From the NCBI RefSeq assembly GCF_003148665.1, contig NZ_QGGQ01000003.1, forward strand, positions 1 through 64,000: a DNA stretch of 64,000 nucleotides, given 5' to 3'. The position numbers were made by a program, and so were the translations under genes. A model generated the notes under the pieces. It was not told the origin of the DNA and did no database searches. It was given only the letters and a program-made list of their open reading frames with translations. The DNA is from Maribacter polysiphoniae (GTDB taxonomy: Bacteria; Bacteroidota; Bacteroidia; Flavobacteriales; Flavobacteriaceae). Positions 1 through 64,000 of the stretch are shown in pieces. Numbering within the stretch: the first letter of the stretch is position 1; each line of letters begins with the position of its first letter.

Positions 1-573
1 AACACGACGAATACGAGCTTGACCCAGGACGGTACGAACCTTGTCCTTACGGACAGCGATACGAATTCAGTGACCATACCATTGGCTGATTTAGGTACTG
101 ATGACCAGAATTCTGACGAGGTTAACAATGTAGCATCCTCAATTGATTTAAATGGGGATTTAACAGTAGATGCGGCTGATATCATTGATGTTGATGGCGA
201 TGGTGTTGTTGATTCCACAGTACAGGATGTTATCGAGGCTATTACGCCAATCACTTCTAAAGCAGCTAGAATATTTTACCCTCCTTCAATAGCGGTAGAT
301 GCTTCATCGGTTGTAGTAGGGGCAACTATTGATTTATATAAACAATACGTTGATCAATATGGTATGACCTTACCTTCCTCTGCAAAAAGTACAAGTGCAC
401 CTGCTAAAATACCCACGTATACTAGGGCTGAGCTCTATTATTATGTTACGTATTACGATCCAACGGTGTTTAGTAATGTAACTATTAGTGATACAGGGGT
501 AATGACCTATAATGTAGATGCTCCTCCAGCTGATTATAATTCATTGATCAATGTGGTATTTGTAGTTAAATAA
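1..573 (+). CDS. C-terminal end of a large repeat-type surface protein (5' partial)
   Basis: The frame is open from the first base, so this is the last 190 residues of a longer gene; the TTG at 19 is only the first internal start-like codon. The visible part begins with a unit LTQDGTNLVLTDSDTNSVTI, of the kind that is repeated many times in long flavobacterial surface proteins. An aspartate-rich stretch with DVDGDG follows, resembling a calcium-binding loop. About 100 residues of unrecognised beta-rich sequence end in VVFVVK. No T9SS C-terminal sorting domain is present, yet the next gene carries one. The gap to that gene is only 10 bases, so the two are probably cotranscribed. Family and function are inferred from style and neighbourhood; there is no firm domain. 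Confidence 0.75.
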   Translation, partial: NTTNTSLTQDGTNLVLTDSDTNSVTIPLADLGTDDQNSDEVNNVASSIDLNGDLTVDAADIIDVDGDGVVDSTVQDVIEAITPITSKAARIFYPPSIAVDASSVVVGATIDLYKQYVDQYGMTLPSSAKSTSAPAKIPTYTRAELYYYVTYYDPTVFSNVTISDTGVMTYNVDAPPADYNSLINVVFVVK

Positions 574-583
574 TCAATAAACA

Positions 584-2611
584 ATGGCCCTTATCAGTTT
601 GAAGCCCACACCTACATATAAAAAGATATTCCTCAGTATTGTTTTTACACTACTGGGGGTCGTTGTGTCGAATGCACAGTTTTTATTACAGGCTCCCAAT
701 AGTACGGATGAACATAATTACCGATGGTACGAGGCCTCTGACACTTCTAATGTATTGGGAACGGATTTCTTTTATGAGGTAACGACACCTGGTATTTATT
801 TCGCAACTTATGATGGTACCCTTTGTGGTTCCAATGCTTCAGGCTACTTTATTGTAACCAACTGTAATTCTCCTGATAATGAGGTTACCTTGGATATTTC
901 TGCCAATGTGGATTTATCTTCTGGAGCAACCCTGGGTTGGAGTCCAACCGTGACAGGAGATCAAACGCGTCCGACAGTCTTGGCAACACAAAGCGTTACC
1001 CGATATACAGCGACGGTAACAAAGGCAGGGAATAGTTTTGACCTTCCCAACTTTACCGTAGTATGTCTTGACCAAGCCGCAATTTTAGTTGATGATGTGG
1101 TAACAACCGATGAGGATGTTCCTTTAGTGGTTGATATCTATTCAAATGATTCCGATTTACCTACTACGGGTACATTAACGACGACCAATCCTGCGAATGG
1201 GGTTGTGGTTATTGATGATAATGGAACGCCAAACAATCCGTTGGATGATAGTGTAACCTATACCCCGAATCCCGATTTTAATGGTCCGGATTCTTTTGAT
1301 TACACGGTTTGTAATTCTTCAGGGGATTGTAGTACGGCAACAGTTACAATTGATATATTGCCTATTGTGGATGCCATTGATGATGCGGTCGCTACGGAAG
1401 AGGATACACCAATCGATATCGATATTCTGGCCAACGACAATGACATTCCGACGATAGGTACATTCACCAGTACAGCTCCTTCCAATGGGGTTATGCTCCA
1501 TATTGATAACGGTACCCCGGACGATCTATCGGACGATACGGTGACCTACACGCCTAACACTGGTTTCGTAGGTAGTGACACCTTTACCTATACCTTATGC
1601 GATGTAAGTTCAAATTGTAGTACGGCCACGGTGACCATCGTTGTTTCAAATGCATTGGATTTGGATTCGGATAATGATGGAATCGTTGATAGTTTTGAGG
1701 ATTTGGATTTGGATGGCGATGGTGATCCATCAACAAATCCAACTGACAGTGATGGGGATGGTTTTGCGGATTATTTGGATATCGATAGTGATAATGACGG
1801 TATTCCCGATAATGTCGAGGCACAGACCACAGAAGGTTATATTCCTCCAAGCTTGATTGATGCCAATGCCAATGGATTGGACGATGCATATGAAGTAGGC
1901 TCGTTAGGTTTGTTCCCTGTGGATACCGATGGGGATAACCTACCGGATTATTTGGATGATGATAGTGATAATGATAATATTCCCGATGCTATAGAAGGTC
2001 ATGACTTCAATCATGATGGTATTGCCGATGTGGTATTGATCGGCTCCGATAAGGATAATGACGGATTGGATGATAGTTATGAAGGGGGAGCTGCTATTGA
2101 TATCGATGTTAATGATAAGATCAATGATCCATATAGTGATTTGCCCAATACAGATGGCGATAATGAATCGGATTATCGGGATACCAATGATGACAATGAT
2201 GCATTAATGACCATCGATGAGGATTTGAATGGTGATGGCGATTATTCCAATGATGATAACGACGGCAATGGAATACCCGATTATCTTGAGCCGAATGTTC
2301 CCGAAGAGGAAGTGGAGGTATTCAATGTTCTAACTCCTAATGGCGATGGTGTTCATGATGTATTGGTTATAGGCGGATTGCAGAATTACCCTGATAATTC
2401 CCTTAAGATCTACAATAGATGGGGCGTTCTGGTCTATACCACAAGGGCCTATAATACGAATGGTAATGTTTTTGACGGCACGTCCGAAGGAAGGGTTACT
2501 GTTGAAAAAGACAACAAATTGCCAGTAGGAACCTATTTCTATATCCTTGACTATGTAGATGTAACCGGCAAGACCATTACACTTTCAGGGTACATTTATA
2601 TTAACAGATAA
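584..2611 (+). CDS. T9SS type B sorting domain-containing surface protein with two Ig-like domains and TSP3-like repeats
   Basis: A 675-residue exported protein. Residues 1-31 form a signal peptide ending SNA. Two tandem cadherin-like/Big_9 modules of about 92 residues follow (roughly 164-258 and 262-354), each with an ANDND- or SNDSD-type turn, a VTYTPN strand and a CSTATVTI end. Residues 357-575 are thrombospondin type 3-like acidic repeats (DSDNDGI, DSDGDGF), which bind calcium in this family. Residues 578-675 are the gliding-motility-associated C-terminal domain, with [20 protein letters not shown] and a final GYIYINR. That domain directs export and cell-surface attachment through the type IX system. 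The stop codon overlaps the start of the PorP/SprF gene by one base (TAATG), so translation is probably coupled. The ligand or surface role is unknown. Confidence 0.93.
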
Positions 2612-3570
2612 TGATTATGATGAATAACATAACAGGTGTTGTAAAAAAGATAGGGTTCCTAGGTATTCTAGGGTTTGTCCTTTTGTTCTTATCAACAGAG
2701 GTACAGGCGCAGCAAGACGCCCAATATACACAATACATGTACAATACAGTAAGTGTGAATCCAGGATATGCCGGTTCTAGGGGGCATTTGAGTTTGGCGG
2801 CATTGCACAGATCGCAGTGGGTGGGACTTGACGGGGCACCAAAGACACAGACCTTGAACATACATTCCCCCGTAGGTTATAATGGGGTAGGGATGGGGAT
2901 TTCTATTGTTAATGATGAAATAGGGCCAACTTCAGAAACCTATTTGGATTTGGATTTTTCATATACGGTAAAGACCTCGAACGAAGGAAAGTTGAGTTTT
3001 GGGATAAAGGCCAGTGGTCATTTGTTGGACATCCGTTTTTCAGAGCTTAATCAATTTGCACCAGATCAAACCTTGGAACAGGATATAGACAATAAGTTTT
3101 CCCCAAACTTTGGGGCAGGTGTATACTATCATACAGATAAGTTTTATGCAGGTTTATCGGTGCCAAGATTTTTACAGACATCGCATTTTGAGGAATCTTC
3201 TTTGTCCACCGCCAAAGAACAGATGAATTTTTATCTGATTACAGGCTATGTCTTCGATATGAACCCGAATTTAAAATTTAAACCTACCATACTTACCAAA
3301 ATGGTCCAAGGGGCACCCTTGCAGGTTGACCTTTCTGCCAACTTTATGCTTAATGATAAGTTTATTCTTGGTGGTGCGTATCGCTGGGATGCCGCTTTCA
3401 GTGGTATGTTCGGTTTTTACTTGAATGAATCATTCCTGATAGGAATGGCCTATGACCGTGAGGTTACCGAATTAGGTAATGCAGCCTTTAATGATGGGTC
3501 CTTTGAAATAATTTTGAGATACGATTTCATAAAGACCAAAGGTTATGTAAAATCGCCTAGGTTCTTCTAA
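2611..3570 (+). CDS. PorP/SprF family T9SS outer-membrane protein
   Basis: A 319-residue predicted outer-membrane beta-barrel. A signal peptide (to about residue 33) is followed by the family's typical mature start QQDAQYTQYMYN and the NPGYAGSRG motif. The body alternates short aromatic strands and ends in RYDFIKTKGYVKSPRFF, which is barrel-like. PorP/SprF proteins work with the type IX secretion machinery, and members next to type B domain proteins are thought to hold or help export that particular substrate, as SprF does for SprB. The one-base overlap with the upstream substrate gene supports such a dedicated pair. Two further ATG codons follow closely (2617, 2620), so the exact start could be two or three codons later. 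Confidence 0.93.
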   Translation: MIMMNNITGVVKKIGFLGILGFVLLFLSTEVQAQQDAQYTQYMYNTVSVNPGYAGSRGHLSLAALHRSQWVGLDGAPKTQTLNIHSPVGYNGVGMGISIVNDEIGPTSETYLDLDFSYTVKTSNEGKLSFGIKASGHLLDIRFSELNQFAPDQTLEQDIDNKFSPNFGAGVYYHTDKFYAGLSVPRFLQTSHFEESSLSTAKEQMNFYLITGYVFDMNPNLKFKPTILTKMVQGAPLQVDLSANFMLNDKFILGGAYRWDAAFSGMFGFYLNESFLIGMAYDREVTELGNAAFNDGSFEIILRYDFIKTKGYVKSPRFF

Positions 3571-3644
3571 CCCATTATTCCCTATTATCCATACGCATCC
3601 ATATTTTTTATATCAGGCTTAACCCAAAATTTGGGTAAAGGTCT

Positions 3645-3652
3645 TATTTTTA
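3645..3652 (+). promoter_or_regulatory. -7 promoter element of idi, four bases before the ATG
   Basis: TATTTTTA fits the Bacteroidetes -7 consensus TAnnTTTG except for its last base. It ends four bases before the idi start codon, so a transcript from it would have almost no leader. No clear -33 TTG is visible at the usual distance. Confidence 0.45.
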
Positions 3653-3656
3653 CAGA

Positions 3657-4193
3657 ATGAAGGAAGAAGAAGTCATTCTTGTAAATACCCAAGACGAGCA
3701 AATTGGCACCATGCCCAAAATGGAAGCGCATGAAAAAGCACAATTGCACAGGGCGTTTTCTGTATTTATCATGAATGATAATGGGGAAACTATGCTTCAA
3801 CAAAGGGCAGCGCACAAATATCACTCCCCCTTGCTTTGGACAAATACCTGTTGTAGCCATCAAAGAGTGGGTGAAACCAATATCGAGGCTGGTCAAAGAA
3901 GGTTACAGGAAGAAATGGGATTCACCGCCGATTTGAAAGAACTGTTTTCCTTTATTTATAAGGCACCATTCGATAATGGCCTTACCGAACACGAACTGGA
4001 TCATGTGATGATGGGTTCATATAATGGAAGCCCTAAAATTAATCCGGAGGAGGTTGCGGATTTCAAGTGGATGAAGCCAGAGGATATCCAAAAGGATATC
4101 GTCGAAAACCCAGAACAATATACGGTTTGGTTTAAGATTATTTTCGAAAAATTCTTTGATCATTTAATACACAACATGACCCATGAAAGTTAA
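3657..4193 (+). CDS. idi: isopentenyl-diphosphate delta-isomerase, type I
   Basis: Interconverts isopentenyl and dimethylallyl diphosphate in the cytosol, feeding menaquinone, carotenoid and lipid-carrier synthesis. The 178-residue length is normal for type I. It has a Nudix fold: the catalytic cysteine lies in WTNTCCSH (Cys66 aligns with Cys67 of the E. coli enzyme), a Nudix-like box starts at GETNIEAG with REL-type RRLQEEMGF, and the metal-binding glutamates sit in EHELDH (111 and 113). The gene ends inside the next one, sharing 11 bases, which suggests coupled translation. The -7 element just before the ATG implies a nearly leaderless message. Confidence 0.95.
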   Translation: MKEEEVILVNTQDEQIGTMPKMEAHEKAQLHRAFSVFIMNDNGETMLQQRAAHKYHSPLLWTNTCCSHQRVGETNIEAGQRRLQEEMGFTADLKELFSFIYKAPFDNGLTEHELDHVMMGSYNGSPKINPEEVADFKWMKPEDIQKDIVENPEQYTVWFKIIFEKFFDHLIHNMTHES

Positions 4194-4593
4194 GGTAAGC
4201 AGAAAAGCTCATTTCAATGCGGCGCACCGCTTATATCGACCAGGTTGGGACGATGCCAAAAATAGTGCGGTTTTTGGAAAATGCAATAATCCCAATTATC
4301 ACGGCCATAATTATGATTTGGTGGTCAGTGTTTATGGAGAGATTGATAAGGAAACCGGTTTTGTAATGGATATGAAACGCTTAAAGGCATTGATCAAGGA
4401 TAAAATTGAGGATGTCTTAGACCATAAGAACCTAAATGTCGAAGTACCGGAATTCAAGAATTTGAATCCGACCGCTGAGAATATAGCGGTATTTATTTGG
4501 AATAAACTAAGGCCACATATTGATGCTTCCAAGGAATTGGAGGTTGTACTATATGAAACACCGAGGAATTTTGTAACCTATTCAGGGGAATGA
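4183..4593 (+). CDS. 6-pyruvoyltetrahydropterin synthase / 6-carboxytetrahydropterin synthase family protein
   Basis: A 136-residue enzyme of the PTPS/QueD family, acting on dihydroneopterin triphosphate. The zinc ligands are visible as His15 (NAAHRL), His40 and His42 (YHGHNY). The catalytic cysteine is in FGKCNNPNYHG (Cys34), an Asp-His pair is at 80-81, and the pterin-anchoring glutamate is in LYETPRN. The Cys-x3-Pro-style spacing before HGH is closer to pterin synthases than to many QueD proteins, but I cannot decide between a biopterin and a queuosine role from sequence alone. No queC, queE or queF lies nearby. It overlaps idi by 11 bases. Confidence 0.9.
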   Translation: MKVKVSRKAHFNAAHRLYRPGWDDAKNSAVFGKCNNPNYHGHNYDLVVSVYGEIDKETGFVMDMKRLKALIKDKIEDVLDHKNLNVEVPEFKNLNPTAENIAVFIWNKLRPHIDASKELEVVLYETPRNFVTYSGE

Positions 4594-4630
4594 TCGAGGA
4601 TCAAATCAATTTGAAATATAAATAATTATT

Positions 4631-5599
4631 ATGAATTTATATCCATTTAAGTTTCAACCCATATTAAAGGAACGTCTTTGGGGTGGCACGAAGTTAAAAG
4701 AAGTATTGGGAAAACCCATTGAAAGTGAAATAACTGGTGAAAGTTGGGAGCTTTCCGCGGTGGAAGGTGATATTTCCACGGTGGCCAATGGGCCATTGGC
4801 AGGGACGTCACTACAGCAAATTATCGATCAAGATCCAGAAGGGTTGTTGGGTAAGGATGTTTTTGAGCGCTTTGGAAAGGATTTTCCCATTTTGATTAAG
4901 TTTATCGATGCCAAACAAGATCTTTCCATACAATTGCATCCAAACGATGAATTGGCAAAAAAACGACATAATTCCTTTGGTAAGACAGAGATGTGGTATG
5001 TAATGGATGCCGATCCAGGAGCTAATCTTATTGTTGGTTTCAACAAGGATGTAACCAAGGAGGAGTACTCAAAAAGTTTGGAAAACGATACCCTGTTGGA
5101 TTTACTGAACTACGAACAAGTCAAGGAGGGTGATACCTTTTTTATCAATACAGGTAAAATACATGCTATAGGTGCGGGAGTACTTTTGGCTGAAATCCAA
5201 CAAACTTCGGATATTACCTATCGTGTTTTTGATTTTAACCGAAGGGATAAAAACGGGAATTTGAGGGAATTGCATACCGATTTGGCCTTGGATGCCATGG
5301 ATTATGCCAAGAAAGATGATTTTAAGGTCGGTTATGACACACAGAAGGACGCCGTTAATACCATGGTGGATTGTCCTTATTTTAAGACTAACTTTATGAA
5401 CCTTGACAAGGATTTAAGTCTTGATGTTGCGAATAGGTCCTCATTTACCATCTTGATGTGTGTTGGAGGTTCGGCAGAAGTAATTACCGAGGCAGGGTCA
5501 GTAAAGATCCAGAAAGGGGAAACCGTTTTGGTTCCTGCAAATTCGACGAATATTTCAATACAAACAGACAGTGTTAAATTGTTGGAAGTTACCGTTTAA
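4631..5599 (+). CDS. manA: mannose-6-phosphate isomerase, class I
   Basis: Interconverts mannose 6-phosphate and fructose 6-phosphate, supplying GDP-mannose for surface glycans or allowing mannose use. The 322 residues match the short bacterial class I form. Zinc ligands are seen as Gln101 and His103 in QLHPND, Glu120 in KTEMWYV and His178 in GKIHAIGAG; the N-terminal LKERLWGG and the ITGESWELS motifs are typical. A short cupin-like C-terminal lobe ends the protein. It lies 37 bases after the pterin synthase gene and may be read from the same message. Confidence 0.95.
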   Translation: MNLYPFKFQPILKERLWGGTKLKEVLGKPIESEITGESWELSAVEGDISTVANGPLAGTSLQQIIDQDPEGLLGKDVFERFGKDFPILIKFIDAKQDLSIQLHPNDELAKKRHNSFGKTEMWYVMDADPGANLIVGFNKDVTKEEYSKSLENDTLLDLLNYEQVKEGDTFFINTGKIHAIGAGVLLAEIQQTSDITYRVFDFNRRDKNGNLRELHTDLALDAMDYAKKDDFKVGYDTQKDAVNTMVDCPYFKTNFMNLDKDLSLDVANRSSFTILMCVGGSAEVITEAGSVKIQKGETVLVPANSTNISIQTDSVKLLEVTV

Positions 5600-5643
5600 G
5601 CTAAATAAATTTGTTTCGGTAAACGAGTGGCGTGTAAAAAATG

Positions 5644-5651
5644 TATTTTTG
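5644..5651 (+). promoter_or_regulatory. -7 promoter element of the 89-residue helical protein gene
   Basis: TATTTTTG is a full match to TAnnTTTG, 18 bases before the ATG at 5670. A TTTG occurs at 5610-5613, but its 30-base spacing is too long for a regular -33 element. Confidence 0.5.
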
Positions 5652-5669
5652 CAAAAAAATAATTAGATA

Positions 5670-5939
5670 ATGGCAAGTATTAGAGATTTAAAAAAAGATA
5701 TAAATTTTGTTTTGGGGGATATTATTGAAGCAGTGTACATTGTTGAGGCGGCCAATAATAAATCAGACTCCAAGGAAGGCGCTAAGATTATTGACAATGC
5801 CATCGAAACCTTTGATGAATTGATTGCAAAAGTCAATAACAAGAGTGTTGACAATAGAAAAGCCCATTTAAATGCGGTTCGTCAGGAATTGGAGAAAAAG
5901 GCCACTGCCTTGGTAGACCAATTGAACAAGCTACAATAG
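5670..5939 (+). CDS. small conserved helical protein of unknown function
   Basis: An 89-residue, charged protein predicted to be nearly all alpha-helix: an N-terminal helix with LKKDINFVLGDIIE, a middle acidic helix and a Lys/Gln-rich C-terminal helix. There is no signal peptide, membrane segment or metal motif. It resembles small hypothetical proteins I know from flavobacterial genomes, but I recognise no function. It has its own -7 element 18 bases upstream and a strong bidirectional terminator 20 bases downstream, so it is probably a single-gene unit. The short monocistronic layout would fit an abundant cytosolic protein; this is a guess. Confidence 0.8.
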   Translation: MASIRDLKKDINFVLGDIIEAVYIVEAANNKSDSKEGAKIIDNAIETFDELIAKVNNKSVDNRKAHLNAVRQELEKKATALVDQLNKLQ

Positions 5940-5959
5940 GTAATAACGATATTGTAATA

Positions 5960-5994
5960 AAAAAACATCCCGCCAAGGCGGGATGTTTTTTTTT
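5960..5994. terminator. bidirectional intrinsic terminator
   Basis: Perfect arms CATCCCGCC (5966-5974) and GGCGGGATG (5977-5985) are flanked by A-runs on the left and T-runs on the right. The element can stop both the helical-protein gene on the plus strand and the DUF4369 gene arriving on the minus strand. Confidence 0.92.
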
Positions 5995-6700
5995 ATTCCT
6001 TCTTTTTTCTAATTTCTAAGAAATTCTGGAGTGCTTTCCCATATTTGGATCCGGCCACTTCCGGTGTCAATGAATTGTTGATGGAATCCAGATACTTGAT
6101 ATTGGCATCGGATACTTCGGTCAAGGCAATATAGGGTGCGATATAGGAATCCCTATTGTTCAAGGCAAAGTTCAAGGCAAAAGCATAACCCCTTTGGATG
6201 TTCTTATGTGAAACTTCTTCAATGGAATCGATTTGTTCGGGGGTCAAGGCCACTTCCCTGTTTGCGGTTGTTTGCAATATTTCAAGGCTGCGTTTATTGA
6301 ACTTCGTCATTATTTTACGATATTCCTCCAATTTTTTTTGTGTTGCCGAACCTTCGATTTTGGCATTGGTATCAAAGGTGTCCCATTTGGTATTTATGGT
6401 AATATTGCCTGGTTCGCCAAAAAAGCTGATCCTATCATTAATGTCATTGTAATCCTCCTTGTTCAGGTACAAATAGAAAATCTCTGGACTTTCAAGTTTT
6501 GTTTTGAACGTAAAACTACCATCACCGTCCACTTCCAATGAATCAATGGTTACCAAGGTAGAATCAGGGACATGTTGTAAGTATATGGTACCTTTTTTTA
6601 GGCCTTTTACATTTCCGGTCACGAACATGGTATTGGAGGTGTCTTCGCTACAGGAAATCAATAATAGGGTCATACAACCCAAAAAGAATAAATGCTTCAT
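5993..6700 (-). CDS. DUF4369 domain-containing lipoprotein
   Basis: A 235-residue predicted lipoprotein. The signal peptide ends in the lipobox LLIS followed by Cys17. Residues about 27-110 form the DUF4369 beta-sandwich (VTGNVKGLKKGTIYL, VDGDGSFTFKTKL), a domain common at the N terminus of Bacteroidetes thioredoxin-like and surface proteins. Here no thioredoxin CxxC follows; the rest is helical (residues 115-235) and rich in Lys and Glu. It is probably anchored in the periplasm or outer membrane. Function unknown. It converges on the upstream plus-strand gene at a shared terminator. Confidence 0.88.
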   Translation of the reverse strand: MKHLFFLGCMTLLLISCSEDTSNTMFVTGNVKGLKKGTIYLQHVPDSTLVTIDSLEVDGDGSFTFKTKLESPEIFYLYLNKEDYNDINDRISFFGEPGNITINTKWDTFDTNAKIEGSATQKKLEEYRKIMTKFNKRSLEILQTTANREVALTPEQIDSIEEVSHKNIQRGYAFALNFALNNRDSYIAPYIALTEVSDANIKYLDSINNSLTPEVAGSKYGKALQNFLEIRKKKE

Positions 6701-6851
6701 TTGTAAGGAATTTCAAAGGCGATTATTTCCGCCTAATTTTGGTACTTTGATTATGGCGCAAATATCAATAAAATTTTTGAGTTTGAACATTCCCTTTTAC
6801 CCACATTTGTTCAAAGACATGACATTTTATACTTTTAATACGGGTTTTGGA

Positions 6852-8114
6852 TTATACGTTGGCGGCGATTTCCATAAGAAGTCCACAAATATAGGCTCCA
6901 GCTGTACCGACTACATACCCCAATACCGCCAATAATATACCTACAGACGTTAATGAGGGATGGAATTCCGCAGCCACGATAGGGGCAGAGGCAGCACCTC
7001 CCACATTGGCCTGACTACCCACTGCGAGAAAGAAAAATGGGGCTTTGATCATCTTGGCTACCAAAATAAGTAATCCTGCATGAATGGATATCCATATGAT
7101 ACCAACGGCGATCAGTCCTGGATTCTCCAAGAACCTTCCCAAATCCATTTTCATACCTATGGTAGCCACAAGAATATAAATGAATACGCTACCGATTTTA
7201 CTGGCTCCGGCTCCTTCGTAATTCTTGGCTTTGGTGAAGGACAATAAAATACCTGCGGCGGTGGCAAAAACAACCATCCATAAAAATTTAGAACCCAAGG
7301 AAGAAAGCGCCTTGTCCTTGTTTCTTATGACTTCAAATGTGTTTTCCAAAAACACGGCGAAATGCTCTGCTAAAAAATGGGATAATCCGACAGCGAAAAA
7401 GGCTAGGCAAAGCATCATTATATAATCGTGTAAGGTCGTAACCCTGGTGATCTTTTCGGTATGTGCCGATACCTTTGCCTTTAAGGTTTCGATTGAGGAG
7501 TTATCGGCTTTCAACCATTTATCGATCTTATCGGATTTGCCTATGCCCAATAATATAATGGCCATCCAGATATTGGCAACAACAATATCTATAAGAACCA
7601 TGTCTCCGAATTTTTTCGGGTTAAATTGAAATACTTCCAACATGGCGGCTTGGTTGGCGCCTCCACCGATCCAACTACCGGCAATCGTGGTCAAACCACG
7701 CCAAACAGCATCAAAGCCTACACCGCCTACCGTTTCAGGGGAAAAAATGGATACGATTAAAATAGCGATCGGACCTCCAATGATAATACCTACGGTACCC
7801 GTTAAAAACATGATCAACGCTTTTGAACCGAGGTTCAAAATGGCCTTTAGGTCAATGCTCAACGTCATTAAGACCAGTGCCGCAGGAAGTAAATAGCGAC
7901 TGGCAATATAATATAGGTTTGAGTGCTCTTCAGAGATAATACCTGTGCTGGTGAGTATCGCGGGTAGCATATAACACATCAAAAGTGTCGGGATGACCGT
8001 ATAGAATTTTTTCCAGAATCCTTTTTTTATGGATGATGTATAGAAAACGAAACCTAAGCAAAGACTTAATAGTCCAAAAATTATGGTGTCTTCAGAAAGT
8101 GGGAGTTGGTGCAT
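6852..8114 (-). CDS. DUF819 family integral membrane protein
   Basis: A 420-residue protein with about ten hydrophobic segments covering its whole length. Family-typical stretches are visible: LLPAALVLMTLSIDL near residue 75, the glycine-rich GSWIGGGANQAAM in the middle, and SQANVGGAASAPIVAAEFHP near the end, repeated-looking motifs that suggest two inverted halves as in secondary transporters. The DUF819 (YjcL-like) substrate is not established to my knowledge. A TAnnTTTG element on the minus strand (8140-8147) lies just upstream, so it may have its own promoter although the HAD gene ends only 34 bases away. Confidence 0.88.
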   Translation of the reverse strand: MHQLPLSEDTIIFGLLSLCLGFVFYTSSIKKGFWKKFYTVIPTLLMCYMLPAILTSTGIISEEHSNLYYIASRYLLPAALVLMTLSIDLKAILNLGSKALIMFLTGTVGIIIGGPIAILIVSIFSPETVGGVGFDAVWRGLTTIAGSWIGGGANQAAMLEVFQFNPKKFGDMVLIDIVVANIWMAIILLGIGKSDKIDKWLKADNSSIETLKAKVSAHTEKITRVTTLHDYIMMLCLAFFAVGLSHFLAEHFAVFLENTFEVIRNKDKALSSLGSKFLWMVVFATAAGILLSFTKAKNYEGAGASKIGSVFIYILVATIGMKMDLGRFLENPGLIAVGIIWISIHAGLLILVAKMIKAPFFFLAVGSQANVGGAASAPIVAAEFHPSLTSVGILLAVLGYVVGTAGAYICGLLMEIAANV

Positions 8115-8139
8115 TGTTGGTTGAATATAGTATTGGGTT

Positions 8140-8147
8140 CAAATATA
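8140..8147 (-). promoter_or_regulatory. -7 promoter element of the DUF819 gene
   Basis: On the minus strand this reads TATATTTG, a full match to TAnnTTTG, 25 bases before the DUF819 start codon and inside the short gap after the HAD gene. Confidence 0.4.
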
Positions 8148-8148
8148 G

Positions 8149-8952
8149 TTAAATCTTGAAATTTTGGTTCAGAAAATGGGCTACCCCGTTTTGGGTGTTT
8201 GTCAGGGTTGTGTGGTCGGCAATGGTTTTTACCTCCTTACGGGCGTTGCCCATGGCTACACCACAATCGACTAGCTCTAACATTTCCGCATCATTGTAAT
8301 TATCCCCAAAAGCAATAATATCTTTAAGTGTATGGGAGTTTTTGATCAATAACGCTATGGCCGAGAGTTTTGAAACGGTTTTAGGACTAACCTCGATCAA
8401 AGTATCGTTGGAACGATATATATTCATGATATGGGAATAATCTGCCTTGAGTGTAGGTGCTATGCGCTCAATGGTTTCGAAGGTACCCATAAGCATTATT
8501 TTATGCGCACCGATTTTTCGTTTCTTCCAAGCCTTGAGTGTCTCTGAATTTTTCTGGTATATGGGTACGGTCTTGGTATTATTGATTTCTTTGGTCACCC
8601 GTTCCGAGTTTTCTTCAACATACCATTCATCCTTAAAATACAGTCCTAATTTTATGTCATGCCCATTACAGAGTTCATATAACGATTCCAAAGGCTCAAT
8701 ATCGATAATGGAGGAGTGTATTTCCTCTTGGCCATCGAGTACCAGAGCACCATTGTAGCAAATAATGGGCTCATGCTCAATACCCAGGTCTTTTTGTATG
8801 TATCGCATTGATTTGGGCATTCTGGCCGAGACCAGGATGATTTTGGTCGTTGGTTTTATTCGTTTGATTTCTGAAATGGTAAAATCGGAAACGTCACTTT
8901 TCGTGGATAGCAGGGTGCCATCCAAGTCGGAACATAAAATCTTATGGTTCAT
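8149..8952 (-). CDS. Cof-type HAD-IIB family hydrolase
   Basis: A 267-residue cytosolic phosphatase of the HAD superfamily, IIB cap type. Motif I is CSDLDGTLL with nucleophile Asp9 and acid Asp11; motif II is LVSARMPKS near residue 41; the large alpha/beta cap follows, and motif IV is FGDNYNDAEML near residue 216 with the metal-binding aspartates. These enzymes hydrolyse sugar phosphates, FMN or pyridoxal phosphate with broad specificity, so the substrate cannot be named. Its start lies one base after the stop of the DUF5916 gene, so the two are very likely one operon. Confidence 0.92.
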   Translation of the reverse strand: MNHKILCSDLDGTLLSTKSDVSDFTISEIKRIKPTTKIILVSARMPKSMRYIQKDLGIEHEPIICYNGALVLDGQEEIHSSIIDIEPLESLYELCNGHDIKLGLYFKDEWYVEENSERVTKEINNTKTVPIYQKNSETLKAWKKRKIGAHKIMLMGTFETIERIAPTLKADYSHIMNIYRSNDTLIEVSPKTVSKLSAIALLIKNSHTLKDIIAFGDNYNDAEMLELVDCGVAMGNARKEVKTIADHTTLTNTQNGVAHFLNQNFKI

Positions 8953-8953
8953 T

Positions 8954-11158
8954 CTATATATTTAGCCAGTAGGTAAACTTTAGGTTTATTGATCGCATTC
9001 TGGGTGCAAAAGTATTGACAAAATAGTTATCATTATACACCAAGTACAAATCAGATAGGGGGGCGAACCTCCATTGCAACCTGGAATTGAGTCCAAAATT
9101 GTCCTGTTGTGTACTGTACTGTACCAAAGTGGACCAAAAAAGGGATTTATTGAAGGTGACTTCGATTTTTGGACTTAACAGCCATAAATCGGCACTAACA
9201 TAGGGTTGGGGCAATTCTATCCGATTATAATCGACCAGCATGGATATGAATACTTTAGGCTGAAATCGATAGGTCATCGTACCTAAAAAGGAATACCGAT
9301 TTCCGTTGAAAAAACTTCCTAATGTGGTCTCCATTCGATAAGAAAACAACTTTCTCCTATCGGATGTATATTCGAGTTTCAGATTACTGTAATGATAGCC
9401 CACATTCTCTGGTAGTGCAATGGCATCATCCTTTCCGGTAGGTTCGAACTCATCGGTTAAAAAGGTGTACTTGTTGTCCACTCTGATATTGATGTTGGAA
9501 AAATCAACGAATTTGGCCTCCCATTCACCTCGAAAGGTATAATCGGTATTTTGTAGATCCATACTCGGACTCCAGATGAAAATGGGGAAGAATTTAAAAC
9601 TATGGGTATTGATTATGCCCTTTTTTGGCCAAAAAACCTTTTCTATCCCTGCATAACCTTTCAATATATCCGTTCTACGGATATAGCCTAGATCAGATCT
9701 ATAATCTTCACCTACATACACTAGTTTTGAAAAAGTGTTATAATATCTAGAGTTATAATCTAGTTTAGCCCCGGTGGATACATCCTTATCCCCACTGTTA
9801 TGGGCAAAGGATTTATGGATGAAGAACTTGCCATTCCACCTATTGCCTTTTGATATAAGATCATAATCAATACCGAGTACGCGGTTATACCTATCCTCAT
9901 CTTCCTGAAAGTCGTAATTTTTAAGGGTTTGTCTGTTGATAAGGAACATACTGATATTTGATCGCCCGAATACACGTTGCTGAAGCGCAAGCATCATATT
10001 GTTGTTTGAAGTAATATTGTTTTGCCGATCAGCTTCAGTCTGTATATCTAGGAAACCAAGGCGTAAACCTTTATTCAGCTTACCACTGAGTCGCATTCCG
10101 CCAATAATCTTGTTTTCTATGGAATTGTCTGCTGTATCCGTGGCGATACCGATTCTTCTTGAAAAAAATGGATTTTCATCATGGGAATCACCAAAACTTG
10201 CAAAAAGGTCGCTATTGTCAATGAAGAACTGTCTTTTTTCCGGCAGTGAAATTTCAAAACGGGTAAGGTTGGTCACTTGGTCATCAACTTCAACCTGTGA
10301 AAAATCAGGATTTACGGTGATATCCAAATTCATGCTATTGCCAATCGCAAATTTGGCATCCCCACCAATTTTTATACGGTTGAGCGCTTCATTGTTCTCA
10401 AAATCGTTTTGGGAAATAGCATTGATATATGGAATGATAGCCAATGGACTTCTGGATTTTCCCAAAGGTTTTTCAAAAACCATATCCCCCATGAAGGTAA
10501 GGCCATAAACATTTTGATTCTGGGGAATGTTCATCCATGTGCTATTTTCGTTCGATTGGGTATCGAAACGATAACTGTTGAAACGCCACTTTGTCTCGCC
10601 TTCCTTAAACTTAAAGGCAGTTAGTGGAATGATCAATTCGGATGTGTAACGATCTTCATATATTTTGGAACTTCCTTTCCATTTCGTATCCCAGGATATG
10701 GTAAAGCCCCTTAAGTCATTACCACCACCAGAAACCAAACCTTCCCGACGTACTCCATAAGGATTGATACCGAATAAGAATGCATTTGAACCATCATTGA
10801 AGGTGTCGAACAACAAGGTTATATTATCGCTGTTTCCTGCCCTAAAGTCCCTTTTTAAGGACTGTACCTTGTAATCTTTCCCAGAGGTGAAAACAGTGAT
10901 TCCAATATACAGGTTTTCATCATCAAAAAGCATTTTGATATGGGTCTGTTTAGTGGCTAGGATGGAGTCAGAAGGAAAGTATTGCCAGAAATCTTTTGCT
11001 ATTTCGGCCTTAAACCAGATAGCCTCATCAAGGATGCCATCAGGATAAATGGTTTCGATATTTGAAATGTGGTTTACCGTAAAACCCTTATGATGATTTT
11101 GGGCATAAATGAAGAACGTAGAAAATATAAATAATAGAACGATTACATATCTCCCCAT
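8954..11158 (-). CDS. DUF5916 domain-containing protein with N-terminal CBM9-like domain
   Basis: A 734-residue exported protein. A signal peptide (about residues 1-19, ending IYAQ) precedes a carbohydrate-binding family 9-like domain (about 30-210) with DGILDEAIWFKAE and the metal-site strand FDDENLYIGITVF. The remaining 500 residues are DUF5916, rich in alternating aromatic strands and ending in FTYWLNI, the look of an outer-membrane beta-barrel. Such proteins are common in marine Bacteroidetes and are usually annotated as carbohydrate-binding or outer-membrane proteins without known substrate. Cotranscribed with the downstream HAD hydrolase. Confidence 0.9.
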   Translation of the reverse strand: MGRYVIVLLFIFSTFFIYAQNHHKGFTVNHISNIETIYPDGILDEAIWFKAEIAKDFWQYFPSDSILATKQTHIKMLFDDENLYIGITVFTSGKDYKVQSLKRDFRAGNSDNITLLFDTFNDGSNAFLFGINPYGVRREGLVSGGGNDLRGFTISWDTKWKGSSKIYEDRYTSELIIPLTAFKFKEGETKWRFNSYRFDTQSNENSTWMNIPQNQNVYGLTFMGDMVFEKPLGKSRSPLAIIPYINAISQNDFENNEALNRIKIGGDAKFAIGNSMNLDITVNPDFSQVEVDDQVTNLTRFEISLPEKRQFFIDNSDLFASFGDSHDENPFFSRRIGIATDTADNSIENKIIGGMRLSGKLNKGLRLGFLDIQTEADRQNNITSNNNMMLALQQRVFGRSNISMFLINRQTLKNYDFQEDEDRYNRVLGIDYDLISKGNRWNGKFFIHKSFAHNSGDKDVSTGAKLDYNSRYYNTFSKLVYVGEDYRSDLGYIRRTDILKGYAGIEKVFWPKKGIINTHSFKFFPIFIWSPSMDLQNTDYTFRGEWEAKFVDFSNINIRVDNKYTFLTDEFEPTGKDDAIALPENVGYHYSNLKLEYTSDRRKLFSYRMETTLGSFFNGNRYSFLGTMTYRFQPKVFISMLVDYNRIELPQPYVSADLWLLSPKIEVTFNKSLFWSTLVQYSTQQDNFGLNSRLQWRFAPLSDLYLVYNDNYFVNTFAPRMRSINLKFTYWLNI

Positions 11159-11183
11159 TAATGGTTGGTTTGGCTAGTCTGCT

Positions 11184-11191
11184 CAAATTTA
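11184..11191 (-). promoter_or_regulatory. -7 promoter element of the DUF5916-HAD operon
   Basis: Minus-strand TAAATTTG, a full consensus match, 25 bases upstream of the DUF5916 start. A TTG on the same strand (11215-11217) lies 23 bases further up, slightly wide for a -33 element. Confidence 0.45.
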
Positions 11192-11379
11192 GGGTATTAA
11201 AAATTAATTAAGGGCAATACTTCCAAAATTACGTACTTATTTATACGTTTTCAGGGCTTACTAAAATACGTAAGGCAACATATTGTTATAAAGCGTTTAC
11301 TTTTGGTTGACCCTTAATTTTTTCCTGTGTTTTTTTTGCATTATTTACCAAAGCAATCTGTATATGTATCTATGGGAGG

Positions 11380-13629
11380 TTAGGGTTTCGTGCGGAATTT
11401 TTTGACTTTCTTTTTCTTTGGGTTTTTAAATAGGCGTTTAAAAAAACCATCCCGTTTAATGGGTTCACAATCCAATATCCGTAAAACGGATGGATCGGTT
11501 TTGGGAAAACGGGCTTTTGTGATCCCATTGAATGCAGCATCGCGATTCAATTTCTGGTACCATAACGCGAATAGGGGTAATGCGGCGTTGGCCCCTTGGC
11601 CAAGGCTCGTGTTTTTAAAACCTATTTCATGATTGTCTAGGCCTACCCAACTCACGTGTACCAATTTTGGTGTAATGGCCACGAACCAGGCATCCTTATT
11701 GTTTTGGGTGGTGCCGGTTTTACCGGCAATATCGTTTTTCAAATTGTAGGTTGTACGAATGCGGGATGCTGTTCCTTGGTCAATGGTAGATTTCATCATT
11801 TCCAGCATTATTTCACCTGTTTTTCTTGAAAAAGCATCCGTTTTTACCTCTTTAGGTGCAAAACGGGCCAAAATTGAGTCGTTTTGATTCCTTATGCTTT
11901 CTATGTAGAAGGGTTCTGCCCCTTTTCCGTTATTCACAAAACTGGTGTAAACCGTAGCTAGTTCACTGACATAAAGTTCCCCTGTACCCAAGGCTAGCGA
12001 GGGTTGTTTGGGAAGTTCTGAGTATACACCCATTTTTTGGGCCTGTTCTATAACTTTATCGATACCGGTTTTTTCCAAAACCTTCACAGCCACCGTGTTC
12101 ACTGAATGGCTCAAGGCCATTTCCATTGAATAGTTGAGGTAGGCCTCATCCTTATTATTGGAGTTGCTGGGAGACCACCCTTTTAAATTCTCATACGCCA
12201 CCTCTTGGGCCGGAAAATAAGTGCATGGAGGTATACCGGCTTCAAGTGCGGTCGTATACACAATAGGCTTAAAAGTAGACCCTACCTGTCTTTTGCTTTG
12301 TGCTATATGGTCATATTTGAAATGTTTGTAATTGATGCCCCCGATCCATGTTTTTACAGCCCCTGTTCTCGGGTCCATGGATAGTGAACCGGTATTAAGG
12401 AATTTCATATAGTGCTGTACGCTATCTATGGTACTGGCTTTTACTGTTTTTTCGCCAGACCAGTCGCCTAATGTCATGGATCGTTTCTTACGAAGGGAAT
12501 CCATGATTCTTGTGTCATCCCATCCCAGTTTCTTTAATTTTTGGTAAGGTTCTGTTCTCTTCACCAATTTGCTTATCAGTCCTTTGTTCTTTAACCAAGG
12601 GGCATTTTTCCCATAACTCTTTTCGAATTTTTCTTGAAGGGAAGCCATATGGTGGGCCATGGATTCTTCTGCCAGTTGTTGCATTTTTGAGTCCAACGTA
12701 GTATACACCTTTAAACCCGAGGTATATGGATTGTAGTTCTTGCCATTTTTGTTTTGGATAGCACACCATTCACGAAGTTTTTTTCTTACCTCTTCCCTAA
12801 AGTAAGGCGCTAAGCCTACATCGTGTTCAAATTCGCGATAATTCAGTTTTAGGGGAATGGCGGAAAGACTATCCTTTTCTTTGGCATCGAGAAAACCGTT
12901 GTTTACCATAGATTGTAATACGAGATTTCTCCTTTCAATACTTTTTTTGGGGAATAATCTTGGATTATAGCTATGGGTGGCTTTAAGTGTACCGATCAAG
13001 GTTGCCGCTTGCTCTATGGTCAGTTCGCTGGTAGTCGTATTGAAAAACTTGAGTGCTGCACTTTCAATACCAAAGGTATTGCCACCAAAAGACACGGTGT
13101 TTAAATAATGTGTCAGTATTTCATCCTTGGTAAAGAGGTCCTCCAACCGTTGTGCGATAATCATTTCCTTTACCTTGTCTACCACAAGATGTGTTTGTTT
13201 ACGGTCTTTGCGGGGATATAGGTTCTTGGCCAATTGTTGTGTTAAGGTACTACCTCCTCCCGAAGATCGATCCTGCATCAATATCGTTTTTATGGCTACG
13301 CGAAGCAGGCTTTGATAGTCAATACCGGAATGTTCATAAAAACGCTCATCCTCAATAGCGGTCAATGCATTACGTACATGTTCTGGGATATTTTTAAATG
13401 GAATGGGTTGCTGATCGTTTAGATAATATTTGCCAATCAGCACGCCATCGGCAGTATAGACCTCTGAAGCCCTATTGTAATGAAAAGTGGAAAGCTCATT
13501 GTTATTGGGCAATTTGCCCCATATACCAATACGAACACTCAATATAAAAACGAACAATAGTAAAACAATTGCCAGAAGTAATTTTAGGGCAAATCGGGCA
13601 AAACCGTATTTTCTTTTCCTTTTAACCAA
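11380..13629 (-). CDS. penicillin-binding protein 1A, bifunctional transglycosylase/transpeptidase
   Basis: Builds peptidoglycan at the outer face of the cytoplasmic membrane. The 749 residues comprise a basic N terminus and one membrane anchor (about 13-35); a GT51 glycosyltransferase domain with catalytic Glu93 in AIEDERFYEH and the GGGSTLTQQLAKN motif (124-136); and a penicillin-binding transpeptidase domain with nucleophile Ser451 in GSTFKP, SVN at 509-511 and KTG at 637-639. All catalytic motifs are intact. The tail is strongly basic. It is transcribed divergently from the S1/P1 nuclease gene. Confidence 0.95.
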   Translation of the reverse strand: MVKRKRKYGFARFALKLLLAIVLLLFVFILSVRIGIWGKLPNNNELSTFHYNRASEVYTADGVLIGKYYLNDQQPIPFKNIPEHVRNALTAIEDERFYEHSGIDYQSLLRVAIKTILMQDRSSGGGSTLTQQLAKNLYPRKDRKQTHLVVDKVKEMIIAQRLEDLFTKDEILTHYLNTVSFGGNTFGIESAALKFFNTTTSELTIEQAATLIGTLKATHSYNPRLFPKKSIERRNLVLQSMVNNGFLDAKEKDSLSAIPLKLNYREFEHDVGLAPYFREEVRKKLREWCAIQNKNGKNYNPYTSGLKVYTTLDSKMQQLAEESMAHHMASLQEKFEKSYGKNAPWLKNKGLISKLVKRTEPYQKLKKLGWDDTRIMDSLRKKRSMTLGDWSGEKTVKASTIDSVQHYMKFLNTGSLSMDPRTGAVKTWIGGINYKHFKYDHIAQSKRQVGSTFKPIVYTTALEAGIPPCTYFPAQEVAYENLKGWSPSNSNNKDEAYLNYSMEMALSHSVNTVAVKVLEKTGIDKVIEQAQKMGVYSELPKQPSLALGTGELYVSELATVYTSFVNNGKGAEPFYIESIRNQNDSILARFAPKEVKTDAFSRKTGEIMLEMMKSTIDQGTASRIRTTYNLKNDIAGKTGTTQNNKDAWFVAITPKLVHVSWVGLDNHEIGFKNTSLGQGANAALPLFALWYQKLNRDAAFNGITKARFPKTDPSVLRILDCEPIKRDGFFKRLFKNPKKKKVKKFRTKP

Positions 13630-13713
13630 ATCAGTGGGTTTTTTTAAGGATGCAATATCAAACTAAAAAATGAAAACGGACTAAGAGTTAACAATAGATT
13701 AAAATGCTTTTTC

Positions 13714-13721
13714 TAATTTTG
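13714..13721 (+). promoter_or_regulatory. -7 promoter element of the S1/P1 nuclease gene
   Basis: TAATTTTG, a full consensus match, ending 15 bases before the ATG at 13737. No convincing -33 element is visible. Confidence 0.45.
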
Positions 13722-13736
13722 GAATAAATAAAAATC

Positions 13737-14510
13737 ATGAAAAATATAGTACTTCTGATTCTTTTGGCAAGCCAGATGTCATTCGGAAATGCACCATTTT
13801 GGTCGAAAACAGGTCATAGGGTCATAGGGGAAATAGCCCAAAATGAGTTGTCGGGAAAGGCAAAACGAGCGATTGCTAAACTGCTGGATGGTAAAAGCCT
13901 ATCCTCAATCTCAAATTTCGCCGATGAAATTAAAGCCGATAGCCGTTATAGGGAATTCAGTGCCTGGCATTATGTGAATATACCTCCGGGAAAGGATTAT
14001 AAGGATATTGAACACAATACATATGGTGATTTGGTAACGGGTATTCGTAAATGTATCGAAATTGTCAAGGATGGGAAGAACCCAAAGGAAGATCGTGTAT
14101 TTTATTTGAAGATGTTGGTGCATTTGGTAGGGGACCTTCATCAACCCATGCATGTTGGTCGTGTAGAGGATAAGGGAGGAAATGACATACAGGTGCAATG
14201 GTTCGGTAGAGGCAGTAATTTACATAGGGTATGGGATTCGAATATGATCGATGACTATGGGTTAAGTTTTTCTGAACTGGCAAATTCACTTCCTGAATTG
14301 GATAAGAATGCAAGAAAGAAGATTCAAGAAGGGGAGGTACTTGATTGGGTAAAAGAATCACAGGAAATTGCGGATAAGTTGTATGATTCTGTTGAAAATG
14401 GCGAGAAACTAGCCTATCGTTATAGTTATGTTTGGTGGGGTACGGTCGAATCCCAACTCAATAAGGGAGGCTTACGTTTGGCAAAAGTATTGAATGACCT
14501 TTTTAAGTAG
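13737..14510 (+). CDS. S1/P1-type zinc-dependent nuclease, exported
   Basis: Degrades single-stranded DNA and RNA, probably in the periplasm or outside the cell for nutrient salvage. 257 residues with a signal peptide. The family's trinuclear zinc site is complete: Trp22 and His27 in FWSKTGHRV, Asp63, His78 in AWHYVN, His129 and Asp133 and His139 in VHLVGDLHQPMHV, His163 and Asp167 in NLHRVWD. In fungal P1 the tryptophan is the mature N terminus and binds zinc; here the obvious cleavage site (after GNA) would leave Pro-Phe before it, so the exact processing point is uncertain. Followed by a structured untranslated region. Confidence 0.95.
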   Translation: MKNIVLLILLASQMSFGNAPFWSKTGHRVIGEIAQNELSGKAKRAIAKLLDGKSLSSISNFADEIKADSRYREFSAWHYVNIPPGKDYKDIEHNTYGDLVTGIRKCIEIVKDGKNPKEDRVFYLKMLVHLVGDLHQPMHVGRVEDKGGNDIQVQWFGRGSNLHRVWDSNMIDDYGLSFSELANSLPELDKNARKKIQEGEVLDWVKESQEIADKLYDSVENGEKLAYRYSYVWWGTVESQLNKGGLRLAKVLNDLFK

Positions 14511-14544
14511 AACATTGATTTTAAGGGTGTTCCAACATGGTTTA

Positions 14545-14685
14545 AAGCACTGCTTTTAACCTTCTTAACCTGAAAAACGGGAATTTAGTCGAAAAACAAT
14601 ACTTTGGCATACGGTTTGAAGTTATCTTTATGTAGTTGTGCATGAGGAGATTAGTACAGTTACCCGATTGCTAAAGGCAGTGCTT
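14545..14685 (+). ncRNA. candidate structured RNA closed by a 14-bp helix, 3' of the nuclease gene
   Basis: AAGCACTGCTTTTA (14545-14558) can pair along its full length with TAAAGGCAGTGCTT (14672-14685), 13 Watson-Crick pairs plus one G-U, closing about 113 bases. A small inner hairpin (ACTTT with GAAGT, near 14601-14621) is also possible. The intrinsic terminator follows 22 bases later. No open frame lies inside. It may be a 3'-UTR-derived or independent small RNA; a TTTG-N16-TATCTTTA pair (14603-14630) inside could also start a shorter transcript. I recognise no known RNA family. Confidence 0.4.
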
Positions 14686-14707
14686 GACTTCGAAAAAGGG
14701 TATAAAA

Positions 14708-14732
14708 AAAACCGGTGTTTAACCGGTTTTTT
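14708..14732. terminator. bidirectional intrinsic terminator between the nuclease gene and alkB
   Basis: AAAACCGGT (14708-14716) and ACCGGTTTT (14722-14730) form a 9-bp stem around GTTTA, with an A-run on one side and a T-run on the other. It can serve both converging transcripts. Confidence 0.9.
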
Positions 14733-15323
14733 TTATTTCAATACCCTAAAGGTTAGATTGATTCGTCCGCCAATGGGTTTAGTGGTCTTCGGTACTTGAT
14801 GTTGCCAATAGTGTTGGGTCTTTCCTTTCATCAATAATAAACTCCCATGCCCCAAAAGTAATTTATGTTTTAAGGATTTATCCTTTTTGTGTCGTAAATG
14901 AAAAACACGTTCTTGACCTAAACTGATTGAGGCAATAACCGGATTTTGTCCGAGTTCCTTTTCATCATCGGAATGCCAACCATTGCTATCGCGCCCATTT
15001 CTATAAAAGTTCAACAGACAGGTATTGAACGCCGTGCGAGTCAGGTCTTCCAATAGACTGTTGATTTCCCCTAAATTTTCCGTAAACGGTTTAGGTCGCA
15101 TTACAATGTTTGAATAGGAGTATTCCTTATCCCCACTACCATATAACGCGGTCAATCTTGGTTGGGGATATACTTTCCCAAAAACCTTAATGTCATCGTG
15201 TTGCCATGGTACGGAATCTTTAAAATAATCAAAAAGGACCGCTGCTTTTTCTGAATCGATAAAATCAGGATAATACGAGATATCCGCATCGATCAGGTTC
15301 AAAAGTAGGGGCGATGTCGACAT
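14733..15323 (-). CDS. alkB: alpha-ketoglutarate-dependent dioxygenase, AlkB family (ALKBH2/3-like)
   Basis: Repairs alkylated bases such as 1-methyladenine and 3-methylcytosine by oxidative demethylation, using Fe(II) and 2-oxoglutarate. 196 residues, the compact form seen in Bacteroidetes and similar to human ALKBH2/3. The iron ligands are His117 and Asp119 in WHSDDE and His175 in HQVP; 2-oxoglutarate is held by Arg187 (GGRINLTFR) with Arg193. The start codon overlaps the stop of the upstream AraC-type gene by one base (TAATG on the minus strand), so it is translated from that regulator's message. Confidence 0.94.
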   Translation of the reverse strand: MSTSPLLLNLIDADISYYPDFIDSEKAAVLFDYFKDSVPWQHDDIKVFGKVYPQPRLTALYGSGDKEYSYSNIVMRPKPFTENLGEINSLLEDLTRTAFNTCLLNFYRNGRDSNGWHSDDEKELGQNPVIASISLGQERVFHLRHKKDKSLKHKLLLGHGSLLLMKGKTQHYWQHQVPKTTKPIGGRINLTFRVLK

Positions 15324-16195
15324 TATTGAAAGACCGCCTTTAATTGGTTGCGATAGGCAGAAGGATTTTGTCCTGTAAAGGTTTTGAATGATTTATTGAA
15401 ATGTGAAAAATTGTTGAATCCACATTCAAAGCATACCTCGGTGATACTCATCGGTTGTTCGGCCAAGAGTTTGGAGGCATGTACCAGACGATATTCATTG
15501 ACAAATTGAACAAAGGTCTTATTGGTTATCTTTTTAAAGTACCTACAGAAAGAAGGTATGGTCATGTTGACCATATCCGATATTTCCTTAAGGGTAATTT
15601 CTTCCTTGAAATTATTCTTGACATAATTGAATACAATATTGATACGGTCATTGTCCTTGATATCGGCTTCAAGTGAAAAACCGTGAGCATTCAATATCCT
15701 GAATTCCTCGGTGCTGCCAAGTCCATGAAGAATATCCAGTATTGAAATTAATCGTTCGAAATTGGATTTGTATTCCAGGGCTTCCATTTTTTTGCCCAAA
15801 TATTGTTTTGTCTCCCCAAAGAAAACAACACCTCCTCTTGCGATTTCAAAAAGGTTTTGGACTTTCTTCATTTCCGGGATCTTAAAAAAATCCTCCCCCA
15901 AAAAATCCTCTTTCATCTGAATTACGGTTTCCCTTCTGTTCCCCGTTAACTTATCGGTAAACCCACAATGGGGTAAATTACTAGGTACCATTAAAAGCGT
16001 GCCGTTGGTATAATAAGAAAGGTTGCTCCCAATCTGTCTTTTACCTGCCCCTCCATTTACGTATACCAATTCTATTTCGGGGTGGTAGTGCCACTTATTG
16101 TTTTTGTTGTTTGTTTCGGCATCGAATTTCTGGTACATAAAAGAATGTCCAAAATTGGGTTCAATGACTTCAAAAGTAGGTTTCTGATTTAGCAT
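15323..16195 (-). CDS. AraC family transcriptional regulator with N-terminal cupin domain
   Basis: A 290-residue regulator. Residues about 1-150 form a cupin sensor (KWHYHPEIELVYVNGG, then VPSNLPHCGF with the HxH-style fold), and residues about 190-288 hold two helix-turn-helix units (ITLKEISDMVNMTIPSFCRYFKK is split by family spacing; the second contains ITEVCFECGFNNFSHFNKSFK-like sequence) typical of sugar-responsive AraC proteins. It lacks the N-terminal methyl-acceptor domain of Ada. It is coupled to alkB downstream, and it is divergent from the duplicated 195-residue exported protein genes, whose control regions carry paired half-sites at AraC-like spacing. The effector is unknown. Confidence 0.93.
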   Translation of the reverse strand: MLNQKPTFEVIEPNFGHSFMYQKFDAETNNKNNKWHYHPEIELVYVNGGAGKRQIGSNLSYYTNGTLLMVPSNLPHCGFTDKLTGNRRETVIQMKEDFLGEDFFKIPEMKKVQNLFEIARGGVVFFGETKQYLGKKMEALEYKSNFERLISILDILHGLGSTEEFRILNAHGFSLEADIKDNDRINIVFNYVKNNFKEEITLKEISDMVNMTIPSFCRYFKKITNKTFVQFVNEYRLVHASKLLAEQPMSITEVCFECGFNNFSHFNKSFKTFTGQNPSAYRNQLKAVFQ

Positions 16196-16247
16196 ATCTA
16201 TTTATTTCCTCGTGCAAAGTTACTAAGGCTTTAAATGACCGAACTTT

Positions 16248-16279
16248 GTAAAATTGCCTCAATTCTGTGCAAAATTACC
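16248..16279 (+). promoter_or_regulatory. candidate AraC-type operator, copy 1 (two half-sites 21 bp apart)
   Basis: GTAAAATTGCC (16248-16258) and GCAAAATTACC (16269-16279) are direct repeats starting exactly 21 bases apart, two helical turns, as AraC-family dimers require. A third related half-site GCAAAGTTACT lies at 16214-16224, closer to the regulator's own start. The pair is kept in the second copy of the duplication. Confidence 0.5.
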
Positions 16280-16364
16280 ACTTAACAATTAATTAACCTA
16301 GCTATGTGTTAAAATAACATATAAATTGGAAAATCTTGATGTAGTAGGCGGGGTAAAGCGGTCG

Positions 16365-16372
16365 TAAGTTTG
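16365..16372 (+). promoter_or_regulatory. -7 promoter element of the first 195-residue protein gene
   Basis: TAAGTTTG, full consensus, followed by an approximately 68-base leader before the ATG at 16440. The surrounding sequence is repeated almost exactly before the second gene copy. Confidence 0.6.
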
Positions 16373-16439
16373 CCCTGTAATTAGTTACTAAGCGAAAAAG
16401 AAAAAGAAGATTGACCATTAACCCTAAAATTAAAATGTT

Positions 16440-17027
16440 ATGAAAGCAATTAAGAAAATTACCCTAAGCGCGGCCTTTTTATTTATTACAGCCCTAGGCA
16501 TGGCCAACGAGATGGATTTGAGAATCATCGCGAACAATGAGGATAAATCCTTGGTTTTCCGCTATGAAAACCTAACTACTGATGCATCATTAAGATTCAT
16601 TGATGGACAAGGAAATGTTATTTTCACTGAAAACTTAAAAGATAAATCAGCATACTTGAAAAGGTTTAACCTTAACAGCCTATCCACAGGTACATATTTC
16701 CTTACTGTGGAAGATGCCATAAAGGAGACGGAGTATACTATTGCCATTGAGGATGCCAATATTTCCATTGAGAACAAGTCAGAGAAGAACAAACCGGTTT
16801 TCAGGACAACTGAAAATATGGTCTATGTTAATCTGTTGAACTTGAAAAAGGACGAGGTTGAGATCAAGGTTTATGATGATAGTGACAGAGTAGTCTTCAA
16901 CGAAGTATTCAATGACAAGGATATTATCGAGAAAGCCTTCAATTTTGAGAAAGCCTATAAGGGACATTACATCATCAAGGTAAAAAAGAATGATGAAACT
17001 TATTACGAAGCATTTGACGTTGATTAA
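16440..17027 (+). CDS. exported beta-sandwich protein, tandem copy 1
   Basis: A 195-residue protein with a clear signal peptide (residues 1-22, ending GMAN). The mature part reads as two beta-sandwich modules (about 24-104 and 108-195), each with a strand pair like LRFIDGQGNVIFTENL or IKVYDDSDRVVFNEVF and a closing GTYFLTVED or GHYIIKVKK. This pattern is reminiscent of T9SS type A sorting domains and DUF3244-like proteins, but no cargo domain is attached. The second copy 1281 bases downstream is about 85% identical (roughly 30 differences by my reading). It has its own promoter and terminator, both duplicated. Its role is unknown; control by the adjacent AraC-type protein is inferred. Confidence 0.85.
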   Translation: MKAIKKITLSAAFLFITALGMANEMDLRIIANNEDKSLVFRYENLTTDASLRFIDGQGNVIFTENLKDKSAYLKRFNLNSLSTGTYFLTVEDAIKETEYTIAIEDANISIENKSEKNKPVFRTTENMVYVNLLNLKKDEVEIKVYDDSDRVVFNEVFNDKDIIEKAFNFEKAYKGHYIIKVKKNDETYYEAFDVD

Positions 17028-17053
17028 GTTAGTTTAATCTATCTAGGAGAAAG

Positions 17054-17077
17054 AAGAGGGCATTAGCCCTCTTTTTT
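17054..17077 (+). terminator. intrinsic terminator of copy 1
   Basis: AAGAGGGC (17054-17061), loop ATTA, GCCCTCTT (17066-17073), then a T-run. The same hairpin follows copy 2. Confidence 0.92.
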
Positions 17078-17529
17078 CATTTTTATAGGTTGCATAAGTA
17101 CCTGTAGTTTACGATAAATCAAAATGTAGTACTTCATATTGCGATTCTCAACTTATATCAAGGAGGATTCAGTTTTACCAGGTCCCAGGGTTTGATATGT
17201 CGATCCTAGGAATGTTTTAATCTAGATTGAAATCCTATTTCCGTTCGCGGTGGATTTAGGTGGGTAGGAAAATGGGGCCTAAAATGATCCGGTAGATGAT
17301 AGGCGAAGTATAATCGGTTTTATGGGGTTTTTCACCTATACCCCTATGAACCTATTCTAGTATAATACCTAGGTGTTTGGGTTATTGATCGACTAAGGGA
17401 ATTTGCAATGTGAATTTGATGTGTAGGGGAATTTCCAAAAATGGGGTAGAACAACATCGAACTTAGCCTGTGGATTGGCCGTCATAGTTCAATTTTAAGA
17501 ACAAGGTAATCAACGATTTAAGAATCAAT
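17078..17529. other. intergenic spacer between the duplicated units, no gene seen
   Basis: About 450 bases between the first terminator and the second copy's control region. I find no plausible open frame, RNA hairpin of note or repeat. It has several short palindromes such as AATCTAGATT and two CCTAGG sites, none convincing. The spacer resembles neither copy and may be debris of the sequence present when the duplication arose. Confidence 0.5.
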
Positions 17530-17533
17530 CTTT

Positions 17534-17565
17534 GTAAAATTGCCTTAAATATGTGCTAAATTACC
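17534..17565 (+). promoter_or_regulatory. candidate AraC-type operator, copy 2
   Basis: GTAAAATTGCC (17534-17544) and GCTAAATTACC (17555-17565), again starting 21 bases apart. The bases between the half-sites have diverged more than the half-sites themselves. Confidence 0.5.
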
Positions 17566-17650
17566 ACTTAACAATTTATTAACCTTAGTGTATGGTAAAA
17601 TAGCATATAAATTGGAGAATCTTGATGTAGTAGGGGGTGTTAAGCCGTCG

Positions 17651-17658
17651 TAAGTTTG
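17651..17658 (+). promoter_or_regulatory. -7 promoter element of the second 195-residue protein gene
   Basis: TAAGTTTG, identical to copy 1, 63 bases before the ATG at 17721. Confidence 0.6.
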
Positions 17659-17720
17659 CCCTGTATTTAGTTACAAAGCGAAAAAGAAAATTGACCATTA
17701 ACCCTAAAAATTAAAATGTT

Positions 17721-18308
17721 ATGAAAGCAATTAAGAAAATTACCCTAAGCGCGGCCTTTTTATTGATTACGGCCCTAGGTATGGCCAATGAGATGGATTT
17801 GAAAATCGTCGCTGACAATGCGGACAAATCCTTGGTTTTTCGTTATGAAAACCTAGCCACCGATGCATCATTAAGATTCATTGACGGAGAAGGTAATGTC
17901 ATTTTTACTGAAAAGTTAGAAGATAAATCAGCATATGTAAAAAGGTTTAATCTTAACAGTTTATCTACAGGCACATATTTCCTTACCGTGGAAGATGCCA
18001 TAAAGGAAACAGAGTATACCATTGCCATTGAGGATATCAATATATCCATCGAGAACAAGTCAGTAAAGAACAAACCGATTTTCAAGAAAGTTGACGATAT
18101 GGTCTATATTAACTTGTTGAACTTGAAAAAGGACAAGGTTGAAATCAAGGTTTATGATGATAGTGAAAGAGTAGTCTTTAGCGAAGTATTCAATGACAAT
18201 GATATTATCGAGAAGGCCTTCAATTTTGAGAAAGCCTTTAAGGGAAATTACATCATCAAGGTACAAAAGAACGATGAAATATATTACGAAGGAATTAATG
18301 TTGATTAA
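17721..18308 (+). CDS. exported beta-sandwich protein, tandem copy 2
   Basis: Paralogue of the upstream 195-residue gene, same length with no indels in the protein. The signal peptide and the central stretch from STGTYFLTVED to EYTIAIED are unchanged, while changes cluster near residues 28-34, 114-129 and the C terminus (YYEGINVD against YYEAFDVD). Many substitutions are conservative, so both copies seem to be under selection. The duplicated unit includes about 200 bases upstream (half-sites, -7 element) and the terminator, so copy 2 is independently expressed. Function unknown; cell-surface or periplasmic location is inferred from the signal peptide. Confidence 0.85.
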   Translation: MKAIKKITLSAAFLLITALGMANEMDLKIVADNADKSLVFRYENLATDASLRFIDGEGNVIFTEKLEDKSAYVKRFNLNSLSTGTYFLTVEDAIKETEYTIAIEDINISIENKSVKNKPIFKKVDDMVYINLLNLKKDKVEIKVYDDSERVVFSEVFNDNDIIEKAFNFEKAFKGNYIIKVQKNDEIYYEGINVD

Positions 18309-18335
18309 GTTAGTTTAGTTTTATCTAGGAGAAAG

Positions 18336-18359
18336 AAGAGGGCATTAGCCCTCTTTTTT
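18336..18359 (+). terminator. intrinsic terminator of copy 2
   Basis: AAGAGGGC, loop ATTA, GCCCTCTT and a T-run, matching the hairpin after copy 1. Confidence 0.92.
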
Positions 18360-18375
18360 CATTTATGGACTTTTA

Positions 18376-18732
18376 CTAGACCAAATAACCATAGGCCCAA
18401 TACATAAGAACAAATTGGAGAGGTATTCTTAGGATTAGAATCCATTTGGGTATACCAGCTGAGGCTTTTTGGCTGCTAAGCATGTAGAAATGGACCCAAA
18501 GAAAAACGACCAACATGGTAAGAATCCCGTAAAGGCAATATTCCTTAGAGAAAGTGAAACAAAGTCCTAAACCAAGAAGTATCTCGGCCAAACCGCTTAG
18601 ACCGACCAATAATTTGGGCCAAGGAAGATATCTTGGCATAATACGAAGGTAAACTTTTGGACGAATAAAATGCATGATGCCTGCAATGATGTACATTGAA
18701 GCCATGATAAAAAGATGCCAAGGAGCCTCCAT
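18376..18732 (-). CDS. DoxX family membrane protein
   Basis: A 118-residue protein with four predicted transmembrane helices. The DoxX pattern is visible in the first helix MYIIAGIMHFIRP, the loop RIMPRYLPWPKLLVGLSG and the second helix ending LGLGLCF. DoxX-like proteins are small membrane proteins linked to respiratory or detoxifying oxidoreductases in some species, but most, including this one, have no assigned role. It starts 25 bases after the end of the MOSC gene, so the two may share a message. Confidence 0.88.
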   Translation of the reverse strand: MEAPWHLFIMASMYIIAGIMHFIRPKVYLRIMPRYLPWPKLLVGLSGLAEILLGLGLCFTFSKEYCLYGILTMLVVFLWVHFYMLSSQKASAGIPKWILILRIPLQFVLMYWAYGYLV

Positions 18733-18757
18733 ATTTTTTTGATTACTGACCCATAAT

Positions 18758-19390
18758 CTAAAGGTGCTTTTTTAAACGTTCGCGTTTATATTCGGGTAGC
18801 GCATTATTTTCTACTGCCAGTCTAACAAGATCAGGGTCTTTATGTTTTGCGTAAATAAGCTGATAATACTGCTGTACGGTAAGTGGGCTTTCAGATTTTT
18901 CAACTAGTGTTAAAGAGTCATTTTCAATTACTTTTCCTGATTCTAGTATCCGTACATAGGTGCCGGGATGGCCATGGTCAATATACTGTTTCAGTACTTC
19001 CTGGGTACCAAAGCGAATCCCAAGCTTGTAACAAGGTTCCCTGGGCTGCGAAACCTGAACCAATGTGGAGCCAATACGATAGATATCCCCAATACGGATT
19101 TTGGCCTCATCTAACCCTTCAATGGTTAGGTTTTCACCGAACATACCCCAATTCCAATCCAATTGGGGGTATTTGCCTTTCCAATACGGATATTGGTCGG
19201 CTGAAAACAAATAACAGGCTTTGTTGGAACCTCCATGATGTTTTCGGTCAATTACCGTATCGTTTTCAACATCTGTTCCGCCCAATACTATGGCTTCTTC
19301 CGTCGGATACTTGTAAATTCCGGTCAGCTCTTCTTTTCCATTCCACAAAATGGTCGTGGGTTTTCCAATATTGGTGGCGATTACCTTCAT
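18758..19390 (-). CDS. MOSC domain-containing protein (YiiM-like)
   Basis: A 210-residue cytosolic protein. MOSC domains bind molybdenum cofactor and can carry a sulfur on a conserved cysteine; here that is Cys120 in QPREPCYKLG. Other family marks are DRKHHGGSNKACYLF (about 48-62), which contains the cofactor-contacting histidines, and GMFGENLTIEG (about 82-92). E. coli YiiM reduces N-hydroxylated bases, so a detoxifying reductase role is possible. No molybdopterin synthesis genes are in the window. It is separated from the upstream DUF6249 gene by a terminator. Confidence 0.92.
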   Translation of the reverse strand: MKVIATNIGKPTTILWNGKEELTGIYKYPTEEAIVLGGTDVENDTVIDRKHHGGSNKACYLFSADQYPYWKGKYPQLDWNWGMFGENLTIEGLDEAKIRIGDIYRIGSTLVQVSQPREPCYKLGIRFGTQEVLKQYIDHGHPGTYVRILESGKVIENDSLTLVEKSESPLTVQQYYQLIYAKHKDPDLVRLAVENNALPEYKRERLKKHL

Positions 19391-19401
19391 TGTATAAATA
19401 T

Positions 19402-19431
19402 AAAAAAACCACGATGGTTGGGCCGTGGTTT
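19402..19431 (-). terminator. intrinsic terminator of the DUF6249 gene
   Basis: Read on the minus strand, AAACCACG and CGTGGTTT (19406-19413 and 19424-19431) form an 8-bp stem followed by a T-run (the A-run at 19402-19408). It isolates DUF6249 from the MOSC gene. Confidence 0.8.
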
Positions 19432-19459
19432 ATATAAGATATTTTTGGTTGATGATCTA

Positions 19460-19813
19460 TCAATCTTCTTGATCCAATCTTTTGGTGATAAAGAATCCGA
19501 TCAAAAGTCCGGTACCTGCAAATAGGAAAATCGTGCCGGGCATGGCATAATGTGTATTTCCTGCGAGGTTGTTCTGTAAGATACCACCAAGTACGATACC
19601 CCCGCCGATACCCATCAATAAAAGCGCCAGATTCAAGATTAGGATTTTCCATACAGGAGCGGCCTTTTCCTTTTGTCCTTTAACAAATATACTTGCGTCG
19701 GCCCCTTTCTCTATAAGGGCCAATCGTTCTTTGTTCCGTGTGGAGAAGTGAAGATAAGCGATGCCGAAGATAACAATGAATAAACTGATGAAAATGAATA
19801 CTGGTCCTACCAT
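19460..19813 (-). CDS. DUF6249-like membrane protein, member of the ECF sigma regulon
   Basis: A 117-residue membrane protein: an N-terminal helix (about 4-24), a cytosolic segment with RNKERLALIEKGAD that marks the DUF6249-like group, and two further helices (about 55-77 and 90-108). Biochemical role unknown. It is divergent from the ECF sigma factor, and the 139-base gap has two mirrored promoters of identical architecture, so this gene is predicted to be transcribed by that sigma factor. The pairing of such a protein with an ECF sigma gene suggests a role in a membrane stress response. Confidence 0.82.
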   Translation of the reverse strand: MVGPVFIFISLFIVIFGIAYLHFSTRNKERLALIEKGADASIFVKGQKEKAAPVWKILILNLALLLMGIGGGIVLGGILQNNLAGNTHYAMPGTIFLFAGTGLLIGFFITKRLDQED

Positions 19814-19860
19814 GATTTGATTGCTTTTTTATTTGATATATAAACTCGTTCATAGGGTAA

Positions 19861-19886
19861 GACGTGGGATTTTTAATGGAGGTTAC
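19861..19886 (-). promoter_or_regulatory. ECF-type promoter of the DUF6249 gene
   Basis: On the minus strand: GTAACC (19886-19881), 16 bases, CGTC (19864-19861). The same -35 and -10 with the same spacing stand on the plus strand before the sigma gene. Confidence 0.75.
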
Positions 19887-19915
19887 ACAAGCTGGCGTTT
19901 TTTTTTATACTTTAT

Positions 19916-19941
19916 GTAACCGATATAGGAAAATGAGCGTC
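19916..19941 (+). promoter_or_regulatory. ECF-type autoregulatory promoter of the sigma factor gene
   Basis: GTAACC (19916-19921), 16 bases, CGTC (19938-19941). AAC-containing -35 and CGTC -10 elements are the hallmark of many ECF sigma factors. The -10 ends 11 bases before the ATG at 19953, so the leader would be very short. Confidence 0.75.
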
Positions 19942-19952
19942 ATATGCAGTAG

Positions 19953-20534
19953 ATGAGCCTTGAACGAGACCAACCTTTGATAATGAAAACCCGTAACGGA
20001 GATATGGGGGCTTTTACGATTTTGATAGACCGTTATAAGGCCATGGTCTTTACCTTGGCCATGCGAATGGTCAAAAACAGGGAAGAGGCGGAGGAAATTG
20101 CCCAGGATACTTTCTTGAAGGCCTATAAGGGGTTAAAAGGATTTAAAGGGGACTCCAAATTTTCAACATGGTTATATAAGATAGCCTATTATCGATGTTT
20201 GGACTATATTAAAAAGTCGGGTAGAAGCATTGAAACCACATCGATTGATACCGTTTTTGGCAATAGATTAATCGATGAAAGTAATGTGGTCGATCATTTG
20301 GAACGGATCGAAAAGAAGGAAGCAATAAAGGATGCATTACGCTTGTTGCCCGGGGATGATGGTATTTTAATAACATTGCGTTATTACGAAGAACTTACCC
20401 TGGAGGAGATTTCTGGGGTAATGGGCATTAGTGCGAATAATGTAAAAGTAAGATTGCACCGGGCAAGAAAACGTTTAATGCAACTTCTGATTGTAAGATT
20501 GGAACCAGAAACAATACAGGATTATGCAAAGTAA
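19953..20534 (+). CDS. ECF-type RNA polymerase sigma factor
   Basis: A 193-residue sigma-70 family protein with only regions 2 and 4. Region 2 covers about residues 22-90 (AMVFTLAMRMVKNREEAEEI, DTFLKAYKGL, FSTWLYKIAYYRCLDYI); region 4 covers about 130-183 (LPGDDGILITLRYYEELTLE and ISANNVKVRLHRARKRL). It directs RNA polymerase to a small regulon, apparently including itself and DUF6249. The first 11 bases of the next gene overlap its end. A second ATG at 19983 (MKTRNGDMGAF) would give a leader of usual length if transcription starts at about 19948, so the true start is not settled. Confidence 0.94.
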   Translation: MSLERDQPLIMKTRNGDMGAFTILIDRYKAMVFTLAMRMVKNREEAEEIAQDTFLKAYKGLKGFKGDSKFSTWLYKIAYYRCLDYIKKSGRSIETTSIDTVFGNRLIDESNVVDHLERIEKKEAIKDALRLLPGDDGILITLRYYEELTLEEISGVMGISANNVKVRLHRARKRLMQLLIVRLEPETIQDYAK

Positions 20535-20946
20535 AAAAAGCATGGACAAAATAAAGTTTGATGGGTTTGTTCGGAAGAACATAAAGGAAGATGGATTGGA
20601 ACAACCATCCTTGAATTTCACCAACGCGATCCTGTCAAAAATTGAGGAAGAAAAGGAGATACGTGAAGTATTGACCTATACCCCTTTGATAAGTAAAAAG
20701 GTTTGGGTAGCGTTAGGGGCCATACTAGTCGGGGTTATTGGTATTCTGATTTATGGGAATGTCGATGAAAAATACAATTGGTGGCCCGAAAAGGCCCTAG
20801 TGAAATTTGGAGAGTTGAAATTGATCGAAAAAATTCCGGAGTTCACAGTGTCGAACATTTATAATTATGCCTTTGTGGGGATGGCTTTTTTTGTATGCCT
20901 ACAGATTGTTGTCTTAAAAAACCATTTTGCCAAAAGACTTTTATAG
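20524..20946 (+). CDS. membrane protein coupled to the ECF sigma factor, putative anti-sigma factor
   Basis: 140 residues: a charged cytosolic N-terminal region of about 55 residues, a transmembrane helix (about 58-79), an intervening loop and a second helix (about 113-131). It has no zinc-binding HxxxCxxC motif of classical ZAS anti-sigma domains. Its 11-base overlap with the sigma gene and the membrane topology make it the likely partner that holds the sigma factor inactive; this is inference from position, not homology. Alternative: a simple membrane protein of the regulon. Confidence 0.75.
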   Translation: MQSKKSMDKIKFDGFVRKNIKEDGLEQPSLNFTNAILSKIEEEKEIREVLTYTPLISKKVWVALGAILVGVIGILIYGNVDEKYNWWPEKALVKFGELKLIEKIPEFTVSNIYNYAFVGMAFFVCLQIVVLKNHFAKRLL

Positions 20947-20980
20947 GTGCATGGTATTTCGTGCTACGTTGTAAACAAAA

Positions 20981-21010
20981 AAACGCCCTGACCATTTTGG
21001 CAGGGCGTTT
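20981..21010. terminator. bidirectional intrinsic terminator after the sigma operon
   Basis: AAACGCCCTG (20981-20990) and CAGGGCGTTT (21001-21010) form a 10-bp stem, with two further CC/GG pairs possible inside. A- and T-runs flank it. It also serves the DUF2141 gene from the other side. Confidence 0.92.
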
Positions 21011-21030
21011 TTTGTATTTAAGGCTTCAAC

Positions 21031-21444
21031 CTACATATAAAACAGGTTGATCTTTATGGTTTTGTCTTCGGATAACTTGAAAACCGATTTTTTAAAACTG
21101 GGTATTCCCTTGTGATTGTTGGAATTTCCTACCCCTTCCTTGGGTAACCCAAACCAATTGGTTCTAAGTTCGTTATCGTCATCTTCATCATGAAAAACCA
21201 TTACGGCATATTCCCCATGGGGTAAGTCCAACCCAATCTCGGCTTCGCCGTTTTTAATTGTAGCCAAACCTTTCTCAATGGCTTTGTCCACATCACTTGG
21301 AAAACCTGATTTATCGGAAAATACCGTGTACATTATTTTGCCTTTGCCAGACTGTATACCAGCTATCGTGATGTTGAGATGGGCCTCTTGGCCAAATGAG
21401 AAGCACCCCAAAAGGAGTGCTATCCCTACAATTATTTGCTTCAT
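21031..21444 (-). CDS. DUF2141 domain-containing exported protein
   Basis: A 137-residue periplasmic or outer-membrane-associated protein: signal peptide to about residue 18 (CFSFGQ), then the DUF2141 beta-sandwich with KGKIMYTVFSDKSGFP, DLPHGEYAVMVFHDEDDD and the NWFGLPKEGVGNSNN motif. These proteins are common in Proteobacteria and Bacteroidetes and have no demonstrated function; the acidic HDEDDDNE loop suggests calcium binding. It ends 21 bases after the preceding terminator and starts 33 bases below the htpG stop, possibly sharing the htpG message. Confidence 0.9.
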   Translation of the reverse strand: MKQIIVGIALLLGCFSFGQEAHLNITIAGIQSGKGKIMYTVFSDKSGFPSDVDKAIEKGLATIKNGEAEIGLDLPHGEYAVMVFHDEDDDNELRTNWFGLPKEGVGNSNNHKGIPSFKKSVFKLSEDKTIKINLFYM

Positions 21445-21477
21445 CTATTGATGTGGGTTTGGCCAAATGTAGCCAAA

Positions 21478-23364
21478 CTATTTGACCATTTCGTAACTCC
21501 TCTTTATAAAATTGGTCAATTCCTCACCTTTAAGCAAGCCTTTGGATAGTCTTGCCAAGTCCAGTGATTGGTTGATCAAACGTTCACGTTTTTTCGCGGT
21601 TTTGGTATTCAATATCTCACCGACAAGTTCGTTATTGGTATTTACGATCAGATTGTACATCTCGGGCATGTTACCCATTCCGAACATGCCACCACCACCG
21701 GTTTGCTGCATTTCTTTCATTCTTCGCATAAACTCTGGTTCCGTAATTATAAAGGGGGCGGAATCACTGTCCATGGCTTCCAATTGAATGGTATATCCTT
21801 TATCGGTAATAACCTCTTCCAATTTAGTTTTCAGACTTTCTTTTTCCTCGTCGGATAGTTTGGAAATCTGGGTATCGTCTTTTTTGATCAAATTGTCCAA
21901 ATGGTCGGCATCAACACGGGCAAAAGAAATGTTCTCTTTTGAGGTTTCCAATTTTTGCATTAAGTGCGAAATTATTGGGGAGTCCATCAACAGCACTTCA
22001 TAACCTTTGTTTTTTGCCGCTTCAATATAACTGTGTTGCGCTTCTTTGTCCGAGGCGTATAGAACAACCAATTTATCATCCTTATCCGTTTGTTTGTCCT
22101 TTAGGGCCTCCTTCATTTCGTCAAAAGTGTAGAACTTACCATCAACCGTAGGAAAAAGGGCAAATTTGTCAGCTTTTTCGAAAAATTTCTCTTCGGAAAG
22201 CATCCCGTATTCAATAACGATTTTGATATCATTCCATTTCGACTCGAATTCTTCCCGATTGTTTTTGAAGAGTGAACTTAATTTATCGGCTACCTTACGG
22301 GTGATATACGACGATATTTTCTTAACCGCACCATCAGCCTGTAAATAGGAACGTGATACGTTCAAAGGAATATCCGGAGAATCAATGACACCACGCAACA
22401 TGGTTAGGAACTCAGGCACAATACCCTCGACGTTATCGGTAACGAAGACTTGGTTTTGATACAGCTGAATCTTGTCCCTTTGTACACTTAAATCATTTGT
22501 CAATTTTGGAAAATATAGGATTCCCGTAAGATTGAACGGATAATCCACATTTAAATGGATATGGAACAAGGGCTCCTCGAATTGCATGGGATAAAGTTCC
22601 CTGTAGAAACTCTTATAATCCTCATCCTTTAAATCGGCGGGTTGTTTGGTCCATGCCGGATTTGGGTTGTTGATGATGTTGTCAACCTCCTGGGTAGGGG
22701 CGGGATCTTCTTCCTTGGCTCCTTCTGGTTTAGGGAGTGTTTCTGTCTTTGTTCCGAATTTAATCGGAATAGGCATGAATTTATTGTACTTGGTCAATAG
22801 CTCGGTAATTCTTCCATCCTCTAAAAACTCAGTGGAGTCATCGGCAATGTGAAGTACGATTTCGGTACCCCGATCCTCTTTTTCACTTTTCTCTATTGTA
22901 AATTCAGGAGAGCCGTCACATGACCAATGAACAGCAGGTTCGTCCTTAAAACTCTTGGTGATGATCTCTACCTTGTCGGCCACCATAAACGCCGAGTAAA
23001 AACCAAGTCCAAAGTGTCCTATGATACCGGCATCCTTACCGGCATCCTTATATTTGTCCAAAAACTCCTCTGCACCGGAAAAGGCAACCTCATTAATGTA
23101 TTTCTTTATTTCCTCTTCGGTCATCCCGAGTCCTTGGTCAATAATATGGAGCTTTTTACCTTCCTTGTCAACCTTGATCTCAATGATGGGATTCCCGTAT
23201 TCGACCTTAGCTTCCCCAATGGAAGAAAGGTGTTTTAATTTAAGGGTCGCATCCGTGGCATTTGAAATTAATTCACGAAGGAATATCTCATGATCACTGT
23301 ATAAAAACTTCTTTATTAAAGGAAATATGTTATCTACTGAAACATTGATTTTGCCTGTTGCCAT
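21478..23364 (-). CDS. htpG: molecular chaperone HtpG (Hsp90)
   Basis: Bacterial Hsp90, an ATP-driven cytosolic chaperone. I start it at MATGKINVSV, giving 628 residues, the family length; the open frame upstream adds 28 hydrophobic residues that run through the control region and have no counterpart in Hsp90. ATP-site motifs are intact: RELISNATDA near residue 33, IDQGLGMTEEEI near 80 and GHFGLGFYSAFMVAD near 120. The middle domain and dimerisation domain are complete, and the last residues are KRSYEMVK. A perfect 15-bp inverted repeat lies 19 bases upstream of the start, and three TGACA elements lie further up, so stress control is likely. Confidence 0.95.
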   Translation of the reverse strand: MATGKINVSVDNIFPLIKKFLYSDHEIFLRELISNATDATLKLKHLSSIGEAKVEYGNPIIEIKVDKEGKKLHIIDQGLGMTEEEIKKYINEVAFSGAEEFLDKYKDAGKDAGIIGHFGLGFYSAFMVADKVEIITKSFKDEPAVHWSCDGSPEFTIEKSEKEDRGTEIVLHIADDSTEFLEDGRITELLTKYNKFMPIPIKFGTKTETLPKPEGAKEEDPAPTQEVDNIINNPNPAWTKQPADLKDEDYKSFYRELYPMQFEEPLFHIHLNVDYPFNLTGILYFPKLTNDLSVQRDKIQLYQNQVFVTDNVEGIVPEFLTMLRGVIDSPDIPLNVSRSYLQADGAVKKISSYITRKVADKLSSLFKNNREEFESKWNDIKIVIEYGMLSEEKFFEKADKFALFPTVDGKFYTFDEMKEALKDKQTDKDDKLVVLYASDKEAQHSYIEAAKNKGYEVLLMDSPIISHLMQKLETSKENISFARVDADHLDNLIKKDDTQISKLSDEEKESLKTKLEEVITDKGYTIQLEAMDSDSAPFIITEPEFMRRMKEMQQTGGGGMFGMGNMPEMYNLIVNTNNELVGEILNTKTAKKRERLINQSLDLARLSKGLLKGEELTNFIKRSYEMVK

Positions 23365-23382
23365 TTTTTTTAATTTAAAATT

Positions 23383-23397
23383 ACAGTAGTGTACTGT
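23383..23397. promoter_or_regulatory. inverted repeat in the htpG leader, candidate operator
   Basis: ACAGTA-GTG-TACTGT, perfect arms of six, 18 bases upstream of the htpG start. It is not the CIRCE element of HrcA. TGACA occurs three times just above (23425, 23433, 23443), with its complement at 23395. Confidence 0.45.
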
Positions 23398-23474
23398 CAA
23401 ATAAAATACCACAATGCCCAACAGTGACAAACTGACATAGTTTGACAAGTAATCGGGGCGGGATAAACTTTAAC

Positions 23475-23501
23475 AATTCTTTTTGTTTAACAAAAACAAT
23501 T
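23475..23501. promoter_or_regulatory. 27-bp near-perfect palindrome, candidate operator of the TetR-type regulator
   Basis: Two arms of 13 bases, AATTCTTTTTGTT and AACAAAAACAATT, mirror each other around a single T with one C-C mismatch. It sits between divergent htpG and the TetR-type gene, 18 bases above a consensus -7 element, where a repressor would act. Confidence 0.55.
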
Positions 23502-23518
23502 AATGATTAAACAAGTGT

Positions 23519-23526
23519 TATCTTTG
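23519..23526 (+). promoter_or_regulatory. -7 promoter element of the leader upstream of the TetR-type gene
   Basis: TATCTTTG, full match to TAnnTTTG. Transcription would begin near 23531 and run into the hairpin at 23606-23633 before reaching the gene at 23690. Confidence 0.5.
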
Positions 23527-23549
23527 TATTGATTGGGAAAGGACTTGCT

Positions 23550-23567
23550 ATGAAAAAGTCAATTTAA
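23550..23567 (+). other. five-codon mini-ORF in the leader transcript
   Basis: ATGAAAAAGTCAATTTAA encodes MKKSI and a stop, preceded by GGAAAGGA, one of the few Shine-Dalgarno-like strings in the window. It lies between the promoter and a terminator-type hairpin. It could be a leader peptide or chance. Confidence 0.2.
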
Positions 23568-23605
23568 TCCAATTGCATTATATTTAAATGGTTAGGTGGT
23601 TGGAG

Positions 23606-23633
23606 ACGTGCTTTCTTTGGAAAGCACGTTTTT
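23606..23633 (+). terminator. terminator hairpin upstream of the TetR-type gene (attenuator or small-RNA end)
   Basis: ACGTGCTTTC (23606-23615), loop TTTG, GAAAGCACGT (23620-23629), then five T. There is no plus-strand gene before it, only the promoter at 23519. A 14-bp palindrome AAGGTT-TT-AACCTT follows at 23638-23651. Confidence 0.8.
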
Positions 23634-23689
23634 CCAAAAGGTTTTAACCTTAAGACCTAATTCATTTCCACAAATAAAAAAATCGATCC

Positions 23690-24349
23690 ATGGGGGCTAA
23701 AGCAAAAACTAAGAAATTAACCGAGAATGATTTGATAACAATGTATATGGATCATGTGTTGGAGCACGAGTCCAGACCTAAATCCGTATATAAATTCTGT
23801 AAATTAAATTCAATTTCAGAAGCGGATTTTTATGCGATATTCGGTTCACTTGAATCCATTCCGAAACGAATTTGGAACGTTTTCTTTGAGAATACCGAAG
23901 ATTTATTGCTGAAGAACAAGGAATTCGAAGGTTTTTCAAATAAGGATAAGATGTTGACCTTTTTTTATTCTTTTTTCGAACTGTTGACCTTGAATCGCAG
24001 TTATGTGCTCCTTGCCTTGCACCAAGAAAATAATCCATTAAAGAACTTAGAACAGTTGAAGGGGCTGCGAAAGCATATTAAGAATTTTGCAACCGTTTTG
24101 ATAGAGGATGACAATTCCAATAAAACATTGAAAGCAACAAAGTTCAACCCCAAATTGTTCTCCGAAGGGGCGTGGTTTCAATTTTTGTTTTTACTTAAAT
24201 TCTGGAAGGACGATGAATCCAAAGGGTTCGAGAAAACGGATATGGCCATAGAAAAGTCTGTAAATACCATTTTCGATGTTTTTGATAATACACCACTGGA
24301 AAATATCATTGATTTCGGGAAATTCCTATATAAGGAAACCTTTGTTTAA
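23690..24349 (+). CDS. TetR-like transcriptional regulator (Bacteroidetes type, TetR_C_23-like C-terminal domain)
   Basis: A 219-residue all-helical protein. Residues 1-70 form an atypical TetR-like DNA-binding domain: a helix with LTENDLITMYMDHVLE, then SVYKFCKLNSISEADFY as the recognition region. The rest matches the large helical ligand domain found in Bacteroidetes members (NKDKMLTFFYSFFELLTLNR, and the C-terminal IIDFGKFLYKETFV). It is followed 25 bases later by an ABC1/UbiB-like kinase, a pairing I know from other flavobacteria. The long palindrome at 23475 is its likely binding site, so autoregulation is probable. The ligand is unknown; a lipid or quinone precursor would fit the partner gene. 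Confidence 0.85.
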   Translation: MGAKAKTKKLTENDLITMYMDHVLEHESRPKSVYKFCKLNSISEADFYAIFGSLESIPKRIWNVFFENTEDLLLKNKEFEGFSNKDKMLTFFYSFFELLTLNRSYVLLALHQENNPLKNLEQLKGLRKHIKNFATVLIEDDNSNKTLKATKFNPKLFSEGAWFQFLFLLKFWKDDESKGFEKTDMAIEKSVNTIFDVFDNTPLENIIDFGKFLYKETFV

Positions 24350-24374
24350 TCACTAATAATAAGCCGATAGCATA

Positions 24375-25685
24375 TTGAAAACACTTGATAAGATTCCCAC
24401 AGGAAAGATAGAGCGAGCTGGTAAACTGGTGAAGACCGGAGTAAGGATAGGTGGTAATTATGCCAAATATTACGGTAAAAAGTTGGTTAACCCTGACCAT
24501 AGTAAGGATGAGCTTAATGAGGATAATGCCGGGGATATTTACGACGGACTAAAAAGTCTAAAGGGTAGTGCCTTAAAAGTTGCCCAAATGTTGAGCATGG
24601 AGAAAAACCTGCTACCACGAGCCTATGTGGAAAAGTTTTCACTTTCCCAATTTTCTGTCCCTCCTTTGTCGGCCCCATTAGTGCGTAAAACCTTTAAACA
24701 GTATTTGGGTAAATATCCCGAGGAGATTTTTGATACATTTGATCGGGACTCTATCAATGCGGCCAGTATAGGACAGGTACACAAAGCAACCAAAGACGGG
24801 AAGGAATTGGCTGTGAAAATCCAATATCCGGGTGTTGCGGAGAGTATTAGCAGTGATTTGGCCTTGGTGAAACCCATCGCCATCCGTATGTTCAATATGC
24901 AGGGAAAGGATTCTGATAAATATTTTAAGGAAGTCGAGGATAAATTGGTTGAGGAAACTGATTACATACTCGAATTGCAACAAAGTATAGGGATAACCGA
25001 ATCTTGTGCCGTTATACCCAATCTGGAATTTCCAAAATATTATAAAGACCTTTCCAGTGATCGTATTATCACCATGGATTGGATGCATGGGCAGCATTTG
25101 AGCGAGTTTGCCAAGACTGATTTTACTCGGGAACAAGGCGATAAACTTGGACAGACCTTATGGGATTTTTATATGTTTCAAATTCATGGGTTACGTAAAG
25201 TACATGCGGATCCCCATCCAGGTAATTTTCTGATTAGTGATAGGGAGACCCTGATTGCTATCGATTTTGGTTGTATCAAGGCTATCCCGGATGAGTTTTA
25301 TGTTCCTTATTTTGAGTTGTCTAAAAAAGAGAGTATTTCCAACGACGCCGTTTTTACCCAGAAGCTTTATGATTTGGAAATATTGACATCGACCGATACT
25401 CCCGAAGAATTCGATTTTTTCAAAGAGCTTTTTAAGGAAATGCTATCATTGTTCACGTCGCCTTTCAATGAAAAGGAATTTGATTTTGGGGCAGATGCAT
25501 TTTGGTCAAGGATAGCGGACTTAAGTCAGCGGTACTCCACAGATCCGCAAATTCGTAAGATGAACGGGAACCGTGGTTCCAAACATTTTCTTTACATGAA
25601 CCGTACATTTTTTGGTCTTTATAACCTACTTCACGATTTAAAAGCAACGGTACAGGTAAATAATTTCAGGGCGTATTTAGGGTAG
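24375..25685 (+). CDS. ABC1/UbiB-like atypical kinase family protein (AarF/COQ8-like)
   Basis: A 436-residue member of the ABC1 family, whose characterised members COQ8 and UbiB are ATPases needed for ubiquinone synthesis; flavobacteria make menaquinone, so the target here must differ. The protein has the alanine-rich loop NAASIGQVHKA (about 128-138), invariant Lys148 in AVKIQYPG, the HADPHPGNFLI catalytic loop (about 278) and the IDFGC metal-binding motif. The N-terminal signature KxGQ reads KVAQ (68-71), with alanine in place of glycine. The only in-frame start near the family N terminus is TTG at 24375. Probably an operon with the TetR-type gene. Confidence 0.9.
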   Translation: MKTLDKIPTGKIERAGKLVKTGVRIGGNYAKYYGKKLVNPDHSKDELNEDNAGDIYDGLKSLKGSALKVAQMLSMEKNLLPRAYVEKFSLSQFSVPPLSAPLVRKTFKQYLGKYPEEIFDTFDRDSINAASIGQVHKATKDGKELAVKIQYPGVAESISSDLALVKPIAIRMFNMQGKDSDKYFKEVEDKLVEETDYILELQQSIGITESCAVIPNLEFPKYYKDLSSDRIITMDWMHGQHLSEFAKTDFTREQGDKLGQTLWDFYMFQIHGLRKVHADPHPGNFLISDRETLIAIDFGCIKAIPDEFYVPYFELSKKESISNDAVFTQKLYDLEILTSTDTPEEFDFFKELFKEMLSLFTSPFNEKEFDFGADAFWSRIADLSQRYSTDPQIRKMNGNRGSKHFLYMNRTFFGLYNLLHDLKATVQVNNFRAYLG

Positions 25686-25805
25686 GTAATACTTTTTTTT
25701 GTTACTTAGGTGTACTTTAATGTTTTGATTTAAAGACGAGCAATCACTACCTTGCAGGCCAATAGATGGTCTAGGTCTATTGTGCAAACTAAAACAGATT
25801 TTAAA

Positions 25806-26813
25806 ATGTATAATTCTAAAATTACGGGCCTTGGGTATTTCGTGCCTGAAAATGTTGTAACCAACGATGATTTGGCTAAAGTGATGGATACCAATGATGA
25901 ATGGATCCAGGAGCGAACCGGGATAAAGGAACGTAGACATGTCATTAAAGGAGAGGATACCACATTAACATTGGGGGTCAAAGCGGCAAAAATTGCCATT
26001 GAAAGAGCGGGTATTGATAAAGATGAAATTGATTTTATTGTTTTTGCAACCCTTAGTCCCGATTATTATTTCCCTGGACCGGGAGTTATGGTTCAACGGG
26101 AACTGGGAATAAAGACTGTGGGGGCTTTGGATGTGAGAAACCAATGTTCGGGTTTTGTATATGCACTTTCCGTAGCAGACCAGTTTATTAAAACAGGGAT
26201 GTACAAAAATGTCTTGGTCATTGGTTCGGAAGTCCATTCGACCGGTCTTGATTTTAGCACACGTGGTAGGGGAGTGACCGTTATTTTTGGTGATGGTGCT
26301 GGAGCTGCGGTTCTTTCAAGGGAAGAGGACAATACAAAAGGAATACTTTCAACCCATTTACATTCCGAAGGGGAGCATGCCGATGAACTTTCCTTGGTTG
26401 CACCGGGAATGGGTAAAAGATGGATTACCGATATTATTAAGGAAAACGATCCAGAAGATATCTCATATTACCCTTATATGAATGGGCAATTTGTATTTAA
26501 AAATGCCGTGGTGCGTTTCAGTGAGGTTATTATGGAAGGATTGAAGGCTAATGGACTTACACAGGAGGATATTGATTTATTGATACCACACCAAGCCAAT
26601 TTAAGGATTTCCCAATTTGTTCAAAGGAAATTCAAATTGAGTGATGATCAAATTTTCAATAACATCATGAAGTATGGAAATACCACTGCGGCTTCGATAC
26701 CGATTGCCTTAACTGAAGCATGGGAGCAAGGGAAGGTTAAAGAAGGTGATTTAGTAGTGCTTGCAGCCTTTGGTAGTGGTTTTACTTGGGGTAGTGTTAT
26801 TATAAGATGGTAG
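25806..26813 (+). CDS. 3-oxoacyl-ACP synthase III family protein (FabH-like)
   Basis: Condenses an acyl-CoA primer with malonyl-ACP, starting fatty acid or related acyl-chain synthesis. I start it at MYNSKITGLGYFVP; the 18 residues upstream in the open frame are not family-like. The 335-residue protein has the full triad: Cys114 in RNQCSGFVYA, His262 in IPHQANLRI and Asn292 in KYGNTTAASIP. It may be the housekeeping FabH or a second, specialised KAS III, since no other fab genes or plsX-rpmF lie nearby. An intrinsic terminator follows, so it is a single-gene unit. Confidence 0.92.
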   Translation: MYNSKITGLGYFVPENVVTNDDLAKVMDTNDEWIQERTGIKERRHVIKGEDTTLTLGVKAAKIAIERAGIDKDEIDFIVFATLSPDYYFPGPGVMVQRELGIKTVGALDVRNQCSGFVYALSVADQFIKTGMYKNVLVIGSEVHSTGLDFSTRGRGVTVIFGDGAGAAVLSREEDNTKGILSTHLHSEGEHADELSLVAPGMGKRWITDIIKENDPEDISYYPYMNGQFVFKNAVVRFSEVIMEGLKANGLTQEDIDLLIPHQANLRISQFVQRKFKLSDDQIFNNIMKYGNTTAASIPIALTEAWEQGKVKEGDLVVLAAFGSGFTWGSVIIRW

Positions 26814-26840
26814 AAATTTCAATCTTCTGTTGAAATATAA

Positions 26841-26869
26841 AACCCTGACGAATTTCGTCAGGGTTTTTT
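26841..26869 (+). terminator. intrinsic terminator of the FabH-like gene
   Basis: AACCCTGACGA (26841-26851), loop ATT, TCGTCAGGGTT (26855-26865), then a T-run. Confidence 0.93.
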
Positions 26870-27043
26870 CTTGGCCAATCTTTCTTGGAACCAACCAACC
26901 ATCATCCCAATAAGTATTGACCAATTTTTTCTAAAACAAGTGCTTTCGAAAATCGAAATCTTTCAAGAGCCCCTGCATAAGGTGTCCTGTATGTATTAGA
27001 CGTAAAAGAATTGCGATTGTTACGGTTAATTACAACTTTAACT
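26870..27043. other. gene-free stretch after the FabH terminator
   Basis: No coding frame of credible composition on either strand. One perfect small palindrome TTTCGA-AAA-TCGAAA lies at 26944-26958. Nothing else recognisable. Confidence 0.4.
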
Positions 27044-27074
27044 TTCTTTTATTAAAACATATCGAATAAAAGAA
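27044..27074. promoter_or_regulatory. 10-bp inverted repeat directly above a predicted promoter
   Basis: TTCTTTTATT (27044-27053) and AATAAAAGAA (27065-27074) are perfect mirror arms around 11 bases. A promoter (TTG 27077-27079, TAAGTTTG 27097-27104) begins three bases later. Could be an operator or an upstream AT-rich element. Confidence 0.4.
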
Positions 27075-27076
27075 TA

Positions 27077-27104
27077 TTGAAATTCACCGAGTACTTTAAG
27101 TTTG
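27077..27104 (+). promoter_or_regulatory. promoter of a putative short transcript
   Basis: TTG at 27077-27079 and full-consensus TAAGTTTG at 27097-27104, 17 bases apart. The only thing downstream before a terminator-like hairpin is about 60 bases without an open frame. Confidence 0.5.
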
Positions 27105-27109
27105 CTTTT

Positions 27110-27169
27110 TTGGTGGATCCGTTGTGGGGTATAAATACAAAACCCTGACGTTTCCGCCAGGGTTTCTTT
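27110..27169 (+). ncRNA. putative short RNA of about 60 nt ending in a terminator hairpin
   Basis: From the start point predicted by the promoter at 27077-27104 to the T-rich end at 27169. No start codon with a following frame is present. The final hairpin is AACCCTG...CAGGGTT. Inference only; its existence needs expression data. Confidence 0.3.
27141..27169 (+). terminator. terminator-like hairpin without an upstream gene
   Basis: AACCCTG (27141-27147) and CAGGGTT (27158-27164) with an A-C mismatch and a CG/CG pair inside, followed by TCTTTC. The stem sequence is nearly the same as that of the FabH terminator 300 bases upstream. Confidence 0.6.
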
Positions 27170-27271
27170 CGCTGATATGCTATACTAAACACTAACCATT
27201 AACTATAAACATATAGCTTCATCAACGACCTTATATTTCTTGCAGTATGGAATTGTATTGTTGATTAGACG

Positions 27272-27279
27272 TACTTTTG
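27272..27279 (+). promoter_or_regulatory. -7 promoter element of the CoA-binding protein gene
   Basis: TACTTTTG, full consensus, with a TTG at 27253-27255 (16-base spacing). The ATG follows at 27314. Confidence 0.5.
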
Positions 27280-27313
27280 TTCAAAAAGTTACAGAACTAA
27301 ACACTTTTAACAT

Positions 27314-27673
27314 ATGAAAGACACACTTGTTATTGGGGCTTCTTTAAAACCAGATCGTTACAGCAACATTGCGGTAAGGCGTCTGGTAGACAAGGATATT
27401 GCCACCAAGGCATTCGGATTACAAGTAGGGGTAATTCACGAGGTGCAAATTAATACCAATTTAAATGATATCCAAAATATACACACGATTACTTTATATT
27501 TAAACCCAAAAAGGCAAAAAGCCTATTATAATGAAATCATTGCCCTACAACCATCAAGGGTAATTTTTAACCCAGGAACGGAAAACCCTGAGTTCTATGT
27601 ATTACTTAGGAAAAACAAGATTGAGGTTGTCGAGGCTTGTACTTTGGTTCTTTTGGCAACCGATCAGTATTGA
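27314..27673 (+). CDS. CoA-binding domain protein (YccU-like)
   Basis: A 119-residue single-domain Rossmann protein of the CoA_binding_2 family. The nucleotide-binding start VIGASLKPDRYSNIAVRRL and the later FNPGTENPEF motif are typical (the usual signature is GASxxPxRxSxxA and PGxxN). Family members resemble the CoA-binding domain of succinyl-CoA synthetase but lack the catalytic partner; their role is not known. It stands alone between two terminated units. Confidence 0.9.
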   Translation: MKDTLVIGASLKPDRYSNIAVRRLVDKDIATKAFGLQVGVIHEVQINTNLNDIQNIHTITLYLNPKRQKAYYNEIIALQPSRVIFNPGTENPEFYVLLRKNKIEVVEACTLVLLATDQY

Positions 27674-27834
27674 TGGCTTAAAGGGGCCTGGTTGTTACCT
27701 TCCTTTTAATTGTAGGAATCATTGAAAATGAATCTTTTTTTTCAAAAAAAGGGGAAAATAATTCGGGTGAAATAAAATTATACCACAGTAGAACGATAGT
27801 TTTTACCTTTTTCGAGGGAAATCGGGTGGTTTTT

Positions 27835-29292
27835 TTATTTCTTCCGAATCAACAACAAACCGATAAAAGTAATGAGTCCGTTTAAGGGTAGTAGTTCATA
27901 TCCAAAAACATAACCGCTTAAATTTTCAGGGGGTAGTTTGCCTAAAATGTAGCAAATCGATACGGATACCAAAGCTACGATCCAAACGTACTTATCCTTT
28001 ATTTGATAATTGGTGAAAATACCAAATGAGAATAATCCCAGTAAGGGGCCATAGGTATACGAGGCGACTTGTAATAATCCGTCTATGACATTGGTATCCA
28101 GGATGTGCTTAAAGGCGATAACCACAAGAATCAATAATATGCTCATCCCGATATGTGTCATTTTCCGTATTCTCTTCTGATGGTTTTCCGGTTTTTTGCC
28201 GATACCCAGAAAGTCAACACAAAAAGAGGTGGTCAAAGAGGTCAATGCACTATCGGCGCTACTATAGGCAGCGGCAATAAGACCAAGTATGAAAGTAATG
28301 CCCACAATCATTCCAAGACCACTGTTTAGGGCGATTTCAGGGAATAAAAGGTCGGGTTTGGCCTTGCCGTCCATCATGGGAATGGCAATTTGGAATTTGT
28401 CGGCATAAATGAACAATAAAGCCCCTAATAGCATAAAAATAAAAGTAACCACCACCAATACCAAACTAAAGCTAACCATGTTCTTTTGTGAGTCCTTCAA
28501 AGTTTTACAGGTCAGGTTTTTCTGCATCATATCCTGATCTAACCCTGTCATGCAAATCGTTATGAACATGCCTCCTAAAAATGATTTCACTAAATGGTTC
28601 TTGTCCATTAAATCATTAAGGAATAAGGTTTTACTATACTTTTCGAGTTCTGAGGAGGCCAGGAAATCCATAAAATCCCAATTCAATTGTTGCAGGATAA
28701 AATAGATGGACAAGCCAACGGATACCAGCATAAACAAGGTTTGTAAGGTATCGGTCCAAACAATCGTTTTTATGCCTCCCCGGAAGGTGTATATCCAGAT
28801 GAGTAATACGGAAAGTGTAACGGTAAGTTCAAAAGGAACGTTCCATGTATCGAAAACGAATTGCTGTAAAACAATGGCCACTAAAAATAACCTAAAGGCC
28901 GCCCCTAAAACACGTGAAATAAAAAATGAAATGGCGCCTACTTTATAACTTACAAAGCCAAAACGATTATCAAGGTATTCATAAATTGAGGTGACATTTT
29001 GTTTGTAATAGATGGGTAAAAGGACATAGGCCACGACCAAATACCCCAATGAATACCCAAAGACGACTTGCATATAACTGAATTCGGAGGCTTCTACCCA
29101 ACCCGGTACCGAAATAAAGGTGACGCCCGAAAGTGATGCCCCGACCATGCCGAAGGCCACCAAATACCAAGGCGATTGTTTGCCTGCCTTAAAGAAATCT
29201 ACATTGGAATCATTTTTTCCCGTAAAATGGGAAATCAATAAAAGTACAATGAAATAGGCTCCGATCAGAAGTAAAATATGGGTAGCGGTCAT
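27835..29292 (-). CDS. sodium:solute symporter family protein
   Basis: A 485-residue membrane transporter of the SSS family with about 13 transmembrane helices covering the whole protein. Family marks are [18 protein letters not shown] near residue 50, which includes part of the sodium site; [11 protein letters not shown] in helix 4; and [18 protein letters not shown] near residue 340, where the paired serines belong to the second sodium site. The substrate (sugar, proline, sialic acid or another compound) cannot be read from the sequence. It is divergent from recR, with back-to-back -7 elements in a 58-base gap. Confidence 0.92.
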
Positions 29293-29324
29293 ATAAATTA
29301 ATTTCTAGCGAAAATTACAAAAAG

Positions 29325-29332
29325 CAAAAATA
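29325..29332 (-). promoter_or_regulatory. -7 promoter element of the symporter gene
   Basis: Minus-strand TATTTTTG, full consensus, 32 bases above the symporter start. It ends five bases from the recR -7 element on the other strand. Confidence 0.5.
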
Positions 29333-29337
29333 GTATG

Positions 29338-29345
29338 TAATTTTG
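29338..29345 (+). promoter_or_regulatory. -7 promoter element of recR, five bases before the ATG
   Basis: TAATTTTG, full consensus. With the ATG at 29351 a transcript from it would be leaderless or nearly so. Confidence 0.5.
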
Positions 29346-29350
29346 TTGTT

Positions 29351-29971
29351 ATGGATTTTTCGTCAAAACTTTTGGAGAACGCTGTACATGAAATGTCACA
29401 ATTACCAGGTATTGGGAAGCGGACCGCATTGCGATTGGTTCTTCATCTTTTGAAACAACCCAATGGCCAAACCATGCGTTTGGCTTCAGCATTGGAAGAT
29501 CTTAGGAATTCGGTCAAGTTTTGTTCGCAATGTCATAATATTTCCGATGTTGAGATTTGTGAAATATGCGCCAATCCGAAACGTGATGAAAGTTTGGTCT
29601 GCGTTGTAGAGGATATAAGGGATGTTATGGCGATTGAAAATACGGGGCAATTCAACGGTCGTTATCATGTATTGGGAGGGAAGATTTCCCCTATGGAAGG
29701 TGTTGGTCCCCAAGAGCTGACCATTACATCATTGGTCAATAAGGCAAAGGAGGGAAGGATAAAGGAGTTGATATTTGCCTTGAGTTCAACAATGGAGGGG
29801 GATACGACCAATTTCTATATTTATAAACAGTTAGAAGGGTTGCAGATTAAAACATCGACCATTGCCCGCGGTATTTCTGTAGGTGATGAGTTGGAGTATG
29901 CCGATGAGGTAACCTTAGGACGTAGTATTTTAAATAGAATTCCTTTTGAGAATTCGTTGAAAACAAATTAG
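29351..29971 (+). CDS. recR: recombination mediator RecR
   Basis: Acts with RecO (and RecF) to load RecA on SSB-covered single-stranded DNA. 206 residues, the family size. An N-terminal helix-hairpin-helix region ([19 protein letters not shown]) is followed by a four-cysteine zinc finger [16 protein letters not shown] (57-72) and a Toprim domain starting [14 protein letters not shown], with the Walker B-like [16 protein letters not shown] loop. The C-terminal [16 protein letters not shown] is typical. All features are intact. Confidence 0.97.
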
Positions 29972-30053
29972 CAATACAATTAATGTAGCAATTTGCTTTA
30001 TTTTTTGTTTATTTTGCAAACAATCTATCTAAAAAAGAGTGTAAATTAACAAT

Positions 30054-31403
30054 ATGTCAAAATTTGAGTTGAAATTACCACGTATGGGAGAGAGTGTTGC
30101 CGAGGCAACATTGACATCTTGGTTGAAAGAAGTAGGTGATACTATAGAAATGGATGAAGCCGTTTTTGAAATAGCCACAGACAAGGTAGATTCTGAAGTG
30201 CCAAGTGAAGTTGATGGCGTATTGGTTGAAAAACTGTTCAATGAGGACGATGTCGTAAAAGTTGGGGAAACTGTTGCGATCATAGAGGTTGAGGGGGATA
30301 TGGATGACTCCAGTGACTCCGGTAGTGTAGAGGAAGAGACAGTTGAGGTCCCTTCAGAAGTTGTTGAGGACATCGCGCAAACTGTTGAGAGCGCCAAGGT
30401 GACTGCGGCCAGTACTAAACTGGGGCAGGGTTCTACAGACCGGTTTTATTCCCCTTTGGTTAAAAATATAGCAAAACAGGAAGGTATTTCTTTATCCGAA
30501 TTGGATACCATAGAAGGTACTGGTATGGAAGGAAGGGTTACCAAAAGTGATATTTTGGCATTTGTGGATTCCAGAAATTCCCCTGTAACGGAGCCTTTGG
30601 CGCCTAAGGTGGAAAAACCACAGCCACAGGTCGTCCAAAGTATTCCCGAGCCTAAGGTTGAAAAACAGGCACCGGTGCAGGTTGCTGCTGCAAGTGGGGA
30701 AGAGGTAATGGAAATGTCCCGTATGGGCAAACTCATTGCCAAGCATATGATAGAGAGTGTTTCTACTTCTGCCCATGTACAGAGTTTTATTGAGGTCGAT
30801 GTTACCAATATCGTTAATTGGAGAAATAAAATCAAAGATGCCTTTTATGCATCGGAAGGGGAAAAATTGACGTTTACCCCAATTTTTATGGAGGCGGTAG
30901 CCAAGGCCCTAAAGAAATATCCAATGATGAATATCTCTGTGGAAGGGGAATCGGTAATCAAGAAGAAAAACATCAATATTGGTATGGCCGCAGCCTTGCC
31001 CGATGGCAATCTAATTGTTCCGGTTATTAAGAATGCCGACCAGTTGAACCTCGTGGGTATGACCAAAGTGGTCAATGACCTTGCAGATCGCTCAAGGAAG
31101 AATCAATTAAAACCCGACGAAGTGCAGGGAGGTACATATACCGTTACCAATGTGGGTACTTTTGGCAGTGTCTTTGGCACGCCAATTATTAATCAACCCC
31201 AAGTAGGCATACTCGCGTTGGGCGCTATTCGAAAAATTCCTGCGGTCATCGAAACCAGTGAAGGTGATTTTATCGGGGTCCGTAGTAAAATGTATTTGTC
31301 ACACAGTTATGATCACAGGGTAGTGAATGGGGCTTTGGGCAGTATGTTCGCTAAGGCGGTAGCCGACTATTTGGAGGCTTGGGACGTAAATCGGGAGATT
31401 TAG
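30054..31403 (+). CDS. dihydrolipoamide acyltransferase (E2) of a 2-oxoacid dehydrogenase complex
   Basis: Transfers acyl groups from a lipoyl arm to CoA. 449 residues: one lipoyl domain with the modified lysine Lys44 in ATDKVDSE; an acidic/Ala-Pro linker; a peripheral-subunit-binding domain (about 131-165, SPLVKNIAKQEGISLSELDT then GTGMEGRVTKSDI); a second proline-rich linker; and the catalytic domain (about 220-449) with HSYDHRVVNGALG near the end. Overall it looks like the branched-chain or oxoglutarate type more than pyruvate E2, but I cannot decide. E1 and E3 genes are not adjacent, as is usual in flavobacteria. Confidence 0.92.
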   Translation: MSKFELKLPRMGESVAEATLTSWLKEVGDTIEMDEAVFEIATDKVDSEVPSEVDGVLVEKLFNEDDVVKVGETVAIIEVEGDMDDSSDSGSVEEETVEVPSEVVEDIAQTVESAKVTAASTKLGQGSTDRFYSPLVKNIAKQEGISLSELDTIEGTGMEGRVTKSDILAFVDSRNSPVTEPLAPKVEKPQPQVVQSIPEPKVEKQAPVQVAAASGEEVMEMSRMGKLIAKHMIESVSTSAHVQSFIEVDVTNIVNWRNKIKDAFYASEGEKLTFTPIFMEAVAKALKKYPMMNISVEGESVIKKKNINIGMAAALPDGNLIVPVIKNADQLNLVGMTKVVNDLADRSRKNQLKPDEVQGGTYTVTNVGTFGSVFGTPIINQPQVGILALGAIRKIPAVIETSEGDFIGVRSKMYLSHSYDHRVVNGALGSMFAKAVADYLEAWDVNREI

Positions 31404-31417
31404 GGTTCGGGGTTTAT

Positions 31418-32881
31418 TCAAGGATTTACTATTTTTTTTCCTGTTGCATTCAATTTTATAGAGGTGTCGAAAACAAACTTTTGCGGTATTTTGAACATAG
31501 AGAGTTTTTTTGCACAGGTGTTTAAAACCTTATCTTTCATAAGTTTCTGGTCAACTTTGTTTTGGGTGGTAATAACCACTTTGATTGCCTCACCTAAAAT
31601 TTCATCAGGAATGCCGGATACCGTACAATCGACTACTTCCGGAAGAGATAGGATAACCTCTTCAATCTCTTTAGGACTAACTCTTTTGCCTCCGACCTTT
31701 ATTATTTCCTTTTTTCTTGCAACTATGTAAATAAAACCATCCGCATCGACCTTTGCAATATCACCTGTATGAAGCCAGCCGTTCTTGATTGTTTTTAACG
31801 TACTTTCTTCATCCTTATAATAGCCCAACATGATGTTGTCACCTTTCGCTAACAACTCCCCCTCTTCGTTTGTTTTGGCTATTTTTCCTTCATTGTTCAT
31901 AACTTTCAATGAAACTCCGGGAATAGCTTTTCCGATAGACTGTATTTTGTCTTTAAGTAATTTGGGAGGTAAGTAAGACAATCGCGCAGTGGCCTCTGTT
32001 TGTCCATACATCACAAAAAAATCAATTCGAGGAAAGGCATCGATGAATTCTTTTATGAATATGCTATGTAATTTACCACCAGCCTGTGTCACATATCTTA
32101 AATCGGGAAATTCTGAAGTTTTAAAACTCAGTGATTTTTTCAATAAAATTTGAAAATGGCTGGGCACACCTGCAAATCCGGTACATTTGTATTTTTTCAA
32201 ATCGTCAATGACAGAACCTAAGAAAATAAAAGTGTTGTTAAGGACTATTGATCCCCCGACTTTCAAATGGGTATGCATAAGGGAAAGACCGTAACAGTAG
32301 AAAAAAGGTAACACTACACCCACAATATCATCTGAGGTCAATTTTAAATATTGAATAATGGAATCTGTATTGGCCATAATGTTCTTATGGCTTATCATCA
32401 CTCCTTTTGGTTTTCCTGTAGAACCTGAAGTGAAAATGATTTCCCCAATTTTATTGGGGTCAAAATTAAAATTGAAAATTGTGCCGATCTTAAAATCGGC
32501 GGTTTTTGTTAATACATCTTCTTTGATAATACGGACTGACTTTTTAAAAGTAAGTTTTGAAGATAGACTCTTCGCTGCGATTACGATAGGGCTGTCAGTA
32601 GTTTTAACAATATAATCCAGATTTCCCTGTTCTATTGCATAATTCAACGGGATACAGATATTCTCGGATTTTAATATGCCCAAATAGGCAGTGATGAAAA
32701 AAACAGAATTGGGGCAGATAAGGATTATGTTTTTATCCGTGCCTATATGTTCCCTAAGGTAAGCCGCAAATTGTATGCTATTGGTATATAGTTCCTTAAA
32801 TGAGATAGTTTCCTTTGGTCCTAGTACAAAGTCTTTTTCAAGATGTTGTTTATCTTCAAAAAAGTAGTCGAAAATATTCAT
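31418..32881 (-). CDS. AMP-dependent acyl/aminoacyl ligase of the ANL superfamily, last gene of the carrier-protein cluster
   Basis: A 487-residue adenylate-forming enzyme, shorter than typical acyl-CoA synthetases. The ATP P-loop is FTSGSTGKPKGVMISH (about 150-165), the A5-type motif is YGQTEATARLSY (about 293), the hinge region reads HTGDIAKVDADGFIYIVARK, and the C-terminal catalytic lysine is in LNATGKKIVNP. It probably activates an organic or amino acid and loads it on the acyl carrier protein encoded in the same cluster. The substrate is unknown. Lies 46 bases after the NadE-like gene on the minus strand; AT-richer than the surrounding core genes. Confidence 0.88.
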   Translation of the reverse strand: MNIFDYFFEDKQHLEKDFVLGPKETISFKELYTNSIQFAAYLREHIGTDKNIILICPNSVFFITAYLGILKSENICIPLNYAIEQGNLDYIVKTTDSPIVIAAKSLSSKLTFKKSVRIIKEDVLTKTADFKIGTIFNFNFDPNKIGEIIFTSGSTGKPKGVMISHKNIMANTDSIIQYLKLTSDDIVGVVLPFFYCYGLSLMHTHLKVGGSIVLNNTFIFLGSVIDDLKKYKCTGFAGVPSHFQILLKKSLSFKTSEFPDLRYVTQAGGKLHSIFIKEFIDAFPRIDFFVMYGQTEATARLSYLPPKLLKDKIQSIGKAIPGVSLKVMNNEGKIAKTNEEGELLAKGDNIMLGYYKDEESTLKTIKNGWLHTGDIAKVDADGFIYIVARKKEIIKVGGKRVSPKEIEEVILSLPEVVDCTVSGIPDEILGEAIKVVITTQNKVDQKLMKDKVLNTCAKKLSMFKIPQKFVFDTSIKLNATGKKIVNP

Positions 32882-32927
32882 AATCCTTTAGATTAGGTTG
32901 ATCAATCGTAAACCTTGGTTTAAAAAA

Positions 32928-33908
32928 TCAAAAAATAGGCCTCATTCTTAAATATTCCGTAGTTTTCTTTTTTCTTTCGAAGCTTTTGTAAATATTATGG
33001 ATTTTCTGTTCTGTTTTGTCCATAACTTTTCCGACTTCATTTGCCGAATATCCATTTTCCCAACCATACCATATTAAATCCATTGATTCAAAGGGCATTT
33101 GATAGAAAAAATCTTCTTGGGTCTGTTCAGCGGTATAAGTGTCGGTAGTAGGGGTTCTGTCAATAATTTCCTGTGGAACACCTAGATGGCTGGCCAATTG
33201 ATATACTTGGGTTTTGTACAAATGTCCAATCGGCATTACATCGGCGCCACCATCCCCGTATTTAACAAAAAAACCTTGTTCAACCTCGTGCTTGTTGGGT
33301 GTTCCGATAACTGCATAATGTAATCTTTCCGCATGGTAATAAAGCATTGACATTCTACTTCTTTGTTTAAAGTTAGTAGCGGCCACAATTTGCAAATATT
33401 CCTTGGCAGGGAGTAGTTTGCTAATTGTTTTCCCATCGGGTTTAATAACCGTAATTGAAAAAATGGCAGGAATGTTCTGGTCTATATTCTGCCTTATTTC
33501 GATTTTGGCCTTGTCTATATTTGGGTCAAAATCTGTAATCACACGTCTTATGGCTTCATCCCGTCTTTGGTAGCACCCAAAACCATCCAAGGCATGGGTT
33601 ATATTCTCTTCTAAGATTTTAACGTTGAATGTATCCGCCAATTTTAAGGCTAGGTTTTTACTGTCTTCGCTTGAATCTTGTTCAGGCAGCATAATAGCCG
33701 TTACTTTTGATGGGCCAAAGGCCTTAGCGGAAAGGGCCATACAAACAGAAGAGTCAATTCCTCCACTAATACCAATTACGGCACCTCTACGTTGAAGTTT
33801 AAAGACGACATCATTTCTGAGTTTTTCCGTGATATTATTACATACTTCTTCGATATTTTCAATGTGTAATATATCCTTGGAAAATGGCTTACGATGTTTG
33901 GGGTTCAT
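32928..33908 (-). CDS. NadE-like ammonia/glutamine-dependent synthetase of the adenine-nucleotide alpha-hydrolase fold
   Basis: 326 residues, annotatable as NAD synthase: the PP-loop GISGGIDSSV (46-55) binds ATP, and the family motifs VIGTPNKHEVEQGFFVKYGD and ADVMPIGHLYKTQVYQLA are present. It lacks the nitrilase domain of glutamine-dependent NadE. However, it is longer than housekeeping ammonia-dependent NadE, has an unusual middle region (REQNIDQN-type insert around residues 140-165) and stands inside a biosynthetic cluster beside AsnB and an AMP-ligase. A role in amidating an intermediate rather than in NAD synthesis is therefore likely, though unproven. Separated by 19 bases from asnB. 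Confidence 0.8.
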   Translation of the reverse strand: MNPKHRKPFSKDILHIENIEEVCNNITEKLRNDVVFKLQRRGAVIGISGGIDSSVCMALSAKAFGPSKVTAIMLPEQDSSEDSKNLALKLADTFNVKILEENITHALDGFGCYQRRDEAIRRVITDFDPNIDKAKIEIRQNIDQNIPAIFSITVIKPDGKTISKLLPAKEYLQIVAATNFKQRSRMSMLYYHAERLHYAVIGTPNKHEVEQGFFVKYGDGGADVMPIGHLYKTQVYQLASHLGVPQEIIDRTPTTDTYTAEQTQEDFFYQMPFESMDLIWYGWENGYSANEVGKVMDKTEQKIHNIYKSFERKKKTTEYLRMRPIF

Positions 33909-33927
33909 AATTAATATGGTTTAAAAT

Positions 33928-35907
33928 TTATTTGTCAATTATAGTCTTGTCGAGTATTATCAAATCTTGGTCAGATAAAGGCGGAAAGGACCTTTTTGTA
34001 AACTTGTCATATAATATCTGGGACGAAAGTATGCCTGTCAAGGCCATGTTGTCTATTTCTGAAACCAATTTTTGGATTTTCATTTTCGAAAGTAAGAGGT
34101 TTACATATTGCTTATTGAAGATTCCGGCTTCCTCGATTTTTTCATCACTTAACATATTTTGGAGGTATTGTGGTAGTTCTTCGGAAATAAATGAACTTTT
34201 GATTGGTGCTCTATAAGCTTGTTTTGACCTATTCAGAATTACATCAGGTAATCTGTCCTTCATTATTTTTTTCAAGAGGTATTTCTCATTAAGAATTTTT
34301 AATTTAAGATCAGGGTGTAATTTCATGCAAAATTCAATTACCCTGTGGTCAAGGAATGGGTATCTTCCTTCAACAGAATGTGACATTCCCATTCGATCTC
34401 CCTGTGAGGATAACAGATATCCTGACATGAATAGGGTTATTTCTATCCATTGGGCCTTGGTTAGGTAGTCATACCCGTCTAATTTGTCTGCCAATTTTTT
34501 CTCAAGTTCATTTACGGGATTGTATCCGATAATTCTTTCCTTATATTCTTTTGATAGATAATTGTTTATTCGACCTGTGTTGTTCCATCGCAGTAAATGT
34601 GAATAGATTGGGGAGCATGTCTTATTTAGCTTGTATCCGAAGAACATTTTTAGCATGTTGCTATTGGCATTCTTCATTTGTGGTAAATAAGGATATAGTT
34701 TTTTCAGAAGTAAGGGGCGAAATCTGGATTGTGGGTCTTTTGACCAAAAATGCCTTATTTTGGTTTCTTTGAAAATATTATATCCTCCCAAGAGTTCATC
34801 GGCACCCTCCCCCGTGATAACTACTTTTATGTTTTGGTCCCTAACACTTTTTGCCAACATACCCATTGGGGCAGGGGCTGTCCTTAAAATTGGAGCTTCT
34901 GTATGCCAAACAATATCACTGAAATTATTGGCAATATCTTCAGGACTGCAGGATATGCTCGAATGTGCTGTGTCGAAATATTTTGCTGCGATATCCTGAT
35001 ACGAAGACTCGTCATAATCCTTTTCGGTAAAACCAATAGAAAAAGTCCTAAGTTTGTCGGGGGAAGCATTTTTGATAAATGATGTTGTAACGCTAGAGTC
35101 GATACCCCCACTGAGATAGGCAGCCACTTGAACATCGGCTCTAAGTCTTAATTTTATTGCGTCTGAAAATAAATCATTGAACTCGTTAGAAGCTTCTTGC
35201 AGGTTGGTAAACTTATAATCTTGAGGTTTGCATGTTGGTAATTCCCAATATTTTGCGGTTGTTTTTCCTTTGGAGTTGACTATCATATATGTCCCTGGAG
35301 GCAATTCATAGATGTTTTCAAAAGCTGTATTAGGTGATAAAGAGGTCCAAAAGGTGAAATATTCAGAAAGTGCTTTTGGGCTTATTGTCGCCTCAACTTT
35401 GGGGTATTCCAATAAGGATTTGATTTCTGAGGCAAAAATGAAGGTATTGTCTATTGTAGTATGGAATAGAGGCCTTATGCCTACCCGGTCCCTAGCTAAA
35501 AACAATTCTTTTTTGTTTTTATCCCATATGGCAATCGCGAATTGCCCATTTAATTTATTTAAAAATGCGGATCCAAATTCCTGATATAAATGAACTATGA
35601 CCTCAGTGTCGCTTTGGGTTTTGAAGGTATGTCCCCTTTTTAATAGTTCTTGACGTAATTCAATGTAATTGAATATTTCCCCATTGAAAACGATCCATAA
35701 GGAGGAGTCTTCATTGGTAAGGGGCATGGAACCGGTTGAGATGTCAATAATACTTAGTCGCACACTCCCTAAGGCAATTTCTTTAGATAAGTAGATGCCA
35801 CTCTCGTCGGGGCCCCGATACTTAATGCGGGTCAGCATTTTCTTCAGGATATTGACATTGTCCTCATTTGCATCCTTATAATGATGAAATCCAGCTATAC
35901 CGCACAT
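33928..35907 (-). CDS. asparagine synthase-like glutamine amidotransferase (AsnB family)
   Basis: 659 residues. The N-terminal class II glutaminase domain has nucleophile Cys2 (MCGIAGF), Arg50-type SVRLSIIDIS, Asn75-Gly76 in FNGEIFN and Asp100 in QSDTEV. The C-terminal synthetase domain has the ATP PP-loop AYLSGGIDSSV (263-273) and GEGADELLGGY near residue 357. It uses glutamine nitrogen and ATP to amidate a carboxylate. The length and the C-terminal extension match the AEB-type enzymes of antibiotic and surface-glycan loci more than the 554-residue E. coli AsnB. The cluster context argues that the substrate is a pathway intermediate, but ordinary asparagine synthesis is not excluded. Confidence 0.92.
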   Translation of the reverse strand: MCGIAGFHHYKDANEDNVNILKKMLTRIKYRGPDESGIYLSKEIALGSVRLSIIDISTGSMPLTNEDSSLWIVFNGEIFNYIELRQELLKRGHTFKTQSDTEVIVHLYQEFGSAFLNKLNGQFAIAIWDKNKKELFLARDRVGIRPLFHTTIDNTFIFASEIKSLLEYPKVEATISPKALSEYFTFWTSLSPNTAFENIYELPPGTYMIVNSKGKTTAKYWELPTCKPQDYKFTNLQEASNEFNDLFSDAIKLRLRADVQVAAYLSGGIDSSVTTSFIKNASPDKLRTFSIGFTEKDYDESSYQDIAAKYFDTAHSSISCSPEDIANNFSDIVWHTEAPILRTAPAPMGMLAKSVRDQNIKVVITGEGADELLGGYNIFKETKIRHFWSKDPQSRFRPLLLKKLYPYLPQMKNANSNMLKMFFGYKLNKTCSPIYSHLLRWNNTGRINNYLSKEYKERIIGYNPVNELEKKLADKLDGYDYLTKAQWIEITLFMSGYLLSSQGDRMGMSHSVEGRYPFLDHRVIEFCMKLHPDLKLKILNEKYLLKKIMKDRLPDVILNRSKQAYRAPIKSSFISEELPQYLQNMLSDEKIEEAGIFNKQYVNLLLSKMKIQKLVSEIDNMALTGILSSQILYDKFTKRSFPPLSDQDLIILDKTIIDK

Positions 35908-35925
35908 AAAAAAAGTATTTATAAT

Positions 35926-36198
35926 TTAAAGTTTACTTTTTGTAAAGTCAACGATATTATTGATCGATTCGAAATTTTCAACAATCAATTCATCGTCATT
36001 GGTTGTGATATCGAATTCTTCCTTTAGGAATTCGATTAAAAAAAGAAGGCCCATTGAGTCCAATAGTCCTTCTTCGAAAATTAAGGTATCATCGGCGATA
36101 TCTTCAACATTGGCTAAAGTTGTTTTAATGATATAGTCTTTGATTTTGTTTTTAATATCAATACTGGTAATCATATCTAAAGGATTTTTATTATTCAA
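35926..36198 (-). CDS. acyl carrier protein of the cluster
   Basis: A 90-residue (or 82 if translation starts at the internal ATG at 36174) acidic four-helix carrier protein. The phosphopantetheine serine is Ser48 in LLDSMGLLFL; the canonical DSL reads DSM. Acidic helix II (MGLLFLIEFLKEEFDI) is as expected for partner docking. It is not the housekeeping AcpP, which would be near fabF and shows DSLD. It lies 18 bases above asnB, so it presumably carries the substrate on which the cluster enzymes act. Confidence 0.9.
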   Translation of the reverse strand: MNNKNPLDMITSIDIKNKIKDYIIKTTLANVEDIADDTLIFEEGLLDSMGLLFLIEFLKEEFDITTNDDELIVENFESINNIVDFTKSKL

Positions 36199-36289
36199 TT
36201 ATTTAGGTTTTTGGCACTTGGTTCGTTGACTTATTAAAGTCGAAACATCCTATTTCCAAATGGCTTTCAAGTAGCGTTATGAGTTGAAG

Positions 36290-36910
36290 TTATTTTGCCA
36301 TTTTCATGAGTTTCTTATCCGCATTTTCAAGAAATTCATCTTTTAGTTCTAATAGTTTTTTAGATCGGGCGAAGACTTTTTTAAGAGGGTTTCCCGTGTA
36401 GATAGTCCAGCTATTTAAATTAGTGGTTACTAAAGAAAGAGCTCCAATTGCAACGCCTTTCTCAATAATCACGTTGGGTAGAATTACACTTCCAGCCCCG
36501 ATGATTACATGGGGTTTTATTGTTACTCTTCCTTTTTTGATTTTTTTATATTTATTAGGCACTGTTGGATTGGTTAACGAATTACCTGAGTAGTCATCTG
36601 TCTTACTATATATTTTTACACCTTGTGATAGTCCACTGAAATCATTGATAGTGATGCCTTCAGAGGCTAATAAATAGGAATATGAGCCAATATGGATATA
36701 AGAGCCCAAAGAAAGAAACCCTTCGCCTGTTACAATAATAGAGCATCGGGAGTCGATAATGACATTGTTCCCGATTGATATTCTTTCAAGGCCGACAATG
36801 GTGCAATTTTTAGCTATTCTTACATTGTTTCCAACTGATCCAATGCCAAATGAGCGTAGCTCATTTTCATTGTAATATTCTGTACGAAATGGTTTGGGGG
36901 AATTTGGCAT
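36290..36910 (-). CDS. left-handed beta-helix acyltransferase (hexapeptide-repeat family)
   Basis: 206 residues with hexapeptide repeats throughout (VGNNVRIAKNCTIVG, IGNNVIIDSRCSIIV, IIGAGSVILPNVIIEKGVAIG). A central loop reads GVKIYSKTDDYSGNSLTNPT, the version found in acyltransferases of O-antigen and exopolysaccharide loci, which use acyl-CoA or acyl-ACP donors to modify sugars. The catalytic histidine of classical CatB/LacA enzymes is not at its usual place in that loop. It is the first gene of the minus-strand cluster, 91 bases before the ACP gene. The acceptor is unknown; no glycosyltransferase or sugar-nucleotide gene lies in the window's cluster. Confidence 0.88.
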   Translation of the reverse strand: MPNSPKPFRTEYYNENELRSFGIGSVGNNVRIAKNCTIVGLERISIGNNVIIDSRCSIIVTGEGFLSLGSYIHIGSYSYLLASEGITINDFSGLSQGVKIYSKTDDYSGNSLTNPTVPNKYKKIKKGRVTIKPHVIIGAGSVILPNVIIEKGVAIGALSLVTTNLNSWTIYTGNPLKKVFARSKKLLELKDEFLENADKKLMKMAK

Positions 36911-37213
36911 GAAACATATTTGTTTATCTGATAGATAAAATTATAGCAAAGATGCTATGGGCTAAATGATATTAATCATATGGAGTTGTTCCCTCTAATT
37001 TGGATTTTTCTTTTCAAAAATATCCCCAATGAACAAAGTCAGTGTGCCCATTCTTATGGATTTGTATAGACACTCCCCATAGTCAATACATGGTCGTCGG
37101 TTGTATTCTTTTTCGGGAGTACCGATTCCACTTCCAAAACAGGGTGTAATTAAGTGGTGTATTCATTCGGTTAAAGTTTTCTAAGACTTATCTTTGTTTA
37201 AATTTTATGAAGT
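36911..37213. other. divergent control region between the cluster and the exonuclease gene
   Basis: 303 bases without a gene. On the minus strand TAATTTTA (36943-36936) is a plausible -7 for the cluster. Two small palindromes stand beside it: ATAGCA-AAGA-TGCTAT (36943-36958) and ATGAT-ATTA-ATCAT (36966-36979). On the plus strand TATCTTTG at 37189-37196 is a full -7 element for the exonuclease. The middle shows nothing recognisable. Confidence 0.5.
37189..37196 (+). promoter_or_regulatory. -7 promoter element of the exonuclease operon
   Basis: TATCTTTG, full consensus, 17 bases before the ATG at 37214. Confidence 0.5.
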
Positions 37214-37990
37214 ATGGAGTTAAAATTGACAAGACCGATTTGCTTTTTTGATCTGGAGACCACAGGGACCAATGTAGCCCATGATAGAATCGTAGAGATA
37301 TCCATTTTAAAAGTATATCCCAATGGTAATAAGGAAAGCAAGACCTGGTTGGTGAATCCTGAAATGGAAATCCCTGAAGAGGTCGTTGCAATCCACGGAA
37401 TTTCAAATGAAAAAGTGGCTAACGAACCTACTTTTAAGGAATTGTCCAAGGAGGTTTACAATATGATCAAGGATTGTGACTTGGGTGGTTTTAATTCCAA
37501 TCGTTTCGATATACCCTTGCTGGCAGAGGAAATGCTTAGGGCTGAGGTCGATTTTGATATGAAGAACATGGTCTCTGTAGATGTACAGACCATCTTCCAT
37601 AAAATGGAAAAGAGAACCTTGGAAGCCGCCTATAAATTTTATTGTGAAAAGGATTTGACCGATGCGCATAGTGCAGAGGCCGATACTTTGGCTACTTATG
37701 AAGTGCTATTGTCCCAGTTGGAACGATATCCCGAACTAGAGAATAATGTCAAAAAATTGGCCGAATTCTCAACCCATAAAAAAACGGTGGATTTTGCAGG
37801 GTTCATCGCATTGGATGAGGAAGATGAGGAAGTGTTCGCCTTTGGCAAGCATAAAGGGAAAAAGGTTTTGGAGGTCCTGGATAAGGAACCTGGTTATTTT
37901 GGATGGATATTGAATGCCGATTTTCCGTTATACACCAAAAAAGTTTTGATGCAAATCAAATTGAGTAGATTGAACAATAAGTTGAATTAA
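37214..37990 (+). CDS. 3'-5' exonuclease (DnaQ/epsilon-like) with C-terminal DUF3820-type module
   Basis: 258 residues. Residues about 8-180 are a DEDDh exonuclease: Asp13 and Glu15 in FFDLETTGTN, Asp near 98 in NSNRFDIPLL, and HSAEAD near 150 with the final His and Asp. The last 70 residues (FGKHKGKKVLEVLDKEPGYF then GWILNADFP) form the small basic module shared with exonuclease X C termini and with the free-standing DUF3820 protein at 61508. It probably acts in repair or in proofreading beside DNA polymerase III. Its stop codon is immediately followed by the next gene's ATG. Confidence 0.92.
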   Translation: MELKLTRPICFFDLETTGTNVAHDRIVEISILKVYPNGNKESKTWLVNPEMEIPEEVVAIHGISNEKVANEPTFKELSKEVYNMIKDCDLGGFNSNRFDIPLLAEEMLRAEVDFDMKNMVSVDVQTIFHKMEKRTLEAAYKFYCEKDLTDAHSAEADTLATYEVLLSQLERYPELENNVKKLAEFSTHKKTVDFAGFIALDEEDEEVFAFGKHKGKKVLEVLDKEPGYFGWILNADFPLYTKKVLMQIKLSRLNNKLN

Positions 37991-38905
37991 ATGAAATTCA
38001 CTGTTTTTCTGATTTTTCTTCTGTTTGCCTTAAGTTCAAGTGGTCAGGAAGTTCTTTTTGAAGGTCATGTTTTTGATAACAAAACCAAAGAGCCCATTCC
38101 TTTTGTGAACCTAAGTTTCTTAAACACATTGAAGGGGACCTCTACAGATGAAAAAGGGCATTTTTTTATAGATTTGCCCACGTCCTTTTTAGAGAAACAA
38201 GTGCATATTTCTTCATTAGGTTACAAAGATACCATTGTAATGGCCAAGAACATTTTCAAGGTCAAGCGCTTTGGGATGGTAGCGGAATCCTATGAGTTGG
38301 ATGAGGTTGTGGTGTCCCATTCAATGGGTAATTCCGATGTTCTCAATCCAATCAGTAGTTACAGTCTTACCAGTGGTTTTTCATCATCTTCCACTCCCTG
38401 GGTTTTGGCGCTTTATTTTCCGAATATTGGCGCGCAACAAAAATATTTGGAGAAGGTGACGGTTTTCTTTCAGAAGAATAATAGGTTCAAGAGACCTACG
38501 GCTAAATTTCGTTTGCGGATCTATGATGTCGATCAGGAGACTAAAAAGCCCCAAAGGGATATTTTGAGAAAAAGTATGGTGTTGGAGTCCGATGTTGAAG
38601 AGGATTTTGTTTCCATAGACCTAAGGTCCCTCAATTTGAAAATTCCGAAATCAGGAATATATGTCGGTGTGGAATGGTTGTTCGTACCCTACAATTGGTA
38701 TAGGAACACCGTTGAGCATCCCATTACAAAAAAGAAAATAGAGGAAGATCGATTTGCCCCTACCTTTGGTGCTGTATACAATAAGAACCAGAATTTCAAG
38801 GCCATGGTATATGGTATGGGGGAATGGACCGATTTTAAGGTGAAGTCAAAGGATAATACGCAAAACCTGATTCCGGCTATAAGTGTAAAATTAATTAAAG
38901 AATAA
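37991..38905 (+). CDS. exported carboxypeptidase-like regulatory domain protein
   Basis: 304 residues with a signal peptide (1-18, ending SSSGQ). Residues about 20-105 form a carboxypeptidase D regulatory-like beta-sandwich (FEGHVFDNKTKEPIPFVNLS, GTSTDEKGHFFIDLPT), typical of Bacteroidetes surface proteins and SusC plugs. The remainder is a beta-rich domain of unknown type (FRLRIYDVDQETKKP, VYGMGEWTDFK). It is neither a barrel nor a SusC. The start directly abuts the exonuclease stop and the end lies seven bases before the FAH gene, so five genes (37214-41109) look like one operon of unrelated functions. Confidence 0.85.
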   Translation: MKFTVFLIFLLFALSSSGQEVLFEGHVFDNKTKEPIPFVNLSFLNTLKGTSTDEKGHFFIDLPTSFLEKQVHISSLGYKDTIVMAKNIFKVKRFGMVAESYELDEVVVSHSMGNSDVLNPISSYSLTSGFSSSSTPWVLALYFPNIGAQQKYLEKVTVFFQKNNRFKRPTAKFRLRIYDVDQETKKPQRDILRKSMVLESDVEEDFVSIDLRSLNLKIPKSGIYVGVEWLFVPYNWYRNTVEHPITKKKIEEDRFAPTFGAVYNKNQNFKAMVYGMGEWTDFKVKSKDNTQNLIPAISVKLIKE

Positions 38906-38912
38906 GATTGAA

Positions 38913-39524
38913 ATGAAGATTGTTTGCATAGGAAGGAATTATGCTGCCCATATCGAGGAATTGGCGAATGAGCGTCCAAAGGATCCAGTGATTTTTATAA
39001 AACCGGATTCGGCTGTTTTGCCCAAAGAGCAGGATTTCTATATTCCTGATTTTACCGATAATGTGCATTACGAGGTGGAGGTCTTGGTCAAGATATGTAA
39101 GGTTGGTAAGCATATCGATGCGAAATTTGCCCATAAATATTATGATGAGGTCGGATTGGGTATCGATTTTACCGCAAGGGACCTTCAATCCCAATTGAAA
39201 GAAAAAGGGTTGCCATGGGAAAAGGCCAAAGGTTTCGACGGTTCAGCAGTCATTGGCACATGGTTGCCGAAAGGTGATTTTAAGGATTTGAACGACTTGG
39301 ATTTTACGTTGGAGCAGAACGGACAGGTTGTGCAAAACGGTAATACGAATTTGATGCTTTGGAAGATCGATGAGCTTATTGCCTATGTGTCTTCCTACTT
39401 TACTTTAAAAAAAGGTGATGTTTTATTTACGGGTACACCTGCCGGTGTTGGTCAAATAGCGGCAAATGATTACCTTTCGGGCAAGTTGGAAGGACAAGAA
39501 CTTTTTTCTTTAAAAATAAAATAA
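38913..39524 (+). CDS. fumarylacetoacetate hydrolase family protein
   Basis: 203 residues, the compact FAH/YcgM-like form. The start MKIVCIGRNYAAH and the metal-binding acids in VHYEVEVLVKI (Glu52, Glu54) and DFTARDLQ (Asp) are seen, and FTGTPAGVGQI near the C terminus is the usual GTPxGVG motif. Family members hydrolyse or decarboxylate beta-dicarbonyl acids such as acylpyruvates or oxaloacetate. The substrate is not known; the size and motif pattern fit acylpyruvase or oxaloacetate decarboxylase (FAHD1) types. The stop codon overlaps the next start (TAATG). Confidence 0.93.
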   Translation: MKIVCIGRNYAAHIEELANERPKDPVIFIKPDSAVLPKEQDFYIPDFTDNVHYEVEVLVKICKVGKHIDAKFAHKYYDEVGLGIDFTARDLQSQLKEKGLPWEKAKGFDGSAVIGTWLPKGDFKDLNDLDFTLEQNGQVVQNGNTNLMLWKIDELIAYVSSYFTLKKGDVLFTGTPAGVGQIAANDYLSGKLEGQELFSLKIK

Positions 39525-39862
39525 TGATTTACAATCTTGATAAATTAAATGAAATGGCTGATGGAGATGAAGATTTCATCAATTCTGTGATATCAGTCTT
39601 TCTGGAAGAAGTACCCCAAGACCTTGAGGGGTTAGAGACAGCCCTAGAGGAGCAAGACCATCAACAGGTGTATCAATTGGCCCATAAAATAAAGCCCAAT
39701 GTAGATCTTTTGGGAATGGAGCAAACCAGGGCTATTGCACTTCAAATAGAGACCTTGGGAAAAAACGCTGCGAACATCATTGAAATACGGGAGGTGTTTC
39801 CTTTGTTGAAAAAGGATATCCATCAAGTGGTTTCCGAGTTGAAAAACGATTTTGGTCTATAA
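39524..39862 (+). CDS. histidine phosphotransfer (HPt) domain protein
   Basis: A free-standing 112-residue HPt protein. The phosphorylated residue is His54 in [10 protein letters not shown], on the second helix of the expected four-helix bundle, and [19 protein letters not shown] precedes it as usual. HPt proteins relay phosphate from hybrid histidine kinases to response regulators; no kinase or regulator is encoded in this window. It is joined by one-base TAATG overlaps to the FAH gene before it and cinA after it, so it is made in fixed proportion with them. Confidence 0.92.
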
Positions 39863-41109
39863 TGTTTGCTGAAATCATCACCATCGGAGATGAGATCCTT
39901 ATCGGTCAGATTGTTGATACAAATTCTGCGTTTATTGCCAAGGAGCTCAATAAAATAGGTGTATCGGTTTATCAGATCACCTCTGTACAGGATAATCGTG
40001 AACATATTCTTAATGCGCTGGCCGAAGCAAAGGCAAGGGCGCGAATCGTAATCCTTACAGGTGGGTTGGGACCCACCAAGGATGATATTACCAAAAATAC
40101 TTTTTGTGAGTTTTTCAATGACACACTAGTTCAAAACGACGCTGTTCTTCAGCAGGTAAAGGAATTGTTCGCCAGCTTCACGTCAAAGCCCATCACGGAA
40201 ATCAATCGACAACAGGCCTTGGTGCCTTCGAAAGCGACCGTTTTGCATAATGCCAATGGTACTGCCCCCGGTATGTGGATGCAATCTGACGGAGTCGCAT
40301 TTGTGTCACTTCCTGGTGTGCCCTTTGAGATGAAGCGACTCATGATCGAAAAGGTGATACCGAAGATAATCAAGGATTTCAATAGGCCTTATATCCTTCA
40401 TAGGACACTGGTTACTTATGGTATGGGTGAAAGTGCCTTGGCTGAGAAAATCGAGGATTGGGAAGACAACCTTCCTTCTTTTATCAAGTTGGCCTATTTG
40501 CCCAATTTAGGGAAAGTCAGATTGCGTTTAAGCGCAACAGGGGAAGACAGGCAAACCTTGGTAAATGCCGTAGAAGATCAAATCAAAAAGTTGCAACTGT
40601 TGATCGGTGATATAATCTTTGGCACCGAAGATGAGGAAACCTTGGAGGAATTGGTGGCAAAATTATTTACGGCAAAAAAAATGACCTTGGCTACGGCCGA
40701 GAGCTGTACCGGAGGAAAAATAGCGGAACGTATTACGGCTTTATCCGGTGCTTCGGCATACTATAAAGGAACGATCGTAAGTTATGCGACCGAAGCTAAA
40801 ATCAATGTGCTTCAGGTGCCAAAGGCATTGATCGAAGAATATTCGGTGGTTAGTGCGGAGGTGGCAAAAGCAATGGCCTTGAATGTAAAATCCTTATTGA
40901 AAACCGATTTTTCTGTGGCCACCACGGGAAATGCAGGACCGACAAAAGGTGATTCGGATGCAGAGATCGGAACGGTATATATTGCGATCGCAACCCCAAA
41001 CGGGGTGGTTGTTGATAAATTCGTGTTTGGGAAACAGCGGGCGAGGATTGTTCAAAAGGCTGTAAACAAGGCTTTTGAGTTGCTTCAAAAAGAAATTGTA
41101 AAAATCTGA
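39862..41109 (+). CDS. cinA: CinA family nicotinamide-nucleotide amidohydrolase / ADP-ribose pyrophosphatase
   Basis: 415 residues with the full two-domain layout. The N-terminal COG1058 domain (about 1-170, [36 protein letters not shown]) is a molybdopterin-binding-like fold with ADP-ribose pyrophosphatase activity in characterised members; the C-terminal PncC domain (about 260-415, [30 protein letters not shown]) deamidates NMN. It recycles pyridine nucleotides after NAD-consuming DNA ligase activity. The start overlaps the HPt gene. rpmB follows after a separate promoter. Confidence 0.95.
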
Positions 41110-41117
41110 ACAAGAAT

Positions 41118-41149
41118 TTTGTCCATCACATAAAAATGATATAAATTTG
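41118..41149 (+). promoter_or_regulatory. promoter of the rpmB-rpmG-DUF4295 operon
   Basis: TTTG (41118-41121), 20 bases, TAAATTTG (41142-41149): the most complete Bacteroidetes-type promoter in the window. It starts nine bases after the cinA stop, and the rpmB ATG follows 30 bases below. Confidence 0.7.
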
Positions 41150-41179
41150 CAGCCTGTTTAAAATGAAAAATTAGGCTCA

Positions 41180-41416
41180 ATGTCAAAAGTTTGTGAAATT
41201 ACGGGAAAGAGGGCGATGTTTGGAAACAACGTGTCGTTTTCTATCAATAAGACAAGAAGAAGATTTAATGTGAATCTTTCTAAAAAGCGCTTTTATATTC
41301 CTGAGGAAGATCGTTGGGTTACGCTAAAGGTATCTGCCAAGGCGTTGAAAAGCATTAACAAGAAAGGAATTTCTGCTGTTTTAAAAGAAGCTAAAGCACA
41401 AGGGTTCGTAAAATAA
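41180..41416 (+). CDS. rpmB: 50S ribosomal protein L28 (bL28)
   Basis: 78 residues, basic, with the family start MSKVCEITGKRAMFGNNVS and KTRRRFNVNLSKKRFYIPEE. Only one cysteine is present, so it is the zinc-free form. It is first in the classic flavobacterial string rpmB-rpmG-DUF4295-ftsY. Confidence 0.97.
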   Translation: MSKVCEITGKRAMFGNNVSFSINKTRRRFNVNLSKKRFYIPEEDRWVTLKVSAKALKSINKKGISAVLKEAKAQGFVK

Positions 41417-41436
41417 TCCTAAAAAGATAGATTACA

Positions 41437-41619
41437 ATGGCAAAAAAAGGAAATAGGGTTCAAGTTATATTGGAATGTACAGAGCATAAAGATTCTGGAC
41501 AACCAGGGACTTCTAGGTATATTACCACGAAAAACAAAAAGAACACTCCTGAAAGGATGGAAATAAAGAAATTTAATCCAATCCTTAAGAGAATGACTGT
41601 TCATAAAGAAATTAAGTAA
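41437..41619 (+). CDS. rpmG: 50S ribosomal protein L33 (bL33)
   Basis: 60 residues. The family start [18 protein letters not shown] and the [19 protein letters not shown] end are clear. The CxxC pairs of the zinc-binding form are absent (one cysteine in ECTEH), so this is the C-minus, zinc-independent version. Twenty bases downstream of rpmB in the same operon. Confidence 0.97.
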
Positions 41620-41665
41620 TAAGACATCCTCACTATAGTGAAAATGTCAATTAACGCATAAGGTC

Positions 41666-41818
41666 ATGGCAAAGAAGACGGTAGCAAGTTTACAAACAAG
41701 TTCAAAAAGATTAACCAAGGCAATAAAAATGGTTAGGTCTCCAAAAAGTGGGGCTTATACATTTCAAGAGTCCGTTATGGCGCCAGAAGTTGTCAACGAA
41801 TGGTTTGCAAAAAAATAG
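41666..41818 (+). CDS. DUF4295 small basic protein, ribosome-associated by context
   Basis: A 50-residue protein read directly from the sequence. It starts MAKKTVASLQTSSKRLTKAI and ends VNEWFAKK; 10 of 50 residues are lysine or arginine in the first half, giving a strong positive charge as in ribosomal proteins. It is conserved in Bacteroidetes directly after rpmG, and here it lies 46 bases behind it and before the operon terminator. I infer that it binds the ribosome; I recall that Bacteroidetes ribosomes contain an extra small protein but cannot confirm that it is this family. Confidence 0.9.
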   Translation: MAKKTVASLQTSSKRLTKAIKMVRSPKSGAYTFQESVMAPEVVNEWFAKK

Positions 41819-41840
41819 ATAATTGATTCAATCAATTTGT

Positions 41841-41873
41841 AAAAGCTCCTTTTGAAAGAAAGGAGCTTTTTTA
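41841..41873 (+). terminator. intrinsic terminator of the ribosomal protein operon
   Basis: AAAAGCTCCTTT (41841-41852), six-base loop, AAAGGAGCTTTT (41859-41870), then T-run. Confidence 0.92.
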
Positions 41874-41878
41874 TTTTA

Positions 41879-41886
41879 TATCTTTG
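41879..41886 (+). promoter_or_regulatory. -7 promoter element of ftsY
   Basis: TATCTTTG, full consensus, directly after the terminator and 20 bases before the ftsY ATG. Confidence 0.5.
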
Positions 41887-41906
41887 GTGAAAATTGTTCA
41901 GGTATT

Positions 41907-42866
41907 ATGAGTTTATTTAAAAAGATATTTTCCCCACAGAAAAAAGAGTCCTTGGATAAAGGATTGGAGAAAACCAAAACTACTTTTTTTTCAAAATTAA
42001 GCAAAGCCGTTGCCGGAAAGTCCAAGGTCGACGATGATGTGTTGGACAATCTTGAGGAGGTACTGGTTTCTTCGGATGTTGGTGTTGATACCACATTGAA
42101 AATCATTGATCGTATCGAGGCACGCGTTGCCAAGGATAAGTATATGGGTACTGATGAGCTGAATAAAATTTTACGGGAAGAAATCGCCGGCTTGCTTTCA
42201 GAGACCCATGTGGGTGAGGAAACCGAATATAGTATACCCAAGGATAAAAGACCGTATGTGATTATGGTGGTAGGTGTTAATGGTGTGGGTAAGACCACCA
42301 CCATCGGTAAATTGGCCTATCAATTTAAAAAACAAGGACTCAAAGTGGTTTTGGGTGCTGCCGATACCTTTAGGGCTGCAGCCATAGATCAATTGCAGGT
42401 TTGGGCGGATCGGGTAGATGTGCCTATTGTGAAACAAAAGATGGGTAGTGACCCCGCTTCCGTGGCTTTCGATACCTTGAGTTCAGCTGTGACACAGGAT
42501 GCCGATGTTGTGATTATTGATACTGCTGGTCGATTGCACAATAAAGTAAACCTAATGAATGAACTTACCAAGGTAAAACGTGTCATGCAAAAGGTGGTTA
42601 AGGATACTCCACACGATGTTTTGTTGGTGTTGGATGGTTCAACCGGTCAGAATGCCTTTGAACAGGCGAAACAATTTACAAAGGCGACAGAGGTTACTTC
42701 CTTGGCGGTTACCAAATTGGACGGAACGGCCAAAGGGGGAGTGGTAATCGGTATTTCCGATCAATTCCAGATTCCTGTCAAATACATAGGGGTGGGTGAA
42801 GGTATTGAAGACCTTCAGGTATTCAATAAATACGAGTTTGTAGATTCTTTTTTCAATATCCAATGA
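41907..42866 (+). CDS. ftsY: signal recognition particle receptor FtsY
   Basis: Docks the SRP-ribosome complex at the membrane for insertion of membrane proteins. 319 residues, lacking the long acidic N-terminal region of the E. coli protein and beginning with the amphipathic MSLFKKIFSPQKK. The N domain is about 20-95. The G domain has G1 VGVNGVGKTTTIGKLA near 117, the DTFRAAAIDQL motif, G3 DTAGRLHNK near 210 and G4 TKLDGTAKGG near 270. All GTPase motifs are intact. Confidence 0.97.
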   Translation: MSLFKKIFSPQKKESLDKGLEKTKTTFFSKLSKAVAGKSKVDDDVLDNLEEVLVSSDVGVDTTLKIIDRIEARVAKDKYMGTDELNKILREEIAGLLSETHVGEETEYSIPKDKRPYVIMVVGVNGVGKTTTIGKLAYQFKKQGLKVVLGAADTFRAAAIDQLQVWADRVDVPIVKQKMGSDPASVAFDTLSSAVTQDADVVIIDTAGRLHNKVNLMNELTKVKRVMQKVVKDTPHDVLLVLDGSTGQNAFEQAKQFTKATEVTSLAVTKLDGTAKGGVVIGISDQFQIPVKYIGVGEGIEDLQVFNKYEFVDSFFNIQ

Positions 42867-43058
42867 TTTAGGGGTTGCCCTCGATTGTGTGATGTTGGTA
42901 GGCCCGAATAAAATGCAGGGTACAGGCAAGGCGTTCAGGATTTCGAATCTTCGGGATGTGGTTTCTGTGATTTAACCTGGCGTGTAACGTATTCATTTGG
43001 AAGCTAGGTAGACTATCCTTTTTTTACCCTATAGAAAACTTTTAAATGCGATTTAGAT

Positions 43059-44156
43059 CTAGTTTATCACCGCATTGATCTTACCCCATAATTCATTGTC
43101 AAAGCTAGAGGGGCCCAACTGCATTTCCCCAGCACTATCCCCACATCGTACAATAACAAGGTCTTGGCTAGGAACAACATATATTTTCTGGTCATTGGCA
43201 CCCAAGGCGGCGAACATATCATTTGGTGCATTGGGTACAAGCGGGCCTTCAAGTACAGTTGTAGAGGTGGTTCCCACAACGGTTTCCTTGCCATTTAACC
43301 ACCATAGATAACCGTAAGATTTATTAATGTCCTGTGAGGTGTTCGTCATCTCCTCAAAATAGGATTTACTGACAATAGTGGAGCCGTCCCAAACCCCTTC
43401 ATTAAGCATAAGGAGTCCAAATCTGGCCATACTTCGGGTATTACTATTGTAGATATTCAGTCCTAAATCACTTGTCCATTGGCCTTCCATGCCAATTTTA
43501 TCCGTAACCCTGGTCTTGCAATATTCTTGGAATGGAACACCAGTACTTTCGGTAATCATGTCCTGTAGCAGCATAAAAGCCCCTTGGTGGTACGCCCAGC
43601 TTGTGCCGGCATCAGCAGTATAATCAAGACAGATTGGCAAATTACAAACCCATGGTACATAATCGCCTAAATGTGGAGTGAGTCCTGTTGTCATGGTTAA
43701 GTGATGCCTCACGGTTATCAAATCCTGTTTTTCAATACTTAATTTACTCCATTCCTCGCCTAGATAATCCGATGTTTTGTTGTTGATATCCAATAGTCCC
43801 TCATCTTGTGCGATACCCACAAAGGTTGCTGTTAGGCTTTTAGCTGCTGAATACCAGGTCCATTCCGCATCTTGGTTATGGCCATTGAAGTATTTTTCCA
43901 TAACAATCCTTCCGTTTTTGAGAATGATAAATCCTTTGGTGTTGGTTGCCTCGAGGTAATTGGTCAATTCCTGTTCATTTTCGGTATTCCAATTTAACTG
44001 GGCTGTAGTTACCGTTTCCCAAGCATCCCCTTGTAAGGATGGAAAATACATTCCAGTGGGTGCGGGGGGTTCATTCATATCATTGTCCGAATCGCTGCTG
44101 CAACCAATAAAAAGGAGAAAAAGGAAGGAAAGAAAGGTGAATACTTTGGGTTTCAT
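43059..44156 (-). CDS. serine hydrolase of the beta-lactamase class C family, lipoprotein
   Basis: A 365-residue predicted lipoprotein. I start it at the ATG at 44156, where a lipoprotein signal ends in LLFIGC; the longer frame runs over the rimO promoter. The catalytic SxxK motif is SAAK in WYSAAKSLTATFVG (about 120), and the second motif region reads SWAYHQGAFML with tyrosine in place. A third motif of the KTG/HxG type is not obvious near ALGANDQKIYV. Such enzymes are esterases or D-amino-acid peptidases more often than beta-lactamases. It acts outside the cytoplasm. Transcribed divergently from rimO. Confidence 0.9.
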   Translation of the reverse strand: MKPKVFTFLSFLFLLFIGCSSDSDNDMNEPPAPTGMYFPSLQGDAWETVTTAQLNWNTENEQELTNYLEATNTKGFIILKNGRIVMEKYFNGHNQDAEWTWYSAAKSLTATFVGIAQDEGLLDINNKTSDYLGEEWSKLSIEKQDLITVRHHLTMTTGLTPHLGDYVPWVCNLPICLDYTADAGTSWAYHQGAFMLLQDMITESTGVPFQEYCKTRVTDKIGMEGQWTSDLGLNIYNSNTRSMARFGLLMLNEGVWDGSTIVSKSYFEEMTNTSQDINKSYGYLWWLNGKETVVGTTSTTVLEGPLVPNAPNDMFAALGANDQKIYVVPSQDLVIVRCGDSAGEMQLGPSSFDNELWGKINAVIN

Positions 44157-44255
44157 GTTACGTCCAATTTTTGTTTTGATAATTAAATGGATATAAGGTT
44201 TAACGAAAAAAGTTAAGAATTCGTGTTTAATCGCAATAATTCCTATGTCAAGTTG

Positions 44256-44263
44256 TACTTTTG
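44256..44263 (+). promoter_or_regulatory. -7 promoter element of rimO
   Basis: TACTTTTG, full consensus, 17 bases before the rimO ATG at 44281. This argues against the in-frame ATG at 44245, which lies upstream of it. Confidence 0.55.
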
Positions 44264-44280
44264 CACCCCATTGGAAAATT

Positions 44281-45603
44281 ATGCGAACAAAATCACTTAA
44301 GAAAAACAAAATCAACGTAGTAACCTTAGGTTGCTCTAAGAATGTGTACGATTCAGAAGTACTCATGGGACAATTACAGGCCAACGATAAGGACGTGGTT
44401 CATGAGGAAGAGGGGAATATCGTCGTTATCAATACCTGTGGATTTATTGACAATGCCAAGGAGGAAAGTGTAAACACCATTTTGGAATATGTTGAAAAGA
44501 AAGAGGCGGGTGAGGTTGATAAGGTATTTGTGACAGGGTGTTTAAGTGAGCGCTATAAGCCCGACCTTCAAAAGGAGATTCCTGATGTGGATGCCTATTT
44601 TGGAACTAGTGAGTTGCCAAGTCTGTTAAAGGCTTTAGAGGCGGATTATAAGCATGAATTGATAGGGGAAAGAATGACCACCACCCCAAAGAATTATGCG
44701 TATTTGAAAATTGCCGAAGGGTGCGATAGGCCTTGTTCCTTTTGTGCCATTCCTTTAATGCGTGGAAAGCACAAGAGTACACCCATTGAAGCATTGGTTA
44801 CCGAATCCCAAAAATTGGCGGCCAAAGGGGTGAAGGAATTGATATTGATTGCCCAGGACCTTACCTATTATGGGTTGGACCTCTATAAAAAACGAAATCT
44901 CGCAGAACTTCTACAAGAATTGGTAAAAGTGGAGGGGATTGAATGGATCCGACTTCATTATGCTTTTCCAACTGGTTTTCCGATGGATGTGTTGGATGTC
45001 ATGAACAATGAGCCTAAGATTTGTAATTACCTGGATATACCCTTACAGCATATTTCTGATCGACTTTTAAAGAGCATGCGGCGTGGTACGACCCAAGAGA
45101 AAACCACGAAACTTATAGCGGATTTCAGGAAGTATGTCCCAAATATGGCGATTAGAACAACCTTGATCGTAGGCTATCCTGGGGAAACTGAGGAAGATTT
45201 CCAAACATTGAAATCGTGGGTCACAGCAATGCGTTTTGAACGTTTGGGTTGTTTTACCTATAGCCATGAGGAAAATACCCATGCCTATAATTTAGTTGAT
45301 GATGTTCCTGAAGAGGTAAAGCAGGAGCGAGCCAATGAAATCATGGAAATCCAATCCCAAATCTCTTGGGAGTTGAATCAGGAAAAAATAGGAAAAACGT
45401 TTCGATGTATCATCGATCGCAAAGGGGGTAATTATTTTGTGGGTAGAACCGAGTTCGATTCGCCGGATGTGGATAATGAGGTACTGATTGATGCCGCTAA
45501 ATTCTATTTGAAGCAAGGGGAATTTGCATTGATAAAAATTACCGATGCTGCCGATTTTGACCTTTACGGGGAACCTGTTGAGTTGGTAGGGCCCAAAAAA
45601 TAA
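44281..45603 (+). CDS. rimO: ribosomal protein S12 methylthiotransferase RimO
   Basis: A radical-SAM enzyme that adds a methylthio group to the conserved aspartate of ribosomal protein S12. 440 residues from the chosen ATG (MRTKSLKKNK). The UPF0004 domain opens with VVTLGCSKNVYDSEVLMGQL (one cluster cysteine) with further cysteines in NTCGF and TGCLSE; the radical-SAM cluster is CDRPCSFCAIP near 145; and a TRAM domain with LIDAAKFYL ends the protein. The three-cysteine CxxxCxxC motif is intact. Confidence 0.96.
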   Translation: MRTKSLKKNKINVVTLGCSKNVYDSEVLMGQLQANDKDVVHEEEGNIVVINTCGFIDNAKEESVNTILEYVEKKEAGEVDKVFVTGCLSERYKPDLQKEIPDVDAYFGTSELPSLLKALEADYKHELIGERMTTTPKNYAYLKIAEGCDRPCSFCAIPLMRGKHKSTPIEALVTESQKLAAKGVKELILIAQDLTYYGLDLYKKRNLAELLQELVKVEGIEWIRLHYAFPTGFPMDVLDVMNNEPKICNYLDIPLQHISDRLLKSMRRGTTQEKTTKLIADFRKYVPNMAIRTTLIVGYPGETEEDFQTLKSWVTAMRFERLGCFTYSHEENTHAYNLVDDVPEEVKQERANEIMEIQSQISWELNQEKIGKTFRCIIDRKGGNYFVGRTEFDSPDVDNEVLIDAAKFYLKQGEFALIKITDAADFDLYGEPVELVGPKK

Positions 45604-45698
45604 GTTTGTCTTCCTTTACTTTTAAATTATCAGCGGCTTAGGGTGTGCGTGATTTAATCCTTATTTTAGGGAGCTAATAATCAACACCCAACCGTAGT

Positions 45699-47021
45699 AT
45701 GTTGTATGTTTTCGCTTTAATCCTTTCTTTGGCGTTCATTGTTTTGGGAATCGTACGCTGGAAAATCCATCCCTTTTTTGTGTTGTTTATTGCAGCCATT
45801 GGTTATGGATTCATTACAGGAATGGGTGTCCCCGATATTTTGAATGCCATTAATGAAGGTTTTGGTGGACTAATGGGTAAAATTGGACTCATTATATTTT
45901 TTGGGGTTGTCATAGGAACGGTATTGGAAAAATCCGGTGGTGCAATGGTGATTGCAGAGAAAATGATCCATGTCATTGGCGAGAAATCGATTCATTTGGC
46001 GATGTTGCTTACCGGGTATTTAATGTCGATTCCCGTTTTTGCGGATAGTGCCTTTATTATGATGAATTCATTGAACAAAGCCTTATCCCAAAGGGCAAAA
46101 AAGTCATATGCAGGTACATCCGTCGCTTTGGGTTTGGGTCTTTTTGCTACCCATGTAATGGTGCCGCCGACTCCTGGACCTATTGCAGCTGCAGGAATAT
46201 TGAAGGCCGATTTGGGCAATGTTATCCTATGGGGTATCATCGTTAGTTCAATTGCCTTGGTACCGAGCTATTTCTTTGCGACTAAGATAGCCTCCAAAAC
46301 GAAGATTCCTATTTTTTTGGAAAATGTCAAGGAAAAAGGATACCGACCAAAACTGTGGATTTCATTGTTGTCAATCCTGGTTCCTATATTCTTGATTGTT
46401 TTAAAATCGGTTTTCGATTATCCTGATGCCCATTTGACGTCGAGCGTCCTGTATCCGCCCATATCCTTTTTAGGCACCCCTGTTATAGCTTTGTTGTTGG
46501 GGGTGGCACTTTCCTTGATGTTGCCAAGAAAACTCGATGAGAGGGTCTACTCGGCGACAGGATGGTTTGGGGAGGCTTTGAAGTCTGCGGCCCCAATAAT
46601 ATTGATAACGGGAGCAGGGGGTGTTTTTGGTAAAATGCTGCAAAGCTCGGGTATTGCCGAATTGATAACCGAGAATTTCTCCGATTTGAGTATTGGCCTG
46701 TTTTTACCTTTCTTATTGGCTGCTTGCCTAAAGACTACCCAGGGCTCCTCAACGGTGGCGTTGATAACAACTGCATCGATCATAGCGCCGATAATGCCCG
46801 CTTTGGGCTTGGATAGCTCTTTTATGGCTACCATGACGGTATTGGCCATTGGGGCAGGTTCTTTGGTGGTGTCACATGCCAATGATAGTTTCTTTTGGGT
46901 ATTTACCCAATTGACAGGCATGGATGTGAAACAAGGCAATAAAACCTTGACCTTGGGTACATTGGTTCTGGGGGTTTCCGCTATCTTGGTGATATTTGCA
47001 ATTACTGTGGTTATTGGCTAA
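45699..47021 (+). CDS. GntP family permease (gluconate:H+ symporter family)
   Basis: A 440-residue membrane protein with about 12 to 14 hydrophobic helices. GntP-type motifs are MSIPVFADSAFIMMNSL near residue 109, GLGLFATHVMVPPTPGPIAAA near 145 (shown in part), and the C-terminal LVVSHANDSFFWVFTQ. The family imports gluconate and other sugar acids with protons; the actual substrate is not evident since no gluconate kinase or uronate pathway gene is near. It is separated from rimO by 95 bases. Confidence 0.93.
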   Translation: MLYVFALILSLAFIVLGIVRWKIHPFFVLFIAAIGYGFITGMGVPDILNAINEGFGGLMGKIGLIIFFGVVIGTVLEKSGGAMVIAEKMIHVIGEKSIHLAMLLTGYLMSIPVFADSAFIMMNSLNKALSQRAKKSYAGTSVALGLGLFATHVMVPPTPGPIAAAGILKADLGNVILWGIIVSSIALVPSYFFATKIASKTKIPIFLENVKEKGYRPKLWISLLSILVPIFLIVLKSVFDYPDAHLTSSVLYPPISFLGTPVIALLLGVALSLMLPRKLDERVYSATGWFGEALKSAAPIILITGAGGVFGKMLQSSGIAELITENFSDLSIGLFLPFLLAACLKTTQGSSTVALITTASIIAPIMPALGLDSSFMATMTVLAIGAGSLVVSHANDSFFWVFTQLTGMDVKQGNKTLTLGTLVLGVSAILVIFAITVVIG

Positions 47022-47065
47022 GGGCGGTTGTTGTTCTTTTTGTATTTTTAAACAAAGTGTTTGTT

Positions 47066-48115
47066 ATGCCTTCAACCAACCAATGTAAAAACTGTGAGAA
47101 TTATTTTGATGACTCGTATAAGTATTGTCCTTACTGTGGTCAAGAAGCAACAGATAATCTCACCTTTGGGGTATTGTTCAGTAATACCATTGAGAACTAC
47201 TTTTCCATCGATGCACGATTTTTTAGGAGTTTTATTCCGTTAATGTTGAAACCTGGGGTCTTAGCCAGAAGATTTGTAGATGGTAAACGCTTATCATATT
47301 TACACCCTGCACAGTTCTATTTGTTTATTTCGGTAGTTTTCTTCTTTATTTTTTCATTCAGTGTGCGTAAAGCTGACAATGAGGTAACCCAGGCATTGAA
47401 AAAGGGTTTTAATCGGGAATTGACTATAGATTCACTGCAGCTAAAAGAAGATTCCTTAAAGGTGGGGTTGGCGAAAAAAACAATTAAGGAAAACCCTGTG
47501 CTCACAGGCATCTCGGATAAAGATTTGGTTGTATTGGATTCGGTCATGGATGCAGAACAGAATGTATCTGTTTCATCATTCCGTATAAAAAGGAAACTAT
47601 TGGATTCGTTGATAACCGTTGATGCGCCAAAAGCCAATAAGTTAAAGGCTATGGGTCTAGAGGAAAATGCCGGTGCCCTAACCCGAAAAATCTATGGGCA
47701 AATGCTCAAATTCTATGAGCAAAAAGGAGTTGGGATTCTAAACACCTTGTATGATACTATTCCTATTGCCATGTTTTTTATGCTGCCTTTATTTGCTGTT
47801 TTATTAAAGCTGTTTTATTGGAGACGAGGAACGTTCGCCCATCACATGGTCTTTAGTTTTTATTTTTTTACATTTATTTTTACTTCTTTTTGTTTACTGA
47901 TATTGGCCGACATGCTTATTGATATCCCCGTTTGGCTAGAGGTTCTTTTCTTTTTGTCTTTTATTGTCTATTTATTGCTGGCACTTCATAATTTTTATAA
48001 AAGCAGTTGGATTGGCGCTTTTTTTAAGGCAAATATTATCTCTTTCCTCTACATGATGTTTATTGTTCCAATTGCTATTTTTGGAATTATCATGGTTTCG
48101 TTTATGCTATATTGA
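47066..48115 (+). CDS. DUF3667 domain-containing membrane protein with N-terminal zinc ribbon
   Basis: 349 residues from the ATG at 47066 (a GTG nine bases upstream is the alternative). The start CKNCENYFDDSYKYCPYCGQ holds two CxxC pairs, a zinc ribbon. The DUF3667 stretch TIENYFSIDARFFRSFIPLM and LKPGVLARRFVDGKR leads to a first transmembrane helix (about 92-108). A charged coiled region (about 110-215) follows, and then four C-terminal helices (about 228-349). Widespread in Bacteroidetes, with no known function. It is placed 35 bases after the permease gene and may be cotranscribed. Confidence 0.9.
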   Translation: MPSTNQCKNCENYFDDSYKYCPYCGQEATDNLTFGVLFSNTIENYFSIDARFFRSFIPLMLKPGVLARRFVDGKRLSYLHPAQFYLFISVVFFFIFSFSVRKADNEVTQALKKGFNRELTIDSLQLKEDSLKVGLAKKTIKENPVLTGISDKDLVVLDSVMDAEQNVSVSSFRIKRKLLDSLITVDAPKANKLKAMGLEENAGALTRKIYGQMLKFYEQKGVGILNTLYDTIPIAMFFMLPLFAVLLKLFYWRRGTFAHHMVFSFYFFTFIFTSFCLLILADMLIDIPVWLEVLFFLSFIVYLLLALHNFYKSSWIGAFFKANIISFLYMMFIVPIAIFGIIMVSFMLY

Positions 48116-48145
48116 TCGGGTTGTAAAAATACCAAAGCCAAAAAT

Positions 48146-50602
48146 TCAATTTACCATAAAAAGGGCGTTTGCGAAAAAGAGCTTTCCGTTTTCCCAGAAC
48201 CCTCTGAATAACGGGTTGTCTACCATATAAATGACCTGTCCGGATCCATGGGGTTCAACGCCGAACACCAAGGTGTTTGCTATTTTTTGTTGTGCCAGGC
48301 TTCCTGCAAAACCTGCAACAGGGGTATTCTGGTTTTCTTCAAGATAGACTACCGAACCGTTTGTTAAATAGGCATAGGCGTCTGCCCCGTTTTTTAAGGT
48401 GAAGTAGGTGTCGATATACCCATAGGCCAAAGGATGGGTGTTGTCTACCTTTGTTTTGAAGATGGCCCCGGTTATATTTTTTTTGATGGATTCCCGTTCG
48501 GTTTCGTCAAAGACCTGCGGGTTTAAGGATGAATCCTGCGGGATTTCCTTAGCTTTGATATTGAAACCATTCTCCCCAATAAGCCCTTTGATTGCTCCGC
48601 CCATGGCAATCAGTTTACCACCGTTGGATATCCAATTTTCTATGTCGGCCATTTTGTACTCGTCCAGGTAACTTTTATACCCACGGCCATTGGGCAGTAT
48701 AAGAATATCGTATTCGGGAAGGTCAACGCGACCCAAATAATCCGAATCAATAACGGTAATCGGATAGTGGAGTTGCTGTTCAAAATAGTGCCAGATCTCA
48801 CCAAACTGAAGGGTTGAGATGGGTTTCCCTGAGAGTATGGCGATTTTTGGTTTTTTCGTCATTTGTACATAATGCGATCCAAAATCTTTTCCAGATTCCA
48901 CAAAACCGGTGGAGACGGCAGTCAATGATATATTGTGTTTGTCGGCGATTCTACCCAATGACTCCAAAAACAAAGGATTGTTTTTGTTGTCCCCCTTGGC
49001 AATGATCAAACTCCCTCTGTCATAAGACTTTCCTTCCAGGGAAAAGGGTTTGTAGGAATGTCGGACCTTTATCTTGTTTTCCAGCAATTCAGCCAAGAAC
49101 CGGGCATCTTTAAAACTATGCCATTCCGTTAGATAGGCATAGGCATTTTTGTCCAAGGTTTGCTGATGTGTCTTTTTTCTTGTGTAAGGCGTTTTGGGGA
49201 CTAAACTTTGGGAAGCCAACGCCTTTAGGCCATAGGCATACGGGAGGGACCAAGCCGTGATATCATAGGTGACCGAATCACTTAGTTTTGTGGTCGGCTC
49301 AAATAGTACTTTTACCAAAGTACTTTTCGGCTGGTCAGTGGAAACAATCAAACTATTGGGGTCTGTTTTCATGCTACCTGTTTTTCCGGTACCGTACCTA
49401 AAGCCTTTTATGGTAGCTGCCTTGCCTTGTCCATATTCAATTTCGTGCTTATCCAATAACTCAGTCAGTGCTTCAATATTATCAGCATTTCCGTTCAATA
49501 CATAACTTTTGTAGGTATAATCCTTGTGGGTATAGAACTTTTTGAATTCCTCATTCAATTTTTCGGCATTTTTACCGGCAACCTCCACTGTGGATAACCC
49601 TGTGGTTATATGGTGGGCGATCCTGTCCTTCAAGGTAAGTGTATCCCCGATCTGGGTTATGATGCCCAAACCGGCCCTACCGCTTCCTCCTTGTTCATAG
49701 GTCATGCCTATACCACCATTGTAGATAGGGTAGGTATCCCCATAGCTGGGGTAAAGCAAATCAAACACTTCCTTTGTAAAATAGAACCAGCCATTGGCAT
49801 CAAAATACTTGGCATGGTTTTTTCCGATTGTAGTCTGAAATTCCTTTTGAAAGGGAGTGATGACTTCGTGGTAAGGTTCTGCGGCTGGGGCAAAATAATA
49901 GGGACTATCAATCCCCTGTTCGTGAAAATCAACATGAACATGGGGCAACCATTTGTTGTAGACCTTTAATCGATTTTGACTTTCAATCTGGGTAAGCCAG
50001 GCCCAATCCCTATTCAAATCGAACATATAGTGGTTGCTTCGTCCATTCCACCAGCCCTCATGGTGTTCCTTGCTATTGGGGTCCATGTTGTTAGGGGTGT
50101 TCTTGTGTTGGTTGTACCAGTTTACATAGCGATCACGTCCATCAGGATTGATACAAGGGTCTATTAGTACTATGGTATGCTCTAAATAGGCACTTTTATG
50201 GGTTAATAAATCAAAGATGGTTTGCATCGAAGCTTCGGTACTTGCGCTTTCATTGCCATGAACATTATAACTTAACCATACAATGGCGTTGTCACTAGTG
50301 GTACCTTCACCCGTGGTACTTTTTAAATGTGCTTCACGAATATTATCCAGATTATTCATGTTTTCTACTGAAGTAACAATGGCCAAAAGCAACGGTCTTC
50401 GTTCATTGGTTTTGCCATATTCCAGTAGCTGTAAGCGGTCAGGGGTATTAGCCGCCAGATATTGATAATAATCGACAACTTCATGGTGCCTTGTAAATTG
50501 CGTACCTAGTTCATATCCCAGAAATTCGGAAGGTGATTTTAAATGCTGGGCCGATAGGCTGCAGGTAAGGATAATAAAGAGAAGAAGTGAAAGTTGCTTC
50601 AT
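48146..50602 (-). CDS. M14 family zinc carboxypeptidase, exported, with C-terminal GATase1-like domain
   Basis: 818 residues with a signal peptide (1-19, SLSAQ). The peptidase domain (about 35-330) has zinc ligands His115 and Glu118 in NVHGNESAST and a later histidine in HVDFHEQG (near 227); DPCINPDGRDRYVNWYNQ is the substrate-arginine region. The last 250 residues contain a class I glutamine-amidotransferase-like fold (KIAILSGKPISTLQF, YDILILPNGRG, NGGKLIAMGGAI) without a visible catalytic triad. This architecture is common in Bacteroidetes and likely degrades peptides in the periplasm or outside the cell. Confidence 0.92.
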   Translation of the reverse strand: MKQLSLLLFIILTCSLSAQHLKSPSEFLGYELGTQFTRHHEVVDYYQYLAANTPDRLQLLEYGKTNERRPLLLAIVTSVENMNNLDNIREAHLKSTTGEGTTSDNAIVWLSYNVHGNESASTEASMQTIFDLLTHKSAYLEHTIVLIDPCINPDGRDRYVNWYNQHKNTPNNMDPNSKEHHEGWWNGRSNHYMFDLNRDWAWLTQIESQNRLKVYNKWLPHVHVDFHEQGIDSPYYFAPAAEPYHEVITPFQKEFQTTIGKNHAKYFDANGWFYFTKEVFDLLYPSYGDTYPIYNGGIGMTYEQGGSGRAGLGIITQIGDTLTLKDRIAHHITTGLSTVEVAGKNAEKLNEEFKKFYTHKDYTYKSYVLNGNADNIEALTELLDKHEIEYGQGKAATIKGFRYGTGKTGSMKTDPNSLIVSTDQPKSTLVKVLFEPTTKLSDSVTYDITAWSLPYAYGLKALASQSLVPKTPYTRKKTHQQTLDKNAYAYLTEWHSFKDARFLAELLENKIKVRHSYKPFSLEGKSYDRGSLIIAKGDNKNNPLFLESLGRIADKHNISLTAVSTGFVESGKDFGSHYVQMTKKPKIAILSGKPISTLQFGEIWHYFEQQLHYPITVIDSDYLGRVDLPEYDILILPNGRGYKSYLDEYKMADIENWISNGGKLIAMGGAIKGLIGENGFNIKAKEIPQDSSLNPQVFDETERESIKKNITGAIFKTKVDNTHPLAYGYIDTYFTLKNGADAYAYLTNGSVVYLEENQNTPVAGFAGSLAQQKIANTLVFGVEPHGSGQVIYMVDNPLFRGFWENGKLFFANALFMVN

Positions 50603-50741
50603 ATTGGGATCTGGGTTTGCGATGGTTCAATTTAACAATTAAAACAATAGATAGCTTGAACTTTCTGCAATCGACCCGCTTTTATGGATTAAGGGTTGCA
50701 GTAATTAACGTATTTTTAGGAACAAGAAAATCCAAGTGTTT

Positions 50742-50749
50742 TATCTTTA
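50742..50749 (+). promoter_or_regulatory. -7-like element of bshC
   Basis: TATCTTTA, one mismatch to TAnnTTTG, 20 bases before the ATG at 50770. Its position inside the longer open frame favours the later start. Confidence 0.35.
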
Positions 50750-50769
50750 CCCCAATTTTTGATATTTAT

Positions 50770-52374
50770 ATGGATATTGACTGTTTACCCTTTAAGGATA
50801 CCGGATATTTTTCAGATTTAATATGCGATTATATTGATGATAAGGAAGATCTGAGGCCTTTCTATAATCGATATCCGAATATCGAAAATTTCAAAGGGCA
50901 ACTTGAAGAAAAGTTGGCCAATTACCCAGAGGATAATCGGGCGATACTCTTTGATGCGCTCCAAGAACAATATAAGGGGGTTGCTATTTCCAGGGAAACC
51001 AAGGATAATTTAATACAACTCAAGGAACCCATAACGTTTACCATTGTTACAGGCCATCAATTGAATTTGTTTACCGGTCCCCTTTACTTCCTATACAAGA
51101 TAATATCGACCATTAATCTGACCAAAGCCTTAAAGAAGAAATATCCTAGGTTTAATTTTGTGCCGATTTATTGGATGGCTACCGAGGACCATGATTTTGA
51201 GGAAATCAATTACTTTAATTTCAAGAATAAAAAAATACAGTGGAACAGGGATGCTTCCGGAGCGGTAGGCCGACTCAATACAGACGGTTTGGAAGGGATG
51301 TACGAAACCTTTGCCAATGAATTGGGGGGAGGTGTGAATGCGGAAGCCTTAAAAGAACTTTTTAAAAAGGCGTATCTGGAACATGCTACCTTGGCAGCGG
51401 CAACCCGGTATCTCGCCAATGAACTTTTCGGTTCATACGGACTTGTAATTGTCGATGGGGATGATAAAAGCTTAAAAAAATTATTGGTTCCCTATGCCAA
51501 AAAGGATATTTTCGATAGGGTTTCGTTTGACAGGGTTACCGAGACCATTTCCCAATTAAGACAGCTTACCGATTCTTATGGTATTCAGGTCAACCCCAGG
51601 GAAATCAATTATTTTTACATAAAGGATGCCATTCGGGAACGTATCGTTGAGGCAAAGGATGGATTTCATGTGAATAATACCGATATCCGGTTTAGCAAGG
51701 AAGCATTATTGGAAGAACTCAATACCCATCCTGAACGATTTTCACCCAATGTGATTGCCCGGCCGTTATATCAAGAAATCATTCTTCCCAACCTGTGCTA
51801 TATCGGAGGTGGGGGAGAACTGGCCTATTGGCTCGAATTGAAAGCCAATTTTGAGGCAATGGAGGTTACTTTTCCCATTCTATTGCCCAGGAATTCAGCG
51901 CTTGTCCTTACGGGGAAACAACAACGGAAATTGGATAATATGAATCTGTCCGTGAAAGACCTCTTTTTAAGACGAAACCAGCTCATCAATAAGAAAATCC
52001 GGGAAATCTCAAATATCAATATTGATTTATCCCCTCAGAGGAAATTATTGAAAGAACAGTTCAAGGCCCTATATGATATTGCCTCACAGACCGATGCTTC
52101 TTTCTTGGGAGCGGTAAAGGCCCAGGAAGTTAAGCAATTAAAGGGATTGGATGCCTTGGAGGCCCGTTTGCTTAAAGCCCAAAAGCGTAAATTGAAGGAC
52201 CATGTTGAACGAATGACCCATATACAGAACGAACTGTTCCCGGGACAATCGCTACAGGAAAGAAATCTCAATTTCTCAGAATTGTATCTTGAATATGGGG
52301 AAGTGTTGATACCCATGCTGTTCGAAACATTGGACCCCTTAAAGCTCGAGTTTACCATACGAACCGCTGATTAG
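50770..52374 (+). CDS. bshC: bacillithiol biosynthesis cysteine-adding enzyme BshC
   Basis: Adds cysteine to glucosaminyl-malate, the last step of bacillithiol synthesis; this thiol replaces glutathione in Firmicutes and many Bacteroidetes. Started at MDIDCLPFKDTGYFSDL, the protein has 534 residues, the family length; the 61 residues upstream in the frame are not family-like. Core motifs include TIVTGHQLNLFTGPLYFLYK and YWMATEDHDFEEINYF, the active-site region, and a C-terminal coiled coil (about 430-500). bshA and bshB are not in the window. It is two bases upstream of the glycosyltransferase gene. Confidence 0.94.
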   Translation: MDIDCLPFKDTGYFSDLICDYIDDKEDLRPFYNRYPNIENFKGQLEEKLANYPEDNRAILFDALQEQYKGVAISRETKDNLIQLKEPITFTIVTGHQLNLFTGPLYFLYKIISTINLTKALKKKYPRFNFVPIYWMATEDHDFEEINYFNFKNKKIQWNRDASGAVGRLNTDGLEGMYETFANELGGGVNAEALKELFKKAYLEHATLAAATRYLANELFGSYGLVIVDGDDKSLKKLLVPYAKKDIFDRVSFDRVTETISQLRQLTDSYGIQVNPREINYFYIKDAIRERIVEAKDGFHVNNTDIRFSKEALLEELNTHPERFSPNVIARPLYQEIILPNLCYIGGGGELAYWLELKANFEAMEVTFPILLPRNSALVLTGKQQRKLDNMNLSVKDLFLRRNQLINKKIREISNINIDLSPQRKLLKEQFKALYDIASQTDASFLGAVKAQEVKQLKGLDALEARLLKAQKRKLKDHVERMTHIQNELFPGQSLQERNLNFSELYLEYGEVLIPMLFETLDPLKLEFTIRTAD

Positions 52375-52376
52375 CT

Positions 52377-53783
52377 ATGATGTTGGGAAAGATGTCATTA
52401 CATAGGGTCAACCTTCTTTCCTTACTTTCCTTTTTTGCTATAACAGGTATTACTTTTTTTAAGGCTGCGTTGGAACTGGAGGATGCGGAACAGGCCTATT
52501 ATTCCCAATGGTTGCGTTGGGGCTATGACGATCAACCGCCACTTTATACTTGGTTGCAATATGGGGTAAACCAGGTGTTTGGTAGTCATAAGGTTTCATT
52601 TTCCATGTTTCGGGGGCTTATTTTTGCAAGTATATTATTCTTGTTGTGGCAATTTGCACGTAAAATGATTAAGGACGGCAAAAAGGCGGAATTGGCCATA
52701 ATGGGGTTGGTCTTGGTTCCTGTTTTCATCGATTTTACATTTCGAAGATTATCCCACACGTCATTGTTGTGTGCGTCTATTATCGCTTCCTATTTAATTG
52801 TGCAACGATTGATATATCAAAAAACATGGGGGAATTATGTGCTTTTTGGTCTTGTCGTGGGTTTTGGGGCCATGTCCAAATACAATTATGTGTTCTTTAT
52901 GGCCGCTTTGGGCTTGACATTGTTTTTTGATGCCTCCATACGACGGATTATTTTCAATAAGAAGATGGTTGTGACCTTGTTGGTGGTAGCCGTATTGTTA
53001 ATGCCCCATTGGTATTGGCTTTTTGGTCCTGAGGGATTTCTAACGGAGCTTCGTGAAAGTATCCGTCTGAAAACGGAGAATCAATCTGGAAATGGCATAT
53101 TCGTTATAGGTCCGTTGTTTTCCTTACTTTTGAATTTGATTGGAATGATCGCTCCTTTAGTAGTGGTGATTTCATGGGCGTTCGTCCAAAGGAAAGTCCG
53201 ATTCGAAAGACTGAAACCCGATTGGTTTGCAAAACTAGCCATAGCCCAGATTATGGTGTTGGTGCTGTTTTTTGTTGTTATGGACGTTCAAAAAATAGAG
53301 GAACGTTGGTTGTTGCCGTTGGTATTGCCGTTTATGGTGTTGCTTGTTCGTTCTGTTGGGTTCAAATCGATCAGAAAATGGTCAACTTACGGATTTGTCC
53401 TTTTTCTTACCGTTATCGGTTTGCAAATACTGCGGACTCCGGCTGAAAAGGTGTTGGGTATTCGGTCTTCGGTACATTTTGGTTTTGAGCCGTTATACGA
53501 TGTGTTGCAGAAAGATTATGGGGAGAAGAAGTGGATGCTCCCAAATGTTACCTACGCGGGAAATATAAGATTGCTCGACCCCCAAAGGGAGGTATTCGCC
53601 AAGGATGATTTTTCCTTGCCCAAATCAAAACTGGTGAATTTTGATGGTGTTGAGGTCGTTTTGGAAAAGGAATTGGTAAAAGACAAAAGAGTGCTGGATA
53701 GTATTCCTGATTTTGGAAAAGAACGGAATACCATATTTATAGTAGCGTTTGAAGGGGATAAGGATTCTCCCTCAATAAAATAG
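52377..53783 (+). CDS. GT39/ArnT-like polyprenol-phosphate-sugar glycosyltransferase
   Basis: A 468-residue membrane protein with about 10 to 12 transmembrane helices. The N-terminal luminal loop carries ELEDAEQAYYSQWLRWGYDD and QPPLYTWLQY, in which the acidic pair (Glu-Asp) acts as the catalytic site in GT39/GT83 enzymes. A soluble C-terminal domain (about 370-468) follows. It should transfer a sugar from a lipid carrier to a protein, lipid or glycan on the periplasmic face; acceptor and sugar are unknown. It starts two bases after bshC, so the two are cotranscribed. Confidence 0.9.
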   Translation: MMLGKMSLHRVNLLSLLSFFAITGITFFKAALELEDAEQAYYSQWLRWGYDDQPPLYTWLQYGVNQVFGSHKVSFSMFRGLIFASILFLLWQFARKMIKDGKKAELAIMGLVLVPVFIDFTFRRLSHTSLLCASIIASYLIVQRLIYQKTWGNYVLFGLVVGFGAMSKYNYVFFMAALGLTLFFDASIRRIIFNKKMVVTLLVVAVLLMPHWYWLFGPEGFLTELRESIRLKTENQSGNGIFVIGPLFSLLLNLIGMIAPLVVVISWAFVQRKVRFERLKPDWFAKLAIAQIMVLVLFFVVMDVQKIEERWLLPLVLPFMVLLVRSVGFKSIRKWSTYGFVLFLTVIGLQILRTPAEKVLGIRSSVHFGFEPLYDVLQKDYGEKKWMLPNVTYAGNIRLLDPQREVFAKDDFSLPKSKLVNFDGVEVVLEKELVKDKRVLDSIPDFGKERNTIFIVAFEGDKDSPSIK

Positions 53784-53800
53784 ATTTAAAATCGTATTGG

Positions 53801-55171
53801 ATGCATAATATTGATATTGAAGTGGTTGAAATGACATTGGATGTCATGAAATACGCCATTAATCGAATCACAAAAACCACACCCGAATTAGGCAAGCCCA
53901 AAAAAGAGGAAGAACTTCGCGAATTGGTCGGTGAGACCATAACACCCAAGGGTATTGGGGGTGAATATGCCTTTAGTCTATTCAGGGATGTATTGGTCAA
54001 GGCCACCGTACCTATAGATCACCCCAGACATTTGGCCTTTGTTCCGGCAGCCCCCACAAGGGCGGCGATCATGTTCGATTTGGTGACCTCGGCTTCGAGT
54101 ATCCATGGTGCCTATTGGATGGAAGGTGCAGGGGGTATTTTTTGTGAGAACGAGGCCATGAAATGGCTGGTATCCCTTACAGGATTGCCAAAAGGTGCTT
54201 TTGGGGTCTTTACCAGTGGGGGTACGGCAGCAAACCTGTCAGCCATGGTTACGGCAAGGGAGAATTGGCGAAAGGATCCAGGGAACCGTAACGTGAAGGC
54301 TTTGGTCATCACCTCAGAGGGGGCCCATTCATCAATAAAGGCCATGGCAAAGGTCATTGATGCCGATGTACTTTTGGTGGAGACCGAGGATTTTATGACT
54401 GCTGAAATGTTGAAGGGGAAAATCGCCGGATTGGATGCAAGTCAACGTAAACGACTGTTTGCCGTAGTGGCGACCGGAGGGACTACCAATGCAGGTATTA
54501 TTGATGATTTGGAGGGTGTTGCCCAAGTGTGTGCCCAGGAAAATCTTTGGTTTCATGTAGATGCCGCCTATGGCGGAGGAGCCTTGGTTGCCGATTCTGT
54601 AAGTCATTTGTTCCGTGGTATCGAAAAAGCGGATAGTATAACCATTGATCCCCATAAATGGCTCTTTTCGCCATATGATTGCGGTGCGGTCATTTATAAA
54701 AATCCGGAATTGGCTAAAGAGGCCCATGCCCAAGAAGGTTCTTATTTAGAGATTTTCAAGGATGAAGGTGCCCGAGGGTTCAACCCCGCCGATTATCAGA
54801 TTCAATTGACCCGAAGGGTGCGGGGATTGCCTTTGTGGTTTTCCTTGGCCATGCATGGCACTGATAAATACAAATGGGCTGTTGAAGAGGGGATTAAACT
54901 GGCAAACTTGGCCGGTGAGCTCATCGAAGACCATAATGATTTGGAACTGGTTCGTGAACCTAGTCTGTCCTGTGTGCTTTTTAGACGAAAAGGATGGTCA
55001 CCCGATGATTATAGAAAATGGACGTACAAGAACCATGAAGATGGTTTTGCCTTGGTGACCCCTACTAAATGGACGACCAAAGGTGTGCCGGAAACCGTAG
55101 CTCGGTTTTGCTTTATCAATCCGGATACGACCATCGAGGATATCGTTGCGATTTTGCAATCCATGGAGTGA
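53801..55171 (+). CDS. group II pyridoxal phosphate-dependent decarboxylase
   Basis: 456 residues, related to aromatic-amino-acid, glutamate and diaminobutyrate decarboxylases. The PLP lysine is in ITIDPHKWLFSPYDCG (about 284), the ring-stacking histidine in TSEGAHSSIKAM, and the PLP aspartate in FHVDAAYGGGA. Substrate-specific loops do not decide between tyrosine, DOPA, tryptophan or another amino acid. Placed 17 bases after the glycosyltransferase gene, it completes a three-gene operon with bshC. The product would be an amine. Confidence 0.92.
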   Translation: MHNIDIEVVEMTLDVMKYAINRITKTTPELGKPKKEEELRELVGETITPKGIGGEYAFSLFRDVLVKATVPIDHPRHLAFVPAAPTRAAIMFDLVTSASSIHGAYWMEGAGGIFCENEAMKWLVSLTGLPKGAFGVFTSGGTAANLSAMVTARENWRKDPGNRNVKALVITSEGAHSSIKAMAKVIDADVLLVETEDFMTAEMLKGKIAGLDASQRKRLFAVVATGGTTNAGIIDDLEGVAQVCAQENLWFHVDAAYGGGALVADSVSHLFRGIEKADSITIDPHKWLFSPYDCGAVIYKNPELAKEAHAQEGSYLEIFKDEGARGFNPADYQIQLTRRVRGLPLWFSLAMHGTDKYKWAVEEGIKLANLAGELIEDHNDLELVREPSLSCVLFRRKGWSPDDYRKWTYKNHEDGFALVTPTKWTTKGVPETVARFCFINPDTTIEDIVAILQSME

Positions 55172-55179
55172 AGAATACC

Positions 55180-55722
55180 CTAGGGTACGAGATATTCGTT
55201 ATACCAACCTTGGTCATTTTTGGAAAACTTGATTTTTGTGTGCCCCTTAGTATTGAGTTTAAGGCATTCTATCCGAAAAGGTTCAATGTCCACAATGGAA
55301 AAATAATCGCCTTCCTTCAAATATTCCAAAGAACTAGGGTGGCTAATCGTAGTCCCTGGCGCTTCCGTGGTAATATAGTCTTTGCGGGCCTCGGCACCTA
55401 TGGTTTCCCAGGTTTCCCGAATTTGGAATTGATCCGAATTTATGCTGGCCATGGCTTCTATACGCAATTGAAGGAGTTTCTGGGGATGATAGAATAACAG
55501 GCTGACCCTTGGATTTTCTTTGATGTGCAAGACTTTTTTGGAACGTTTATCCGTGAAAAAGGTTAATTTCAGGTCGTTGGAAACATTTCTCAGGGCCACA
55601 AGCCTTAATCGAGCGAACTTGTCCACGCCCAAGGTGGCAATGGTGAAATAATGAAAGGGATGCTTTTTGTCCTTGGCGCCAATTTGTAAATCCGATTTTA
55701 TTTCGTCAAACGTGCTCTTCAT
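55180..55722 (-). CDS. pyridoxamine 5'-phosphate oxidase family protein
   Basis: A 180-residue flavin-binding split-barrel protein. I begin at MKSTFDEIKSDLQIG; the 16 residues upstream are not family-like. The FMN-binding strands VDKFARLRLVALRNV and LKLTFFTDKRSKKVLHI are visible, as is the KEGDYFSIVDIEPFRIECLK end. It differs from true PdxH by lacking the usual PLP-contacting C-terminal arginine-histidine region, so I assign the family only. It converges on the decarboxylase, whose cofactor is PLP, with a gap of eight bases. Confidence 0.85.
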   Translation of the reverse strand: MKSTFDEIKSDLQIGAKDKKHPFHYFTIATLGVDKFARLRLVALRNVSNDLKLTFFTDKRSKKVLHIKENPRVSLLFYHPQKLLQLRIEAMASINSDQFQIRETWETIGAEARKDYITTEAPGTTISHPSSLEYLKEGDYFSIVDIEPFRIECLKLNTKGHTKIKFSKNDQGWYNEYLVP

Positions 55723-56036
55723 GGTATTGTGATTACAGTTATAAAGATAAAAAAAGCCGCTGTAAATCAATCACCAAAAACAGAATACTTAGGTTTTATA
55801 ATCGCTTTTATACAGGTATGGTTTCTATGTGTTTTCGGGCCAAAAAATATTTTTTTCACAAAAAGGTAGGGTATTTACGAAGTGGGGTGTTATAGATACA
55901 AATTGCTATGAATTGGAAAATTTAGTTAAATAATCAATTCGTTCATGTGCTAGGTTGGTTTTTTGATTTAGAAAGCCTCGATGTAGGGTCGAGGCTTTTT
56001 TTGTTTTTATAGCGATGGTTGCAGTGGAATTCAATA
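55723..56036. other. gene-free stretch with one plus-strand terminator
   Basis: 314 bases between two minus-strand genes. No credible frame. A weak element TAGGTTTT lies near 55792, but I find no consensus promoter. The only clear structure is the hairpin at 55972-56002, oriented towards the plus strand. Confidence 0.4.
55972..56002 (+). terminator. intrinsic terminator, plus orientation, without an obvious upstream gene
   Basis: AAAGCCTCGA (55972-55981), loop of seven, TCGAGGCTTT (55989-55998), then a T-run. On the minus strand the trailing bases are not T-rich, so it does not fit the minus-strand neighbour well. Confidence 0.7.
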
Positions 56037-56417
56037 TCACAACCACTTCAGAAAGAATTCCATGATATCTTCCTTAAAATCATAATGTAATTTGATGTAA
56101 TGTTTTAAGTCATCATATAACGGGCGTTTTTCGTACTGTACCTGTCCGTCAATGTTTTTGTAATGATCGGCGCTATGTAGATTGCCCAATTTGGCACGAC
56201 AACGGTGTAAAAGCTTGCCGATGGCATCACGTTCGATCAAGATTCTATTCTGAAAGTTCTCCAGATCTAATGAGGACTGTCCATTGTCTTCCCTACCGGC
56301 AATTTCCTCCAATTTCTTTTGAAACATATCCAATTCGGACAAATGGAACTTCAATTCCCTTTTCCAGATTTCCAAATTAAAGGTAAGGTCGCTTGAATAT
56401 ACGGCTTCTGTCTGCAT
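56037..56417 (-). CDS. hypothetical helical protein
   Basis: 126 residues, charged, almost entirely alpha-helical by composition. A long helix pair (about 15-80, LEIWKRELKFHLSELDMFQK and FQNRILIERDAIGKLLHRCR) suggests a coiled-coil hairpin. Residues 90-126 hold several histidines and tyrosines (DDLKHYIKLHYDFKED). No signal peptide or known motif. It has no close neighbour on its strand. I recognise no family; it resembles small cytosolic proteins seen in other flavobacteria. Confidence 0.7.
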   Translation of the reverse strand: MQTEAVYSSDLTFNLEIWKRELKFHLSELDMFQKKLEEIAGREDNGQSSLDLENFQNRILIERDAIGKLLHRCRAKLGNLHSADHYKNIDGQVQYEKRPLYDDLKHYIKLHYDFKEDIMEFFLKWL

Positions 56418-56776
56418 ACTATTTGGTTTTACATTTATATTTAGTTTATCCTCGTTTTTGCCTTAAGGGCCTTTTTGAGGTGTTCAGCAGCTTCAATTCA
56501 AAACCATTATACTCATGTAAGGCCGTATTGCCAAAGGGCTCATATGTATTATAAATATAAGGAATTTTGCTCAGAATCCCTTTCGATTAACCATTAAAAA
56601 CCAAGCGTTTTTCATAGGACTTCTAAATAAATTGTTGTCACTTTTTCGTGCTGCGGACGATGAAGTGGACTTATTTAATGGACTAATTAGTCGTATCTGT
56701 TTATAAGTTTTGTAATTCTTGAATAAATATCCTGTTAAGACCCTTTCACAAAATTTGCATTTTACTATTTTTGCCC
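56418..56776. other. region upstream of guaA: imperfect hairpin, palindrome and -7 element
   Basis: 359 bases without a credible gene. GTCACTTTTTCGT (56637-56649) and ACGATGAAGTGGAC (56657-56670) pair imperfectly around GCTGCGG. GACTAATTAGTC (56681-56692) is a perfect 12-bp palindrome. TATTTTTG at 56766-56773 is a full -7 element three bases before the guaA ATG. I see no purine-riboswitch sequence. Confidence 0.45.
56766..56773 (+). promoter_or_regulatory. -7 promoter element of guaA, three bases before the ATG
   Basis: TATTTTTG, full consensus. It implies a leaderless guaA message and rules out the in-frame TTG at 56771 as the start. Confidence 0.5.
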
Positions 56777-58309
56777 ATGCAAAATAACGTCCTAATACTC
56801 GATTTTGGTTCCCAGTATACACAACTCATCGCTAGAAGGGTTAGGGAACTGAATATTTTCTGTGAAATAAAACCATACAATAAAGTGCCTGAGGATATGT
56901 CTTCCTATAAGGCTGTAATTCTTTCGGGTTCGCCTTTTTCTGTGCGTTCCGAGGATGCTCCGCATCCGGATCTCTCAAAGATCAAAGGGAAGATACCGTT
57001 GCTTGGGGTTTGTTACGGGGCCCAATATTTGGCCCATTTCAATGGGGGTAAGGTCGAACCTTCCAATACACGGGAGTATGGTCGTGCCCGATTGACAAAT
57101 ATTAAAAGCGATGAACCTTTCTTTTACGGTATCATAGGCGGTTCCCAGGTTTGGATGAGCCATAGTGATACCATTCAGGAATTGCCAGAGAATGCCGTGG
57201 TGTTGGCCAATACCGTGGACGTTAAAAATGCTGCATATAGAATTGAGGGGGAGGACACCTATGCGATTCAATTTCACCCAGAAGTATATCACACAAGCCA
57301 AGGCAAGATAATATTGCAAAACTTTCTAGTGCATATTGCCGGGTTGGAGCAAACTTGGACCCCGGATGCATTTGTTGAGACAACCGTTTCGGAATTACGG
57401 AAAAAAGTGGGTAGTGACAAGGTGATCCTAGGATTATCGGGGGGAGTGGATTCAACCGTGGCTGCCGTGTTGTTGCATAAGGCGATAGGGAAAAATTTGC
57501 ACTGTATTTTTGTGAACAATGGTTTGTTGCGTAAAAATGAATTCCAGGAGGTTCTAGATCAATACGAGGATATGGGACTTAATGTAAAGGGCGTTGATGC
57601 TTCGGCACGCTTTTTGGATGCATTGGCTGGGGAAAGTGACCCCGAGGGAAAACGGAAGATCATAGGTAAGGTTTTTATCGATGTTTTTGATGATGAGGCC
57701 CATTTGGTCAAAGATGCAAAATGGTTGGCACAAGGTACGATATATCCTGATGTCATTGAATCCGTATCGGTGACAGGGGGTCCTTCAGCAACGATAAAGA
57801 GTCACCATAATGTTGGCGGATTACCCGATTTCATGAAATTGAAAGTCGTTGAGCCCTTAAAAATGTTATTTAAGGATGAGGTTCGAAGAGTGGGGGCGAG
57901 TATGAAGATCTCCGGTGATCGATTGGGCCGTCACCCGTTTCCAGGTCCTGGTTTGGCCATTCGTATATTAGGGGATATTACCCGTGAAAAAGTGGCCATA
58001 TTACAAGAAGTTGATGCGATTTTTATCGATGGATTAAGGGAATGGGGACTTTATGATAAGGTTTGGCAGGCCGGAGCCATGCTTTTACCCGTAAATAGTG
58101 TAGGGGTAATGGGCGATGAAAGAACATATGAAAAATGTGTAGCTTTACGAGCTGTTGAAAGTACCGATGGTATGACTGCCGATTGGGTAGATTTGCCTTA
58201 CGAGTTTTTACAGAAAACATCTAATGAGATAATTAATAAAGTACCGGGTGTAAATAGAGTGGTGTATGATATTAGTTCTAAACCGCCCGCTACTATAGAA
58301 TGGGAATAG
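56777..58309 (+). CDS. guaA: GMP synthase (glutamine-hydrolysing)
   Basis: Converts XMP to GMP with ATP and glutamine. 510 residues from [12 protein letters not shown]. The class I glutaminase domain (1-190) has nucleophile Cys79 in [10 protein letters not shown] and the His-Glu pair in FHPEVYHT. The ATP pyrophosphatase domain has the P-loop [14 protein letters not shown] (about 216), followed by the dimerisation domain with [16 protein letters not shown]. It ends [16 protein letters not shown], the invariant C terminus that closes the active site. Confidence 0.97.
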
Positions 58310-58311
58310 TT

Positions 58312-60504
58312 ATGAGTCAATTTTTCAAGAATAGTATTGTATTGCTTCTCCTTATTTTTATAGGTGGCAATGCAATGGCCCAAAAGTTCACTACCCATGC
58401 GGTAAAAAAGGGGGAGACATTGGAAAGTATCTCCAAACAGTATAAGGTTGCCCCGGCCACAATTTTATCCTACAATAAGGAAATCCAACAGGGTACGGCT
58501 ATAAAACCGAATACCATTTTGGTGATTCCCGTAGGGGCTAAGACTGCCCAGGATGCTAAGGCGACCGGTGAAAAAGAATCGGTAAGCCTATTCAAAAAGG
58601 AAGAACCGGTGCAAGAAGAACCTATAGGTTTTACGACCCATAAGGTTAGAAAGCGGGAAACGCTATACGGTATATCGCAACGGTATCATATTACCGAAGA
58701 TGATATAAAAAGATACAATTCTGAACTATACTCTTCCCAACTTAAAAAGGGAATGAAGATAAAAATCCCGAAATACAGGAGGGTAAAGCCAGAGGATAAC
58801 GCAATCAATGAGGATGATTATGAAGTGTACACCGTTGCACCCAAAGAGACCCGTTGGAGTATAGCCCATAAATATGGTATTACCATCGATAGTATGTTGG
58901 TGTTGAACCCAGGACTATCGAAGATGACCGATCATTTGTCTGAAGGTCAGGAGCTTAAGATGCCTAAACTTTTGGGAAGTACCATCAAGGGGCAAGAGAC
59001 CCAATTGTACCTTTCCTATACGGTACCCCCGAAAATGAATTTTTACCGTTTGGAGAAACAGTTCAATGTGAAATCGGATGAGATTGTTCGGTTGAATCCA
59101 GAGATAGCGGAACGCGGTGGGTTAAAGGAAGGAATGGTTATTCGAATTCCTGAGCAAAAGTCAGATCCAGGGGAAGTCAATACGGATAATTTTATTTTTT
59201 ATGAGGTTAAGCCGAAGCAAACCGAATTTTCATTGACCCGGAAATTGGGTGTTACCTATAAAGAGCTTTTAAAGTTGAATCCTGATTTAAAGGATGGGTT
59301 AAAAGCGGGAATGGTGTTGAAATTGCCTAAGGACCAAGCGGGTGATTTTGAAGTACGGAATTCCTTGGTTCTTGATAAAATCGACCTTTTGGATAGTATC
59401 AATCCAATGAATCGTCCAAAATTGGTCTTTATGTTGCCTTTTCGTCTAGATCGATTAAATCTAAAGAACAAGGAAGAGGTCCGGGAAATTATTGAGAATA
59501 GAAATAGTTTAAAATATAGTTTAGGACTTTATTCAGGGGCTTTGATGGCTATTGATTCGGTGGCCAAACTTGGTATTTCCGTTGATGTTGAGACTTATGA
59601 CAATCAATTGGACCTTTCCAAAACGAAGGAAATACTTTCAAGGGAAAATTTAGCCGATGCCAGCGCGGTTATAGGGCCGTTGGACCTTTCTTCCTTAAAG
59701 GAGGTCGCCGTAAGGGCAGCACAATACAAAGTACCCGTAATAGCGCCCATACCCGCTGAAAGTGATTTAAGTTTAGGCAACGTGTTTTTTTCCTATACGT
59801 CGGATCGAGTATTGCGCGACAAGATATTATCATACGTTGAGGGAAAATTGACCGATGAAAATATCATCGTCATTGCCGATGAAAAGAACCAATCGGCAAA
59901 AGCCATGATTTTGAAACGATTTCCCACGGCAAAAGTTCTCGAGGTCAAAGAAGAGAAAAAGAATATAGGGATCAATAGGGATAAATTAGGTTCGCTAATG
60001 TCAGAGGAAGTTGAAAATTGGGTTTTTGTTGAAACCGATAATTTTAAGCTGATCGCAAGTGTGGTTTCCATCTTGAATTCTTTTGAGGACACATTGTTAA
60101 ATCCGGAGGTCAGTAAGAAAAAGATGGAAGTCCGTATGTTCACTACCAATAAAAACAAGGCCTTTGATAATGATATTATATCAAGTACCCATTTGTCAAA
60201 CCTGCATTTTACCTATCCATCGGTTTATCGTGAAGTGGCGAATAGTGCATTTGTAGAGGCGTATAGCAAGCGTTTTGGGGATGTGCCGGACCGGTATGCT
60301 GTCCGGGGTTTTGATTTGACCTATGACTTGCTTTTGAAATTGGCGTACAAAAATAATTTAATGGATGTTTCCAAAATTATCGGGGAAACAGAATATACCG
60401 GGAATAAGTTCTCCTATGAAAGGAATCCGACTTCCGGGTATTATAACCAGGCCTCCTATATTATGACGATAGATAATCTGAGGGTGGTCCAAATAACAGA
60501 TTAG
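58312..60504 (+). CDS. LysM repeat protein with C-terminal periplasmic-binding-protein-like domain
   Basis: 730 residues from the ATG at 58312; an earlier ATG at 58300 overlaps guaA. Signal peptide to about residue 22 (GGNAMAQ). Five LysM-like repeats follow, at about residues 25-71, 105-150, 165-215, 225-280 and 290-340, each with a YxVxxxET/xxxLxxxYxV start and a MxIRIP- or LKLP-type end. Residues about 355-730 form a type 1 periplasmic-binding or receptor-ligand fold (LGLYSGALMAIDSVAKLG, ASAVIGPLDLSSLKEVAV). It is probably bound to peptidoglycan and could sense or capture a ligand in the periplasm. The downstream gene starts two bases later. Confidence 0.92.
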   Translation: MSQFFKNSIVLLLLIFIGGNAMAQKFTTHAVKKGETLESISKQYKVAPATILSYNKEIQQGTAIKPNTILVIPVGAKTAQDAKATGEKESVSLFKKEEPVQEEPIGFTTHKVRKRETLYGISQRYHITEDDIKRYNSELYSSQLKKGMKIKIPKYRRVKPEDNAINEDDYEVYTVAPKETRWSIAHKYGITIDSMLVLNPGLSKMTDHLSEGQELKMPKLLGSTIKGQETQLYLSYTVPPKMNFYRLEKQFNVKSDEIVRLNPEIAERGGLKEGMVIRIPEQKSDPGEVNTDNFIFYEVKPKQTEFSLTRKLGVTYKELLKLNPDLKDGLKAGMVLKLPKDQAGDFEVRNSLVLDKIDLLDSINPMNRPKLVFMLPFRLDRLNLKNKEEVREIIENRNSLKYSLGLYSGALMAIDSVAKLGISVDVETYDNQLDLSKTKEILSRENLADASAVIGPLDLSSLKEVAVRAAQYKVPVIAPIPAESDLSLGNVFFSYTSDRVLRDKILSYVEGKLTDENIIVIADEKNQSAKAMILKRFPTAKVLEVKEEKKNIGINRDKLGSLMSEEVENWVFVETDNFKLIASVVSILNSFEDTLLNPEVSKKKMEVRMFTTNKNKAFDNDIISSTHLSNLHFTYPSVYREVANSAFVEAYSKRFGDVPDRYAVRGFDLTYDLLLKLAYKNNLMDVSKIIGETEYTGNKFSYERNPTSGYYNQASYIMTIDNLRVVQITD

Positions 60505-60506
60505 AT

Positions 60507-60911
60507 ATGACCTCAAAGGTAACCTATACGGGAAATTTGCGAACCACTTGCGTTCATTTGCGTTCGGGGGATTCTTTTATCACGGATGCCCCAGTGGACA
60601 ATAATGGGTTGGGACAGGCATTTTCCCCTACCGATACAGTGGCGACAGGCTTGGCGAGTTGTATGCTTACCATGATGGGCATCAAAGCGAGGGATATGGA
60701 TATGGATTTGGTCGATGCCACAGCGGAGGTAACCAAGCATATGGCAGCAGATCCAAGAAGGATTAGTAAGGTCGAGGTGGTTTTAAGTTTGCCTTCCGCG
60801 TTTTCCGATAAACACCGTAAAATATTGGAAAATACAGCCAGAACCTGTCCGGTCTTGTACAGTCTGCACCCTGAAATCGAAAAAGTCATTTCCTTCAATT
60901 GGGTGCTGTAA
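60507..60911 (+). CDS. OsmC family peroxiredoxin-like protein
   Basis: 134 residues. Reduces organic hydroperoxides in characterised members. The catalytic cysteines are Cys52 in GLASCMLTMMG and Cys114 in ARTCPVLYSLHP, with the helix-strand layout of the family. It belongs to the YhfA/OsmC-like branch rather than classical Ohr. It lies two bases after the LysM gene and overlaps the DUF922 gene by 13 bases. Confidence 0.93.
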   Translation: MTSKVTYTGNLRTTCVHLRSGDSFITDAPVDNNGLGQAFSPTDTVATGLASCMLTMMGIKARDMDMDLVDATAEVTKHMAADPRRISKVEVVLSLPSAFSDKHRKILENTARTCPVLYSLHPEIEKVISFNWVL

Positions 60912-61423
60912 AATATTTTTTGGTTTTTTTGACGACCATTGGTCTTGGTCGTGCCCAAGAGTATGAAACCATAGCATGGAGTCCTGTACATAAACTTACT
61001 TGGAAGGATTTTAAAGGGGAGGTGCCCGAAAATGATCGTGCAGCAGCAGTCACTGCCAGCGGAATAACCTATCAATTTTCGACCCAGGGAACGAAAGACG
61101 CCATGGAAATCGATTTTAAGGTGACCACTTTTTTTTATCCCAACAAATCATGGTACCAACCACATTTATGTGATTCTTTTATTTTGGGGCATGAACAACT
61201 TCATTTTGATATCTCTGAATTATATGCCCAGAAGATGAGGGAACGATTGGAAGCAGCCAATTTCACCCAAAATGTAAGGGCTGAGGTAAAATTGATATAT
61301 CGTGAAATTCTTGAGGAGTTGGAAGCCTATCAGGATCTTTATGATACCCAGACGAATTTTTCCAGGGATAGTATACAGCAATCCGTTTGGGCTGTCAAAA
61401 TAAAGGAGGCATTAAGAAACTGA
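60899..61423 (+). CDS. DUF922 domain-containing exported protein, HExxH-containing
   Basis: 174 residues. The only in-frame starts near the family N terminus are TTG codons, and the one at 60899 lies within the end of the OsmC gene (13-base overlap). A signal peptide ends near residue 19 (GLGRAQ). The DUF922 core YETIAWSPVHKLTWKDFKGE is followed by the metalloprotease-like GHEQLHFDISELYAQKM, in which His98, Glu99 and His102 make an HExxH motif. The motif suggests a zinc peptidase active in the periplasm, but the family has no proven activity. Alternative start: TTG at 60920. Confidence 0.87.
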   Translation: MGAVKYFLVFLTTIGLGRAQEYETIAWSPVHKLTWKDFKGEVPENDRAAAVTASGITYQFSTQGTKDAMEIDFKVTTFFYPNKSWYQPHLCDSFILGHEQLHFDISELYAQKMRERLEAANFTQNVRAEVKLIYREILEELEAYQDLYDTQTNFSRDSIQQSVWAVKIKEALRN

Positions 61424-61507
61424 GACCATGGTCTTGGGTTGCTCTTATAGCTGGTTTTCATATGTTTTTTTGGAGGTGCTTAAATTTAATTCATTTAGTT
61501 TTATACC

Positions 61508-61741
61508 ATGGAGGTGAAACCGGATTATAAAAAACTTATCGAGCTTGCCCATTATAGGATGCCTATTGGGAAGTTTAAGAATCGCTATTTGTTGGATTTG
61601 CCAGAGCCTTATTTGGTGTGGTTTCATCAAAAAGGGTTTCCTGACGGGAAGCTTGGGGATTTGATGAGATCCATGTTAGAGATCAAAATCAACGGATTGG
61701 AACCTCTAGTTCGTAAAATTCAGAAAGAATTTCCCAAGTAA
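61508..61741 (+). CDS. DUF3820 family small protein
   Basis: 77 residues. The family motif is MPIGKFKNRYLLDLPEPYLV (16-37 region), containing the FGKHKG-like GKFKN turn and WFHQKGFP. The same module, with about 70 residues, is the C-terminal part of the exonuclease encoded at 37214. Family members were named as quorum-sensing-regulated factors in gammaproteobacteria, but the biochemistry is open; DNA binding is a reasonable guess because of the fusion. It stands alone, between the DUF922 gene and pyrG. Confidence 0.9.
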   Translation: MEVKPDYKKLIELAHYRMPIGKFKNRYLLDLPEPYLVWFHQKGFPDGKLGDLMRSMLEIKINGLEPLVRKIQKEFPK

Positions 61742-63442
<1,701 letters not shown>

Positions 63443-63557
63443 ACTGCACATTTGGGCATATATTTGCTGACTGACTAATTCTGTATGGCGCAAGCTTTTA
63501 GGGTTATAGTGGCATATGGGATACTATTTACATATTATAATATTGATAAATAATTAA

Positions 63558-64000
63558 ATGGAAGAAAAGAAGTTAGATATTAATTCTATTATAGGCTTTG
63601 TGCTCATTTTTGGGATACTTATTTTTATGTTTTACCAAAACAGGCCGACTCCCGAAGAACTAGCTGCCCAAAAAGCAAAGCAGGAACAGGTGGCAGCCCA
63701 AGAAAAGGAAGACGAAACACCATTAATGACGGAGGAAGAGGCTCCCCTAGCCATAAATCTTCAGGATTCCACGGCCATTGCCAATTATAAAGGCGCCATT
63801 GGTGCCTTTGGTTATACCACTCCTACTGAAGGTATTACTACTTTGGAGAATGAATTGGTTACCCTTAAGATAGACAATAAAGGGGGTGGGATTGTAGAGG
63901 CCAAAATGCGGAATTTTGTAACCTTTGATTCCGTTCCGGTATATTTGGTTAAGGATGGTAATGCTTCTTTCGGATTGAATTTTACAACATCTGATAATCG
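63558..64000 (+). CDS. yidC: membrane protein insertase YidC (3' partial)
   Basis: The first 147 codons are visible before the window ends. MEEKKLDINSIIGFVLIFGI gives the N-terminal signal-anchor helix (about residues 9-27), followed by YQNRPTPEELAAQKA and a charged linker, then the start of the large periplasmic domain (TLENELVTLKIDNKGGGIVE, KMRNFVTF). This is the Gram-negative two-domain YidC; the insertase helices lie beyond 64000. YidC works with Sec and alone to insert inner-membrane proteins. Confidence 0.94.
   Translation, partial: MEEKKLDINSIIGFVLIFGILIFMFYQNRPTPEELAAQKAKQEQVAAQEKEDETPLMTEEEAPLAINLQDSTAIANYKGAIGAFGYTTPTEGITTLENELVTLKIDNKGGGIVEAKMRNFVTFDSVPVYLVKDGNASFGLNFTTSDN

What the first reader, a model, noticed from the sequence alone, without database searches (positions are those of the whole stretch)
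31418..36910. Orphan carrier-protein cluster: acyltransferase, ACP, AsnB-like, NadE-like, AMP-ligase
Five minus-strand genes with short gaps join an AMP-ligase and a dedicated carrier protein (an activating and holding pair) to two ATP-dependent amidating enzymes and a hexapeptide acyltransferase. Similar gene sets occur in some O-antigen and capsule loci, where they build unusual amidated acyl groups on sugars, but here no glycosyltransferase, sugar-nucleotide or export gene accompanies them. The hypothesis is that the ligase loads a carboxylic or amino acid on the ACP, the AsnB and NadE homologues amidate or amidinate it, and the acyltransferase moves it to an acceptor. The product is unknown. 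This is the strongest candidate in the window for an undescribed pathway.
Basis: partly seen in the sequence, partly recalled or inferred. Interest (0 to 1): 0.75.

Follow-up and report, generated by a model that had tools for sequence, protein, structure and literature searches.

The report
Carrier-protein cassette for amidated acyl groups
Five adjacent genes in a marine bacterium form a portable unit, with relatives in distant bacteria, that probably loads a small acid onto a carrier protein, turns acid groups into amides and hands the result to a sugar; the product is still unknown, and one gene is labelled in databases as making the cofactor NAD, which it probably does not do.

Summary
Confirmed: window 31418-36910 holds five minus-strand genes: AMP-ligase, NadE-like, AsnB-like, carrier protein (ACP), hexapeptide acyltransferase. 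The core four travel together: in 53 of 53 homologous Bacteroidota-type loci with 5 kb on both sides of NadE (67 of 80 overall) and in 8 of 8 proteobacterial plasmid regions viewed. The S. meliloti copy very likely contains SMb20650/SMb20651, where published work shows ligase-dependent ACP acylation in E. coli, function unknown. The NadE and AsnB copies are not housekeeping: the genome has two other NadE types and another AsnB. The NadE-like family keeps catalytic residues but differs at its C-terminus and has an insertion; the AsnB-like family keeps the glutaminase but lacks the E. coli acceptor motif. The acyltransferase matches a sugar N-acyltransferase (AntD), and other loci have a GNAT-fold protein instead. 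A congener with ~96% identical flanks lacks just this 5.6-kb unit. Best reading: a portable cassette making a carboxamide (or amidine) acyl-ACP for an amino sugar of a surface glycan. Only ACP loading has experimental support, and that in S. meliloti; substrate, amidation and acceptor are inferred. Against: both amidating enzymes still pass database cut-offs for NAD and asparagine synthases.

The parts
36290..36910 (-). Hexapeptide acyltransferase (HEX), 206 aa, AntD-like sugar N-acyltransferase; proposed to move the finished acyl group to an amino sugar
   Evidence: Pfam Hexapep; best PDB match 3vbi, E 1.5e-50 (that 3vbi is AntD is recalled); a serine that differs between the PDB entries 3vbi/3vbk/3vbm (S/A/T) is Ser in 17 of 17 family rows
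35926..36198 (-). Dedicated acyl carrier protein (ACP), 90 aa from TTG or 82 aa from the next ATG
   Evidence: PF00550 23.7 bits, cut-off 20.8; LLDSMGLL motif; DSM/DSL/DST motif in 68 of 69 ACP rows of the relatives
33928..35907 (-). AsnB-like glutamine-dependent amidotransferase, 659 aa
   Evidence: glutamine-site residues kept in 72 of 72 family rows, E. coli TTIR acceptor motif replaced with a two-residue deletion
32928..33908 (-). NadE-like NH3-type amidating enzyme, 326 aa, NF002048 subfamily
   Evidence: NF002048 431.8 bits; catalytic residues kept in 92 of 92 rows, C-terminal His-Lys replaced, insertion of several tens of residues
31418..32881 (-). AMP-forming acyl-ACP ligase (LIG, type A), 487 aa
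   Evidence: PF00501 226 bits; Cys at the position of the EntF amino-acid Asp in 60 of 60 type-A rows
31408..37025 (.). Extent of the unit: 5618 bp that a congener (L120) lacks, with 50 bp in its place
   Evidence: blastn of window 30001-38000 against L120, flanks 95.6% and 95.9% identical; GC 0.358, lower than each of 106 overlapping blocks of the rest of the window

Best explanation
A portable acyl-tailoring cassette. Step 1: the ligase adenylates a small carboxylic acid and loads it on the dedicated ACP (published for the S. meliloti pair, inferred here). Step 2: the AsnB-like enzyme uses glutamine-derived ammonia to turn a free carboxylate of the acyl group into a carboxamide (inferred). 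Step 3: the NadE-like enzyme makes a second ATP-dependent amination, of another carboxylate or of the amide just made (giving an amidine); my data do not separate the two (inferred). Step 4: the AntD-like acyltransferase moves the acyl group to the amine of a nucleotide-activated amino sugar, most likely a 4-amino-6-deoxy sugar, for a surface polysaccharide whose other genes lie elsewhere in the genome (inferred). My guess for the acid is a small dicarboxylic acid of central metabolism such as malate or 2-hydroxyglutarate. NAD synthesis and asparagine synthesis are not the roles of these two copies.
For: Co-occurrence: four core genes in 53 of 53 loci with 5 kb on both sides, 67 of 80 overall; in 8 of 11 further phylum loci, one of them the same contig as L033; in 8 of 8 plasmid regions viewed. 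Protein distances of the four genes correlate over 52 loci, rho 0.58-0.79 (not compared with housekeeping genes, so common descent is not excluded as the cause). Ligase and ACP: SMb20650 acylates holo-SMb20651 in E. coli and does not replace FadD on oleate (PMC7232532, passages), so its acid is probably available in E. coli and is not a long-chain fatty acid. AsnB-like: glutaminase residues kept in 72 of 72, acceptor motif changed; closest PDB entry is a hydroxyamidotransferase, 7ylz. NadE-like: two other NadE types in the genome, C-terminal contact residues changed. Acyltransferase: 3vbi E 1.5e-50. Terminal transferase is exchangeable: 16 loci have HEX, 10 have a GNAT-fold protein, 0 have both. 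Amide chemistry: 16 loci have a PrmC-like methyltransferase with the NPPY motif of the glutamine-amide methylating family. Polysaccharide markers in 31 of 51 non-flavobacterial loci. Flavobacterial O-antigens with 2-hydroxyglutarate and amide-linked malate on 4-amino sugars are described (PMC3210612, passages).
Against: No product, substrate or activity is known to me. The NadE-like protein passes the NCBIfam cut-offs of NF002048 and of the NadE domain model TIGR00552 (164.4 against 63.65 bits), and keeps Arg140, Lys173 and Asp180 equivalents, recalled as NaAD contacts, in 92 of 92. The AsnB-like protein passes TIGR01536 (506 against 267.1 bits). No polysaccharide gene is seen beside the cassette in the window; 17 of 29 loci that I grouped as flavobacterial and 20 of 51 others show no marker (some loci short). 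The annotated S. meliloti neighbourhood is not a polysaccharide locus (min genes; an LPS-annotated gene about 12 kb off). HEX is found in only 16 of 80 loci. AntD's donor is an acyl-CoA (recalled), not shown for an acyl-ACP. In the phylum sample 3 of 11 loci lacked one core gene.
Confidence: 0.5

Rival explanations
1. The AsnB-like protein only supplies ammonia through its glutaminase, and the NadE-like enzyme alone aminates the acyl group, so there is one amidation, not two.
For: The NadE-like protein has no glutaminase domain of its own; the two genes are neighbours in most loci; AsnB-NadE distances correlate best of the six pairs, rho 0.79.
Against: The AsnB-like ATP-pyrophosphatase residues are intact too (Ser234, Gly235, Asp238, Gly347, Glu348, Asp351, Lys449 equivalents in 72 of 72; Asp384 is not kept), which suggests that it adenylates a substrate itself.
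Confidence: 0.2
2. The cassette makes a diffusible small molecule (an amidated acyl or aminoacyl compound), and the terminal transferase acts on a small amine rather than on a glycan precursor.
For: The cassette stands among housekeeping genes in the window and in Winogradskyella loci (RecG); in S. meliloti it lies near minCDE; several loci use GNAT-fold or FemAB-like transferases; type-B ligases have Asp at the EntF amino-acid position in 20 of 20 rows, one of them an unrelated second ligase.
Against: The window's transferase resembles a sugar N-acyltransferase; 19 of 51 non-flavobacterial loci have Wza or Wzc nearby and 31 of 51 some polysaccharide marker; Azospirillum, Shinella and Roseateles modules lie near glycosyltransferases.
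Confidence: 0.2
3. The NadE-like and AsnB-like genes are redundant housekeeping enzymes (NAD and asparagine synthesis) that happen to sit beside an unrelated ligase, ACP and acyltransferase.
For: Both pass general NCBIfam cut-offs for those functions; NaAD contact residues Arg140, Lys173 and Asp180 (roles recalled) are kept.
Against: Co-occurrence in 53 of 53 complete loci; two other NadE types and another AsnB in the genome; changed C-terminus and insertion in NadE; changed acceptor motif in AsnB, while the genome's other AsnB keeps it.
Confidence: 0.07

Closest known systems
SMb20650 (ligase) and SMb20651 (ACP) of Sinorhizobium meliloti pSymB, with the adjoining asnB and nadE genes
   Same: Same four core genes; NadE about 46% identical to the window's; published acylation of the ACP by the ligase in E. 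coli (PMC7232532, passages)
   Different: Different gene order, different ligase type (Asp at the position where the window has Cys), no HEX seen in the annotated neighbourhood; that the pSymB genes found here bear these names is inferred from the DST motif and the plasmid, as the 1021 record held here has no annotation
AntD-type sugar N-acyltransferase of anthrose biosynthesis (PDB 3vbi)
   Same: HEX aligns along nearly its whole length, E 1.5e-50, and keeps the serine varied in the PDB entries
   Different: AntD works with an acyl-CoA (recalled); no dedicated ACP, ligase or amidating enzymes belong to its four-gene operon antABCD (operon from a passage of PMC10050317)
Exosortase A (PEP-CTERM) associated acyl module: ligase TIGR03098 and amidotransferase TIGR03108
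   Same: Second-best NCBIfam matches of the ligase and the AsnB-like protein; an AMP-ligase with an AsnB-type amidotransferase
   Different: Scores are about half of the cut-offs (296.1 of 592.35; 429.7 of 816.9 bits); a NadE-like partner in that system is not known to me (recalled)
Dlt D-alanylation system
   Same: Stand-alone ligase plus small carrier protein; in some relatives an MBOAT, a second ACP and an SGNH-like protein are beside it (MBOAT by Pfam; the other two by eye)
   Different: No MBOAT among the window's five genes; the ligase lacks Asp at the amino-acid position; two amidating enzymes are added

Membership tests
NAD(+) synthase (NadE) | Score above curated cut-offs | tested here: met
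   NF002048 431.8 bits (cut-off 313); TIGR00552 164.4 (63.65); but below the cut-off of PRK13980 (184.8 of 255)
NAD(+) synthase (NadE) | ATP and catalytic residues | tested here: met
   SGG, Asp52, Ser53, Arg140, Thr160, Glu165, Lys173, Asp180, Lys189, Thr211 (E. coli numbers) in 92 of 92 rows; roles recalled
NAD(+) synthase (NadE) | C-terminal His-Lys recalled as deamido-NAD contact | tested here: not met
   Tyr in 87 and Leu in 91 of 92 rows; the genome's 263-aa NadE keeps His
NAD(+) synthase (NadE) | Makes NAD from NaAD | not testable with these tools
   Needs an enzyme assay
Asparagine synthetase B | Glutaminase and ATP-pyrophosphatase residues | tested here: met
   Cys1, Arg49, Asn74, Glu76, Asp98, Ser234, Asp238, Glu348, Lys449 equivalents in 72 of 72 rows; Asp384 not kept; labels recalled
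Asparagine synthetase B | TTIR acceptor motif of E. coli AsnB | tested here: not met
   Replaced with a two-residue deletion, gap column in 72 of 72; AsnB of the same genome on C2 keeps the motif. PRK09431 cut-off not reached, 347.5 of 499, though the general TIGR01536 is
AntD-type sugar N-acyltransferase | Full-length homology and the serine varied in 3vbi/3vbk/3vbm | tested here: met
   E 1.5e-50; serine in 17 of 17 rows
AntD-type sugar N-acyltransferase | Acts on the amine of a dTDP-4-amino sugar | not testable with these tools
   Needs an enzyme assay; five DegT-type aminotransferase matches exist in the genome
Exosortase A associated acyl module | TIGR03098 and TIGR03108 above cut-off | tested here: not met
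   296.1 of 592.35 and 429.7 of 816.9 bits
Exosortase A associated acyl module | Exosortase gene in the genome | not tested
   No search was made
SMb20650/SMb20651 module | asnB, ACP, ligase and nadE genes together | tested here: met
   S. meliloti ml56 pSymB region; same order of genes found in 1021 for the ligase and the NadE match
SMb20650/SMb20651 module | Ligase acylates the ACP | not testable with these tools
   Published for S. meliloti (PMC7232532); not assayed for the window proteins
Dlt D-alanylation system | MBOAT transporter-transferase beside ligase and carrier | tested here: not met
   None among the five genes by Pfam; neighbours judged by eye only

The most novel reading that the evidence does not exclude
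The NF002048/PRK00876 branch of 'NAD(+) synthases' is not a cofactor enzyme but a carrier-protein-linked amidating or amidine-forming enzyme, the hallmark of an undescribed four-enzyme pathway shared by Bacteroidota and Alphaproteobacteria that builds amidated (in some lineages N-methylated) acyl groups for surface glycans, and that moves between genomes as a cassette with exchangeable ligases and terminal acyltransferases.
Probability: 0.45. Interest if true: 0.72.

Novelty: new variant of a known kind. Interest (0 to 1): 0.55.

Why it matters
It offers a testable role for a group of proteins filed in databases as NAD(+) synthase and asparagine synthase, and for an S. meliloti ACP still called 'of unknown function' in 2025 (PMC12391972, passage). 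S. meliloti 1021 is a tractable laboratory strain with one step already published, so the pathway could be worked out there. If the product is an amidated or amidine acyl group, it would be a further way in which bacteria change the charge of their surface glycans, and a caution against reading extra nadE and asnB genes as cofactor or amino-acid synthesis.

Tried and rejected
Housekeeping explanation: set low, because other NadE and AsnB copies exist. Second copy elsewhere in the genome: none for the NadE-like, AsnB-like and acyltransferase genes. Signs of a mobile element: no tRNA in the window, only short imperfect repeats. Promoter-like sites were somewhat more frequent than in shuffles (29 against 20.7, sd 3.8) and terminator-like sites not (3 against 5.2); neither was used. 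Distribution outside Bacteroidota could only be approached through the plasmid collection, because a search centred on another phylum was not accepted; the Methanosarcina acetivorans control match could not be followed. The ~360-aa proteins beside several proteobacterial asnB genes have no Pfam match and were tested as GNAT relatives: hhalign probability 14.8% to the Azospirillum GNAT and 0.1% to the flavobacterial GNAT-like family, so I do not claim it. The GNAT-like family itself has no Pfam match and only weak sequence matches to GNAT structures, best E 0.017; its GNAT assignment rests on the model. Paper searches on the gene set or the S. meliloti gene names (open-access PMC only) listed no paper that I recognised as describing the four-gene set; the listings were judged by title and abstract start. 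The 2009 paper on SMb20651 is not held, and I do not know which acyl group it reports.
Full report
OBSERVATION. Transcription runs acyltransferase, ACP, AsnB-like, NadE-like, ligase. The genome is 5.13 Mb in 30 contigs, the window being G000:C3:1-64000.

THE UNIT. In one congener, L120, whose flanks are 95.6% and 95.9% identical, 50 bp stand in place of window 31408-37025, 5618 bp. In 6 of 11 congeners the left neighbour (E2) and right neighbour (exonuclease) are 161-280 bp apart, measured between match ends. In the other 5, E2 was not found in the stretch fetched, and the sequence in front of the exonuclease did not match the window. None of the 11 shows a cassette gene in the roughly 1.5 kb around the exonuclease. 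GC of the unit is 0.358, below each of 106 overlapping blocks of the rest of the window, minimum 0.371. Own genome excluded, the NadE-like gene was found in 2 of 98 relatives and 0 of 11 congeners (E up to 1e-60), in 11 of 295 genomes drawn from the phylum and in 0 of 394 drawn from the order (both E up to 1e-80). The cassette is thus a rare and discrete gain or loss; whether it arrived by transfer was not tested with a tree.

CONSERVATION. A scan of the species-genome collection found 93 encoding stretches, of which the best 80 were kept; titles are of Bacteroidota or Chlorobiota except L033, titled only 'bacterium'. All four core genes lie within 8.5 kb of NadE in 67 of 80 loci; each of the 13 others has less than 5 kb on one side of NadE, and with 5 kb on both sides it is 53 of 53. 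Ligases of either type are counted, and some genes are split by frame breaks (for example L017). Of 11 further loci from the phylum sample, 8 have all four genes nearby (in L110 the NadE match is that; L109 is the same contig as L033), while L104 showed no AsnB, L106 no ligase and L111 no ACP. On plasmids, 116 of 72,556 records carry the NadE type, 76 of them Sinorhizobium. I viewed 8 regions and all 8 have the four genes; in strain ml56 the ligase is not annotated and its match is split between two frames, while strain 1021 has an open frame of 524 codons. Protein distances of the four genes correlate over 52 loci, rho 0.58-0.79, p=0.001 each, but common descent alone could also give this.

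LINK TO PUBLISHED WORK. The ml56 pSymB record has 4 PP-binding matches at E up to 1, the module's ACP being the weakest and below the cut-off; it alone among the four has a DST motif. SMb20651 is described as having a DST motif and no known function (PMC12391972, passage); [quoted passage not shown] I infer that these are the genes found here; the 1021 record held here has no annotation. In that work SMb20650, expressed with SMb20651 and AcpS in E. coli, gave acylated SMb20651, and SMb20650 did not rescue growth on oleate. This is the only experimental step known to me.

WHAT EACH ENZYME IS. NadE-like: residues recalled from UniProt as ATP and NaAD contacts are invariant in 92 of 92 rows, but the C-terminal His-Lys is Tyr (87 of 92) and Leu (91 of 92), and there is an insertion of several tens of residues before Arg140. 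The genome also has a 263-aa NH3-type and a 646-aa glutamine-type NadE. AsnB-like: glutamine-site and pyrophosphatase residues are kept in 72 of 72 rows, Asp384 is not, and the E. coli TTIR motif is replaced with a two-residue deletion, whereas the genome's other AsnB keeps it; the closest PDB entry is called a hydroxyamidotransferase, 7ylz, E 1.1e-59. Ligase: the best PDB matches are oxalate-CoA ligases, then 2-succinylbenzoate-CoA ligases, with coumarate, fatty-acyl and malonyl-CoA ligases next (60 of 226 shown). At the position of the EntF amino-acid Asp it has Cys in 60 of 60 type-A rows; type-B rows have Asp in 20 of 20 (the row from L024 is a second, unrelated ligase) and proteobacterial ones Asp in 3 and Gly in 5 of 8. 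Lineages probably load different acids. Acyltransferase: best PDB entry 3vbi, E 1.5e-50, listed as galactoside O-acetyltransferase; that it is AntD is recalled, the AntD paper being seen only as a reference.

EXCHANGEABLE ENDS. Sixteen loci have HEX at 50% identity or more, 15 directly before the ACP and one (L078) about 8 kb away; ten loci have instead a protein whose AlphaFold model (mean pLDDT 77.9, 6 sequences) matches mostly GNAT structures (58 matches at E up to 0.001, 50 listed, TM-scores on the query 0.32-0.49). No locus has both. Among the 29 loci that I grouped as flavobacterial (L011-L036, L038, L041, L072) it is 13 and 10; the species are related, so this is not an independent count. 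Others have an MBOAT, beside it an ACP-like and an SGNH-like protein by eye, or a FemAB-like protein. Sixteen loci have a PrmC-like methyltransferase with NPPY; all 16 have a type-B ligase, two of them (L016, L047) a type-A ligase too, and 3 type-B loci lack it (L058, L060, L090). A gene annotated HemK/PrmC lies near a Mesorhizobium module.

CONTEXT. Of 51 other loci, 31 have at least one polysaccharide marker and 19 have Wza or Wzc; of the 29 flavobacterial ones, 12 have at least one and 7 two or more kinds. Markers were assigned by phmmer from one seed each and many loci are short, so the numbers are rough. The window cassette has no such neighbour, but contig C13 has a Wza/Wzc locus.

MECHANISM. 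The ligase loads an acid on the ACP; the AsnB-like and NadE-like enzymes add nitrogen; the transferase delivers the acyl group, in the window most likely to a sugar amine. O-antigens of Flexibacter maritimus and Flavobacterium psychrophilum carry 2-hydroxyglutarate and amide-linked malate (PMC3210612, passages), so a carboxamide of such a group on a 4-amino sugar is a concrete prediction. Everything after ACP loading is inference.

LIMITS. No activity, product or substrate; open-access literature only; residue roles largely recalled; exosortase genes, second ligase or ACP copies and a gene tree were not looked for.

Noticed in passing
L131:13440-14965 (S. meliloti ml56 pSymB): The module's ligase gene is split between two reading frames in this strain while strain 1021 has an open frame; a strain-specific break or a sequencing error.
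   Followed up: partly
L047:4179-5051, L050:6125-6964, L059:2793-3623 and others (cluster c8, 15 loci): A family of about 290 aa, several members with a lipoprotein-like start, with an FLHHSTG motif; no Pfam or NCBIfam match for the member tested. It recurs near the module.
   Followed up: partly
L054:832-3656, L065:4189-6944, L066:7163-9961, L077:101-2837: A set of small ACP-like protein, MBOAT and SGNH-like membrane-anchored protein upstream of the NadE-like gene, resembling a Dlt-type transfer set (partly by eye).
   Followed up: partly
L016 and L034; L045 and L052: Two loci of the module in one metagenome-assembled genome each (same assembly prefix in the titles); possibly two modules for two acyl groups, or mixed bins.
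   Followed up: no
Methanosarcina acetivorans (control genome): An archaeal match to NF002048 above its cut-off; its gene neighbourhood could not be viewed.
   Followed up: no
own genome, contig C13:31000-48000 (L154): Wza-, Wzc- and nucleotide-sugar-dehydrogenase-like genes with a DegT aminotransferase: a possible home for the sugar that the cassette might decorate.
   Followed up: partly
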